Positions 1-41,728 of a stretch of DNA of 41,728 bases are shown one piece after another. A model generated the notes under the pieces. That model saw only the letters and a program-made list of their open reading frames with translations. It made no database searches and was not told where the DNA came from. A program made the position numbers and the translations under genes. Within the stretch, counting starts at the first letter, position 1. Each line of letters opens with the position of its first letter. Origin of the DNA: Planctomycetales bacterium (GTDB lineage Bacteria > Planctomycetota > Planctomycetia > Isosphaerales > Isosphaeraceae); the NCBI GenBank assembly GCA_027451885.1, contig DAIDHX010000138.1, positions 1-41,728 on the forward strand, written 5' to 3'.

Positions 1-2
1 GC

Positions 3-767
3 GACATCAAGCCCTCGAACATCATGATCACCCCAGGCGGCGATGTGAAACTGCTCGACATGGGCCTCGCCCGCGCCACCGACGAGGAAGGCGGCCTCAC
101 CCGCCAGAACGTCGTCCTGGGAACGCTCGATTACGCCAGCCCCGAACAACTTCGCGACGCGGCCAAGGCCGACGAACGAAGCGACCTCTACAGCGTGGGC
201 TGCACCCTTTACTTCGCCCTCACCGGCCGCCCGCCGTTCGAAGGCGGCAACATGATCAACAAGATCTTCCGCCAGCGGATGGAAGATCCCGAACCACTCG
301 AAAAATTCGCCCGCGGCGTTCCCGCGGCCTTTGGCGCAATTGTGCGCAAGCTCATGAACAAGCTGCCCGACGAACGCTATCAGAGCTGTGCGGAACTCCG
401 CCGCGACCTGGCGCGATGGATCGATCCCGAACGCGTGCACGCGGTTCTTGGCGCAGAGGCAGAAGCCGCGCGGGCGTTCCAGCCGCCCCCCCCCGAGATC
501 GTCGATGACGACATGCGACTCTTCGATTCCCTGGGCGACGCCGCCGACGCCCCATCCTCCCTGCGCGACCTCGGAAGCCCAGTTCCCACCCCCGCGCCCC
601 GCCGCAAGGAACCTCCAACCCCCATCCCCGCCGCAATCCGCCAGGCACCCCGGCCCATCGCTCGGTCCCAGGCCGATGACTCACGCTGGCTCGTCCAGTT
701 CGGAGTCATCGCAGCTCTCGCCGGCCTTCTCATCATCCTCGCGCTTTCCTTGTTCTATCGTTTTTAA
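3..767 (+). CDS. Ser/Thr protein kinase, C-terminal part (5' truncated by window edge)
   Basis: The reading frame is already open at base 3 and encodes the catalytic-loop motif DIKPSN, so the gene begins left of the window. Kinase landmarks follow in order: DMG (in place of DFG) in LLDMGLAR, the activation-segment end YASPEQ (APE-like), and DERSDLYSVGCTLYFALTGRPPF of the alpha-F region. This is the bacterial Hanks-type (PknB-like) pattern. A Pro-rich linker comes next, then a single C-terminal transmembrane helix ending in LFYRF at the very terminus, so the kinase would be tail-anchored with its catalytic domain in the cytoplasm. That arrangement is unusual against the PknB plan, which has an extracellular sensor after the membrane segment. 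The substrate is unknown. Confidence 0.93.
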   Translation, partial: DIKPSNIMITPGGDVKLLDMGLARATDEEGGLTRQNVVLGTLDYASPEQLRDAAKADERSDLYSVGCTLYFALTGRPPFEGGNMINKIFRQRMEDPEPLEKFARGVPAAFGAIVRKLMNKLPDERYQSCAELRRDLARWIDPERVHAVLGAEAEAARAFQPPPPEIVDDDMRLFDSLGDAADAPSSLRDLGSPVPTPAPRRKEPPTPIPAAIRQAPRPIARSQADDSRWLVQFGVIAALAGLLIILALSLFYRF

Positions 768-846
768 TGATAGGCACAGAAATTGCTGTTAACCTTGGGC
801 GTGAACCATTTTCGTTCTCAGCCTGCCAAGTTTGGGACTTTGTCGT

Positions 847-1083
847 ATGGCAACCACACTTCTCGACCCGCTTGGCCCACGCACCAGCGCGGGTTCTTCA
901 CTCAACGAGCCTCCTACCGTTTTCGAGATTTCCCTGCTTCTGCCAGCTACCTGGGCTTCCAGGCTTGTCGACCAGGCAAATCTTGAAAAAGTGACAGTCG
1001 CCCAGTTCCTTCGCGGAGTCATCGGCGATGCACTCGCTGAACGCCATAAACCGCTCGCCCATTCAGACCACCACGGGCGATAG
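847..1083 (+). CDS. small ribbon-helix-helix-like protein (putative)
   Basis: This 78-aa open frame lies in the gap between the kinase and the helicase. Residues from about 26 onward read FEISLLLPATWASRLVDQA followed by VTVAQFLRGVIGDALAERH. This resembles a ribbon-helix-helix DNA-binding fold: a beta strand with alternating residues, then a helix starting at LPxxW, a short turn, and a second helix of the xxSxFLRxxIxxAL type. Proteins of this shape are often antitoxins or small repressors, but no toxin gene sits beside it. ATG at 847 is preferred over an upstream in-frame start at 832. No convincing Shine-Dalgarno sequence is visible, so the call rests on the fold pattern alone. Confidence 0.5.
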   Translation: MATTLLDPLGPRTSAGSSLNEPPTVFEISLLLPATWASRLVDQANLEKVTVAQFLRGVIGDALAERHKPLAHSDHHGR

Positions 1084-1123
1084 CAAACAGGGCAACGTCT
1101 ATACAAAATTATAGCAATCGGCC

Positions 1124-4100
1124 TTGCGATCGATCCCAGTGCGCGCGAAAATCCACGAGCCTGGTGAATCCGCCAGCTTTGAGGAGCACGCCTTGGATCG
1201 GGGCTCGGGTTCGATTGCAGAGTCGGTGCTCGACCGATTTCACCCCGCGGTCCGGGAGTGGTTTTTACGGACCCTGGGGGAGCCGACCGCCGCTCAAAAG
1301 TTGGGCTGGCCGCAGATCGCGGCGGGCCGGAACACCCTGATCGCCGCGCCTACCGGCTCGGGCAAGACTCTCGCCGCGTTTCTGGCAGCGCTCGACCTGG
1401 TGTGGAAGAATCCCGAGCCCCTGCCAGGCGTGCGGATCCTGTACCTGTCGCCGCTCAAGGCGCTCAATCAGGACGTCGCGCGAAATCTGGAGTTCCCGCT
1501 CAAGGGAATCCTGGACTGCGCATCCGAGCTGGATCTACCTCTGCGGCCGATCCGCCTGGCGGTGCGCAGCGGCGACAGCACACCCGCCGAGCGCGCCCGG
1601 GTTGTCAAGAAACCACCTGAAATCCTCATCACCACGCCCGAATCGCTGCACCTGTTGCTTACAAGTCGGGCACGCGCGATCTTACGCGGAATCAGCCACG
1701 TCATCCTCGACGAGATCCACGCGATTTGCAGTGACAAGCGTGGGGTTTTCACCTCGCTTCTCCTCGAACGGCTACAGGCGCTCGTGGGGCGTCCCTTTGT
1801 GCGCGTGGGTCTTTCGGCAACCCAGCGCCCTCTGGAAGAAGTTGCCCGTTTTCTAGGCGGATTTGAACGGCGAGCGGACGGATCATGGTCCCAGCGCCCG
1901 GTGGAAATCGTCGATGCCGGGCGCAAGCGAGCGCTCGATCTGCGAGTGATCTGGACAGGGCTCGAGCCGGTGACAAGCTCCACGGAATCGGTCTGGCCGG
2001 CGATCGAGAGACGGCTGCTGGAGCTGGCCAGCGACCATCGCTCGACGATCATCTTCGCCAATAATCGCCGCCTGGTCGAGCGTCTTAGCACCCGCCTGGG
2101 GGAGGCAGCGCTCGCGATCGATTCGGGCGCGGACGGCGAGGAAGACGCGCCCAGCTTCCGCGCTCATCATGGCAGCATCAGCCTGGAGGAGCGTCGAGCG
2201 ACCGAAAACGCGCTCAAGAGCGGGGAGCTCAAGGCCGTGGTGGCCACGGCTTCGCTGGAGCTGGGGATCGACATGGGTGCGGTCGATCTGGTTTGCCAGG
2301 TGGAGTCGCCTGGCCAGTTTTCGCGCGGGCATCAGCGCGTCGGGCGTGCGGGGCACGCGGTCGGCGGCGTGGGCAAGGGACGCCTGATCGCCAAGACTCC
2401 CGCCGATCTTCTCGAGATGGCTGCGCTTTGCCGCGGCATGCTCGCCGGCGAGGTGGAGCACCTGCAAGTGCCCCGGGGGTGTCTCGATCTCCTGGCGCAA
2501 CAGGTTCTCGCGTGTGTGGCCACCGAGCCCTGGGATGTCGCCGCGCTTTATGATCTGGTGCGCTCGGCGTACTCTTACGTCGACCTCCCGGCCGAAGTGT
2601 TCGAGAGCGTGCTCGCGATGATTTCAGGGCGGTTCGCTCGGCCAGGATTTCGCGACCTGCGGCCGCGCGCTTCGTGGGATCGCGTCCATAACCGCCTCTA
2701 TCCGCTGCCCGGTACCGCGCAGGCCGCACTTCTGGGCGGCGGCACGATCCCAGATACCGGGCAGTTCCCGGTCTACCTTGGCGAAAACGGACCTCGCCTT
2801 GGCGAGCTCGACGAGGAGTTCGTCCACGAACGCAGAGTCGGCGAGATCTTCTCGCTCGGCACCGCAACCTGGCGCATCGAGTCGATCGACCCCCACCGCG
2901 TCATTGTGAGCCGAGCGCATAGCCCTTCCGCCCTCACGCCCTTCTGGCGTGGCGAGGGCGCGGGGCGTTCGGCCGAGCTTGGCTCCGCCACGGGCGCGCT
3001 TGCACGCGAGATCGAGACCAGGCTCGACGATCCCGACCTGATCCCCTGGCTCGAGCGCGAATGCCTGCTCGAACCCGAGGCCGCCGCGCGTCTGCGATCC
3101 TACATCGCGGCTCAGAATCGGGCGTCGTTCGTACCGAGCGACCGCGTCGTGCTCGTGGAGTCATTCGTCGACCAGGTGGGCGAGCTTGGACTGGCGGTGG
3201 TGACACCCTTCGGGCGCAGGCTGCACCAGGCGCTTGCGATCGCGCTTGCCGCCGTCCTCCGTGAGCGGCTAGGCATCGAGCCCGCCTGCCTGCACACCGG
3301 CGAGGGGATTCTCTTTCGCTTGCCTCGGCTCGAGGAAGCCCCGCTCGACCTGCTCGATCATCTCGACCCCGCACGCGGCTCCGCGCTCGTCGAAAACGGG
3401 CTCGTCGATACCCCACTCTTCGGCCTCAAATTTCGCCAAAACGCAGCGCGGGCGCTGCTCATGCCCAGGCCCGATCCCGGCAAACGTACCCCGCTTTGGC
3501 TCCAGCGGCTCCGCGCCAAGGACCTGCTCCAGGCCGTGCGCGCACACCCAGACCACCCGATCATGGTCGAAACCGCGCGCCAGTGCCTCGATGATGAGCT
3601 CGAGATCCAGCGGCTCCAGAGCTTTCTCGAAGCCATTCAAATGGGCGCGATTACGATCGCCAAATCCAGGCGAGAAACCGCCTCCCCGATGGTTTCCGAG
3701 ATGCTCCTCAAGTTTCAAGCTACGTTCATCTATGAATGGGATGAGCCCAGGCGCTCGGGGGGCGATTCCAGCGTGGATCCCGACTTGCTCGCTCCACTTC
3801 TGGCCTCGGGCGACTGGCGCGACTGGCTCGATCGCGAGATTGTGAACGAGCACGACGAGCGGCTGCGTGGTGGCAAATTCCCGCCCCGCACCGCCGACGA
3901 GGCATTCGAACGCCTACGTGGACTGGGCGATCTCTTTCCACATGAAATCTCCGCCGACGAGTCCGGTTTCTTCTCGTTTCTTGGCCAGGAAGGCCGGGTC
4001 AGGCAGATCGCTCTTGCGGGCGATTCCGGCCCCCCGCGCTGGGTGCTCGCGGAGGAAGCGCAGGTCTATCACGCCGCCTTCGGCCCCGCCGCGCGAGGGG

Positions 4101-5647
4101 ACGAGACGTGTTCCTGGTCGGGGCGTGAAGAACGGCGAGTGATCGTGGAGCGATTTCTCAGGACACGCGCCCTCACCGCGCTCGCGGAGGTGGTGGCGCG
4201 GTATCCGATCGCCGTGGCTGAAGCCACCCTGATCATCGAGGACTTCGTCGCGCGCGGCGACCTGGTGCGGATTGGCGATGCGGGAGACGAGCGTGCTCGC
4301 TTCGCCGATCGCGCCACGTTGATCGCTATGCGCAGAAGCACCCTGGCCGCACGAAGGCGTGAGCGGGCCGCGGTCGCGCCTGAGGTCTTCGCCGATTTCG
4401 TCGCCCGCAGGCAGCATTTGCACCCCCGTACGCGGCTCGTCGGGGAGCCTGGCGTCGCCGAGATCATGGATCTGCTCAGCGGAATCCCTGCCACTGTGAG
4501 CGTCTGGGAAGGGGAATTCCTGGCACGCAGGATTGAGAATCCACCTCCTCGCCCGCTCGATCGCCTGCTCGCCTCGGGAACCTGGGATTGGCGAGTCGGG
4601 GGCGAAGGGGAAGGCGATCCTCGCGTTGCCTTCTGGCCACGTCGCAGCGCCCTTGGCGGCCCCGTGCCCGCCGGACCCGCGGACGATTGGCCGCCGGACG
4701 CACGTACCCTCTTCGAGACGATGAAAGACAAGGGCGCGCTGGATCCCATCGACCTCGCGCGGATCACCGGGCTTCCGCCTTCGCGGGTGCGGTCGGGCCT
4801 GCTCGACCTGGTCCGCGCGGGTGTTGCCACCAGCGACACGCTGGACCCCGTGCGCGAAGGAAGCGACGCCCTGATCCAGGATCTGCGCCAGGCCGCGTTT
4901 GGCGGCCGTACGCGCAGCCGCCGCCGCCTCGAACCTCGACCCGAAGGACGATACTGGATCCCACCCGACAACCCTGATCACGATCGCCGTGTCGAAGCCT
5001 GGGCCTGGGCCTTGCTCGATCGCTACGGCGTCGCCGCGCGAGAGCTCTCGCTGCTCGAACTACTCGCACCCCCCTGGGCCGAAATCATGGCCTATCTCGA
5101 CAAGGCCGAATGGCGCGGCGAAGTCGAACGCGGCTACTTCGTGGAAGGACTTTCGGGCCTTCAGTTCGCAACGGCCGATGCCGCACGCACACTCGAGGAT
5201 CGACTGCTCAGACCCCAGACCGATGACGACCTCGTCTTGCTCTCGAGCCGCGATCCCGCCAACCTCTACGGCTCGGGGGCGCCTTTCGACGTCAATCTCT
5301 CCGAAGGGGGCCAGACCCGCCTTGTCCGCACCGCGGGAACCGGGCTCATCCTGGCAAGCGGTCGACCTTTGCTCATCGTTGAGAGCCATGGCAAAAAGGT
5401 CAGCACCCTCCCCTGGGCCGACCCTCTGCTCATCGAACGCGCGCTCGATTTTCTTCCAAGCTTCATCGGCCCGGGTAGGCGTTTTTTGCGAGTAGAATCG
5501 TACAATGGCGAAGCTGCGGCAACGAGCGGGGCGGCAGAACTCCTCGCCCGGATCGGATTCGTGAGGGATTATCCCGCGATGACTTATTACCCCACCTGGG
5601 GACGAGCGAATCCCGCCGCGGTATCAGCAAGCCCAGGGCGCCCATGA
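1124..5647 (+). CDS. lhr: Lhr-like ATP-dependent helicase, full length
   Basis: A 1507-aa superfamily 2 helicase, close to the length of E. coli Lhr (about 1540 aa). Motifs are in order: Q-like PTAAQ, Walker A APTGSGKT (residues 75-82), TPESLHLLL (171-179), DEIH box (196-199), SATQRP (231-236), then HHGSISLEER, TASLELGIDMG and QRVGRAGH. The long C-terminal half (winged-helix, beta-barrel and the Lhr-specific tail) is complete. Lhr enzymes translocate 3'-5' on single-stranded DNA and take part in DNA repair. No ATG lies near the 5' end. TTG at 1124 is the longest start, with TTG 1193 and GTG 1226 as alternatives, the last just ahead of the conserved LDRFHPAVREWF. An AT-rich patch at 1100-1114 could hold a -10 element, which would favour a later start. 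Confidence 0.95.
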   Translation: MRSIPVRAKIHEPGESASFEEHALDRGSGSIAESVLDRFHPAVREWFLRTLGEPTAAQKLGWPQIAAGRNTLIAAPTGSGKTLAAFLAALDLVWKNPEPLPGVRILYLSPLKALNQDVARNLEFPLKGILDCASELDLPLRPIRLAVRSGDSTPAERARVVKKPPEILITTPESLHLLLTSRARAILRGISHVILDEIHAICSDKRGVFTSLLLERLQALVGRPFVRVGLSATQRPLEEVARFLGGFERRADGSWSQRPVEIVDAGRKRALDLRVIWTGLEPVTSSTESVWPAIERRLLELASDHRSTIIFANNRRLVERLSTRLGEAALAIDSGADGEEDAPSFRAHHGSISLEERRATENALKSGELKAVVATASLELGIDMGAVDLVCQVESPGQFSRGHQRVGRAGHAVGGVGKGRLIAKTPADLLEMAALCRGMLAGEVEHLQVPRGCLDLLAQQVLACVATEPWDVAALYDLVRSAYSYVDLPAEVFESVLAMISGRFARPGFRDLRPRASWDRVHNRLYPLPGTAQAALLGGGTIPDTGQFPVYLGENGPRLGELDEEFVHERRVGEIFSLGTATWRIESIDPHRVIVSRAHSPSALTPFWRGEGAGRSAELGSATGALAREIETRLDDPDLIPWLERECLLEPEAAARLRSYIAAQNRASFVPSDRVVLVESFVDQVGELGLAVVTPFGRRLHQALAIALAAVLRERLGIEPACLHTGEGILFRLPRLEEAPLDLLDHLDPARGSALVENGLVDTPLFGLKFRQNAARALLMPRPDPGKRTPLWLQRLRAKDLLQAVRAHPDHPIMVETARQCLDDELEIQRLQSFLEAIQMGAITIAKSRRETASPMVSEMLLKFQATFIYEWDEPRRSGGDSSVDPDLLAPLLASGDWRDWLDREIVNEHDERLRGGKFPPRTADEAFERLRGLGDLFPHEISADESGFFSFLGQEGRVRQIALAGDSGPPRWVLAEEAQVYHAAFGPAARGDETCSWSGREERRVIVERFLRTRALTALAEVVARYPIAVAEATLIIEDFVARGDLVRIGDAGDERARFADRATLIAMRRSTLAARRRERAAVAPEVFADFVARRQHLHPRTRLVGEPGVAEIMDLLSGIPATVSVWEGEFLARRIENPPPRPLDRLLASGTWDWRVGGEGEGDPRVAFWPRRSALGGPVPAGPADDWPPDARTLFETMKDKGALDPIDLARITGLPPSRVRSGLLDLVRAGVATSDTLDPVREGSDALIQDLRQAAFGGRTRSRRRLEPRPEGRYWIPPDNPDHDRRVEAWAWALLDRYGVAARELSLLELLAPPWAEIMAYLDKAEWRGEVERGYFVEGLSGLQFATADAARTLEDRLLRPQTDDDLVLLSSRDPANLYGSGAPFDVNLSEGGQTRLVRTAGTGLILASGRPLLIVESHGKKVSTLPWADPLLIERALDFLPSFIGPGRRFLRVESYNGEAAATSGAAELLARIGFVRDYPAMTYYPTWGRANPAAVSASPGRP

Positions 5648-5687
5648 TCGCTCGACAGTTCACCCCGACTGCATCCAGGGAGGCAAG

Positions 5688-6524
5688 ATGCTAGGCCCTT
5701 CGCTCTCGGAGTCGCGGACCGTGGAGACGCCGGTCGTCCCACGCTTCCCGGCGGAAAATGCCCATTACGACTGCATCGTGATCAGTGACCTGCACCTGGG
5801 TAGCGACGTCTGCCAGGCCAGGCTGCTCGAGGAGTTCCTCGTCTGGGCGGTCCAGCACTGCGACGTGCTCGTCATCAACGGCGACATCTTCGACGACCTG
5901 AACTTCAAGCGTCTTACCAAACGCCACTTCGCCTGCCTGAAGGTCATTCGGCGCAACTCAGACCGCACTGACTTTCGGCTGGTCTGGGTCCGCGGCAATC
6001 ACGACGGGCCGGCCGACATCATCAGCCATATCGTCGGGGTGGAGATTCTGGACGAATACGTCTACGAGAACGGATTCATCCGCCTGCTCATCCTGCATGG
6101 CGATCAGTTCGATACGTTTACCACCGCTTACCCGCTTTTGACCGATGTGGCTTGCGGCGTTTTCTATCTGATCCAGCGCTTCATGCCACATCGCGCGGCA
6201 CGGTGGATCCGGCGGATCTCCAAGCGCTGGCAACGCAACAGCCAGCTCATCGAGCGCAGGGCAATCGAATATGCCCGCGGCCGGGGGTTCCACCACGTGA
6301 CCTGCGGGCACACGCACCTGCCGCTGGTGTCACAACACGACGGCGTAACCTACATGAACAGCGGAACCTGGACCGAGTCCCCCCCCTGCCCTTTCGTGGC
6401 GGTTGTCGGCAACGAAATGCGACTGGAATACTGGCCAATACCGCAACCCGTGGCCACGGTCGACGAGACAGAACCCGCTGGATCGGTTGTTGGCCTGGGG
6501 CCGCCGCTACCCGCGCTCGGTTGA
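5688..6524 (+). CDS. LpxH-like calcineurin-family metallophosphoesterase
   Basis: A 278-aa metallophosphoesterase with the full metal-binding set: SDLHLG (D34, H36), NGDIFDD (D66), RGNHD (N104, H105), LILHGDQFD and CGHTHLP near the C terminus, then YMNSGTW. Spacing and the HGDQFD motif match the UDP-2,3-diacylglucosamine pyrophosphatase (LpxH) group, COG2908. Those enzymes act at the cytoplasmic membrane in lipid A synthesis, but many planctomycete members are not proven to do this. The start is well supported by an AGGGAGG ribosome binding site at 5678-5684. The gene follows lhr by 40 bp. Other bacteria pair Lhr-family helicases with metallophosphoesterases of a different, repair-nuclease type, so neighbourhood alone does not decide function. 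Confidence 0.82.
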   Translation: MLGPSLSESRTVETPVVPRFPAENAHYDCIVISDLHLGSDVCQARLLEEFLVWAVQHCDVLVINGDIFDDLNFKRLTKRHFACLKVIRRNSDRTDFRLVWVRGNHDGPADIISHIVGVEILDEYVYENGFIRLLILHGDQFDTFTTAYPLLTDVACGVFYLIQRFMPHRAARWIRRISKRWQRNSQLIERRAIEYARGRGFHHVTCGHTHLPLVSQHDGVTYMNSGTWTESPPCPFVAVVGNEMRLEYWPIPQPVATVDETEPAGSVVGLGPPLPALG

Positions 6525-6689
6525 TCGCTGCCAAACGGGCGCTGCCTTCTCACGCGTGCCCCTCACTGGTTTCGGAGCGTGTGTCGCTCGCCGGCCACAT
6601 TTCGACAACACTTTGCCTGAGATCTTGCTATGATTAGGGCATGATCCCGCGGGCGAGTTGCACGCGATTTGGCACCAATCGAGACGAGC

Positions 6690-7982
6690 ATGCGGATGTC
6701 GACATCTGAACCATCCTCATCGCAAGCATCGGCGTCAGGCGAGTCGCCGGCCCCAAAGAGCCGGGTTGTGGTTGTCCAGTATCAACGGCGCGGGCTGCCC
6801 TGGTATTTGATCTCGCCACTCGTTGTGATCCCGCTGCTGACCGCGATTTTTCTCTACTATCGCTCCGTGACAGAGCAATATCGCCTCAAGGTTGCAACCG
6901 CTGAATCCGCGCTCGAGAGCATGAAGGAACGGCTAGGCGCTGTCGGATCCGATCCTCGGCCCGCGGGGATCGTGCCAGCGGCTTTGCCCGTCAACCAGGC
7001 AGCGCCGCCTGCTGTCGCGCCGCCCACGAACCCCCTGCGCCAGGTCTCAGCACCACTGGCGGAAAATGCCATTCGCCGGGTTCCGGAGTCTGAAATCCCC
7101 AGGGTATCGGATCCGCCCGGGAACGCCGTCGAAACAAAGCCCGCGAATACCCCCAGGCCCGCCACGAGCGGTTCGGCCACAGTGATGAACCCGGCGAACG
7201 ACGACCCCTTCGCGGCCCTGGATCCTCGCCCCAGTGAGAAACGCGAAGCCAGGCCCACACCTGCGATCGATCCCGCCGCCGCCAGCGGCGAGCCCCTTCC
7301 GGAGCCCAGCGCCGCAAAACCGAATCCTGCCAGGGTCGCTCAGCAGACTCCAAAGGACGCTCCACCTGCCTCCGACCCTCCGCCGGCCGCCAGGGCGCAC
7401 GAGCCGGGCATCGCCCAGGCTGGTCCGCTGCCACTCGCAACCTTGCCAAGCCGCGAGGAAGCAGAACGCGAAATCCACGCCGAATCCCTCCGCAAGGCGC
7501 AGGAACTGGCCGAGAATAACCGCGAAAAGGCCCGTATCGCCCTCCAGCAAAAGTCGACAGAGCAGGTCGAGTTCCGAGAATCGCTCCGGCTCTTGATCGA
7601 TGACAAACGGCCAGGCATTGGTGATGACATCAACACGTTGGTGCGCAAGTATCACCGCACGGTAGACTCCCAGGTAACCGCCCGCGCATACCGCGTTTGG
7701 GATTCCCGCCTCGATCGAGCGACCAAAATCGATCGCCTGCGCGCGCTCGGCTACTCCGAGACTTTTATCTTGAATTTGATCTCGGATGATCTCCACAAAC
7801 TGGTACGCATGCGAAACGGCCCGCGCGACGAGGGCGACGTCCGCGTCCGTGCTGCAAAAATCCTGCTTTCGTATGGCTATCCCCATGCGGATCAAAGAAC
7901 CGCCCCGCGTACCCCCGCTACCAATGCCACGCGTGCGCCGGCCGCGGCCAAACCCGCTCGGCCCGCAGGACGCTCCAGTTGA
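6690..7982 (+). CDS. membrane-anchored Pro/Ala-rich protein of unknown function
   Basis: I do not recognise the family. The protein has a short polar N terminus, one hydrophobic helix (LPWYLISPLVVIPLLTAIF, about residues 40-58), then a short coiled-coil-like stretch (YRLKVATAESALESMKERLG). A Pro/Ala-rich linker of about 180 residues follows, then a charged helical segment and a compact C-terminal domain (about 300-400) containing KYHRTVDSQVTARAYRVWDS and LRALGYSETFILNLISDDL. The layout suggests a single-pass anchor with a folded domain on a flexible stalk. ATG 6690 is used; ATG 6696 and TTG 6669 are in frame. The metallopeptidase gene follows after 94 bp in the same direction. Confidence 0.75.
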   Translation: MRMSTSEPSSSQASASGESPAPKSRVVVVQYQRRGLPWYLISPLVVIPLLTAIFLYYRSVTEQYRLKVATAESALESMKERLGAVGSDPRPAGIVPAALPVNQAAPPAVAPPTNPLRQVSAPLAENAIRRVPESEIPRVSDPPGNAVETKPANTPRPATSGSATVMNPANDDPFAALDPRPSEKREARPTPAIDPAAASGEPLPEPSAAKPNPARVAQQTPKDAPPASDPPPAARAHEPGIAQAGPLPLATLPSREEAEREIHAESLRKAQELAENNREKARIALQQKSTEQVEFRESLRLLIDDKRPGIGDDINTLVRKYHRTVDSQVTARAYRVWDSRLDRATKIDRLRALGYSETFILNLISDDLHKLVRMRNGPRDEGDVRVRAAKILLSYGYPHADQRTAPRTPATNATRAPAAAKPARPAGRSS

Positions 7983-8076
7983 ACAGGACATCGCTTTAAC
8001 CGAAGACAGAAACTCCGCGATTCCTCGCTTCCGTCGCGGATCCTCAAACTTTGCCAGACAGCCAGGGAGGACCTTG

Positions 8077-9561
8077 ATGACGCCGGTTGCGTTCCTTCTA
8101 CTTGCAATTGTGAACGCAGATTTGCCCGCTGCACGGATCGAAGATCCGGTCGTCGTGATCCGCGAAGGGGTCGGTCTGCTCGGCGAGGGGGACAGGCTTG
8201 CCGACAAGGGCGAATACACCGAGGCGGTGATCCGCTACAAACGCGGAATGGAGCGGCTGCTCCCAGGTCTCAGAAAAATCCCCTTCAAACACGAGGTCAA
8301 ACGCGACGTCACCCGCCGTGAAAATATGAAGGAGATGATACTCAAGGACATCGACCAGAGCATGACCCCCGAGGAGTTTCGCGCCAATGAGGTCGCGATG
8401 AAGCTCTTCGGCCTCTTGCCGGCCGATTTCAAGCTCCGCGACATGCTCGCCCAGATCTACTCCGAGGAAGTCGCGGCGTTCTACGATCCCAAAACCAAAA
8501 CGATGCATCTGATCGAGGAACAAAAGCCCAGGGAAAAGCCCAGGCCCGGTTTCTTCGAACGGCTCCTCGGCGCCCGGAACGAATTCGACAAGGACGAAAA
8601 CAAAACCGTCATCGCACACGAGCTTACGCACGCCCTCGCCGACCAGAATTTCGACATCGACGCCATGCAGGAGGCCGTCAAGAAAGACGACGATCAGACG
8701 CTCGCCCTCCAGGCTCTGATCGAAGGCGAGGCAACACTTGCGATGTTTGGGGCGAGCATGAACGACTGGACCGGCGAGGCCATCACGCGGCTGCCCGCCA
8801 GGAATCTCGAGAGTACCTTCAACCTGCTCTCGGCATTTCTACCCATGATGGGAGGCGGTAAGACACTGCGAAGCGCCCCTCCGATCCTGGTTGAATCGAT
8901 GGTCTTTCCTTACTTACGGGGCATGGTATTCTGCGCGGAGCTCACGAATCGCCGCGGCTGGGCAGGAGTCGATGAAGCATATACCACTCCTCCGCTTTCC
9001 ACCGAACAGATTCTCCATCCTGAGAAATACCGCGACAAGCCCGATTCGCCCATGGTGATCGACCTTGGCAAACTGACCCCCGGAACTGGCTGGAAGGAGC
9101 TCGGACGCAACGTGCTGGGAGAAATGCAGCTTGCCGTTTTGCTTCGCAAGGACGGCGGCAAGCCCGCGGCCGCCGGCTGGGACGGCGACCGCTACGCAAC
9201 CTTCGAACACGCCGCTCAAAAACGCTTCGGACTGGTCTGGTACTCGACCTGGGATTCCGAGGAAGACGCACGGGAATTCCAGCGGGCCTACGCGCGGAAC
9301 CAGTCCTCCAAGATCGACGGACTTGCCCCCATTCCTCGGCCCCTGCCCGAGTCCCTTTGGCGCGATCTCAACGACCGCTCTTACGTGGTCGAACGCAGGG
9401 GTTCCGACGTGGTAGTCATCGAAGGCTTCACGCCGGCCGTGACCGCCACGCTTGTGCAACAGGCTTTCGCCGCAACCAGGTCCGAGGCCAAACCCAGGAC
9501 GAATCCCCACGCGGCAAAACCTCAACCAAAAGAAAACGAACGCGTGCGCACGGAGCCCTGA
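8077..9561 (+). CDS. secreted HExxH zinc metallopeptidase-like protein
   Basis: A 494-aa protein with a short hydrophobic N terminus (MTPVAFLLLAIVNA) that looks like a signal peptide. The zinc motif HELTH is at residues 181-185, inside VIAHELTHALADQNFD. A downstream glutamate pair in LIEGEATLAMF (E216, E218) could supply the third ligand, as in gluzincin-type enzymes. AAFYDPKTKTMHL upstream is typical of a family of putative bacterial metallopeptidases without a defined substrate. The open frame extends to 7786 inside the previous gene, but ATG 8077 is the right start: AGGGAGG lies just upstream (8064-8070) and the signal peptide follows at once. The last 30 residues are a polar, charged tail. 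Confidence 0.85.
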   Translation: MTPVAFLLLAIVNADLPAARIEDPVVVIREGVGLLGEGDRLADKGEYTEAVIRYKRGMERLLPGLRKIPFKHEVKRDVTRRENMKEMILKDIDQSMTPEEFRANEVAMKLFGLLPADFKLRDMLAQIYSEEVAAFYDPKTKTMHLIEEQKPREKPRPGFFERLLGARNEFDKDENKTVIAHELTHALADQNFDIDAMQEAVKKDDDQTLALQALIEGEATLAMFGASMNDWTGEAITRLPARNLESTFNLLSAFLPMMGGGKTLRSAPPILVESMVFPYLRGMVFCAELTNRRGWAGVDEAYTTPPLSTEQILHPEKYRDKPDSPMVIDLGKLTPGTGWKELGRNVLGEMQLAVLLRKDGGKPAAAGWDGDRYATFEHAAQKRFGLVWYSTWDSEEDAREFQRAYARNQSSKIDGLAPIPRPLPESLWRDLNDRSYVVERRGSDVVVIEGFTPAVTATLVQQAFAATRSEAKPRTNPHAAKPQPKENERVRTEP

Positions 9562-10511
9562 TCCGCGCAATGGGCCGCCTCAACGCCATCCTCCTAACAA
9601 CCACCGGACCCGAGCAACTGGCATCGCGCCCGGCGTGTGCACCTCAGCCTCTGATTTTTCGCCGGCAAATGTGGGTAACAGTGATCAACACGCGTAGACA
9701 CATCCCCACCGCACAAACCGCCTGATCGTCAGGGAGCACAGACCCGGCACAACCCCCCCCGCCGGAAACCGGCCTCATGTCCTTGCGACGGCCGCAGCCG
9801 AATCTCATCGTCGCCGACCGCGCCTGGTGTGGCGTGTTCGCCCGGCAACCGAGGTTCAGTGCGCTCACGCGGGCCGTTGGGTTCGGTCCGCGCGGGCGCA
9901 ATGGGTTCGGTTTGTAATCGACGGTTCTCCTTTACTGGATTCATATTACGGAGAGCCTTGGCTCAATTCTGCGCAGCGATTGTGGCCTCATTTTCTGACG
10001 CTCCTGGGTTCGATTTCTGGCGCGATTGGGTTCGGTTCGTCGGTGCGAAACAACACCTTCGACTGGGTCGCACAATGTGCACGCTCGTGCGCGGATTTCG
10101 TGCCTGGTCCGCCCCTCAACGCCGGCGCTCAGCCGGTCGCAATGCAAACACGAACCCCAGGCCAGGTGCTCAGACCGTCCGGCATCGGCTTCAAGGATTC
10201 ATCGACTCGGGAATTGCCGAGGTGCTTTGCGTGAGTCGTGGAAGGTGAAAGACGGACGACTCAGACGCCGTTCCAGGTTCTTCTCACCATGAATCTAACG
10301 CACATTGACGCGACCCGAATCACGAACCTCCCGATTTCTGCTCGGACCGGTCGGACTGCGCAAGGACTGCGGGTTCTCGCGAACATCCCAATCATGACGC
10401 CCGATGACGCGCCCGACGCCCGGGCCTGATTCTTCCACAACATCGTATGTCCTATTATTGTACCCTACACCTAGATGCATACCTGCATCGCCGCATACAT
10501 GGCATGCCGGT
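9562..10511. other. gene-poor gap with dispersed short repeats
   Basis: About 950 bp separate the metallopeptidase from the antitoxin promoter. Several open frames cross it, but none has a recognisable protein pattern or ribosome binding site. Its one clear structure is the GGGTTCGGT repeat listed separately. The stretch marks the passage from ordinary chromosome into the accessory region. Confidence 0.55.
9879..10036. repeat. dispersed GGGTTCGGT repeat, four copies
   Basis: GGGTTCGGT occurs exactly at 9879-9887, 9903-9911 and 10028-10036, with a near copy GGGTTCGAT at 10006-10014. Flanking bases are also similar (TTGGGTTCGGTYYG). On the minus strand the copies read CCGAACCCAA, which produces recurring TEPN/TEPI strings in translation and accounts for the spurious open frames here. 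I suspect an intergenic repeat family of the host genome. Confidence 0.6.
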
Positions 10512-10540
10512 TTGTCAATGGCCTGCGTCTCGATTAGACT
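10512..10540 (+). promoter_or_regulatory. sigma70-like promoter of the antitoxin gene
   Basis: TTGTCA (10512-10517, 5 of 6 to consensus) and TAGACT (10535-10540, 4 of 6) are separated by 17 bp. The pair lies 36 bp before the antitoxin start codon. It is the best-spaced promoter-like pair I found in the accessory region. Confidence 0.5.
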
Positions 10541-10558
10541 GGTTGAATCTGGTTGAAT
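10539..10558. promoter_or_regulatory. 10-bp tandem repeat, likely antitoxin operator
   Basis: CTGGTTGAAT is repeated perfectly and back to back (10539-10548 and 10549-10558), starting on the last bases of the -10 element. Phd-type antitoxins repress their own operon by binding repeated sites over the promoter, so an operator is the natural reading. Confidence 0.5.
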
Positions 10559-10575
10559 TGCGTGGGAGGGTGATT

Positions 10576-10824
10576 ATGAAATCCGTCGGCTCATTCGAGG
10601 CCAAGACTCATCTGCCCCAGCTCCTGGAACGGGTAGCCCAGGGCGAAGAATTCACCATCACCAGGCACGGCAAGCCCGTCGCCCGCCTGGTGCCCGTCTC
10701 GCCCGCCCGCCCCAGGCCCGACATCCAGCAGCTTATTAGCGACATGCGTGCCTTCCGTAAAGGAAACACGCTAGGCGAGGATCTCAGCATCCGCGACCTG
10801 ATCGAAGAAGGGCGCCGCTACTAA
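10576..10824 (+). CDS. Phd/YefM-family antitoxin
   Basis: An 82-aa protein opening MKSVGSFEAKTHLPQLLERV and continuing GEEFTITRHGKPVARLVP, the classic N-terminal Phd/YefM DNA-binding and dimerisation domain. The C-terminal half (DMRAFRKGNTLGEDLSIRDLIEEGRRY) would be the toxin-neutralising segment. The ATG is preceded by GGGAGGG. The frame stays open upstream to 10447, but the Phd domain and the ribosome binding site fix the start at 10576. A PIN-domain toxin gene begins 22 bp after the stop, the usual antitoxin-toxin order. That toxin is broken, so the antitoxin may now be an orphan. Confidence 0.88.
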   Translation: MKSVGSFEAKTHLPQLLERVAQGEEFTITRHGKPVARLVPVSPARPRPDIQQLISDMRAFRKGNTLGEDLSIRDLIEEGRRY

Positions 10825-10846
10825 CCGCCGCCGAAAGGATTTGCCG

Positions 10847-11227
10847 ATGCTGGAGGCCAAGGATGGTTTCGTACTCGACTGCTCCGTCACCATGTCCTGG
10901 TGCTTCGAGGATGAAACGGATGCTTACGCCGACAGCGTGCAAGACGCCCTTACGTCGGTGCGGGCGGTGGTGCCGACCATCTGGCCGCTCGAAGTTGCCA
11001 ACGCACTGATCGTCGGCGAGCGCCGCAAGCGGCTGGACGAGGCCCGCAGCACCCGCTTCTTCGCCATGCTCAGCGGGCTTCCCATCGTCGTCGATGACGA
11101 GACCGCCGGCCGGGGGAGGCAGAAGAAGACACCCAGGGGAGGCAGAAGAAGACACCCAGGAACAAGAGAGAGGCAGAAGAAGAGGCAGAAGAAGACACCC
11201 AGGAACAGGAGTCACGACGCCTGCTGA
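10847..11227 (+). pseudogene. VapC-like PIN-domain toxin, 3' part replaced by repeats
   Basis: The first 88 or so residues are a PIN domain: FVLDCSVTMSWCFEDE with the first acidic residue D11, then PTIWPLEVANALIVGERR with E49. From about base 11111 the frame enters low-complexity repeat DNA and encodes an Arg/Lys-rich tail (RQKKTPR repeated) in place of the rest of the domain. The conserved Asp residues expected near residues 95-115 are missing, so the RNase centre of VapC-type toxins cannot form. ATG 10847 is used, with AAGGA at 10834-10838; a TTG lies two codons upstream. I read this as a toxin inactivated by insertion or replacement. Confidence 0.8.
11113..11213 (-). repeat. short-sequence repeat cluster A (GACACCCAGG units)
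   Basis: AGGCAGAAGAAGACACCCAG or close variants recur three times across 11117-11204, with additional AGGCAGAAGA pieces. Read on the minus strand this is CTGGGTGTCTTCTTCTGCCT, the same core (GGGTGTCTTNTTCTG) as cluster B on the plus strand. The cluster starts where the PIN domain breaks off. Confidence 0.75.
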
Positions 11228-11302
11228 GGATCAGCGCGCGATCGAACTCGCGAGGAATCGTTGAGCGCTCGGCCTGACCCGCGAAGAATGGGCATGACAC
11301 AC

Positions 11303-11515
11303 GGAAAATGGGTGTCTTGTTCTGGCTTCCCCGGAAAATGGGTGTCTTGTTCTGGCTTTGTTCTGGCTTCCCGCGTTCTGGCTTCCCGGAAAATGGGTGT
11401 CTTGTTCTGGCTTCCCTTTGTTCTGGCTTCCCTGTTCTGGCTTCCCGGAAAATGGGTGTCTTGTTCTGGCTTTGTTCTGGCTTCTTCGGAAAATGGGTGT
11501 CTTGTTCTGGCTTCC
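11303..11515 (+). repeat. short-sequence repeat cluster B (GGAAAATGGGTGTCTTGTTC units)
   Basis: Five copies start at 11303, 11333, 11388, 11447 and 11488, each GGAAAATGGGTGTCTTGTTC followed by TGGCTT. Extra TTCTGGCTTCCC half-units lie between them. Unit spacing is irregular (30, 55, 59 and 41 bp), and the spacers are made of the same repeat pieces, so it is not a CRISPR array. Together with cluster A it forms an inverted pair around 11214-11302. All three frames are open across it, giving meaningless open frames. Confidence 0.85.
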
Positions 11516-11539
11516 GGTCAGCTACGCGATGAGGAGCCT

Positions 11540-12310
11540 GTGAAGGACTATTTCCGGAAAGCGCAAGCTGCTGCACCTGTGCTGCGTTGGCTCGTCAATC
11601 TCCAGGCGAACCCAAATCCTGTAAATCCAACCGAGCCTGAGCCTACCCAGATCGATTCGGCTACGGCTGCTATCATCGAGCGTCTTGAAGGCGTGCTCGA
11701 ACAACTTGGAACAACTCATGATCGTAGGTTCGACACTGAAGAACGAGAAATCCTGACTGCCTTATTACAACCCGCCGACGGAAAAGCGTTCGAAGCTGGA
11801 CAAGTTCGGTTGGGCAACCTATTGGGTTACGAGGCCGATAACTCGCACTCCGACGCCGCCCCGGACCCGTGGTGGATCGCCGACGACATGATCTTTGTGT
11901 TCGAGGACCACTCCGAGGCCGAGGAAGCCACCGTTCTTTCGCCCACCAAGGCCCGACAAGCCGCATCTCACCCCAACTGGGTTCGGGAAAACCTGAAACC
12001 GCCACTAACAGCCGAGATCATCCCAGTCCTAATCACTCCCTGTACGACAACCACCAGGGGAGCGATTCCGAGTCTGAGGGGGGTACGCTACTGGTCTCTC
12101 GATGATTTCCGCTCGTGGGTAACCGACGCTGTGCGTGCCATACGCGATATCCGCCGAACTTTTCCGGGAGTCGGAGACTTGGAATGGAAGACACAGGCAG
12201 CCGCACGGTTGAGAGAGGCCAACATCACCCCGCAACAGTTGAACACGATGCTCTCCAAGTCTTGCGCGGATGCCATGCGAGTGCTCAATGTGGATGAGGA
12301 GGTGACATAG
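11540..12310 (+). CDS. PD-(D/E)XK-like protein co-transcribed with the SIR2-Argonaute
   Basis: A 256-aa protein of no family I can name. The N-terminal third is helical (LRWLVNLQAN, then AAIIERLEGVLEQLG). The middle reads GNLLGYEADNS, PDPWWIADDMIFVFEDHSEAEE and KARQAASHPNWVREN, which resembles a restriction-endonuclease-like core: an Asp before a Trp pair, then a hydrophobic strand ending in E-x-H where E-x-K is usual. This fold assignment is an inference, and the Lys is replaced. GTG 11540 is chosen because GAGGAG lies just upstream. The frame stays open back to 11261 through repeat cluster B, so the true 5' end may have been lost. Its stop (TAG, 12308-12310) shares one base with the next start, implying translational coupling to the Argonaute gene. 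Confidence 0.7.
   Translation: MKDYFRKAQAAAPVLRWLVNLQANPNPVNPTEPEPTQIDSATAAIIERLEGVLEQLGTTHDRRFDTEEREILTALLQPADGKAFEAGQVRLGNLLGYEADNSHSDAAPDPWWIADDMIFVFEDHSEAEEATVLSPTKARQAASHPNWVRENLKPPLTAEIIPVLITPCTTTTRGAIPSLRGVRYWSLDDFRSWVTDAVRAIRDIRRTFPGVGDLEWKTQAAARLREANITPQQLNTMLSKSCADAMRVLNVDEEVT
12296..12304 (+). promoter_or_regulatory. ribosome binding site deciding the SIR2-Ago GTG start
   Basis: GAGGAGGTG lies five bases before GTG 12310, inside the end of the upstream gene. It supports GTG 12310 over the internal ATG at 12367, which would remove the first 19 residues but leave the SIR2 glycine motif. Confidence 0.7.
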
Positions 12311-15300
12311 TGCCTCCAGAAAACCTGCCCCTCGATGCCTTCGTCCGCGCGATCGGTGCCAACCGGATGACCCCCCACGCCCTTTTCTTAGGGGCGGGTG
12401 CGTCTGTTTCGTCTGGCATGCCATCAGCACAAATGTGCATTTGGGAATGGAAGCGATCTATCTTTCTCACCAATAACGTCGGTTTGGAATCCCAGTTTTC
12501 TGAAATCACCCTTGCAAGTGTACAGGCGAGGATTCAGCGCTGGCTTGACCGGCAGGGGCTTTACCCACAAGCTGGCGACGCGAACGAATACAGCGTCTTC
12601 ATCGAGGCTTGCTATCCTATACCGGCGAGCCGTAGGCTCTATTTTCAGGAAAAGGTCAGACAGGCCAGGCCGCATCTCGGCTACCAGATGGTAGGAGAAC
12701 TTGCGACACAAGGACTGATCCGTTCCGTCTGGACCACCAATTTCGATCAGTTAACAAGCCGTGCCCTCGCCGGACAAACGATATCCCCGATCGAGGTTGG
12801 GATCGACTCAGCGCATCGCGCGGTCCGCGCCGCTCATTCGGGCGAGTTACTGATCGTTTCGCTGCACGGCGACTACCGCTACGACGCTCTAAAGAACACC
12901 ACGACCGAACTACAAAAGCAACAAGAGGAACTTGAGAGAGCACTCATTAGTGCACTCGAAAATACTCCTGCGATTGTCTGCGGCTACAGCGGACGCGATA
13001 CATCGGTCATGAATGCGTTTAAGGACGCCTACGGCCGAACGGGTCCCGGAACTCTTTACTGGTGCGTGCAAGACGCCGACAACATCGCACCCGCGGTTAG
13101 AAGCCTTATCCGCCATGCGCGGTCTCACGGACGAACGGCATATCTGGTTCCGATCCAGGGCTTTGATGATCTCATGGTCCGACTGGCGCTCCACTGCCTC
13201 GATCAGCCTGCTCAAGAACGGGTAACTCAGCTTATCGCTCAGAACGCAGGCGCGACCGGCCCTAGTCGTAGTCCTTTCCGAATCGAAAACGACCATCCCG
13301 TAGCGATTCTGAAAAGCAATGCTTTCGAGATCGAGTGCCCCTCGGAAGCCATCGCCTTTGAACCGAAGTCCTGGCCGGATTCCGGTGTTTGGCGCTGGGT
13401 GCGCGACCAGACAAGAGGGAAGGATGTCGTTGCCGTCCCCTTCAAAGGCCAGATTTTCGCCCTGGGGGCAGTTGACGAGATCCAGGCGTGCTTTGGAACC
13501 AACATCAAAGACCGTCCACAACGCACTCCTTTATTCGCCGGAAACCTCCGTCAGCACGACGGAGCGATCACCTCACTGCTTCGCGAGGCACTAATTCGAA
13601 GTATGGCTCACGCGACCGGCGTAGAATCCGACGGATCGCGTGAATTGTGGCTAAGCAACTCCGTTAGGCAGGAGAGGCTGGACGGCGAAACTTACTCAGT
13701 CTTTAACTCCGTCCATCTGACCTTGCGTCAAGTCGATACGCGCACGTTCCTGATTATGAAACCTTCCCTGAAGGTGCTGACGTGCTCGGGCGAAGCCGCG
13801 CCCCGCGAGGCGGCGAACGTTCTTAAGTTTCGCATCCTCGGTTACCAACACAACAAGGAGTTCAACGACGCTGTAAACGAATGGCGTCAACTCCTGTTTC
13901 CAACCGATGCAGCCCAGAAACCGTACGACTACCCGCCTTCGTGTGCCTCCGCATTCCGATTCCTGATCCGCAGAGCACCCGTTTTTGCCGAAATTTGCGG
14001 TCAAAGGAACATTCCCGCCATTACAGTGCAACCACGCTTCCGACCGTTGCTCAAGCAACGTGGAATAGAAATCAGCGAACCCGGCCTCTTGTTCTCTAAC
14101 CAGTCCGGTTCGTCAACGACCCGTGACCCGCATCCTGTGCGGGGCATCCTCAACAACCGGCCCTTCGATTATCCGCTGACCCGCTTTCAAGTTAGCTCCG
14201 AGATTCGCCTCGGAGTCGTCTGTCCGAAGGCCGAAACAAAGCACCTGCAATCCTACCTTCAGAATGCCGTTAGCCAGATTCGGCCCGGCAAGGGGGAGTC
14301 CGATTACCTTCCCACGTTCCCTGGGTTTAGGAAGGCATTCGGTGTTGATTTGATCCCCCCCGATCCAGGGACAAACGGTTGGGCAGTCTGCCCCGAAGCG
14401 ACCGGCACTGACGACCGAGCTAATGCCCTGGAGGTTGCAAGAAACATCAACCGTTGCATCGACATGCTCCAAGCCTCCTACTCGCCGCATGTCGTCCTTA
14501 TCTTTTTCCCAGCGCGCTGGTCACAGTTTCGCGGATTTGTTTCGGACACGGAGCGCTTCGACGTACACGACTTCGTCAAGGCGAGCAGCGTCCAACGCGG
14601 CATCGGCACGCAGTTTTTGGACCAGAGCACATTGTCCGATTCAATGCAATGCCGTGTGTGGTGGTGGCTCTCCCTAGCGTTCTACGTGAAAGCTATGCGC
14701 ACTCCCTGGGTGCTTGATGGTCTAGACCGCGACAGCGCGTTCGTGGGCCTGGGCATGAGTGTCGATAATACACGGGAACGCGGGCAGCATGTCGTGATGG
14801 GATGCAGCCATATTTATAGCTCCCGAGGCGAAGGGCTCCAGTACAGGCTGAGCCACGTTGAGAATCCAGTATTCTTTGGTAAGAACCCGTTTCTTTCTCG
14901 GGATGACGCACGACGAATTGGCGAGCAGATCCGGGAGTTGTTCTTCGAGTCGCGATCTGCCTTGCCCAATCGCGTCGTCATTCACAAAAGAACTCACTTC
15001 ACGAGGGACGAACAAAATGGGCTCCGCGACGGGCTGAGTGGCGTGCCTCACGTTGAGATGCTTGAAGTGGTTGTGGAGGACACGCTGCGATATATCGCTT
15101 CAAGTGTCGATGCAAAAGGAAATCTTCACGAGGACAATTACCCTGTGCGGCGGGGTAGCGTCGTGCGGCTGGACGATTATTCTGCGCTTATGTGGGTACA
15201 CGGGGTAACTTCAGCCATCAGCAGCGGGCGACGCTACTATCAGGGCAAGCGCCGCATCCCGGCCCCGCTACTGATACGACGGCATTGTGGGGATTCCGAT

Positions 15301-15471
15301 CTGCGCGAGCTCGCCGAAGAGATTCTCGGATTGTCTAAGATGAACTGGAACACATTCGACCTCTATACCAAGTTGCCCGCCACAGTCCAATCTTCCAACG
15401 AGATCGCTAGGATTGGGTCCCTTCTTCAACCGTTTCACCCGCGAGCGTACGACTTCCGATTGTTTATTTGA
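12310..15471 (+). CDS. SIR2-APAZ-MID-PIWI fusion, short-Argonaute type defence protein
   Basis: A 1053-aa single-chain protein. SIR2 domain (about 1-300): FLGAGAS (28-32), WTTNFD (N144), SLHGD (H186) and CGYSGRD (D230), the NAD-binding and catalytic positions of bacterial SIR2 NADases. APAZ-like region (about 300-610) ends with EPGLLF (590-595) and an RDPHPVRGILNNRPFD signature. MID: HDFVKA (H753, K757), GTQFL (Q768) and FYVKAM (K794), the guide 5'-phosphate pocket. PIWI: FVGLGMSV (G815 where active enzymes have Asp), IHKRTHF (H892), then LSKMNWNTF and SSNEIARIG near the end. The PIWI catalytic residues are therefore lost, as in short Argonautes. Related fused SIR2-Ago proteins sense invading DNA through a guide and deplete NAD to abort infection. 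The gene overlaps its upstream neighbour by one base and has a strong ribosome binding site. Its third codon positions look less GC-rich by eye than the flanking chromosome, suggesting transfer. Confidence 0.93.
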   Translation: MPPENLPLDAFVRAIGANRMTPHALFLGAGASVSSGMPSAQMCIWEWKRSIFLTNNVGLESQFSEITLASVQARIQRWLDRQGLYPQAGDANEYSVFIEACYPIPASRRLYFQEKVRQARPHLGYQMVGELATQGLIRSVWTTNFDQLTSRALAGQTISPIEVGIDSAHRAVRAAHSGELLIVSLHGDYRYDALKNTTTELQKQQEELERALISALENTPAIVCGYSGRDTSVMNAFKDAYGRTGPGTLYWCVQDADNIAPAVRSLIRHARSHGRTAYLVPIQGFDDLMVRLALHCLDQPAQERVTQLIAQNAGATGPSRSPFRIENDHPVAILKSNAFEIECPSEAIAFEPKSWPDSGVWRWVRDQTRGKDVVAVPFKGQIFALGAVDEIQACFGTNIKDRPQRTPLFAGNLRQHDGAITSLLREALIRSMAHATGVESDGSRELWLSNSVRQERLDGETYSVFNSVHLTLRQVDTRTFLIMKPSLKVLTCSGEAAPREAANVLKFRILGYQHNKEFNDAVNEWRQLLFPTDAAQKPYDYPPSCASAFRFLIRRAPVFAEICGQRNIPAITVQPRFRPLLKQRGIEISEPGLLFSNQSGSSTTRDPHPVRGILNNRPFDYPLTRFQVSSEIRLGVVCPKAETKHLQSYLQNAVSQIRPGKGESDYLPTFPGFRKAFGVDLIPPDPGTNGWAVCPEATGTDDRANALEVARNINRCIDMLQASYSPHVVLIFFPARWSQFRGFVSDTERFDVHDFVKASSVQRGIGTQFLDQSTLSDSMQCRVWWWLSLAFYVKAMRTPWVLDGLDRDSAFVGLGMSVDNTRERGQHVVMGCSHIYSSRGEGLQYRLSHVENPVFFGKNPFLSRDDARRIGEQIRELFFESRSALPNRVVIHKRTHFTRDEQNGLRDGLSGVPHVEMLEVVVEDTLRYIASSVDAKGNLHEDNYPVRRGSVVRLDDYSALMWVHGVTSAISSGRRYYQGKRRIPAPLLIRRHCGDSDLRELAEEILGLSKMNWNTFDLYTKLPATVQSSNEIARIGSLLQPFHPRAYDFRLFI

Positions 15472-15519
15472 AATGCGCGACCGGTTTCGACGAATCGCAG
15501 CAACCGTTTTTGAGCAGCT

Positions 15520-15618
15520 CGTGCCAACGTCGTGATTGCTTCTCTGGCTGACTTCCGGCGTCAGGCGGTGCGAGTTCGCGACAGACTCATGGAGTGCCCC
15601 GTCCTCCAGTACCCCTGA
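15520..15618 (-). repeat. degraded copy of an integrase-like C-terminal tail (direct repeat copy 1)
   Basis: On the minus strand one frame reads EDGALHESVANSHRLTPEV. It is related to copy 2 at 15925-16036 (TEEALQELVTIWHRLTPDV) and shares an 18-bp identical core, TCCGGCGTCAGGCGGTGC (plus strand 15554-15571). The coding pattern decays after the core. Confidence 0.55.
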
Positions 15619-15850
15619 GCGATCAGGCGATTCAGCCAACGTGTCCACGTTCTACGAGATGGACATCTTCGACAAATGACTGGAACGACTAACGATGCGA
15701 CTGTGGGGGCAATCTGGTAACAATTTGGTAACAGGACTGGCAATATCAGAGCGATGTCACTACAATGTAGGTGCGCCAGGGCAGCATCGTAACTGCCTTG
15801 CGACTAAGGCCTTTAAGTATCACTTCAACGTGTTTCCAATACCACGTATA

Positions 15851-15892
15851 TGGCAGAAGTACCGGACTCAAAATCCGGTCCTCGTATGAGGG
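15851..15892 (+). pseudogene. tRNA-Leu(CAA) fragment
   Basis: A canonical anticodon arm is present: stem CCGGA (15862-15866), loop CTCAAAA (15867-15873, anticodon CAA), stem TCCGG (15874-15878). A four-base-pair class II variable arm follows, CCTC-GTAT-GAGG (15880-15891). Upstream TGGCAGAAG looks like the 3' side of a D arm. No T arm (GGTTCGA) and no acceptor stem could be found, so this is a fragment. tRNA genes are common integration sites, and the flanking integrase tails fit that history. Confidence 0.55.
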
Positions 15893-15924
15893 TGTGGCTG
15901 GCGGTCGCAACACGAGCTACTCAC

Positions 15925-16036
15925 TCACTCAACCGGTCGGCAAGATCGTGCCATGGCCATGATTGCCGCCCTGACATCCGGCGTCAGGCGGTGCCAGATC
16001 GTGACAAGCTCCTGTAGTGCCTCCTCCGTGCAGCCA
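15925..16036 (-). pseudogene. integrase-like C-terminal tail remnant (direct repeat copy 2)
   Basis: The minus strand encodes LYGCTEEALQELVTIWHRL then TPDVRAAIMAMARSCRPVE and a TGA stop (15925-15927). The pattern (acidic start, W-x-x-L-x-x-x-(I/V)-R-x-x-I-x-A-M) resembles the extreme C terminus of tyrosine-type site-specific integrases common in planctomycetes. That match is from memory of the family and not from a search. Only about 37 residues remain. The frame is cut at about 16040, where the GACACCCAGG repeat begins. The 18-bp core at 15977-15994 is identical to that in copy 1. Confidence 0.5.
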
Positions 16037-16047
16037 TAGAGAATAGC

Positions 16048-16066
16048 AGAATAAGACACCCAGGTA
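16048..16066 (-). repeat. third copy of the GACACCCAGG short repeat
   Basis: CAGAATAAGACACCCAGG differs at one base from the CAGAAGAAGACACCCAGG unit of cluster A, about 4.9 kb away. It sits at the broken end of the integrase tail. The Argonaute operon is therefore bracketed by members of the same repeat family. Confidence 0.6.
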
Positions 16067-16105
16067 ACTGGCTGGCGAACTCAAAAAATTTCACCCGATC
16101 GTTTG

Positions 16106-16132
16106 TTGACTTCATTTTCGGTCATTGATAAT
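16106..16132 (+). promoter_or_regulatory. promoter-like pair before the DUF3883 remnant / DUF4365 gene
   Basis: TTGACT (16106-16111) and GATAAT (16127-16132) match consensus at 5 of 6 positions each, but the 15-bp spacer is short. The overlapping TTGTTG at 16103 would give 18 bp. It could drive the downstream DUF4365 pair through the remnant. Confidence 0.35.
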
Positions 16133-16616
16133 CTGTCCACTACTGGCTCTACGACCACTGATTCGGCATTTGGGTACTTCTTCAGGACCTTCAATCGATC
16201 TTGGCCCCGAATCACGCCGCCGTAAGGAACTTGCGGCCGAGAAGCTCATCGTCGAAGACCTCGTCGCAGAAGGATTCCCTCGTGAGTTCACTCAGCGCGT
16301 CGCCCTCGAAAAGCTGCTCGGATTCGACTACCGGGCGTGGCGTGTCGCCGATCCTCGGTTTGGGCTCATCGAAGTCCGCCGTATCGAGGTTAAGGGCTAC
16401 CCCTCCGGAAACTCGATCCAACTCGATCACAGCGAGTGGATCAAGGCCCCAGACACGAGGCGCCAGCTATTGGCTTTACGTCGTTTGGGACCTGGTTGGA
16501 TCCTCGCCCCGACTTGTTAAAATTCAGAAACGTTCCAACGCCTTTTACACCCAGTGAAAGCCCGCGAAGGTGTCCGCCGATACGAGATCCCGGCTCAAGC
16601 GATTAAGGCGATAGCG
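16125..16616 (+). pseudogene. DUF3883-like domain remnant with two compensating frameshifts
   Basis: The first segment reads ELAAEKLIVEDLVAEGF, then LLGFDYRAW and RRIEVKGYPSGNSIQLDHSEW. Homology then moves to another frame (ASYWLYVVWDLVGSSPRLVK, from about 16459) and returns to the first frame at FQRLLHPVKAREGVRRYEIP (about 16530). Joined, this is a DUF3883 pattern (GYD...IEVKG...EW..A...YWLYVV...YEI), a nuclease-like domain usually found at the C terminus of helicases or other defence proteins. One extra base near 16458 and one missing base near 16524 explain the shifts. Nothing of an N-terminal partner domain remains, so it is a truncated, broken gene. Confidence 0.72.
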
Positions 16617-16700
16617 AGGACCTGGGGACCTGATGTCCCGGCGACGGCGCATTTAAGCATAAATACCAACTCCGGCCCGACTTGGAGCACGAGCAGATTC

Positions 16701-17234
16701 ATGCTGACCGAGCAAAACATCGAGGCTGAACTCAGCTATGCCTACCTGCATGCCGTGGCATCGAGCGCGGGGTTTTCGTGCGAATATCGTAATCGTCACC
16801 TGGACGGGGCTGGGGTTGATGCGACGATCACGGAAGACGGACGCAAGCTGGCCGATGACTCGGTTTTGACTTCGTTTTCAATTGATATTCAAATAAAAGC
16901 AACCTACCGCGACCTGAGCGAGAGTGAAGGCCGCTACTCTTACCCTTTGGCCGTTCCGCACTACGATAAGCTGCGGCTTGAAGAGGTCGCTTCCCCGCGG
17001 TTGCTTCTCGTCCTGAGGCTACCGCGAGATCCCGCGCAGTGGCTTCAAGTCACCCACGAAACCCTCGTCGCCAGGCGATGCGTTCACTGGGTCAGCCTTC
17101 GGGGTGCGCCCGCGACAGAGAACAAGACGAATCAGACCGTGTATGTCCCCGACCAAAACCTCCTAACGCCCGTGGGGCTAACGGACCTCATGACGCGTTT
17201 CTCGCGGCTGGAGGTAATTCCCTATGCGGCATGA
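16701..17234 (+). CDS. DUF4365-like nuclease-fold protein
   Basis: A 177-aa protein matching the DUF4365 plan: an N-terminal helix with E10, AGFSCEYRNRHLDGAGVDATI with D40, then SIDIQIKAT with Q64-x-K66 (the QxK variant of a PD-(D/E)XK core). YSYPLAVPHYDKL, PRLLLVLRLP, HWVSLRG and a TVYVPDQNLLTP tail follow. DUF4365 domains are found in defence-associated genes, and their substrates are mostly unknown. ATG 16701 fits the family start. The same frame is open upstream into the DUF3883 remnant, so read-through is possible. The gene overlaps the next by 11 bp, which indicates coupled translation. Confidence 0.82.
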   Translation: MLTEQNIEAELSYAYLHAVASSAGFSCEYRNRHLDGAGVDATITEDGRKLADDSVLTSFSIDIQIKATYRDLSESEGRYSYPLAVPHYDKLRLEEVASPRLLLVLRLPRDPAQWLQVTHETLVARRCVHWVSLRGAPATENKTNQTVYVPDQNLLTPVGLTDLMTRFSRLEVIPYAA

Positions 17235-18399
17235 CCTCGACCAACTGCCAGACTCCTTGACCCGCCTCGTCACCCCCCGCGCGGTTCGCGTATATGCGGA
17301 AGGCATGGGTTGGCGACGCGTGGAGGGCGTCAACGGGAAAATCGCGGTTTATCAAAACCCCAATGCCCCCCTTCGCCAGTTGATCGTTCCACAGGATGAG
17401 CGGCTCGACGATTATGGCCTTCGCACCGCAGAGGCGATCGAACGTCTCGCCGAGTTTGAGCAACGACCAGCGAAGGAGATTCTTAACCATCTCCTGTTGC
17501 CTCCGGCGGACATCCTTTGCTTCCGCGAGTTCAGCCCGGACGCGGAGGCGGGAAACCTCTCACTCGATCATGCTGTCCGCATGATCGATGGGACCAGAAA
17601 GGCCCTCCTCTCCGGAGCTCACAGCGTTCTTTCACCGCGAAAGTATCATCCACGAATGTCTCGGAGCGAGGCGGAGGACTTCATTTCACGATGCCGCCTC
17701 GGCCAGACACAACGCGGGAGCTTCGTCTTAACGGTCGCCTGCCCGCTTGACCTCGGAGCGGATTTGCTCGGGCCGGCTGGTGAGCCTTTCTCTCGCCGCG
17801 TGACCAGATCGCTCATGCAATCGCTCACCGACCTCTCCCACGCAGCCGAGCGGATGCAAATCGACGATCTCGAGGACCAGACGCGCCATCCAGGGATCAG
17901 TGCGAACCTTTGTGAATCCCTCCTACTCCTCCGACCGACGGGCGAGCGAGCTTTCCTGAATATCTCAGCCTCATGGTCGCGTGCCCTTGCACCAACTGAA
18001 GGCGGATGGCGGCGAGAAGTTCAGTTGACGCAGGAGGTTTTCGAGGTTGCCGAAGGACTCGCGCCAAGATTGCGATCGGCACCCAGACCAAAGGTCGATC
18101 GCTTCTTCGGCTTCGTTGACGAACTTCGCGGTCAGTCCTCTGTCGGGTCCAGAAAGCCTTCCGGTGAAGTTCGCTTCGTCTTGTTCGATGAAGGAGAGGA
18201 ACTCCGCGCGAAAGCTGACCTTAACGCGGATGATTACGCCTTGGCCGGCTCAGCTCATTTGAGCAGTGAAATTGTCAGCTTCCGAGGGGTCCTGGCACGG
18301 CTTCCGAGGTTGAATCGGATCGACAGTGTGGCCGATTTCCAGATCGTCGAACTGGATGATGAACTCCCGGCTATCGGTAATGAAGCAGAGCAGGCGTAA
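17224..18399 (+). CDS. 391-aa protein of unknown family, partner of the DUF4365 protein
   Basis: I do not recognise this family. The N-terminal part reads RAVRVYAEGMGWRRV, then LIVPQDERLDDYGLRTAEA and RLAEFEQRPAKEILNHLL. The middle (about 95-260) is mixed, with RGSFVLTVACPLDLG and HAAERMQIDDL. The C-terminal part looks beta-rich (RFFGFVDELRG, GEVRFVLFDEGEEL, VSFRGVLARLPRLNRIDSV). There is no signal peptide or membrane segment, so it is probably cytoplasmic. Its start lies within the end of the DUF4365 gene, and no other intact gene shares the operon, so the two products likely act together. The IS630 element begins within about 80 bp downstream. Confidence 0.78.
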   Translation: MRHDLDQLPDSLTRLVTPRAVRVYAEGMGWRRVEGVNGKIAVYQNPNAPLRQLIVPQDERLDDYGLRTAEAIERLAEFEQRPAKEILNHLLLPPADILCFREFSPDAEAGNLSLDHAVRMIDGTRKALLSGAHSVLSPRKYHPRMSRSEAEDFISRCRLGQTQRGSFVLTVACPLDLGADLLGPAGEPFSRRVTRSLMQSLTDLSHAAERMQIDDLEDQTRHPGISANLCESLLLLRPTGERAFLNISASWSRALAPTEGGWRREVQLTQEVFEVAEGLAPRLRSAPRPKVDRFFGFVDELRGQSSVGSRKPSGEVRFVLFDEGEELRAKADLNADDYALAGSAHLSSEIVSFRGVLARLPRLNRIDSVADFQIVELDDELPAIGNEAEQA

Positions 18400-18447
18400 G
18401 TGACGATCGTAGGCTGATCGAAAATTACTTACCAGAGCACTCAATAT

Positions 18448-19530
18448 CGGACATATTGGCTGGCTGTAACGTATACTGTCCATGAGCACCACTGATGCCC
18501 GAAAGTTGTCGCCCGCCGCGCTCGAGGATCTTCGCCATCGCGTTGTGCGGGCTGTTGTCGAACAGGGGCTTAAGGTCGCGGAGGCGGCCAGAACCCTCGG
18601 CGTCGGTCGCACGGCGCTGCACAGTTGGCTGAAGGCGCACCGCCAGGGTGGCGAGGCGGCGCTGAGGCTCAAGAAACGGGGCCGCAAGCCCGAGCCGCGG
18701 CTGAAGGGGCACCAGGCCGCCACGATCGTGCGTCTGATGACCGATCGCTGTCCCGACCAGTTGAAACTTCCATTCGCGCTCTGGACTCGTGAGGCGGTGG
18801 GGGAGTTGATCGAGCAGCGGTGTGGCCTGCGACTCTCGGTGTGAACGGTTGGCCGGCTGTTCAAGCGATGGGGTTTCACGCCGCAAAAGCCTGTGCGGCG
18901 GGCCTACGAACGCGACCCTGTCGCCGTGAAGCGGTGGCTCGACCAGACGTATCCCGCGATCAGGCGCGAGGCCAGGCTCGAGAAGGCCGAGATCCACTGG
19001 GGAGACGAGATGGGCCTGCGATCGGACCATCAAACCGGCACGAGCGACGGCCGTCGCGGGCAGACTCCGGCGGTGCCCGGAACCGGCCAGCGGTTCGGCT
19101 GCAACATGATCTCGACGGTCACGGGACGAGGCCGGCTGGCGTTCCTGGTTTTCAGCGAGCGATTCACTGCGGAGGTGTTCCTGAAGTTTCTCGGGCGTCT
19201 GGTTCGGCAGAGCCCTCGCAAGGTCTACCTGATCGTCGACGGCCACCCGGTGCATCGATCGAAAAAGGTTGCGAGCTGGGTCAAACGCCACGAGGATGCC
19301 ATCCGTCTTTTTCAATTGCCTGGGTACAGCCCGGATCTCAACCCGGACGAGTTGCTCAACAACGACGTGAAATCGAACGCCGTGGGCAGGCGACGACCGA
19401 AGGATCGCCCTGAGATAATCTCGCAAGTTCGCGGATACCTGCGCTCGACCCAGCGACGCCCTGATATCGTCTGGAATTACCTCAGGCATCCGAAGGCCGC
19501 GTACGCCGCAATGTCAGGGTGTTCGATGGG
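18448..19530 (+). mobile_element. IS630-family insertion sequence, decayed
   Basis: The limits are approximate. The transposase frame covers most of the element. Weak terminal similarity is visible between GACATATTGGCTGGC (left, from 18449) and the reverse complement of the right side around 19500-19515 (GACATTGCGGC). I could not define clean inverted repeats or a TA duplication. Confidence 0.6.
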
Positions 19531-19732
19531 TGACGGGCCGGGTGATACGCCCGTTGCGTGCACGATCCCCCCTTGCCACCGCGGTCAAAAACGACAGAAT
19601 AAAGAGATTGCCGTCGGCTTGATCCCGCTCCCTCTTCGCGGAGATTGCGATGTCGCGCACGCCGATCCTGCTTGCGATTGCATTGCTCGGATTGATTCCC
19701 CAACCCGCCTATTGCTGGCAAGACCCGTTTGA
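18482..19732 (+). pseudogene. IS630-family transposase with in-frame TGA and lost stop
   Basis: The N-terminal 120 residues carry the helix-turn-helix (VAEAARTLGVGRTALHSWLK) and a GRKPEPRLKG linker. A TGA at 18842-18844 then interrupts a frame that continues as TVGRLFKRWGFTPQKPVRRAYERD. In relatives this position is Trp (TGG), so it is a single-base nonsense change. The downstream part holds the DDE core: HWGDEMGL, IVDGHPVH and SPDLNPDELLNND. The usual end (RHPKAAYAA) is at about 19510, but no stop follows. The frame runs on for about 75 codons into the start of msrB, so the native terminus is also lost. Both defects point to an inactive copy. Confidence 0.85.
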
Positions 19733-20396
19733 GGTCGCTCGCAAACAACAGACGTCCCCGGACGGCAAGGCGGCCTCGGACGCCAGGTCGACCAGCAAGA
19801 AGGACCAGTCCAAGACCAGGCCGGAATCCGAGCCGGAGTTTGTGCGGAAGACCGATGCCGAGTGGAGGAAAGTCCTCACGCGCGACCAGTACGAGGTCAC
19901 GCGGAACAAGGCGACCGAACCGGCATTCTCGGGCAAGTATGCAACCGGGCACTTCCGCGGCACATTTGTTTGTGTGTGCTGCAAGGCGCCCTTGTTTAGC
20001 TCACGGAACAAGTTTGATTCGGGGACAGGCTGGCCGAGCTTCTGGCAACCGTATAACGCCCGCGCTGTGGCTTACTTGCCTGATTACTCGGCACTCGAGC
20101 CGCGAATCGAGGTCGAATGCAGGCGCTGCGGGGCCCATCTTGGGCACGTGTTTGACGACGGACCCTTGCCCACCGGCAAGCGCTTCTGCATCAACTCGCT
20201 CTCTCTGGTCCTGAAGCCGGACGCAGGTGCTCCCGCCGAGGACACGCCCACCAGAAAGCGCACCTCAAGCCGCACCCGCAGCCGGTCGCGTGCATCAACC
20301 AAGAGCTCAACCGCCAGGAAAGCACAGCCGGGCTCGGCGACTCCGAGCGAAAAACCAGCCCAAAGTTCGGAGCCGAGTACGCCGAATCCGCAATGA
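19650..20396 (+). CDS. msrB: secreted peptide-methionine (R)-S-oxide reductase MsrB
   Basis: A 248-aa protein with an N-terminal signal peptide (about residues 1-22) and a polar linker, then an MsrB domain. Zinc cysteines are C108/C111 (CVCCKAPLF) and C157/C160 (CRRCGAHLGHVF); FDSGTGWPSFW and the catalytic C180 (KRFCINS) are all present. The enzyme reduces methionine-R-sulfoxide and would act outside the cytoplasm to repair oxidised proteins. The C-terminal 55 residues are a Ser/Arg/Thr-rich basic tail absent from the standard family. GGAGA before ATG 19650 supports the start. The run-on frame of the IS630 transposase overlaps its first 83 bases. Confidence 0.95.
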   Translation: MSRTPILLAIALLGLIPQPAYCWQDPFEVARKQQTSPDGKAASDARSTSKKDQSKTRPESEPEFVRKTDAEWRKVLTRDQYEVTRNKATEPAFSGKYATGHFRGTFVCVCCKAPLFSSRNKFDSGTGWPSFWQPYNARAVAYLPDYSALEPRIEVECRRCGAHLGHVFDDGPLPTGKRFCINSLSLVLKPDAGAPAEDTPTRKRTSSRTRSRSRASTKSSTARKAQPGSATPSEKPAQSSEPSTPNPQ

Positions 20397-20408
20397 TCCT
20401 CGGCCGCG

Positions 20409-20600
20409 TTAGCTCCGCCGCGGGCCTCGGTCCAGACCGTTGAGATGCGCGGTGGAGTAACGGCCGAAGTCAGGCGCGCTATAAGGCGCCTCTTCAGGAT
20501 TCTCGATCAACTCGCGCTTCCACGTTCTGCGCCTGCGCTGGGAGCCCGCCCGCTTCATCGCTCGCTTGATCTCACGCAGCTCTTTTTTGGTCGGTTCCAT
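20409..20600 (-). CDS. small basic protein of unknown function
   Basis: A 63-aa protein starting MEPTKKELREIKRAMKRAGS, then RRRRTWKRELIENPEEAPY. The charged N-terminal helix is followed by a Tyr/Pro-containing segment (YSAPDFGRYSTAHLNGLD). A GAGGGA element sits about nine bases before the ATG, which argues for a real gene. The product is too short for a family call. It lies at the end of the minus-strand cluster, 33 bp after the hydrolase, and converges on msrB. Confidence 0.62.
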   Translation of the reverse strand: MEPTKKELREIKRAMKRAGSQRRRRTWKRELIENPEEAPYSAPDFGRYSTAHLNGLDRGPRRS

Positions 20601-20633
20601 GATCGGTGTTCCCTCGATGTGGTGAAGATGAGG

Positions 20634-21467
20634 TTATCGATCGAGCCAGGCGATCAGGTCGTGTGCATAGCGATCCGGGTCGGGATCAAACTCCAGGGTA
20701 TGGCATCCGTCGGGATATTCCACGAGCACGCGATCGACGGATTGGATGCGATCAAAGTACTCTCGGGTTCGCGCATTATCCACGATTCGATCCCGTCCCG
20801 CTAGCATAAGCAGAACCGGCGTTCTTAAGCGTGCTCGAGCCCGTGCGACCATTGCGTCGATGAGCACGCTGGCGGCGAGCAGGCTGGCTGTGGCCTTGCG
20901 CAGGCTCAGGGGATCGCTGGCGATGAAGGCTTGCCAGTGGCGATCATCTGTGAAGAGGGCAGGATCGGCGAGCGGGATGGGGAACGTTTTGCGGCGGTTG
21001 AACAGAAATGCCCATGCGATGGCGATGCGTTCCTTGCGTGAGACCCCGACGCGGGGGTGTAGACCGGGGCAGATCAGGGCAACTTGATCGATCAGATCCG
21101 GGCGCTTGGCGGCGGTGACGACCGCAAGCTTGCCGCCCCAGCTTATCCCCGCGAGCGCAACCGAGATTCCGGGATAGGTCTGCCTGAGCGTTTCGATGAG
21201 CTCGACGATGTCCCGAATCAGTCTGCGTGCGGAGGGTGCATGGCCGCGTTCGCGCGGGTTTGCACCTGATCCGCGGCGATCGGGAAAAGCGACCAGCAAC
21301 CCGGCTTGCGCGAGCGTTTGAGCGAGCCGATGGTACCATCCGCCGTGGCTCTGGACGCCATGCAGAACCACCACGATGGTGCGTGGCGGTTGTGTGGGTT
21401 GCCAGGTTGCCAGGTGAATTGAGTAGCCGTCTGAGGCGGTGAACTGGCTGATCTGGGGCTCAATCAT
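20634..21467 (-). CDS. alpha/beta hydrolase, lysophospholipase-like
   Basis: A 277-aa serine hydrolase of the COG2267 type. The oxyanion region is VVLHGVQSHGGWY, the nucleophile S109 sits in GISWGG, the acid is D226 (LAGRDRIVD) and the base is H256 (DGCHTLEF). FPDRRGSGANPRERGH is typical of monoglyceride-lipase/lysophospholipase relatives. No signal peptide is visible. Its ATG overlaps the end of the enolase-superfamily gene by 8 bp, so the two are translationally coupled and may act on related substrates, for example by releasing an acid from an ester. Confidence 0.88.
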   Translation of the reverse strand: MIEPQISQFTASDGYSIHLATWQPTQPPRTIVVVLHGVQSHGGWYHRLAQTLAQAGLLVAFPDRRGSGANPRERGHAPSARRLIRDIVELIETLRQTYPGISVALAGISWGGKLAVVTAAKRPDLIDQVALICPGLHPRVGVSRKERIAIAWAFLFNRRKTFPIPLADPALFTDDRHWQAFIASDPLSLRKATASLLAASVLIDAMVARARARLRTPVLLMLAGRDRIVDNARTREYFDRIQSVDRVLVEYPDGCHTLEFDPDPDRYAHDLIAWLDR

Positions 21468-22638
21468 AGAGGATCTCGCGGGTCTCTTCGGTCATGGCTG
21501 CGAGCTGATCGGGATCGACATCGACACCCAGGCCCGGGCCAGTGATTGGAAGAGCCTTGCCGCCGTAGGAGAAGGTGACATCCTGCCGGGTTAGATTGCG
21601 AGCCAGGACGTGGCGGTCGTAGGAGCCTTCGACGTAGAGCAGGCTGGGAAGGCGACATGCGACATGTCTTCCAGCGGCGGAGAGGAGCGAGGTTTCGCCG
21701 GGATGGCAGCCGAGTTGCGCGGCGAGACCTGATCGGGCTGCAAACGCGAGGATTCGGAGCGAGGGCAAGATCCCGCCGCACTTGGAGAGCCGGACGTTGA
21801 AGATGTCCGCAGTCTCGTGCTCGAGTGCGTGTACGGCGTCGGGGAAACCGCAGAGCGACTCATCGAGCATGATTGGAATGCCGAGTTTTGGGCGGAGGTC
21901 GGTTAGAGAATCGATCTGGGAATGCGGTATGGGCTGTTCGAGTGCGGAGGGCCGCGCGACGGCGAGCTCACGGGCGCGGTCGATCAGCTCGGCGGCGTCG
22001 TACGACTCGTTGGCGTCGACCCGGATATCGACCTGGGATCCCAGGATTTTGCGCATTCTGCGCAGGCGTTTGCCGTCGTCCTGCCCGCTGGTGCCGACCT
22101 TGATTTTCACGTGGCGAAAGCCGTAGAGCCGCATCTTGACGGCGGAAACGAGCTCGCCGCGTGTGGATTCCGAGGTGATTGCGCCGCTGTAGCGGACACG
22201 GGAGGGTGGGTGAAGCGCGAGCCCAGCCTGTGCCCCGATCTCCACCGCATCACCGACCGAGCGGCCAAATTTGCGCCCGTAAGCATCCAGGAGGGCGAGC
22301 TCAAGCGCACAGCGGGCGGCATTGCCGGCCATGCCGCGCGGGTCGTCTTCGATCTCAGCGATTTGCAAGTCTCTGAGCCGAGCCACGAGCTCGGGAAAAT
22401 CGCGGGGCGAGCCGATCGCCCGAGCCCAGTCGTGGCGTTCGAGCAGTCGAAACGCCGTCTCGACGGTCTCGCCTGTGACGTAAGGCCGCGGGACACCCTC
22501 GCCGTAACCGACCGATCCATCCTTGAGGCTTGCCTGGACGATGAGGTTTTCGCTGACGGATCGCTCGAACGAGGCGTGGCGAATCACCTTTTTGAGCGGC
22601 ACCGCCACGCGCAAAAGGGTGAGCTTTGCCAGGGACAT
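21460..22638 (-). CDS. enolase-superfamily enzyme (muconate cycloisomerase / dipeptide epimerase subgroup)
   Basis: A 392-aa enzyme with the complete enolase-superfamily set: catalytic lysines K178-x-K180 (VKIKVG), metal ligands D208 (DANES), E234 (LEQP) and D259 (LDES), and the opposing lysine K286 (LSKCGG). Lysines on both faces place it with the muconate lactonising, o-succinylbenzoate synthase and dipeptide epimerase group. The CHPGETSLLSAAGRH segment recurs in planctomycete members of unknown substrate. A reaction cannot be assigned from sequence alone. No menaquinone or muropeptide genes lie nearby. The coupled hydrolase gene downstream is the best contextual clue. Confidence 0.88.
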   Translation of the reverse strand: MSLAKLTLLRVAVPLKKVIRHASFERSVSENLIVQASLKDGSVGYGEGVPRPYVTGETVETAFRLLERHDWARAIGSPRDFPELVARLRDLQIAEIEDDPRGMAGNAARCALELALLDAYGRKFGRSVGDAVEIGAQAGLALHPPSRVRYSGAITSESTRGELVSAVKMRLYGFRHVKIKVGTSGQDDGKRLRRMRKILGSQVDIRVDANESYDAAELIDRARELAVARPSALEQPIPHSQIDSLTDLRPKLGIPIMLDESLCGFPDAVHALEHETADIFNVRLSKCGGILPSLRILAFAARSGLAAQLGCHPGETSLLSAAGRHVACRLPSLLYVEGSYDRHVLARNLTRQDVTFSYGGKALPITGPGLGVDVDPDQLAAMTEETREILYD

Positions 22639-22678
22639 TCCAGGCTCCGGAGAAGATCAACCCGTCGAGCGGGCCGGC

Positions 22679-24013
22679 CTAGCCGAGGAAAAGAACGAGC
22701 CCCACGCCCGCGGCGGCCAGGCCGCTTGCCGCGGAGGCGAAGCCTGCGAGACGACCATAACGAGACGGCCGAGCCTGGGCTCGGATTCGCCAGGCGGCCC
22801 AACCGGCGGCGATCAGGGCCAGGGTTGTCCCCGCGCTGAAGGCCAGCACGAGGAGAATCCCTTGCGGCAATCGACCGAGGGTGGCGGCGAGCAGAAGGAT
22901 ACCCACCGCTTCCCAGCACGGAACAATCCCGGCGGCAAGACCAACCAGGATTGTGCCGAGCCGCCCGCTCGCCTGGTTCACGCGGTGATTATGACCCTTG
23001 TGGCCGCCGGCCCAGCGTCCGAGCCGCCAGAAGCCCGCCGCGGCAATGGCGAAACCGGCGATGCCTGTTAGCGCGCGATGCAAGCCCGCCACCGAGCTTG
23101 CGCCCGTGATCCAGAGCCCGAGTGCGAGCGCCAGGATGACGGCCGCGTGTGCGAATCCCGCCGATGCCGCCAGGATGACGGGATCGAGCGCGCGGGCTTC
23201 CGGGGCAATCGACGCCGCGGCGGCGAGCGTCTTGCCATGCCCGGGTTGGATCGCGTGGAGCGCTCCCAGACAGGTTGCCAGCAGCGCAGTGAGCCACCAT
23301 CCGGCGGGCGCACGATCGAGCAGCTCTCCGAGCCCGCCAAACGCCGGCGCGACACCAGAGCCCACGCTCGCCCGCGCCGGCTTCGATTCCTGACGTGGAA
23401 GCGGCTGGAGCGTCTTCGCCACACGACGATCGTCCGCCAGGTAGCGCACGCGAACCTCTCGGGTCGCGCGTTCTTCCTCGTCGGAAAGCTGCCAGACTGG
23501 GACGACCGGAACACTTTCGAGCAGGTCCGGCGCCGGCGAATCAACCAGCTTCACACCGCCCTCTGCGTTGAGTGCAAGCCGGCTCGTTCCCTGGCTTGAG
23601 ACGTAATTCAGGTCCTTGAACGCCAACCTGCCCGAGGATCGAAGCGCGACCCGATAGTGGAACGTGTATCGGGGATGTTCCTTGACGTCGAGCTCAAAGC
23701 CTTCGAAGCGCGCCACGACGGGCTCGCCGTCGAGCTCGATCAAGAAACCCCTGGCGTTGAGCGGCCCCAGGGTCTGACCGTAAAGGTTGAACCACTCTTC
23801 CGCGCCCCCGTGAGGAAGCTCGGCGGCGAGCCTGCGCAAATCCTGGGTGAGCGTCAGCTCTGAGAGGCTCACCTCGTAGTCGATTCGAAGCGAGCCAGGC
23901 GCAAGCGAGAGCTGAATTCCCCGGTCCACGCGCTCATTGGGGATGTCATGAGCCCGCGCCACAGCCGAAGCTGCGAGGATCAACAGGCCCATCACCGCGG
24001 TCGAACGAATCAT
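22679..24013 (-). CDS. NicO/RcnA-type nickel-cobalt exporter with N-terminal periplasmic domain
   Basis: A 444-aa membrane protein. A signal peptide (MIRSTAVMGLLILAASAVARA) precedes about 210 residues of soluble domain starting HDIPNERVDRGIQ. A six-helix permease begins near residue 240. The family motif HAIQPGHGKT (253-262), which binds metal, and AAGIVPCWEAVGILLLA are clear. A His-rich loop (GGHKGHNHR) lies between helices, as in RcnA relatives. The N-terminal domain is larger than in E. coli RcnA and may handle metal outside the membrane. The gene start lies inside the response regulator gene; ATG 23992 is an alternative. Confidence 0.87.
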   Translation of the reverse strand: MIRSTAVMGLLILAASAVARAHDIPNERVDRGIQLSLAPGSLRIDYEVSLSELTLTQDLRRLAAELPHGGAEEWFNLYGQTLGPLNARGFLIELDGEPVVARFEGFELDVKEHPRYTFHYRVALRSSGRLAFKDLNYVSSQGTSRLALNAEGGVKLVDSPAPDLLESVPVVPVWQLSDEEERATREVRVRYLADDRRVAKTLQPLPRQESKPARASVGSGVAPAFGGLGELLDRAPAGWWLTALLATCLGALHAIQPGHGKTLAAAASIAPEARALDPVILAASAGFAHAAVILALALGLWITGASSVAGLHRALTGIAGFAIAAAGFWRLGRWAGGHKGHNHRVNQASGRLGTILVGLAAGIVPCWEAVGILLLAATLGRLPQGILLVLAFSAGTTLALIAAGWAAWRIRAQARPSRYGRLAGFASAASGLAAAGVGLVLFLG

Positions 24014-24425
24014 GATCAGCCGAGCATACTCGACCTGTTGACGTGTTGTAATACTTCTCGAGAGCCTTGTGGACGACGTAGATCACGCGATGCCGCGAAA
24101 CCGGCTTCGTGAGCACGCAGAACGTGTGCTCGGAGAGGGCGCGGCGGAGCAAGTTGTCGTCACAATCTCCCGTCATCAGGATCGCGGGAACCGCTGCGCG
24201 AAACTGGCGTGCGAGCGCGAGCGCATCCAGGCCGGAAAGCCGCGGGAGATGCATATCCATGAGCGCAAGATGAACATCGTGACTGCGGATCAGATCCACA
24301 GCCTCCTCGCCCGTGTGGGCCATCAGCGTGTGATAACCCTCGGGGGCGACGATCTCCCGCAATGTCTCCCGGACAGCGGGATCATCGTCCGTGATCAGGA
24401 TCGAATAGGGATGGACCGACGCCAT
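23946..24425 (-). CDS. single-domain response regulator
   Basis: A 159-aa receiver protein with the acidic pocket D13-D14, phosphoacceptor D57 (ALMDMHLPRLSG), T85 (LMTGD) and K107 (LTKPV). There is no output domain. The 35 or so residues after the receiver are the part that overlaps the exporter gene. ATG 24425 is preferred over the TTG two codons upstream. Its 3' end overlaps the exporter start by up to 68 bp, an unusually long overlap that suggests coupled expression. No histidine kinase is nearby. Confidence 0.88.
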   Translation of the reverse strand: MASVHPYSILITDDDPAVRETLREIVAPEGYHTLMAHTGEEAVDLIRSHDVHLALMDMHLPRLSGLDALALARQFRAAVPAILMTGDCDDNLLRRALSEHTFCVLTKPVSRHRVIYVVHKALEKYYNTSTGRVCSADHDSFDRGDGPVDPRSFGCGAGS

Positions 24426-24627
24426 GGCCAATCAGCTCTTGGATGCTCAAGAACACACTGCAAAACTGTAGCATGCAGGATGCGCGCCGGAATTCGTCGT
24501 TAACCTCATTCTATCAGACCTAATGAAGCGAACCTCTTTCAATAGAGCAGGTTACAATTATTTCTCAGAACTTGCTCCGATGCTGCCGAAACGCCACGGC
24601 GGCGGTCAACGCCACTGGAAATGGCAG

Positions 24628-26037
24628 TCAACGCGTGGTGGTGGAGTCCTTGGCGGGTCCTGAGAGAGCGGCCCGGGCGAAGCGTGAGAGCACCCCATCC
24701 GAGCGTCCCCAACGCTTGTCGGGATCGAAGGCATCGGCGACGTTCAGGCTGTCGGGGTTCGGCTTGAGCCCGGAATAATGGTATCGCTCGATCAGATTGC
24801 CGGCTCGATCCCGGGCCTCGACATGGACCGGCAGATAGCTGGCGGGGTCGATTGCGACGGTCCAGTCTTCGTTGTTGGGCGTGTGATGCACGAACTCGTG
24901 AGCCTTTCCGTTCGCGCCTGGAAGATTCACCAGCCCCTTGTAGACCACGGCTCCAGGATCGTTCGAGTCCGCGAGCAGCAATTCTTTCAGCATCACGTCG
25001 AAGCCCGCTTCTGTGATCGAATGGCGGCTGTTCTTGCGCACCATGGGGCTATCCACGGCAATCTTCATCGTGGGCAGCGGCAGGCCGTTGCCGGCCATGT
25101 GCACGAACAAGGTCCTCTGATCGATGGCGGAGGAGTAAATGACCTCTCGACCCTTGCTCGGTCCGTTTTCCCATTCGAGCCGCACAGCGCGGGGTTCACG
25201 GCGGATTGACAAGAGGATGCGTTCTTCGGGCTGGAGAGTGTTGCCAACACGCTCGCTTCGGGTCATTTGCACCTGGTAGGCGTTGAGACGATCGATGGCC
25301 TGGGAAACGCGGGCAAGGATTTCCTGGCTGCTGGGGGCAGTCGATCGGTTCCGGCCCTGGGTCCTGGCTGCGGTTGTGGGACTGGTCGAGCGCCTCGGCG
25401 ATCGATCCGTCATGGGCTCGGGCGTTGCGCCCAGGTCGAGCGCGGGCGTGGCCGAGGGCACCAGCCCGGATGCAGCGACCTCGGTGCGCGATTCCCGCGC
25501 AGTCGGTTCCGAGCCTTCACCGTGCCAGGTACGCCTGGAGCGATCAGGAACGCGGCTGGCGGCGAGGAGATTGGCGTCGGCCGAGGGCAAGGCGGTGGGC
25601 TGGCCGAGTGTGACCTCGATCTTGTTTGGGTCCCGCTCGGGGGCAGCCGCTGGGGATCGTGGTCGATCCGGCCGCGACCCTTCCGCAACGCGCTCCGCGG
25701 GCGGACGCCTCGCCGCTGGGCCTGGGTAGGAAAGGTCAGGTTCACCCCGCTTGCGATCCACCACGTCGTTGCGGGTCGCCGGACCCTGCGCGTCATCCGG
25801 CGGCGAACTGGCCTTCTTGCCGTCGTTGGCATGCATGGCAAGCGCGTACGAATCCGCGCCCGCCGCCGGCGCTTCCTTGTTACGGTCCCAGAGCGAGCGC
25901 AACGTGGGCCGCGAAGCCCCGACGGACCTCAACCCAGGCAACTCCGCGCAACCGGCCTGCCACAGCAGCCCCGCGGAAACCAGCACGGCCGCAATCCCGC
26001 GCCGTTGGCCCTCTCGTTTGATTCCTTGAAATGCCAT
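24628..26037 (-). CDS. DUF1571-like lipoprotein
   Basis: A 469-aa secreted protein. The N terminus is basic, then hydrophobic, ending LLWQAGC with Cys30 as a lipobox-like cysteine, although the -3 residue (Gln) is atypical. A long Pro/Ser/Arg-rich disordered stretch follows. The C-terminal domain (about 245-420) opens ILARVSQAIDRLNAYQVQM and contains EERILLSIRREPRAVRLEW and GREVIYSS, which match the planctomycete DUF1571 plan. This outer-surface domain has no known reaction and loosely resembles lipoprotein-carrier folds. The frame continues 21 codons upstream, but a GGAGGGGAG ribosome binding site precedes ATG 26037. Confidence 0.82.
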   Translation of the reverse strand: MAFQGIKREGQRRGIAAVLVSAGLLWQAGCAELPGLRSVGASRPTLRSLWDRNKEAPAAGADSYALAMHANDGKKASSPPDDAQGPATRNDVVDRKRGEPDLSYPGPAARRPPAERVAEGSRPDRPRSPAAAPERDPNKIEVTLGQPTALPSADANLLAASRVPDRSRRTWHGEGSEPTARESRTEVAASGLVPSATPALDLGATPEPMTDRSPRRSTSPTTAARTQGRNRSTAPSSQEILARVSQAIDRLNAYQVQMTRSERVGNTLQPEERILLSIRREPRAVRLEWENGPSKGREVIYSSAIDQRTLFVHMAGNGLPLPTMKIAVDSPMVRKNSRHSITEAGFDVMLKELLLADSNDPGAVVYKGLVNLPGANGKAHEFVHHTPNNEDWTVAIDPASYLPVHVEARDRAGNLIERYHYSGLKPNPDSLNVADAFDPDKRWGRSDGVLSRFARAALSGPAKDSTTTR

Positions 26038-26273
26038 GGCCGAGACTCCCCTCCCTGGGGATTGCAATCGTCCCTCGTTCCCATCGACGATCGATTTCAA
26101 CCAGGCCAGGCCACCAGATTGCCTGTTTTGGCCAAATTGCCGCCTGGTCCTACTCTCACCTGGATCGAGCTGTCTCTTTCTCGATCATCGGCAGGCGGGC
26201 GCGCAAACTCGCCCGCATTCCAGGATGAGGCGGTAACAGAAAACGGCGTGGCGATCAAGGCGAGTCTGCCCGC

Positions 26274-27974
26274 TCAGATCGCATTTTCGAGCCGGCGAAA
26301 CGTTGAGAGGGCCTCAAGATCCGAAGAAAGATGGGGCTGCTTGTACTGCTCAACGGTGCCACCGCTTCGCGCCAGCCGCCTGCGCTGAAGTTCGGCCCAG
26401 GAGCCATTCGCGACTGCCTGCACGGCGACGGGGGCCAGACGCAGTGTTCGCTGGCGATTGTCGTATTCGTCGTTCTGCTGCCGAAGGGCGTCTTCCAGCC
26501 GGCTCGCGATCTCCTGCCCCTGCGCCTGCGTGAGATCGTCTTCCTCGATCAAGAGCACATAGCGCGGCGGTTCGCCCCACTCTGGGACGAGCAGGTAGGA
26601 ATTCAGCCTGAGCCCAAGTGTACGCTGGACGCTTTCGACCGCGGCCACAACCTGGTGCTCGGAGAGTTTCTCGCCGCTCAGGCTTGAGAAATGCGCGCCT
26701 TTGCTCAGAAACTCAACCAAAGGGGCCCGGCCCACGAAGCCGCGACATCGCACGAGATCATGAATGTCGTAGCGATAGAGGCCGCCGGAGGTCGTCATCA
26801 AGATGGAGTAATCCTTGCCTTCCTCGAGCTCGTGGGCGAGGACGGTGTCAGGATTCTCGTCGTCGGCCTGATCGGCTGGGATGAATTCAAAGAAGTGATG
26901 GCGGATATCGAGCACTCCCGCTGGAGTACCATCTTCGATGGGGATGCTCATGCGGCCTTCGGAGGCGATCAGCCCGACATCACGGATCGGCCAATCGCCG
27001 AAGAACTCAGGATAACCCGAGAGATAGGCACGCATCGTGCCGCCCATCCAGTTCGCCAGAAACTGGAGATTTGGCCAGTAATCCTTCGGCAGCAAGCGGC
27101 CGGTGCGATTGACGACGGCCTCGAGCGCGCGAGCCGCGCGGGGGCGTTTGCGATCGAGGACGGGTCTGAGCTCATTTCGAAGCTCGGCGGGGATATCGAA
27201 ACGAGGATCGACCCTGCCGGTGGCGATATCGCGAATGAGGACTTCCTTGAGGCGATCGCCAAGTCGTGCGATGGCCAGGATGGTGCTGGGGTTTGCGGCG
27301 ATGATGGTGCCCAGGTCGCGATGGAGCGAGGCGCGGAGCGCGATGTAGTACTTGGTCTCGATCTCCTTGATGCGGGAGGCGGCCGCGGGCATGCAATACT
27401 TGGTGCGAACGAGCCGCCCTTGCATGTGGGCGGTGAGCCCGGTGATCGCGCCGCAGGGAATGCCGGCGGGAGTGAAGCGCTCGCGCCAGTCGCTCGCCAC
27501 CTGGAGGATCGGCTTGAGACCGTCCTTCATCATGGGAGGATGGGCGTCGAACGCCAGAATTCCCCAGGTCGTCCAGCCTTCGCGGTAGTCCGCGAGCGAC
27601 TCGCGGGTGACCGGGATCGTCTTGGGCCGGTTGGTCGTGCCTGAAGTGAGGGCGAACATGAGCACCTCGGTGCCCGGCCCGAAAAGAGCCTGCACATCGC
27701 CCTGGCGGACCCGGTCGATGTAAGGTTCGTGGCGATCGTAGCCGCCGTGGGGAACGCGCCTGCGGAAATCGAGGTGGTTGCGGATCTCGTGGAAGTGGTG
27801 GTCGCGGCCGAACTGGCTCGAGGCATTGCGTTGAATGAGCTTCTCGAGCAGGGCGCGCTGGACATCCGGGGTATGAGCGGCGTCGGCAAGAAACGCAGCG
27901 GCTGTCCGCCGCGCGCGGCGGGCGACGGGAGCGCCCAAAAAACGGGAGAGGATTTTGAGCACGGTCGATCTCAC
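26274..27974 (-). CDS. GH3-family acyl-adenylating enzyme
   Basis: A protein of about 566 aa with the GH3 pattern: RRVPHGGYDRHEPYIDRV, the adenylate-forming P-loop LTSGTTNRPKTIPVT (about 109-123), YLSGYPEFFGDWPI, GGLYRYDIHDLVRCRGFVGRAP and FLSKGAHFSSLSGEKL. GH3 enzymes activate a carboxylic acid with ATP and join it to an amine or amino acid. Bacterial members lie in lipid and natural-product loci. The start is uncertain: GTG 27974 matches the usual family N terminus, while TTG 28016 would overlap the upstream hydrolase by 26 bp. It is the last enzyme gene in a run with ketosynthases and an acyl carrier protein, so a fatty or polyketide acid is a reasonable substrate guess. Confidence 0.87.
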   Translation of the reverse strand: MRSTVLKILSRFLGAPVARRARRTAAAFLADAAHTPDVQRALLEKLIQRNASSQFGRDHHFHEIRNHLDFRRRVPHGGYDRHEPYIDRVRQGDVQALFGPGTEVLMFALTSGTTNRPKTIPVTRESLADYREGWTTWGILAFDAHPPMMKDGLKPILQVASDWRERFTPAGIPCGAITGLTAHMQGRLVRTKYCMPAAASRIKEIETKYYIALRASLHRDLGTIIAANPSTILAIARLGDRLKEVLIRDIATGRVDPRFDIPAELRNELRPVLDRKRPRAARALEAVVNRTGRLLPKDYWPNLQFLANWMGGTMRAYLSGYPEFFGDWPIRDVGLIASEGRMSIPIEDGTPAGVLDIRHHFFEFIPADQADDENPDTVLAHELEEGKDYSILMTTSGGLYRYDIHDLVRCRGFVGRAPLVEFLSKGAHFSSLSGEKLSEHQVVAAVESVQRTLGLRLNSYLLVPEWGEPPRYVLLIEEDDLTQAQGQEIASRLEDALRQQNDEYDNRQRTLRLAPVAVQAVANGSWAELQRRRLARSGGTVEQYKQPHLSSDLEALSTFRRLENAI

Positions 27975-27990
27975 GAACGTGTAACGGCGG

Positions 27991-29052
27991 TCAGGCTGGG
28001 ACAGGGCTGGTCTCAACGGGAGTCGAGGACGAGGCGATCTCGACCGCGACCGGTTGCACCACGGGGTCGGCTGTCAGCGGCCGTCGCGGCGCATAGTTTG
28101 CCAGGAACAGGCTTAGGCGCGCGGCGTAGGCCGCGGGGTTGCGTTCGAGGCAGCGATTGTGCTTGGCGTCGTTCACGAGCCAAAGCTCCCTGGGGCCATT
28201 GCCATAGGAGAAAAGGGATCGTGCGACCTCGGGACCGATGTAAACGTCGCGCTCGCCGTGGATCATGAGCCAGGGCCGGGGCGCGAGCCGGGAGACGGCC
28301 GATTCCACGTTCAAGAAACGACACCCTCGCCTGCGCTCGGACTCCCTGCGCGTGATCCAGGCCAGGATCTCGAAGACCCAGCGTGGGATCAGCGAAAGAT
28401 AACGTTCGGAACGGACGTAGATTTCAGCCCAGCGTTCGATGTAATGCACCATGGTGCCGCGAGTGGGAAAGGCGCCATCGGTGATGACGCCCCAGACGTC
28501 GGGCTCGGCGGCGGCGGCGAAGAGCGCGGCAGTCCCACCCCGGCTGACGCCGAACAGTCCAAATCCAGCGGGATCACGATCGCCTCGCGAACGGAGGTAA
28601 CGAAGTGCGCCGCTCAGATCCGCCTGCTCGCGATTCGACACCCATTGCAGAGGCTCGTAATCCGGCTGGGTCTCGCTCTCACCGTGATTCCGAAAGTCGA
28701 ACGTGAAAACGTCGAATCCCGCGTCGCGAAGCCGGTCCACATACGGCCTGTAGCTGTAGCGATCGCTCAGGAACTCGTGGCAGTACACCAGCACGCCCAC
28801 GCGTTCCCGGGTACGCGTCTTGAAGTAGGATCCGGAGAGCCGGACTCCATCGTCGGCTGGGAACCCGACGAGCTCGCCGGTTTCGATCGGCTCCACGCGC
28901 AACGGCATGAAGACGGGGCGGTCCTCGAAGATCCGCACGATCTTGGGAGTGTATTTGACGGCAAGGTAAGCAATTGCCGCCACGGCGAAAAACACGCCGG
29001 CGGCCACGGCTGAGAGCGCCAGGGAGAGCAGGTTCACGGGCATGCCAGGCAC
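27991..29052 (-). CDS. membrane-anchored alpha/beta hydrolase
   Basis: A protein of about 353 aa with one N-terminal transmembrane helix (about residues 8-32, LSLALSAVAAGVFFAVAA) and an alpha/beta hydrolase fold. The nucleophile S170 lies in FGVSRGG, and the acid and base are in MIHGERDVYIG and NDAKHNRCLE. FDFRNHGESE is the usual strand-turn motif. The catalytic domain probably faces the periplasm. GTG 29052 is chosen because GGAGG lies nine bases upstream; ATG 29043 is an in-frame alternative. It follows the ketosynthase by 99 bp and precedes the GH3 gene almost without a gap, so it likely works in the same pathway, perhaps as a thioesterase or acyltransferase. Confidence 0.83.
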   Translation of the reverse strand: MPGMPVNLLSLALSAVAAGVFFAVAAIAYLAVKYTPKIVRIFEDRPVFMPLRVEPIETGELVGFPADDGVRLSGSYFKTRTRERVGVLVYCHEFLSDRYSYRPYVDRLRDAGFDVFTFDFRNHGESETQPDYEPLQWVSNREQADLSGALRYLRSRGDRDPAGFGLFGVSRGGTAALFAAAAEPDVWGVITDGAFPTRGTMVHYIERWAEIYVRSERYLSLIPRWVFEILAWITRRESERRRGCRFLNVESAVSRLAPRPWLMIHGERDVYIGPEVARSLFSYGNGPRELWLVNDAKHNRCLERNPAAYAARLSLFLANYAPRRPLTADPVVQPVAVEIASSSTPVETSPVPA

Positions 29053-29151
29053 CGGTGCATTCCTCCGCGATCCCTGCGAACATTTCGGGCGGGGCGGCCG
29101 TCTTGGCGCCACCCGCTAGGCGTTGCCCGGAGTCGCTTGGGGGTGTCGGTT

Positions 29152-30438
29152 CTAATGGGAGAAGCGTCGCAAGATCAGCGTGGTGTTTTGACCGCCAAAC
29201 CCGAAACTGTTGGAAAGGGCCACGTCCACGTTTCCACGCCGGGCCGCATTCGGAATGTAATCAAGATCGCACTCAGGATCAGGGTTCTCGAGATTGATCG
29301 TGGGGGGCATGATCCCGTCGCGGATCGCGAGCAGGCAAACGATCGCTTCAACACTTCCCGCCGCGGCGATCATGTGGCCCATCATGCTCTTGGTGCTCGA
29401 AATCGGCGTGGAGTAAGCCTGCTCGCCGAACACGCGCTTGATCGCCAGGGTTTCAATGGAGTCGTTGACCTTGGTACTCGTGCCGTGGGCGTTGATGTAG
29501 TCGATGTCGGAGGGATTGACCCTGGCCTCCGCGAGCGCTTCCTTCATGCAGGCGATGGCGCCGCGGCCCTGGTCATGGCTGTCGGTGATCCGAAACGCAT
29601 CGGCAGTTGAACCATAACCGACGATTTCGCCATGGATCCGCGCCCCTCTGCGCTTCGCGTGTTCGAGTTCCTCGAGCACGAGCATTCCGGCTCCTTCTCC
29701 AAGAATAAACCCATCCCGGTCGCGATCGAAGGGTCGACTGGCGCGTTTTGGCTCGTCATTTCGGGTTGAAAGTGCGGTCAGGAGGATAAACCCTGTCACG
29801 CCAAAGGGGTGGATCATGCTATGTGTGCCGCCGGAGACGATCAGGTCGGCCGAGCCGCGTCGGATGATCTCGAAGGCCTCGCCGATCGCCTGGGAGCTGG
29901 CTGCGCATGCGGTGAGGCAGTTGCAGTTGGGACCCTGCGCGCCCAGCAAGCTCGCAAGGTGTCCGGTCGGCGTGCCGGGTTCCTGCTCGGCTTCACGGAC
30001 GAGATGCAGTTCCTCGAGACCGCGGCGGGTGAAAACGGCCGAATCAACCCGATCCTTGCGGGTCGACTCGTGGACCAGGTTCACGAATCGCTTGAAGTCA
30101 TGCTGCCCTTCGCCTGAACCCAGATAGACGCCGAACCGCCTGGGATTGAAGGCCGGCTGCGCGGTTTCAAGCCCGGAATCCTTCATGGCCATGGACGCGG
30201 CGGCGAGTGCGAAATTGGTGTTGCGCGAATGTTCGATCCAGCGATCGCCGTCCTCGAGATAGTCGGCCAGGCGGAAATTCTTGACCTCAGCCGCGATGCG
30301 GGTGGGAAAGGTGCGGGACTCGAAGAGGGTAATGGGCCCGACGCCGCACGCGCCGGCCTGGAGCGCTTGCCACGTCGACTCGACGTCGGCCCCCAGGGGA
30401 GTGACCATTCCGATTCCTGTAACCACCACACGTCGCAT
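29152..30438 (-). CDS. beta-ketoacyl-ACP synthase (KAS II/FabF type), active-site complete
   Basis: A 428-aa ketosynthase opening MRRVVVTGIGMVTPLGADVE. The catalytic triad is intact: C178 (NCLTACAASSQAIGEAF), H318 (INAHGTSTKVND) and H355 (KSMMGHMIAAAGS), with K350. GEGAGMLVLEE and SNSFGFGGQN are standard. It condenses malonyl-ACP with an acyl chain. GGAGAG before ATG 30438 supports the start; the upstream frame extension has no family match. It lies 34 bp after a ketosynthase homologue lacking key residues, so the two probably form a KS/chain-length-factor-like pair. I avoid naming it fabF because it belongs to a dedicated cluster. Confidence 0.92.
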   Translation of the reverse strand: MRRVVVTGIGMVTPLGADVESTWQALQAGACGVGPITLFESRTFPTRIAAEVKNFRLADYLEDGDRWIEHSRNTNFALAAASMAMKDSGLETAQPAFNPRRFGVYLGSGEGQHDFKRFVNLVHESTRKDRVDSAVFTRRGLEELHLVREAEQEPGTPTGHLASLLGAQGPNCNCLTACAASSQAIGEAFEIIRRGSADLIVSGGTHSMIHPFGVTGFILLTALSTRNDEPKRASRPFDRDRDGFILGEGAGMLVLEELEHAKRRGARIHGEIVGYGSTADAFRITDSHDQGRGAIACMKEALAEARVNPSDIDYINAHGTSTKVNDSIETLAIKRVFGEQAYSTPISSTKSMMGHMIAAAGSVEAIVCLLAIRDGIMPPTINLENPDPECDLDYIPNAARRGNVDVALSNSFGFGGQNTTLILRRFSH

Positions 30439-30472
30439 GATCGAGCTCTCCAGGCTCGGCCGTCCGGCCGGT

Positions 30473-31795
30473 TCAGACCGCCTCGGCCTTTTCGGCCCGA
30501 ACCACAAGCGCGGCCGCCTGGCCGAGCGGGGTTACACCCGCCTTGACGAAAATGGGATTCGCCGTGGGGCGAGCCACCTTCTGAACCACGTCGAGTTCGC
30601 ATTCCGGGTCAGGAGCATCGCAGTTCAGGGCCGGCGGGATCATTCCCCGTCCGGCGGCGAGCAGGCTCGCGATCAGCTCAACCGAGCCCGATCCCGAGGC
30701 CATGTTGCCCCAGTAGCCCTTGTATGCGGTGGTCGGAACGCCGCGCGAGCCGAAGACGCGACCAAGCCCCCGCGCCTCGGCGAGATCGCCCAGTCGCGTC
30801 GCCGAACCGTGGGCCGCGTAATGCCCCACATCGCCCGGATTGAGCCTGGCATCTTCAATCGCGGCCGCGACCGCGACCTCGATCCCAACACCTCGCGGAT
30901 CGAGCCCGCCCGCCTTGCACGCGTCGCAACCCGACCCACCGCCCAGGATCTCACCGTAAATCCGGGCGCCCCGGGCCAGCGCGTGCTCACGCTCTTCCAG
31001 GATCAGGATGCCCGCGCCCTCGCCCGGAACCCAGCCGCTCCGCTCTTCATCGAAGGGGCGGCAGGAACCTCCGGGCTCGCCACGCCAGCTCGACATTGTC
31101 TTGAACAGCGCCATGCGCACGATGCTGAGCGGATGGATCTTCGAATCGGCGCCGCCGGCGATCATGACATCCGCCTTGCCCCGCCCAATGATCCGGGCCG
31201 CCTCCGTGATCGCCAGAATCGAGGACGAGTCCGCCTCGGTGATCGTATTGCTCGGCCCCTGGCAGTCGAGCAGGATCGAGATGTGGCAGGCCAGCATGTT
31301 GGGTAGGTATTTGAGCAGCCAGATCGGCTCGATCATGCCGATCGATTCCCGTCCCCAGGTGGCGAAATTGAACTCGCCACCGCCCCCCTCGAAGGCGCGC
31401 TCGATCGCGGGCGCGAGCTCGTCGAGTTCGCTGGAGATCAACCCCGCGCCCAGATCGATCCCGATCCGGGTGGGATCGACGCCGCCGTCCGCCAACCCGG
31501 CGTCGGCCATGCTGGCCTGGGCCGCGGCAACAGCAAGCTGAATGTCGCGGGCCATGTACTTGCGGCTTTTCCTGAGCGTATTCCAGGGAATTCGCGGCAG
31601 GGTGTATTTCTTGAGATCGAAGTCAGCGATCTCCGCCGCGGACTCGCAGGGCAAACCCGCCACCGGGAACGATTCGAGCTTGCGGACCGCGCCACGACCG
31701 GCAACAAGGTTGGACCAGACTGTGTCCGGACTATCGCCCAGGGGTGTCACCAGTCCCAGACCGGTAATGACCACGCGGCGTTCGGAACCAACCAT
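30473..31795 (-). CDS. ketosynthase-like protein lacking catalytic Cys and one His (chain-length-factor-like)
   Basis: A 440-aa ketosynthase fold (MVGSERRVVITGLGLVTPLG at the start, GEGAGILILEE in the middle). At the active site the normal TACSSS reads EADSSS, so Asp189 replaces Cys. The first His is kept (H329, AAHGSATRLGD), but KSxxGH has become KGYWGN, with Asn364 in place of His. Condensation is therefore not expected. In type II polyketide and aryl polyene systems an inactive ketosynthase pairs with an active one and sets chain length; Gln is usual there, while Asp here is uncommon. The active partner lies directly downstream. The gene opens with a clean ATG but only a weak ribosome binding site. 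Confidence 0.88.
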   Translation of the reverse strand: MVGSERRVVITGLGLVTPLGDSPDTVWSNLVAGRGAVRKLESFPVAGLPCESAAEIADFDLKKYTLPRIPWNTLRKSRKYMARDIQLAVAAAQASMADAGLADGGVDPTRIGIDLGAGLISSELDELAPAIERAFEGGGGEFNFATWGRESIGMIEPIWLLKYLPNMLACHISILLDCQGPSNTITEADSSSILAITEAARIIGRGKADVMIAGGADSKIHPLSIVRMALFKTMSSWRGEPGGSCRPFDEERSGWVPGEGAGILILEEREHALARGARIYGEILGGGSGCDACKAGGLDPRGVGIEVAVAAAIEDARLNPGDVGHYAAHGSATRLGDLAEARGLGRVFGSRGVPTTAYKGYWGNMASGSGSVELIASLLAAGRGMIPPALNCDAPDPECELDVVQKVARPTANPIFVKAGVTPLGQAAALVVRAEKAEAV

Positions 31796-32068
31796 GGATG
31801 ACTCGCCGATCTAACTGACGCGAACCCGAACCAGGCACAACTCTGCGATCAAGGACCAGGCGGAACCTCTACCGATCATAACAACCACGTCAATTCCGCC
31901 GTCGTACACGATCTCAATTCTGACAGAGTCTTGCTTGATTATTATGACGCTCGTGGGCAACTCTGGCGGCACAATCTGTTTGGGTTCGCAGAATTTTCTA
32001 GACGCTCCGTCCTTCCAAGACCGCCTCTTGGTGACCTACGAGGAGCGTCAATCCTGGGTTTGAAACGA

Positions 32069-32617
32069 TCAGGTTGAAGACGCAGGTTGATGAGGCGATC
32101 CATTGGACTCAGGATCGCTCTCGCCCGAGGATTCCGTTTCGCGCGAGCGCTGCCGTGCCTTCGCAAGGTCGAGCACGCCCAGAAGCTGCTGAGTGAAGAC
32201 GAAATTCTTGGGACCAAAGATCTGGTTGGCGCGAGAGTTATCGAGGTGGGCGAAGACGATCTCCGCATCCGCGAGTAATTCGCCATCCAGGAATGCCTTG
32301 GCTTCGACCACTGCCCCTTCGCTGCGCAGATCCTTGAGCGTGACCTCATAGACGAGCTGATCGCCCGCGCAGGCCACGCCGAAGAATTCCGCCCTGGGGA
32401 TTTTGGCCAGAACGACCTTCTCCGTGAAGCCACCTGCTTCGCCGACCAGGATTCCGCCCGTCTGGGCCAGCCCTTCGATGATCAGCGAAGCTGGCATCAC
32501 GGGATAGCCGGGAAAGTGGTCGTGCAGATGCTCTTCAGCGAGAGTCAGGTTCTTGATGGCGCGGGCGAACTCGCCACTCTTGAAGACCAGGAACTTATCG
32601 ATCCAGATCCATCGCAT
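32069..32617 (-). CDS. FabZ-like 3-hydroxyacyl-ACP dehydratase 1
   Basis: A 182-aa hot-dog protein with the FabZ signature HDHFPGYPVMPASLIIEGLAQTGG: catalytic His34 and Glu48. About 40 residues at the C terminus are polar and low-complexity. FabZ enzymes remove water from 3-hydroxyacyl-ACP. It lies between the acyl carrier protein and the ketosynthase-like gene, and a second FabZ-like gene sits at 34448-35020. Two different dehydratases in one cluster suggest iterative chain building or heteromer formation. About 270 bp without a gene separate it from the ketosynthase pair. Confidence 0.88.
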   Translation of the reverse strand: MRWIWIDKFLVFKSGEFARAIKNLTLAEEHLHDHFPGYPVMPASLIIEGLAQTGGILVGEAGGFTEKVVLAKIPRAEFFGVACAGDQLVYEVTLKDLRSEGAVVEAKAFLDGELLADAEIVFAHLDNSRANQIFGPKNFVFTQQLLGVLDLAKARQRSRETESSGESDPESNGSPHQPASST

Positions 32618-32767
32618 CCCAAATGCCTGTATAGAGTTCCAGAGGAAGTCGCAGACGCCAGGAGCGGCTGCGGGACTCCATTGCGAGCCAAGATCCTGGG
32701 CTCACAATGGCTTCGAGCGGAACCGGGCGATCCCACAGGCTCGGGTCCGCTCGCACCCTGGCGACGA

Positions 32768-33154
32768 TCAGGCCGAGAGCTTCCGCTCGACGTATCGGAC
32801 CAGCATATCAACAGTGTAAAGATCGCCGATCCGCTCGACGTCCGGATCTGCCTCGAACCTGGAAAGGTCCGCGAACGGCAGGCGGGACTTGAGCTCGGAC
32901 AGGCCCTTGGCGGTCAGCTTGCCATCCGCCACCCATTCCGGATCGGCCATGAGATTGTCGGGAAAGAGTTCGCCCCGAGGAATCTTGATCCCAAAATTCC
33001 GCTCGAGACGGAACACGATATCCAGAAAGTCGATCGACTCGGCGCCGAGGTCGCCCTGGAGGGTCGCCTCGCGTGTCACCTCATCTTCATCAACACCAAG
33101 CGCGTCGACCAGAGTGGCCTGCACCTTTCCGTAAATCTCGTCGTTCGTAGGCAT
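32768..33154 (-). CDS. acyl carrier protein, extended form
   Basis: A 128-aa protein whose first 60 residues match an acyl carrier protein: ALGVDEDEVTREATLQGDLG, then AESIDFLDIVFRLERNFGI. Ser40 (in ESIDF, the DSL-like site) is the predicted phosphopantetheine attachment point. Compared with the usual 80 aa there is an insertion (about 65-105) before the last helix (DLYTVDMLVRYVERKL), a form seen in dedicated lipid or polyene clusters. GAGG five bases before ATG 33154 fixes the start and rules out a longer form beginning at 33193. Confidence 0.9.
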   Translation of the reverse strand: MPTNDEIYGKVQATLVDALGVDEDEVTREATLQGDLGAESIDFLDIVFRLERNFGIKIPRGELFPDNLMADPEWVADGKLTAKGLSELKSRLPFADLSRFEADPDVERIGDLYTVDMLVRYVERKLSA

Positions 33155-33521
33155 GTTTTCCTCAAAAACTTGTGGGATCGCCCTTATCCCCAAAGTACAG
33201 GGGGTTTCCGGTATAACGCCCGAGCTCGATCCGCCTTCCCCTTAGAGTTCGGCGGATTCTCTCGTTGAACTTCACAGCAGGCAAAACTGGGCGACAATCT
33301 CGGCTGGCCGGTTCGGCCTAATCGAAACTGGGAAACCCGGAACGTCAAAACCCCGAACATCATCCGCGAAACCGCCACTCGATGCAACACCATCCCGACC
33401 GCTCGGGTCTCAGTTCATCCGAACGGTCGCCGTATTCGGAGAATCCGCGCCAGGTGGAACACCCCGAACGTGCAGGCAGGCATGCGTGCGGCGATCGTTT
33501 TCCTTCGCATTGACGAGTTAC
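33155..33521. other. gap without a supported gene
   Basis: About 370 bp between the carrier protein gene and the degraded remnant contain no open frame with a protein pattern. Any promoter for the carrier protein gene would lie here on the minus strand, but I see no convincing -35/-10 pair. Confidence 0.4.
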
Positions 33522-33797
33522 TTATCGCCGCACGTCGTAAATGGGGTAGAGGCCGTCTTCCCTGGGAAGCTTGAGATGGCCGACGTAGTGGCAGAAGAAA
33601 CCTGGCAAGCCCCGCGCGCGAGCAAGCGCGGCGTCAGGCGCTCGGGGTGATCGACCATGTGGCCTGTGAAGACAGCGATCCGGGGCATTGGAAAAAGCTG
33701 ACGCCAAGCGCCCGAATCGAGATCCATCGCGGAGACCAGGACGTTGACCTGGCCTGGTGTCGAGCCCTGTTCCCGAACTGGTGATTTTGAAGCTCAA
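33522..33797 (-). pseudogene. possible degraded gene fragment
   Basis: One minus-strand frame reads RQLFPMPRIAVFTGHMVDHP then ERLTPR, which looks like real protein (a short conserved strand-loop, VFTGHM.D.P.R..PR). In another frame the following bases read GLPGFFCHYVGHLKLPREDG then LYPIYDVRR and a stop. A frameshift near 33625 would join them. Neither piece has a ribosome binding site and I cannot name the family. It interrupts the acyl-chain gene cluster and may be a leftover of an inserted gene. Confidence 0.35.
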
Positions 33798-33818
33798 TCG
33801 CGGCGGCAGTGGCCGGAA

Positions 33819-34394
33819 TCAAGCGTCTGGCTTCGGCGATGGCGGCTCATTCCCCTGATCGAGGCGGGATTCCACCTGCACGTTCGCCTGGCCGCCTTTG
33901 AAGAAGAGCTGAAGCAGTTTTCCCTCGCCGAGAACCCGGCCCGTTTCCCAGCATGCAAAGAGGGGAACCAGGGCAACCAGCAGGACTAGCACGCGCGCCA
34001 GGATTTCCCAGATCCCCTCGGCCACGATCTTTCCAATCACTTCCTGTAAGCCGTGCCCGTGCCAGAGGCCGGAAAGCAGGTGCTCGAGCGTCGTGAAGAC
34101 CAGCACAAGAAAGCTGAAACTGACTGTCTTGTAGATGGTTGGGATGATGAGCGGGCGATCGTCGAAGCGTTCTCCGAGATGGAGCATCCGGCCCAGGATG
34201 ATCACCTTGGCCAGAACGAGCGCTTCGATGATGTTGAAGCCGAAATGGAAGTAGTCGACCTTGTACTCAGCCAGAATCAACTGCCGGTACAACGTGAAGG
34301 AACCGAGCAAAAAAATGAAGTAGGCGGAGACCAGGAAAACGGTCCTGGTCTCCTCCACGATTTTGACCCGGGCATTTGCGATTTTGGAATCCAT
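33819..34394 (-). CDS. four-helix membrane protein of unknown function
   Basis: A 191-aa membrane protein with four hydrophobic segments: VFLVSAYFIFLLGSFTLY, FGFNIIEALVLAKVIILG, TVSFSFLVLVFTTLEHLL and ILARVLVLLVALVPLFACW. The C-terminal tail is charged and cytoplasmic by the positive-inside pattern. No catalytic motif is evident. ATG 34394 is used; a GTG codon lies directly before it. It sits between the second dehydratase and the carrier protein genes, 53 bp after the former, so it may hold or export the lipid product. That role is inference. Confidence 0.8.
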   Translation of the reverse strand: MDSKIANARVKIVEETRTVFLVSAYFIFLLGSFTLYRQLILAEYKVDYFHFGFNIIEALVLAKVIILGRMLHLGERFDDRPLIIPTIYKTVSFSFLVLVFTTLEHLLSGLWHGHGLQEVIGKIVAEGIWEILARVLVLLVALVPLFACWETGRVLGEGKLLQLFFKGGQANVQVESRLDQGNEPPSPKPDA

Positions 34395-34447
34395 CACCGG
34401 CTGCCCTGGACGAGAGGGAGTAACGAGGGCTCCGGCCTGAAAGCGGA

Positions 34448-35020
34448 TCAGGAAAGCTTGGCAGTGTCGGCCAGGAGCGTCTTGCGAGAGATTGCCCGAG
34501 CACCAACCGATCCCTTGAGGAGGGTCGAGTGCAGCTCGCGCAGACCGGTCACGATATTCGCGTCGGTTCCATGCAGAGAGGGATTGCGGTCGCGCAGATT
34601 GTAGCGTGTGAGGGTGAAACGGCCCTTCACCATCTCCTGCCCCTCAATGATCCCACACCCCTTGAAAGTACACTCTGCGCCGTCGCATGAGGTGAGTTCG
34701 ACACGCAGCTCGAGCCTGCGTCCCGGCTCAACGAAGCTGCCGTACTTGATGGTCTTCGCCTGCTTGAGTACGACCACGCTGTGTGCGAAATCTTCCATCT
34801 CGCGAATCAACCACCCGCCCGCCTGCGTGAGCGCCTCGAGCATCAGCACGCCGGGCATGACCGGGAATCCCGGGAAATGATCGCTCAGGTATTCCTCAGC
34901 GAGTGAGAGATTCTTCACAGCCGTCAGCGAAGGGCATGGCGACGAAAAGGTTTGCGTCCCGCCCAGGCGTTGCCCCTGGGTCTGAACTTCGAGAATACGA
35001 TCAATCAAGACGAAGCGCAT
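34448..35020 (-). CDS. FabZ-like 3-hydroxyacyl-ACP dehydratase 2
   Basis: A 190-aa hot-dog protein with SDHFPGFPVMPGVLMLEALTQAGG: catalytic His48 and Glu62. It has about 14 more residues before the active site than the first copy and a C-terminal extension of about 45 residues. YGSFVEPGRRLELRVEL matches the substrate-tunnel strand of FabZ. GAGG six bases before ATG 35020 supports the start. It is the first gene of the minus-strand acyl-chain run. Confidence 0.88.
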   Translation of the reverse strand: MRFVLIDRILEVQTQGQRLGGTQTFSSPCPSLTAVKNLSLAEEYLSDHFPGFPVMPGVLMLEALTQAGGWLIREMEDFAHSVVVLKQAKTIKYGSFVEPGRRLELRVELTSCDGAECTFKGCGIIEGQEMVKGRFTLTRYNLRDRNPSLHGTDANIVTGLRELHSTLLKGSVGARAISRKTLLADTAKLS

Positions 35021-35345
35021 GGCAATCCTCGATGTCGTTCAGAGTTGTCCGACGCATGGGGACCAGGTTTGGATCGAGCTTGAGCCCACCTGCCGCACCC
35101 ATCGTAGCGAGCGTCTGAATCGCGCGGCAAGGCCGACGATCGCCCCAGTCAGCGATCACCCGCTCGTGATTAGCTTACAACGCGCCGGGGTCGGGTCAAA
35201 ACCTTGGCGGCTTTCACCTCGATCGATTCCGTAATATACTTCAGATATTGAGGATCGGGTTGGATTCTCCGGCTCGAAATCGGTTGCGGGCCGCATCCAC
35301 CGCGGGCGCGCGTCGAAGTATTTGGATGGAGTCGAACGGCCGTTG
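35021..35345. other. divergent intergenic region
   Basis: This 325-bp gap separates the minus-strand dehydratase from the plus-strand propeller gene and should contain both promoters. Only the plus-strand promoter listed separately is convincing. No open frame in the gap looks like protein. Confidence 0.5.
35213..35240 (+). promoter_or_regulatory. sigma70-like promoter for the propeller gene
   Basis: TTCACC (35213-35218, 4 of 6) and TATACT (35235-35240, 5 of 6) with a 16-bp spacer, about 105 bp before ATG 35346. Confidence 0.4.
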
Positions 35346-37148
35346 ATGCACGCATTTGCATGCACTCTACTCCTGGCAATGATTGCTCAGCCTCAGCCGG
35401 CCTCGCCTGCGCTGGGATCCCCCGTCTCCTGGGCGCCGGATGGTCGCTGGGTTGCTTTCTGGCAGACCATTGAACGGCTTGAACCCCCCCCGGCAGGATC
35501 GCCATCGAACCCGAAAATCCAGCAAATCTGGGCAACGGAGATCGCGAGCAGACGTTGCTCGCTCATCGAGGAATCCTCCTGGCCGCTCACCGCGCCTTCC
35601 TGGGGACCGACTGGACGGCTGCTCGCATTCGGCCGGTTTGTGCCTCGCGACGGTGAATCGCCTGGCCCGATCGTCCGCGGGCGATTCGAAGTTGTTGTGA
35701 TGAGCGTGCGGCAACCGATGCGCCGCTTCGTCGTGCAGAGCTCGATGGTTCTGGAGCGACCGCGGACGTCGGAGTGGGGCGAATGCAGCATCTCCTGGAG
35801 CGGCGACGGTGTGTTTCTGGCCGTCACCATCCCGGCTCGGACTCCGTCCGTGGCGATCTTGAATGCCCAGAAAGGCGACGTCGTACGTCTGCTCGAGCGT
35901 GCGCGTGCCCCGATCTGGTCGCAGGATGGTTCCGTACTCGCCTTCCTGAGCTCGGAGCTTTCAGGAGAGTCGGTGGAATACGTTGAGCGAACGGGAGCGG
36001 GCATCTCCGCGGAGCGACACCGGGTGATGAGCAGCGGCGTTTGCTCGGCCCCTCGTTTCGGAGACAATCCCCACGAGTTGGTTGTCGTGCATCGCAAGCC
36101 CACGGGGCGCGGGGCCGATTTTCTGGAATTGTTCCGGGCGATCCCGACGGGTCCCATTCGAACCCCGATTGCGGAGCTCGGCTTCGCTCGCGACGCGCCT
36201 GGCCTGCGTGAGCTCACCGCGTTTGACCTCTCCCCGGACGGCGACCGCTACCTCGCGGCGGCCGGGCAGCCCAATGGCGATTGCGCCCTGATCTGGGGAA
36301 GCGCGCGTGAGCGGCATGTGTTCAAACGGTTCTTCGTGCTGGACCCGAGCCTTGCTCCGACGTCCTTCGCGCTTTCTCCGGACGGAGTCTCGGCCGCGTT
36401 TCGGTTGGGAACCGTGCACGATCCCGGGCTGGTCGGCGTGATCGACCTGACAACCGAGGACACCTGGCCGATCGTGCCCAATGCAACTTCCGCCAATGCC
36501 TGGCGTTCGTTATTTCTTGGTCGGATTGAGCGTCTACTGCGGCAGGCGCGGGGCGATGGGCTGGACGCGGCGAAGTCGAGGCTCTCTGCCCTGCCCTTGC
36601 CCGAAGAGCTGGAACTGCGCCCTGACCTTGCTGGACGAATGACCCGGCTTGCAAACCTGGGGCTCGCCCTTGACCGCCAATCCGCCAGGCAGGGCGAATC
36701 GCACTCAGGATCACGGGAGGAGCTCGAAAACCGGATCACGCTCGAATACCTGGCAGGCGCCCATGCTTCCGCCCTCGAAACTTTGGAGCGACTCCGGCCG
36801 AGTCTGGAAGATCGCGCGGACCGACTGTCTCTCCTGAAGCTCCGGGTTCAGGTGCTCTGGGCCAAAGGGGATCTTGCCGAGGCGGAGTCTCTGGTGAGGG
36901 AGCTCATCGCCAGGGAGGGAGATTCGATGCGCATCGTGGAGGATACACCCGCGGGGCCTTTGATCACGGACGAGCGCACCAGGGATCAGGCGTGGTTGCA
37001 TCAGGCGGCTGCGCGGATCCAGGCCGCCCGGGTGAATCCTACGCCCGCTCAGGCGGAAAGCCCCAGGTCAGATCCGTCTCCTGCGATTGAGCTCGAACAG
37101 CTTCTTGCACCATTCGAGCTGCCTAACACCCGGCGTGAGCGTCCCTGA
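35346..37148 (+). CDS. secreted WD40-like beta-propeller protein with helical C-terminal repeats
   Basis: A 600-aa protein with an N-terminal signal peptide (MHAFACTLLLAMIAQPQPAS). Repeats of the PD40/TolB type follow: SWAPDGRWVAFW, SWGPTGRLLAFG, SWSGDGVFLAV, IWSQDGSVLAFL, DLSPDGDRYLAA and ALSPDGVSAAFR. From about residue 390 the protein is helical, with TPR-like units (EYLAGAHASALETLERLRP, KLRVQVLWAKGDLAEAESLV). Such proteins usually act as binding scaffolds in the periplasm. TTG 35322 is an upstream in-frame start, but ATG 35346 begins directly at the signal peptide. It converges on the M28 peptidase gene, 18 bp away. Confidence 0.85.
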   Translation: MHAFACTLLLAMIAQPQPASPALGSPVSWAPDGRWVAFWQTIERLEPPPAGSPSNPKIQQIWATEIASRRCSLIEESSWPLTAPSWGPTGRLLAFGRFVPRDGESPGPIVRGRFEVVVMSVRQPMRRFVVQSSMVLERPRTSEWGECSISWSGDGVFLAVTIPARTPSVAILNAQKGDVVRLLERARAPIWSQDGSVLAFLSSELSGESVEYVERTGAGISAERHRVMSSGVCSAPRFGDNPHELVVVHRKPTGRGADFLELFRAIPTGPIRTPIAELGFARDAPGLRELTAFDLSPDGDRYLAAAGQPNGDCALIWGSARERHVFKRFFVLDPSLAPTSFALSPDGVSAAFRLGTVHDPGLVGVIDLTTEDTWPIVPNATSANAWRSLFLGRIERLLRQARGDGLDAAKSRLSALPLPEELELRPDLAGRMTRLANLGLALDRQSARQGESHSGSREELENRITLEYLAGAHASALETLERLRPSLEDRADRLSLLKLRVQVLWAKGDLAEAESLVRELIAREGDSMRIVEDTPAGPLITDERTRDQAWLHQAAARIQAARVNPTPAQAESPRSDPSPAIELEQLLAPFELPNTRRERP

Positions 37149-37166
37149 GCCAACCACCACAGAGCT

Positions 37167-38345
37167 CTAGAGGATTGTCAGGAGCACAATGCGTGCGCTC
37201 TGAACGACGCGTGCGCGTTCATCTGGAGTGATCGAGCCGCGTTGGACAATGGGCTTGAGCATGCTGAGCGTTGAACGGATGACATAGAGCTGGGCGGTTC
37301 CGAGCTGGAGCCGATCTCGGTTGGCCTCGAGCTTTTCGAGAACATCGCGGATGGCGACGGCTTCCTCGAAGGGATTCTCGGGCTGATCGCGCCAGTTCAG
37401 GCGTTCGGGAGCACTTGCCGCTCGAGCCAGCACCTGGTGGATCACGCGGCTGATGGAGGTGAGCTTGGGGTAATCGAGGGTCTCGGGCGTATCCCGCGGC
37501 GAGTGGTAGTTGGGGCTTTCGCCGGTGGTAAAGAAGAGAAAAGGTACCTTTCGAGATCGGAAGGGTCCATAGTCACTGCGATTGAGCAGGAGCAGATCCG
37601 CGCCCAGGATTCCCAGGCTGAGGTCGCCGGGGTGTTTGGCTTCGAGAATCCAGGGGCGCAGCTCGGGTGCGTGCTCCGACCCAAGAACGAAGGCATGGTT
37701 GGGACAGACGCCCGCGAGCGAGCCGCCGATCATGTCGGCCGTGATGAACAGAGAAATCTGATCGAGCGGGATCGGCGAATGCTCGACGAAATAGCGTGAG
37801 CCGAACAGTCCAATCTCCTCGAGGTCGAAACCGATGAAGGCGACCCCTCGGCCGGGCGCTGGGCTCATGGCGAACGACCGGGCGACCTCGAGCATCATCG
37901 CCACGCCGGACGCGTTGTCATCCGCGCCCGGATAAAGCCGCCCGCGTCGAACGCCCAGATGGTCGAAATGGGCGGCGAGCACAACCCACTCGCGGGGCTG
38001 TTCGCGCCCCTTGAGAATCGCTCCCACGTTTCGGCCCGGCGGAGAATGCGCATTCAGTCCCGGCACCTTCTGGAAATAGTCGCCGTCGAAGAGCCCCGGG
38101 AGCTTGAGCGCTCGAAAACGCCCGGCAACGTAATCGGCCGCCTTTTCCCCACCCTTGCCGCTACGGCCGGCAAAATCAGGTGAAGTCAGCTCCGCAACGA
38201 TCCCCTTCAAGCGCTCTTGCTCAGGCGTGTGGACATCCTTTTCACCGGCGTCCGACCGGCCCAGCATGAACATCAACGCAAGGCTCGCCGCGAGCGCCTT
38301 GCCGATTCGCCCCCAAAGAGTTTGACCGCCCCGCGTATCCCGCAT
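37167..38345 (-). CDS. secreted M28-family zinc aminopeptidase
   Basis: A 392-aa protein with a signal peptide (about 1-33, IGKALAASLALMFMLGRSDAG). The M28 co-catalytic zinc site is intact: H126 in AAHFDHLG, D142 in PGADDNASG, E176/E177 in DLEEIGLFG, and a C-terminal His in YHSPRDTPE. M28 enzymes release N-terminal amino acids from peptides. The C-terminal 90 residues after the peptidase fold are helical. ATG 38345, with GAGAGG nine bases upstream, is preferred; the frame is open to 38432 without a signal peptide there. It is divergent from the small secreted protein gene. Confidence 0.9.
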   Translation of the reverse strand: MRDTRGGQTLWGRIGKALAASLALMFMLGRSDAGEKDVHTPEQERLKGIVAELTSPDFAGRSGKGGEKAADYVAGRFRALKLPGLFDGDYFQKVPGLNAHSPPGRNVGAILKGREQPREWVVLAAHFDHLGVRRGRLYPGADDNASGVAMMLEVARSFAMSPAPGRGVAFIGFDLEEIGLFGSRYFVEHSPIPLDQISLFITADMIGGSLAGVCPNHAFVLGSEHAPELRPWILEAKHPGDLSLGILGADLLLLNRSDYGPFRSRKVPFLFFTTGESPNYHSPRDTPETLDYPKLTSISRVIHQVLARAASAPERLNWRDQPENPFEEAVAIRDVLEKLEANRDRLQLGTAQLYVIRSTLSMLKPIVQRGSITPDERARVVQSARIVLLTIL

Positions 38346-38452
38346 GATCCGTCGCCTCTCCCGCACGAAATCGCAGTCGCCTGCCGCCTGGATTGGATTC
38401 CTGTGGCATATTCGCTTGGTTTGGGATCCCACTCCCTACACGGAGGTGTATT

Positions 38453-38794
38453 GTGTCTCGCTTCTCATGGCTCAAGGCCTCGATCCTCGCCCTCGCCTTC
38501 ACGGCGTTCGGCGGCGTCGAGTCAGCCAAGGCTCAAGACTGGACCGACTACCTGCATTGGCCGTATGTCCCGCCTCAAGTTCCCGGGAACGGCTTTGAGT
38601 ATAACGGTCTCTACGACGGCTGGTATCGCTATCCTCGCGAACAGCGGATCCTGCCTCAGATCCAGGGGCCGTATTATCGCAACGAATATGGTGGTTACCG
38701 AATCTTCGGTTTATTCCGCCATCCTCACGGCTGGCATGACTGGTCCAAGAAGAAGTTCTACCAGGGGAATCACTTCGTCCTGGACGTCTTCTGA
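38453..38794 (+). CDS. small secreted protein of unknown function
   Basis: A 113-aa protein with a clear signal peptide (SRFSWLKASILALAFTAFGG, cleaved after SAKA). The mature part is rich in Tyr, Trp and Pro (DWTDYLHWPYVPPQVPGNGF, YRYPREQRILPQIQGPYY) and has no Cys. GGAGGTG at 38442-38448 before GTG 38453 decides the start; the longer frame from 38393 would bury the signal. Tyr/Pro-rich short exported proteins of this kind recur in planctomycetes, with a possible cell-envelope role. Confidence 0.75.
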   Translation: MSRFSWLKASILALAFTAFGGVESAKAQDWTDYLHWPYVPPQVPGNGFEYNGLYDGWYRYPREQRILPQIQGPYYRNEYGGYRIFGLFRHPHGWHDWSKKKFYQGNHFVLDVF

Positions 38795-38913
38795 TCGGTT
38801 GAGCCGGCCGGCCAGTTCACGATCGAACGCGGGGCGACCATGAGTCTGGGCAGTTCTCGAGAGGCCCGGTGGGTCGCCCCATTCTGTTTTTCGAATCGAG
38901 CCCGCATCCTGTT

Positions 38914-40065
38914 CTACCCGAGCCCGAGCGCCATTTGATAATACGCCTCGGCGGCCTGATCCACCTCATCCAGGCTGATCCATTCGTCCTTGGTGTGCGC
39001 CTGGTCGATATTCCCCGGGCCGAAGATCACGCACGGGGTGCCTGACGCACCAAGCGGGCCGGCATCGGTGCCAAACGGAACTCCCCGAACCTGGGGCTGC
39101 CTGCCCGTCGCCCGCGACACCGCGCTCGAAAGCCGATCGAGCCAGGCTCCCGCGTTGCGCTCGAGCGGCGGCATGTGCACCCAGGGCTGCTCGAATTCCA
39201 CAAGCTCCAGGTTGCCAAGGGTGCTCTCGATCGCGCGCCGCACCTGCATCATGGCGTCGAGCGGCGTCTCACCGGGTATCAACCGGCGGTCGACCTCAAT
39301 CTCGCACAGGTCGGGAACGATGTTCACGCTCTGGCCGCCTTCAATCCGGCCAACGGAGAACGTGGGCGGGCCCAGGATGGGGTCGCGCATCGAACTTTCG
39401 AGCGCGGTTGCATGGGTCTCAAGCGCGCGGATCACATGGGCCATTCTGTAGATTGCGTTCCGGCCTCGGCCTGGCGACGAGCTATGGCAAGCCACGCCCC
39501 GGGTTCGGATCACCCAGCGCAGGGCGCCTTTGTGGCAGTCCACCAGGTCGAGGCTGGTTGGCTCAGCCACGATCGCCAGGTCAGCACCAAGCCGGCTTTC
39601 GGCCAGCCGCGTGGAGCCAATGTGGGTGAATTCCTCATCGACGGAAAACGCCAGGATCACGGAGGCTGCGCCCCGCGGGCGCTCGCGTACCAGGCGCTCG
39701 AACGCCATCAGCATGGCTGCCATCGAGCCCTTGACGTCGCATGATCCCCGGCCGTAGAGCCGGCCGTGCTCGAGAGTGGGCTCGAACGGTGGGATCGACA
39801 TGCCGTCAACCGGAACGGTGTCCTGATGCACCTCCAGGAGCAACAACGGACCTCGCCCGGGCGCGTCGAACCGGGCAAGCAGGTTGTCACGCCCAGGAGC
39901 AACCGAATCGCGACGGCAATCGATCCCGCGATCGCGGAGCCAGGTCTCGAGATACGATGTGACCCGCCCCTCGTGGCAGAGATCCGGATCGAGCGCCCGC
40001 CCCATGGGATTGACGCTCGGGATTGCAACCAGATCCTGCAGCAGTTTCGCGATCGCAGTTGTCAT
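38914..40065 (-). CDS. M20-family metallohydrolase (ArgE/DapE-like deacylase)
   Basis: A 383-aa cytoplasmic enzyme with the M20 two-metal site: H80 and D82 (EVHQDTVP), D110 (GRGSCDVKGSMA), general base E144 and ligand E145 (SVDEEFTHIG), an Asp/Glu in VAEPT, and a late His in GNIDQAHTKDEW. GQSVNIVPDLCEIEVDRRL belongs to the dimerisation domain. The family includes acetylornithine deacetylase and succinyl-diaminopimelate desuccinylase; the substrate cannot be fixed from sequence. The neighbouring genes (efp, small secreted protein) give no arginine or lysine pathway context. ATG 40065 is used; a TTG codon precedes it. Confidence 0.9.
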   Translation of the reverse strand: MTTAIAKLLQDLVAIPSVNPMGRALDPDLCHEGRVTSYLETWLRDRGIDCRRDSVAPGRDNLLARFDAPGRGPLLLLEVHQDTVPVDGMSIPPFEPTLEHGRLYGRGSCDVKGSMAAMLMAFERLVRERPRGAASVILAFSVDEEFTHIGSTRLAESRLGADLAIVAEPTSLDLVDCHKGALRWVIRTRGVACHSSSPGRGRNAIYRMAHVIRALETHATALESSMRDPILGPPTFSVGRIEGGQSVNIVPDLCEIEVDRRLIPGETPLDAMMQVRRAIESTLGNLELVEFEQPWVHMPPLERNAGAWLDRLSSAVSRATGRQPQVRGVPFGTDAGPLGASGTPCVIFGPGNIDQAHTKDEWISLDEVDQAAEAYYQMALGLG

Positions 40066-40078
40066 CAAGCCGCTCTGA

Positions 40079-40645
40079 TTAGGACTTCACCCGCTCGAGA
40101 TACTCGCCGGTCCGGGTGTCGATGCGAATCCGCTCCCCCGGCTTCACGAACGGCGGCACCGTCACCTTGAGTCCGGTCTCCAGCGTCGCTTCCTTGTACT
40201 GATTCGTGGCCGTCGCACCCGCAAGCGCGGGGGGCGTATCCGTTACCGAAAGCTCCACGAAATCCGGCAGCTCAATCGAGACCGGCTTCTCGTTGATGTA
40301 CTTCACCATCACCTTCGTGTTCGGCAACAGGTAGCTCATGACCGTGCCGATGACATCGGGCGGAAAGCTCAACTGATCGAACGTCTCCACATCCATGAAG
40401 ACGTGCTCGTCACCGGCCGAGTAGAGATACTCGAATTCCTTGGTCTCGACGTACGGAACCTCGATCTGGTCGACGGAGCGGAACCGCTTCTCAATGAGGG
40501 CGTTGCTATTCATGTTGCGGAGCTTCGTCTGCACCATCGCACGCAAATTGCCAGGCGTGTGATGCGCGAAATCGAGAACGACGAAATTCACGCCCTCCAT
40601 CGTGATTACCATGCCTCGTCGAATGTCAGTTGCTTTGATCATCAT
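40079..40645 (-). CDS. efp: translation elongation factor P, PGNL-loop type
   Basis: A 188-aa three-domain EF-P: KATDIRRGMVITMEGVNFVV (domain I), FEYLYSAGDEHVFMD (domain II), GLKVTVPPFVKPGERIRIDT and GEYLERV (domain III). EF-P binds the ribosome and relieves stalling at consecutive prolines. At the tip of domain I the usual PGK(G) reads TPGNLRAMV, with Asn33 where Lys34 (beta-lysylated) or Arg32 (rhamnosylated) sits in other bacteria. Neither known modification is possible at that residue. Two ATG codons are adjacent; the frame is open to a TTG at 40675, but the fold begins at MIKATDI. It lies 13 bp upstream of the M20 gene. Confidence 0.95.
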   Translation of the reverse strand: MMIKATDIRRGMVITMEGVNFVVLDFAHHTPGNLRAMVQTKLRNMNSNALIEKRFRSVDQIEVPYVETKEFEYLYSAGDEHVFMDVETFDQLSFPPDVIGTVMSYLLPNTKVMVKYINEKPVSIELPDFVELSVTDTPPALAGATATNQYKEATLETGLKVTVPPFVKPGERIRIDTRTGEYLERVKS

Positions 40646-40771
40646 GGCCGGTCGGAAAACTCCTCGCTCGCGCAACGCTTTCGTTTACAGGTCCAGATTA
40701 CCAAAATCAGGCCCAACGTAATCTAAGCGGGCCGGGGGCTCTGTGAACAGACCAGAGCGTCCGTAACGTGA

Positions 40772-41728
40772 TCATTTGTTGCCGGTCCCGCCGGCCGAGC
40801 CGGGGATGCCTGGCTGCGACTTCAGGGACAAAAGATAGGCGAGCAGATCAGCAAGCTCCGTATTTGAGAGGCCATCCACGAGGCCGTCGGGCATGAGCGA
40901 TCGAGCCGTCGTCCTGCGGGCCACGATCTCGGCCTTGGAGAGACGTTTGATCTCGAGGTCAGACCCCACGAGCTCGAGCTCGGTTGCGGTTTCGGCTCGA
41001 ACGATTCCCTGATGAACGCCGCCGCCGCGGGTTGCGACCAGCGTCGAGCGGTAGCTCGGCGCAACCACGCGCGAAGGGTCGATCACGGCATCGAGGATCG
41101 CTTGCCTGTCGTAGGTCGATCCAATCGCGCGCAGATCCGGGCCGATCCGAGCGGGACCAGGTTCCGCCGCGTGGCAGCGATAGCAACCAGGTCCGCCGGG
41201 CTCGAAGAAAAGCCGCTCGCCCGCTTTTGGATCACCGGGATGAGCCAGCGCGAACTGAGCACGTTCCTTGAGCGAGCCGGGCGTTTTGCCTGAGCCGGTG
41301 CGGGCCGTGATCAGCGCATACCGCAGAGAAAAACGCCAGGATCCCACCCCCTCGCGGGAAAGGAGAACGACTCGGTTCGCCCCCTTTTTGAGCCTGACCC
41401 TGATCAGATCGCCGCCGGGGTCGAAAGCGCGGCCGGAGGGATCCAGGAATTCGGAGACAGGTTTCTGATTGAGCGTGACGATCAGCGACCCGCTTGATCC
41501 CAGCAGGAACAATGCGTCGCAGTCGGAGGGAGCGTGGATGTCGGCGGTGGCAAACACGCACAGGTCCGCGCTTTCTCCCTCGGAGTAGCCGGCCAGCGCG
41601 CGACTTCGATCCCCCTTCCTGAGCGCATCGAGGCTCACGATCGAGCCGGCTTGCTCAGGGGGGGCTTGCCAGCTCACCCTTTCGTCGCCTGCCCCGATCC
41701 GACTCGCATTGAAATCGATCGCCGCGTC
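40772..41728 (-). CDS. planctomycete-type c-type cytochrome protein, C-terminal part (truncated by window edge)
   Basis: The frame is open to the right edge (first codons D-A-A-I-D-F-N), so only the last 318 or so residues are present; a GTG at 41677 is internal. A beta-sandwich-like region (ADIHAPSDCDALFLLGSSGS, GANRVVLLSREGVGSW) is followed by the heme-binding domain: HPGDPKAGERLFFEPG, CYRCH (CxxCH), GPDLRAIG, DAVIDPSRVVAPSYRST, and SLMPDGLVDGLSNTELADLL with the likely Met ligand. This is the Planctomycetes-specific heme-binding domain (TIGR02603 type), normally at the C terminus of large exported dehydrogenase-like proteins. The electron donor is unknown. The gene reads toward efp, with a gap of about 125 bp. 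Confidence 0.92.
   Translation of the reverse strand, partial: DAAIDFNASRIGAGDERVSWQAPPEQAGSIVSLDALRKGDRSRALAGYSEGESADLCVFATADIHAPSDCDALFLLGSSGSLIVTLNQKPVSEFLDPSGRAFDPGGDLIRVRLKKGANRVVLLSREGVGSWRFSLRYALITARTGSGKTPGSLKERAQFALAHPGDPKAGERLFFEPGGPGCYRCHAAEPGPARIGPDLRAIGSTYDRQAILDAVIDPSRVVAPSYRSTLVATRGGGVHQGIVRAETATELELVGSDLEIKRLSKAEIVARRTTARSLMPDGLVDGLSNTELADLLAYLLSLKSQPGIPGSAGGTGNK

What the first reader, a model, noticed from the sequence alone, without database searches (positions are those of the whole stretch)
11540..15471. Two-gene operon: SIR2-APAZ-PIWI fusion preceded by a PD-(D/E)XK-like gene
The sequence shows a single-chain SIR2-APAZ-MID-PIWI protein whose start shares one base with the stop of a 256-aa upstream gene (TAGTG), with a strong ribosome binding site inside that gene. 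Fused SIR2-Ago proteins are known to deplete NAD as a one-component system. An upstream nuclease-fold-like partner is not part of those systems as I know them. The partner could process guides or targets, add a second effector, or regulate the NADase. This is the best candidate for an undescribed system here.
Basis: partly seen in the sequence, partly recalled or inferred. Interest (0 to 1): 0.9.

Follow-up and report, generated by a model that had tools for sequence, protein, structure and literature searches.

The report
Truncated Hna helicase-nuclease beside SIR2-Argonaute
A bacterial immune protein that should destroy the cell's NAD when it recognises foreign DNA sits behind the broken-off tail of a second known immune gene (the Hna helicase-nuclease); in close relatives from three bacterial phyla both genes are whole and overlap, a pairing I found no published description of.

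Summary
An intact fused SIR2-APAZ-MID-PIWI gene (12310-15471) starts on the last base of the stop codon of a 256-aa ORF, with a Shine-Dalgarno site inside that ORF. It is the C-terminal PD-(D/E)XK (NUC) domain of an Hna-family helicase-nuclease. About 620 N-terminal residues, including both helicase domains, are missing and are not elsewhere in the genome. The homology starts at the exact base where a dispersed repeat element (11113-11515) ends; the element's other edge truncates a vapC toxin gene. In the four nearest relatives of the Argonaute with readable upstream DNA (two Planctomycetota, one Acidobacteriota, one Alphaproteobacteria) a full-length 863-873-aa Hna homologue directly precedes it, with stop and start codons overlapping. 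These four and the window form one clade (100/100 support). More distant SIR2-Agos lack the partner, and most Hna relatives I read are solo. So the real find is a two-gene Hna-SIR2-Ago operon, a new pairing of two known single-effector systems, of which this window holds an eroded copy. In this Hna branch the catalytic lysine (Hna K729) is histidine.

The parts
11113..11515 (.). Dispersed repeat element: left arm of 3 inverted copies (GGGGAGGCAGAAGAAGACACCCA), a core, and right arm of 5 copies of TGGGTGTCTTGTTCTGGCTTCC; it separates two truncated genes
   Evidence: copies in the window; copies elsewhere in the genome, none in 44 other genomes of the family; core 84-91% alike at several other loci
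11516..12310 (+). Truncated Hna-like helicase-nuclease gene: C-terminal NUC (PD-(D/E)XK) domain only; homology to intact relatives starts at 11516, possible GTG start at 11540, stop TAG 12308-12310
   Evidence: PDC-S28 positions 613-824 of 831; N-terminal part absent from own genome; fold = Hna residues 645-844, Z 19.9
11861..11911 (+). Nuclease active-site motif P108-D109 ... E122-D123-H124; H124 aligns with Hna K729
   Evidence: K729A abolishes Hna nuclease activity (PMC13381803)
12296..12302 (+). Shine-Dalgarno site GAGGAGG for the Argonaute gene, inside the upstream ORF; similar GGAGG-type sites in all four relatives
   Evidence: sequence; relatives' junctions
12310..15471 (+). Fused SIR2-APAZ-MID-PIWI gene: SIR2 about 1-310, APAZ about 320-578, MID-PIWI 579-1053; NADase dyad N144 and H186 kept

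Best explanation
The locus is an eroded copy of a two-gene immune operon: an Hna-family helicase-nuclease followed by a single-chain SPARSA (SIR2-APAZ-pAgo). In the window the Hna-like gene has lost about 620 N-terminal residues at a dispersed repeat element, leaving only its nuclease-fold C-terminal domain; the SIR2-Ago gene is intact. Most likely working (inferred from the named families): the Argonaute half uses a guide to recognise invader DNA and switches on the SIR2 half, which consumes NAD and stops the infected cell. In intact relatives the Hna-like protein binds or moves on single-stranded DNA of the same invader and either supplies or exposes targets for the Argonaute or acts as a second trigger. 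Its nuclease is probably weak or altered, because the catalytic lysine is histidine. In the window the helicase function is gone, and the SIR2-Ago probably acts alone. The tail ORF stays open perhaps because the Argonaute's ribosome-binding site and start overlap it. Shown here: domain identities, truncation, the operon in relatives, kept catalytic residues. Inferred: guide use, NAD depletion, cooperation of the two proteins, translational coupling. The confidence given is for the identity and truncation; cooperation of the two proteins in intact copies is rated separately in the section on the most novel reading and the rivals.
For: Identity of the tail: PADLOC PDC-S28 at positions 613-824 of 831; 55-59% identical to the C-termini of 863-873-aa proteins encoded directly upstream of the four nearest SIR2-Agos; those proteins match PDC-S28 over nearly full length and match the solved Hna helicase by sequence (E 1e-36); the tail's predicted fold matches Hna residues 645-844 at Z 19.9, 2.8 A over 196 residues. 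Truncation: homology starts on the first base after the repeat block; residues 1-603 of the relative's Hna-like protein find no credible match anywhere in the 98%-complete assembly; the element's other edge cuts a vapC gene after codon 91, where an 82% identical homologue continues. Operon: stop and start codons overlap in all five copies; the five Argonautes form one clade with 100/100 support although the hosts belong to three phyla. Argonaute half: SIR2 N144 and H186 invariant, equivalent to the GsSir2 dyad N142 and H186 needed for NADase activity (PMC10781750).
Against: No experiment shows that the two proteins work together. Most Hna relatives I read are solo genes, and SIR2-Agos outside this clade do without one, so each may work alone and the operon may be simple co-transfer of two defence genes. 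The tail ORF in the window is open and keeps its motif, so a function of the bare NUC domain is not excluded; its protein-changing divergence relative to the Argonaute is only slightly higher than in relatives (mean ratio about 1.47 against 1.28, synonymous sites saturated). Only one of five structure models of the tail was confident. An assembly error at the repeat cannot be fully excluded without reads.
Confidence: 0.85

Rival explanations
1. The 256-aa ORF is a functional, streamlined partner: the stand-alone NUC domain is made from GTG 11540 and acts with the SIR2-Ago as a DNA-binding or nuclease subunit.
For: The ORF is open, keeps PD...EDH and much of the domain's conserved residues, folds as a complete PD-(D/E)XK domain with flanking helices, has an AGGAG at 11532-11536 before GTG 11540 and ends in the operon-type overlap with the Argonaute.
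Against: No other free-standing copy was seen in the relatives; the homology breaks exactly at a repeat edge; the neighbouring vapC is broken by the same element; the AGGAG-GTG spacing is only 3 nt; divergence of the tail is slightly raised.
Confidence: 0.1
2. In intact copies, two independent defence genes that happen to be neighbours: Hna-like and SIR2-Ago each work alone, and the operon only ensures joint transfer and expression.
For: Hna is described as a single-effector system (PMC13381803); solo Hna relatives are common on plasmids; the window itself lies among other defence-like genes (PDC-M02A and PDC-M02B at 16554-18399).
Against: Overlapping stop and start codons, fixed gene order and one clade in three phyla go beyond ordinary neighbourhood in a defence island.
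Confidence: 0.45
3. Assembly artefact: the genome has an intact Hna-like gene and the assembler joined it wrongly at the repeat.
For: The break lies at a repeat with relatives elsewhere in a 316-contig draft assembly.
Against: The exact 24-mer of the right arm occurs only in this contig; other copies differ by at least one base. The missing N-terminal part is in no other contig of a 98%-complete assembly.
Confidence: 0.07

Closest known systems
Hna (helicase-nuclease abortive infection), Sinorhizobium meliloti, PDB 9yhn, 9ykj and 10uj; PADLOC candidate PDC-S28
   Same: The tail has the fold and position of the Hna NUC domain (Z 19.9); the relatives' full proteins have the same order of SF2 helicase and PD-(D/E)XK domains, the Walker A, DDAH, SAT and QxxGRxxR motifs, and a length of ~870 aa.
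   Different: In the window both helicase domains are missing; the catalytic lysine K729 is histidine (PD...EDH); the relatives are in an operon with a SIR2-Ago instead of solo; identity to S. meliloti Hna is low (about 25%).
SPARSA and fused SIR2-APAZ-pAgo (short pAgo group with SIR2-APAZ; relatives in Paraburkholderia)
   Same: Domain order SIR2-APAZ-MID-PIWI in one chain, NADase dyad N and H, and a predicted fold matching the SPARSA complex (Z 40.5 for the Ago part, 30.7 for SIR2-APAZ).
   Different: SPARSA of Geobacter is two proteins; fused forms outside this clade have no Hna-type gene in front. Here, and in the four nearest relatives, an Hna-type gene overlaps the start of the Argonaute gene.
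SPARDA (short pAgo with DUF4365-APAZ nuclease) and other Ago-nuclease pairs
   Same: A PD-(D/E)XK-type nuclease domain is encoded next to a short Argonaute that is presumably catalytically dead.
   Different: There the nuclease is fused to APAZ and is the effector. Here APAZ is fused to SIR2 and the Argonaute, and the nuclease domain belongs to a helicase without APAZ.
SIR2-HerA (two-gene SIR2 plus DNA translocase systems; from general knowledge, not tested)
   Same: The idea of a SIR2 NADase and a DNA motor in one operon.
   Different: HerA is an FtsK/HerA-type translocase, not an Hna-type SF2 helicase, and there is no Argonaute.

Membership tests
Fused SIR2-APAZ-pAgo (single-chain SPARSA) | SIR2, APAZ, MID and PIWI in one polypeptide | tested here: met
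   PADLOC PDLC02384 over its full length at 1300 bits; SIR2_2; model aligned to SPARSA Ago (579-1053) and SIR2-APAZ (6-560) chains
Fused SIR2-APAZ-pAgo (single-chain SPARSA) | NADase dyad Asn and His (GsSir2 N142 and H186) | tested here: met
   N144 and H186 invariant in alignments of 27 and 33 relatives; role from PMC10781750
Fused SIR2-APAZ-pAgo (single-chain SPARSA) | Catalytically inactive PIWI (no DEDX tetrad) | tested here: inconclusive
   The segment FVGLGMS with invariant G813 and G815 stands where an active PIWI would be expected to have its first aspartate; no residue-by-residue comparison with an active PIWI was made
Fused SIR2-APAZ-pAgo (single-chain SPARSA) | Guide-dependent NAD depletion and abortive infection | not testable with these tools
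   needs biochemistry or phage and plasmid challenge
Hna | N-terminal SF2 helicase domains HEL1 and HEL2 | tested here: not met
   absent in the window and in the rest of the assembly; present in L016-L019
Hna | C-terminal PD-(D/E)XK NUC domain | tested here: met
   Foldseek E 2.5e-9 and VIA Z 19.9 to Hna 9yhn residues 645-844; [quoted passage not shown]
Hna | Catalytic nuclease lysine K729 | tested here: not met
   histidine in the window and in all four Ago-linked relatives, also in solo relatives L070, L072, L073, L080 and L081; tyrosine in pKAZ2
Hna | Single-gene system | tested here: not met
   overlapping operon with SIR2-Ago in five of five members of this clade
SPARDA | Nuclease fused to APAZ, encoded beside a short pAgo | tested here: not met
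   no DUF4365 or Aga (APAZ-type) model matches the 256-aa ORF or the full relatives; the APAZ region lies in the Argonaute chain

The most novel reading that the evidence does not exclude
Hna-like helicase-nuclease and single-chain SIR2-APAZ-Ago form one cooperating two-component immune system, in which a DNA motor with an altered nuclease site works on or exposes single-stranded invader DNA for a guide-directed NADase; the window holds a natural deletion mutant of it.
Probability: 0.42. Interest if true: 0.72.

Novelty: new variant of a known kind. Interest (0 to 1): 0.5.

Why it matters
Fused SIR2-Agos and Hna are both treated as one-gene abortive-infection systems. A clade in three phyla that binds them in an overlapping operon suggests that a DNA motor can be part of Argonaute immunity. 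That bears on an open question: how short Argonautes find accessible DNA and get their guides and targets. The lysine-to-histidine change in a branch of Hna asks whether that branch still cuts DNA. The window itself warns against reading a truncated neighbour as a new partner gene.

Tried and rejected
The 256-aa ORF as an unrelated gene tail: rejected, since its homologues are encoded next to the nearest SIR2-Agos. The ORF as a DUF4365 or APAZ nuclease: rejected by Pfam and PADLOC; the weak DUF7185 hit (E 0.04) was ignored. A sequence search of the PDB with the tail gave nothing useful; only fold comparison and the full-length relatives gave the identity. Viral collections: no close operon; two viral contigs hold solo Hna relatives with FEDH (L080, L081), without a SIR2-Ago in the DNA held. 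Plasmid collection: 230 records with an Hna relative, all under 60% identity, and none of the neighbourhoods read holds a SIR2-Ago. Genome sets: in the window's phylum, seven of 392 genomes (the window's included) encode this SIR2-Ago family and seven an Hna relative; apart from the window no genome is in both lists. In the orders of L016 and L019 and in the phylum of L018 no further intact operon was found. L040 (Herminiimonas) has a canonical (ECK) Hna divergently oriented 285 bp from a 42% identical SIR2-Ago: taken as a defence-island neighbour, not as the same operon. A test for decay of the tail by substitution rates was not decisive. The tree of the tails was too weakly supported to test co-inheritance beyond window plus L016 (90/90). 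Promoter and terminator scans gave no more than chance.
Full report
What is in the window. They share base 12310 (TAGTG), and GAGGAGG at 12296-12302 precedes the second start by 7 nt.

The Argonaute gene. The 1053-aa protein matches the PADLOC pAgo model PDLC02384 over its whole length with 1300 bits, Pfam SIR2_2 and both chains of the Geobacter SPARSA complex in the PDB. An AlphaFold model (mean pLDDT 85.8) aligns with the SPARSA Argonaute from residue 579 on (Z 40.5, 444 residues) and with SIR2-APAZ over 6-560 (Z 30.7). N144 and H186 are invariant among 27-33 relatives and correspond to N142 and H186 of GsSir2, both needed for NADase activity (PMC10781750). H753, K757, Q768 and K794, which look like the MID pocket residues, are invariant too; that reading is from general knowledge. 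The gene is intact and, by family knowledge, a guide-dependent NADase.

The upstream ORF. PADLOC's PDC-S28 profile matches it only at positions 613-824 of 831, so a truncated protein was suspected. A scan of 84,980 genomes with the Argonaute gave 37 loci. In the four nearest with readable upstream sequence (L016 Pirellulaceae 73%, L017 Planctomycetota 69%, L018 Acidobacteria 65%, L019 Acidiphilium 66%) the gene directly upstream encodes 863-873 aa, and its last ~250 residues are 55-59% identical to the window ORF. These proteins carry DEAD, ResIII and Helicase_C_2 domains and match PDC-S28 over nearly full length. Their best PDB match by sequence is the 845-aa chain of 10uj, 9yhn and 9ykj (E 1e-36); 9yhn and 9ykj are titled Hna monomer and Hna dimer. 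S. meliloti Hna itself is in the set (L078). Hna is described as a single-effector abortive-infection protein: two SF2 helicase domains, a C-terminal PD-(D/E)XK domain, 3'-5' single-strand exonuclease, held off by ATP-dependent dimerisation and triggered by a phage SSB (PMC13381803).

Fold of the remnant. The window's 256 aa modelled with five homologues (best model pLDDT 80.6, the other four poor; [quoted passage not shown] Foldseek's top PDB hit is the Hna monomer (E 2.5e-9); VIA-align gives Z 19.9, 2.8 A over 196 residues, to Hna residues 645-844, then FokI and BspD6I-type nucleases at Z about 10.

Why it is a remnant. The alignment with the four relatives starts at GQL (11516), the first base after a repeat block that ends at 11515. 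The frame is open upstream only because it runs through the repeats. A search of the window's own assembly with the full relative finds the tail, one chance-level hit (E 0.24), and nothing else. The block (11113-11515) has a left arm of inverted copies, a core and a right arm; similar elements lie at several other places in the genome and none was found in 44 other genomes of the family. Its left edge cuts a vapC-like gene after codon 91; a homologue 82% identical over that part continues for about 55 more residues. Two genes broken at the two edges of one element point to a deletion or insertion event. Reads were not available, so an assembly error is unlikely but not excluded.

The operon in relatives. 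In all five copies the Hna-type stop overlaps the Argonaute start: by 1 nt (window, L016, L019), 4 nt (L018) or 8 nt (L017), with a GGAGG-type site in the 3' end of the upstream gene. A tree of 33 Argonautes puts the five together with 100/100 support; the next row, L020, has a uracil-DNA glycosylase gene upstream instead (by eye). A profile search of the neighbourhoods of all these loci found Hna-type genes only in the clade and, divergently placed and with a canonical ECK site, in L040. Additional relatives found in the order of L016 (36-47% identical) carry no Hna. The simplest reading is that the pairing arose once and spread, or was kept, across three phyla.

The other side of the comparison. 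Hna-type genes are common as solo genes: 230 plasmids hold a relative, and the neighbourhoods I read have no SIR2-Ago. In S. meliloti Hna the active site is GPD...ECK, and K729A removes nuclease activity. In the window and its four Ago-linked relatives it is APD...EDH. Several solo relatives share the histidine (L070 Nostoc, L072 E. coli plasmid, L073, and viral contigs L080 and L081) and pKAZ2 has tyrosine, so the change belongs to a branch of the family and not to the Argonaute linkage. Whether such a site cuts DNA is unknown.

How it most likely works. Shown: domains, kept NADase residues, the truncation, and the operon in relatives. Inferred: guide-directed recognition of invader DNA activates NAD consumption (from SPARSA). 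In intact copies the Hna-type motor acts on single-stranded DNA of the same invader and either presents targets to the Argonaute or provides a second trigger; an alternative of nearly equal weight is that the two genes act independently and only travel together. In the window the motor is lost. The tail may persist because the Argonaute's ribosome-binding site lies in it. Substitution data do not decide: tail-to-Argonaute ratios of non-synonymous change average 1.47 for pairs with the window and 1.28 for other pairs, with synonymous sites saturated.

Novelty. Helicases and PD-(D/E)XK proteins have been noted statistically in pAgo operons (PMC6299218), without this pairing being named in the text I could read; the supplement was out of reach. 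No paper in the held library joins Hna and Argonaute as one system; many subscription papers, including the original Hna paper, are not held. I rate the intact operon as a new variant of a known kind, and the window itself as a degraded copy.

Noticed in passing
window 11113-11515: Short dispersed repeat element with opposed arms and a core, in several copies in this genome but none found in 44 other genomes of the family; it seems to be linked with gene breakage on both sides.
   Followed up: partly
window 10570-11227: Phd/YefM antitoxin gene followed by a vapC-like toxin gene cut after codon 91 by the repeat element.
   Followed up: partly
window 16554-18399: Two-gene pair matching PADLOC candidates PDC-M02A (DUF4365) and PDC-M02B: another candidate defence system just downstream.
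   Followed up: no
L047 8001-8348, L048 8001-8345, L050 1734-2021, L052 8001-8186: Only the last 60-116 residues of a SIR2-Ago remain in unrelated genomes, as if the gene had been deleted repeatedly up to its 3' end.
   Followed up: partly
L070, L071, L072, L073, L080, L081: A branch of Hna-like proteins, mostly on plasmids or viral contigs, has H (or Y) instead of the catalytic K729.
   Followed up: partly
L040 5221-7713 (-) and 8001-11102 (+): A canonical Hna (ECK) lies divergently next to a more distant SIR2-Ago in Herminiimonas.
   Followed up: partly
window 18482-19732: Transposase ORFs resembling IS630 (by eye only), overlapping in two frames.
   Followed up: no

What the first reader, a model, noticed from the sequence alone, without database searches (positions are those of the whole stretch)
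16701..18399. Overlapping DUF4365 / 391-aa gene pair as a possible second defence cassette
Two intact genes overlap by 11 bp inside an otherwise eroded island. DUF4365 is nuclease-like with D40 and Q64-x-K66. The partner has no recognised family, with a conserved-looking N-terminal segment and a beta-rich end. Intact genes among pseudogenes suggest selection.
Basis: partly seen in the sequence, partly recalled or inferred. Interest (0 to 1): 0.65.

Follow-up and report, generated by a model that had tools for sequence, protein, structure and literature searches.

The report
Nuclease with modular nucleic-acid-sensing partner
Two overlapping bacterial genes encode a DNA-cutting enzyme of a type known from Argonaute immunity and a three-part partner protein that probably controls it; the pair recurs across many bacterial phyla, sometimes beside restriction genes, and was already catalogued as a candidate defence system whose workings are unknown.

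Summary
Gene A (16701-17234, 177 aa, DUF4365) and gene B (17224-18399, 391 aa) overlap by 11 bp. Together they match PADLOC's unvalidated candidate system PDC-M02 end to end, so the pair is not new as a candidate. New here are its anatomy and a modular rule. A is predicted to be a DREN nuclease, the effector fold of SPARDA short-Argonaute immunity; D40/Q64/K66 are invariant in 66 of 66 aligned sequences and correspond to the SPARDA catalytic residues. B is predicted to be a HicA-like domain (N), an unassigned middle domain (M) and an SSB-like OB fold. Full-length B carries A or its remains directly upstream in 80 of 83 copies. Type I restriction genes lie within 8 kb in 12 of 80 loci against 0 of 36 random regions. 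The partner also occurs as N-OB (9 Nostocales plasmid loci) and as N alone. Every intact A examined has an N domain directly downstream, while B often survives without A. Best reading: an anti-mobile-element unit in which N docks on and restrains the nuclease and the rest of B senses abnormal nucleic acid. Anti-phage activity is untested; an addiction module remains possible.

The parts
16701..17234 (+). gene A: DUF4365 / DREN-like PD-(D/E)XK nuclease, 177 aa (PADLOC PDC-M02A)
   Evidence: AlphaFold2 model mean pLDDT 92.1; best structural match SPARDA nuclease subunit 9qcc_Y, Z 14.1 over 140 residues, rmsd 3.1
16818..16820 (+). codon of D40 (predicted metal ligand)
   Evidence: invariant in 66 of 66 aligned A sequences; corresponds by motif to NbaSPARDA DREN D41 (PMC12205087, passages)
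16890..16898 (+). codons Q64-I65-K66 (QxK catalytic motif)
   Evidence: Q64 and K66 invariant in 66 of 66; correspond by motif to NbaSPARDA DREN Q60 and K62
17210..17214 (+). GGAGG, probable ribosome-binding site of B inside A
   Evidence: read; 9 nt before ATG 17224
17224..17234 (+). 11-bp overlap of A and B
17224..18399 (+). gene B: 391-aa partner, N-M-OB architecture (PADLOC PDC-M02B)
   Evidence: E 5e-111; AlphaFold2 model mean pLDDT 91.5, pTM 0.80
17251..17502 (+). B residues ~10-93: HicA-like (dsRBD-type) N domain, candidate docking/restraint module for A
   Evidence: VIA Z 7.4 to 1whz, which a HicA profile finds at E 3e-12; hhalign to a HicA profile prob 74-78%, column-shuffled control at most 1.4%
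17503..18081 (+). B residues ~94-286: middle domain with conserved R-x-G-Q-T-E-x-G-S-F and S-A-N-L-C motifs, fold not assigned
   Evidence: alignment A3; absent from the compact N-OB partners
18082..18351 (+). B residues ~287-376: OB fold of SSB/PriB type
   Evidence: VIA Z 8-10 to SilF, SSB and PriB chains

Best explanation
The pair is a compact defence unit against mobile DNA. A is a DREN nuclease that is dangerous when released or clustered. B binds A through its HicA-like N domain and keeps it inactive in uninfected cells. The OB fold, with the middle domain, senses abnormal nucleic acid such as ssDNA from an invading phage or plasmid. Binding changes or multimerises B, so A copies are released or brought together into an active nuclease that cuts nucleic acid without sequence preference and stops the invader or the cell. 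Shown here (by sequence, alignment or gene order): the pair, the nuclease motif residues, coupling of A to an N domain, modular partner architectures, purifying selection, carriage on mobile elements, and association with type I restriction genes. Predicted: the folds. Inferred: the A-B contact, restraint by N, ssDNA sensing, and activation by multimerisation (the last by analogy with SPARDA).
For: A model: SPARDA nuclease chains occupy the top 6 VIA rows (Z 14.1-11.7) above Holliday-junction resolvases (up to 10.8). D40/Q64/K66 in 66/66 match NbaSPARDA D41/Q60/K62; in that system DREN alone is monomeric and inactive and becomes active as a tetramer (PMC12205087, passages). B: HicA-like N and OB fold. 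Pairing 80/83, with A and B distances correlated at r 0.78 against at most 0.19 in 1000 shuffles. Modules: N-OB partners in 9 of 9 cyanobacterial plasmid A loci read; N-only partners beside A in G034, G025 and two loci of G006. All 15 intact A found by A-based searches of Planctomycetota genomes have an N domain directly downstream (12 full B, 3 N-only). Type I HsdR/HsdS within 8 kb in 12/80 loci vs 0/36 (Fisher p 0.009); B is followed within about 20-110 nt by hsdR on the same strand in L065, L069, L082, L090. dN/dS 0.04-0.09 for A and 0.09-0.20 for B in within-clade comparisons.
Against: No experiment. No complex of A and B was modelled. SPARDA reports DREN alone as inactive, so restraint by B may not be needed and B could be only an activator. 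Most loci (68 of 80) have no HsdR/HsdS within reach, and some direct neighbours are housekeeping genes such as ValRS and proline dehydrogenase. On several Nostoc plasmids the pair sits beside parA and an integrase, which also fits addiction. OB and HicA-like folds are common and show no function. Many loci come from metagenome bins.
Confidence: 0.58

Rival explanations
1. Toxin-antitoxin or plasmid-addiction module: A is a toxic nuclease, B (or N alone) is its antitoxin, and the main role is maintenance of the carrying element rather than sensing an invader.
For: Intact partners without intact A occur in finished plasmids: Pigmentibacter (L216), Tolypothrix PCC 7601 (L227, frameshifted A), PCC 7910 (L228), Calothrix PCC 7716 (L229), and in genome loci (L061 second copy, L079, L083, L084, L086, L094, L104, L143, L215). 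No intact A without an N domain was seen among those examined. Nostoc plasmid pairs lie beside parA. N-only partners suffice in some loci.
Against: The whole of B, M and OB included, is conserved under purifying selection, more than a plain antitoxin needs. The pair is nested beside or inside type I R-M operons on chromosomes. DREN alone is reported inactive. The excess of partner-only loci is small where both A and B were used as queries: about five independent cases against none.
Confidence: 0.24
2. Restriction-like nuclease: A is constitutively competent and B is a DNA-recognition subunit that targets foreign or unmodified DNA, possibly as an accessory of type I restriction systems.
For: EcoRV/Hjc-type fold; adjacency to hsdS/hsdR in some loci.
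Against: No methyltransferase is a constant companion of the pair; B shows no target-recognition domain in the libraries used; N-only and N-OB partners are too small for much specificity.
Confidence: 0.1
3. DNA repair or replication accessory (resolvase-like nuclease with an SSB-like partner).
For: Hjc similarity of A and PriB/SSB similarity of B.
Against: Patchy presence: B in 11 of 59 relatives and 6 of 294 genomes of the phylum; 23 phylum-label changes on the B tree against a minimum of 11; decay in close relatives; carriage on plasmids and prophages.
Confidence: 0.06

Closest known systems
PADLOC candidate system PDC-M02 (PDC-M02A + PDC-M02B)
   Same: Both window proteins match its models over nearly their whole length and in the same order.
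   Different: Nothing in the window differs. Relatives found here have partners with no middle domain, or the N domain only; PADLOC models match the compact N-OB partner in two pieces.
SPARDA (short Argonaute with DREN/DUF4365-APAZ nuclease)
   Same: Nuclease fold and the D-Q-K catalytic set of A.
   Different: A is a stand-alone nuclease domain without APAZ; the partner is not an Argonaute. The SIR2-PIWI gene 1.2 kb upstream (12310-15471) is a separate unit.
HicA/HicB toxin-antitoxin
   Same: N domain of B is HicA-like in predicted fold and weakly in sequence.
   Different: The position aligned with HicA's catalytic His (that role is recalled) is K39 in the window and His in only 20 of 77 B sequences; there is no HicB; the gene partner is a nuclease.
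SSB / PriB OB-fold ssDNA-binding proteins
   Same: C-terminal domain of B.
   Different: Fused behind N and M domains and paired with a nuclease; ssDNA binding not tested.

Membership tests
PDC-M02 (PADLOC) | first protein matches PDC-M02A | tested here: met
   E 1.4e-58, residues 2-176 on profile 4-178/182
PDC-M02 (PADLOC) | second protein matches PDC-M02B | tested here: met
   E 5.4e-111, residues 11-375 on profile 8-372/374
PDC-M02 (PADLOC) | the two genes are adjacent and in the same direction | tested here: met
   11-bp overlap; 80 of 83 homologous B ORFs have A or A remains upstream
PDC-M02 (PADLOC) | anti-phage activity | not testable with these tools
   candidate only; no paper found under PDC-M02
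SPARDA | DREN (DUF4365) nuclease fold | tested here: met
   (predicted model)
SPARDA | catalytic D, Q, K | tested here: met
   (motif correspondence)
SPARDA | nuclease fused to an APAZ domain | tested here: not met
   A is 177 aa and DUF4365 covers residues 10-166
SPARDA | short Argonaute (MID-PIWI) encoded as the operon partner | tested here: not met
   the partner matches PDC-M02B over residues 11-375 and no pAgo model is among its 25 best PADLOC families; its model gives a HicA-like N and an OB-fold C domain
HicA toxin family | HicA (dsRBD-like) fold | tested here: met
   N domain only; moderate support
HicA toxin family | conserved catalytic His | tested here: not met
   K39 in the window; His in 20 of 77
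type II toxin-antitoxin module | one protein toxic alone and neutralised by the other | not testable with these tools
   only an indirect gene-loss pattern

The most novel reading that the evidence does not exclude
PDC-M02 is one branch of an Argonaute-free DREN immunity family built on a rule: a DREN nuclease is always coupled to a HicA-derived adaptor domain, without HicA's conserved catalytic residue, that docks on and restrains it, while the sensor attached to the adaptor (M-OB, OB alone, or something supplied in trans) is swapped between lineages. This would link toxin-antitoxin folds to SPARDA-type collateral nucleases.
Probability: 0.4. Interest if true: 0.72.

Novelty: new member of a known kind. 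Interest (0 to 1): 0.5.

Why it matters
PDC-M02 is spread over at least 12 phyla but has no described mechanism in the papers I could search. Assigning a known effector fold with its active site, a HicA-like adaptor and an OB fold, and showing that the adaptor is the part always kept with the nuclease, turns a black-box candidate into direct bench tests. If the restraint model holds, it would show that DREN nucleases are used outside Argonaute systems and that a HicA-type fold can act as a controller of a nuclease rather than as the toxin.

Tried and rejected
Tried without result: alignment A1 was too diverse for pattern search; I used the 8-row alignment A2 instead. Sequence search of PDB with the B profile gave nothing, and with the A profile only EcoRV at E 0.19 and 0.73. 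Pfam scan of all 77 B sequences gave only scattered weak hits, among them tRNA_anti-codon (OB) at 0.0045 in one member. Foldseek of whole B against PDB had no match below 0.001; most leading rows were OB folds. Foldseek against viral models found a full-length match in Leptospira phage LE1 (E 3e-20). A-based search of phages found nothing, nor did the N-OB partner.

Considered and dropped: A as a swapped effector in loci that keep only the C-terminal tail of A (L084, L143). The ORF upstream of the tail looks like an out-of-frame Arg-rich reading, so I read these as deletion remnants. The stop-to-stop ORFs around A in L074 and others are not taken as fusions. G021 and G016:C206 N-domain hits are weak and were not used.

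Rows dropped before counts: A3 uses 76 of 79 eligible homologous B ORFs (L047, L079, L104 left out) plus the window; A4 uses 65 of 74 A ORFs plus the window. The nearest-gene sets were cut by size: of 131 case genes 115 were scanned (15 lost to the size limit, one dropped by hand because it is a piece of B itself); of 144 control genes 118 (18 lost to the size limit, 8 dropped by hand for length); nine near-duplicate case loci were left out of that set. The locus-level count (12/80 vs 0/36) used every ORF of 80 or more codons in all 80 + 36 stretches. One control stretch (L143) turned out to hold a second B copy with an A remnant and was kept. Control loci are 14 kb against up to 17 kb for cases; on the 47 case loci of 16 kb or more the count is 9/47 vs 0/36. 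The neighbour scan lists only its first 25 families, so single R-M matches among control genes could be hidden there. L108 (B in pieces) is not among the 83 ORFs; L030 and L038 are, with broken B. Thirteen cyanobacterial plasmid records carry A; I read nine.

Full report
What is there. Searches confirm gene A (16701-17234, 177 aa) and gene B (17224-18399, 391 aa) with an 11-bp overlap and a GGAGG for B inside A. A is DUF4365. B has no Pfam or NCBIfam family, but PADLOC-DB v2 has models for both: PDC-M02A and PDC-M02B. PDC systems are unvalidated candidates found by guilt-by-embedding (PMC10855318 and PMC12988326, passages). The term PDC-M02 occurs in no paper of the library. So the pair is a member of an already catalogued candidate.

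Where it occurs. The window is contig 138 of a genome whose relative G016 (same family) matches a record named Singulisphaera. B occurs in 11 of 59 relatives and 6 of 294 genomes drawn from the phylum (both counts include the window's own genome), 13 plasmid records, two M. abscessus prophage records where the pair is genes 1 and 2, and 102 confirmed stretches in GTDB species genomes, of which 80 were kept. On a tree of 77 B sequences the named rows fall in 12 phyla and need 23 phylum-label changes; losses and mis-binned contigs can add to that number, so it is only consistent with horizontal transfer.

Pairing. For 83 B ORFs scoring over 180 bits in 82 loci, 80 have A or a remnant of A directly upstream on the same strand, 74 of them with an A match over 90 bits (one, L083, with a stop inside). 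A and B distance matrices correlate at r = 0.78, shuffles at most 0.19; 33 of 65 share the same nearest neighbour. Selection: dN/dS is 0.04-0.09 for A and 0.11-0.20 for B among Caballeronia, 0.09-0.14 for B in Caldilineaceae; window A against the Singulisphaera copy 0.10 with dS 2.2; window B against the same copy is saturated at synonymous sites (pN/pS 0.26).

What A is. The AlphaFold2 model (pLDDT 92.1) matches the nuclease subunit of SPARDA best: six SPARDA chains at Z 14.1-11.7, then Holliday-junction resolvases from 10.8 down. D40, Q64 and K66 are invariant in 66 of 66 sequences, as is D35. The SPARDA paper gives D41, Q60, K62 as catalytic, DREN alone as monomeric with undetectable activity, and activity on tetramerisation (PMC12205087, passages). 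The residue correspondence is by motif and fold, not by a residue-level superposition that I inspected.

What B is. The model (pLDDT 91.5) has three parts. Residues 287-376 form an OB fold (SilF Z 10.2; SSB and PriB chains Z about 8). Residues 10-90 match 1whz (Z 7.4, 70 residues, rmsd 2.6), which a HicA profile built here finds at E 3e-12. Z near 7 alone can be a common arrangement, but hhalign of the N profile to the HicA profile gives 74-78% while column-shuffled profiles reach at most 1.4% in 100 trials; controls with M and OB gave 0.2% and with A 7.5%. The compact partners alone, a shallow profile, gave only 2.7%. HicA's catalytic His (recalled) aligns with K39 and is His in 20 of 77. The middle domain is conserved but unassigned.

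Modular partners. Searching plasmids with A gave 20 records, 13 cyanobacterial. In the nine cyanobacterial loci read A is followed, overlapping by 4 bp, by a 175-181-aa protein that matches the N profile (57-72 bits) and the OB profile (45-55 bits) but not the middle profile (under 3 bits). In Isosphaeraceae relatives A is followed by an N-only partner: G034 (113 aa), G025 (109 aa; A frameshifted), G006 contig 406 (116 aa), and G006 contig 263, where the ORF continues with an unrelated tail. Between G034 and G025 the N-only gene has dN/dS 0.42, a weak sign of selection, and part of it overlaps A. A-based searches of 59 relatives and 392 phylum genomes gave 15 distinct intact A; all 15 have an N domain directly downstream (with 32, 85, 91). 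On plasmids all intact-A loci read also have one: nine cyanobacterial, plus L018, L019, L020, L021, L022, L024, L226. The reverse is not true: B or N-OB is intact while A is broken or gone in L061 (second copy), L079 (B end also short), L083, L084, L086, L094, L104, L143, L215 and on finished plasmids L216, L227, L228, L229. The genome set was found through B and so cannot show A-only loci; where both queries were used there are about five independent partner-only cases (L216, L227, L228, L229, G025) and no A-only case, suggestive rather than decisive. Some single stops may be sequencing errors in metagenome bins.

Defence context. HsdR or HsdS homologues occur in 12 of 80 loci and 0 of 36 random 14-kb stretches from 12 chromosomes that carry the pair (Fisher p 0.009, and 0.004 for the 47 loci of 16 kb or more). 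In L065, L069, L082 and L090 hsdR follows B directly on the same strand, with hsdS further upstream. Among 115 nearest genes the best-counted PADLOC families are 5 matches to type I REase models, 4 to type I MTase, 2 to specificity subunits and 2 to type II MTase; none of these is among the 25 families listed for 118 control genes. In the window itself a SIR2-PIWI Argonaute-type gene lies 1.2 kb upstream. Against: most loci have no such neighbour, some neighbours are housekeeping genes, and on several Nostoc plasmids the pair lies between parA and an integrase gene.

Mechanism. I infer that N holds or positions the nuclease and that OB, with M where present, senses nucleic acid, with activation by release or clustering as in SPARDA. 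The gene-loss pattern favours restraint of a harmful A; the SPARDA biochemistry (inactive monomer) favours activation by clustering. Both can be true. Addiction is the main rival.

Verdict. The modular partner rule and the fold assignments are what I add; I found no paper describing them in searches for PDC-M02, DUF4365, PADLOC PDC, guilt-by-embedding, SPARDA DREN, DUF4365 with OB-fold and HicA-like phage defence (search listings, with passages of three papers read). Subscription journals and preprint servers were mostly not searched.

Noticed in passing
window 12310-15471 and 11261-12310: A 1053-aa SIR2-PIWI Argonaute-type protein (PADLOC pAgo, 1300 bits) whose start overlaps the end of an upstream 349-aa gene by 1 bp; the 349-aa protein matches only the C-terminal part of a PDC-S28 model (E 1e-10).
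   Followed up: no
window 10447-10824: Phd/YefM-type antitoxin gene (E 1.6e-12) upstream of the Argonaute region.
   Followed up: no
window 18482-19732: IS630-like transposase in two ORFs (HTH part and DDE_3 part) directly downstream of B.
   Followed up: no
L193 2759-7609: A relative's locus with A + N-only partner followed by a second DUF4365 protein closer to Argonaute-associated REase models, an 89-aa gene and a DUF1156 methyltransferase-like gene.
   Followed up: partly
L143 1533-2678: A randomly drawn control stretch of genome G359 holds a second B copy with only the C-terminal tail of A left; a 99% identical B copy lies in another genome (L084).
   Followed up: partly
L217-L220: Recurrent Nostocales plasmid block parA (or its counterpart) - hypothetical - A - N-OB partner - integrase.
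   Followed up: partly
L230 3803-4105: Nostoc plasmid gene annotated DUF4365 looks like a deletion remnant joining the start of A to the last ~34 residues of the N-OB partner.
   Followed up: partly
Leptospira phage LE1 protein Q6NE06: Full-length structural match to B in a phage proteome (E 3e-20), so phages carry the partner too.
   Followed up: no
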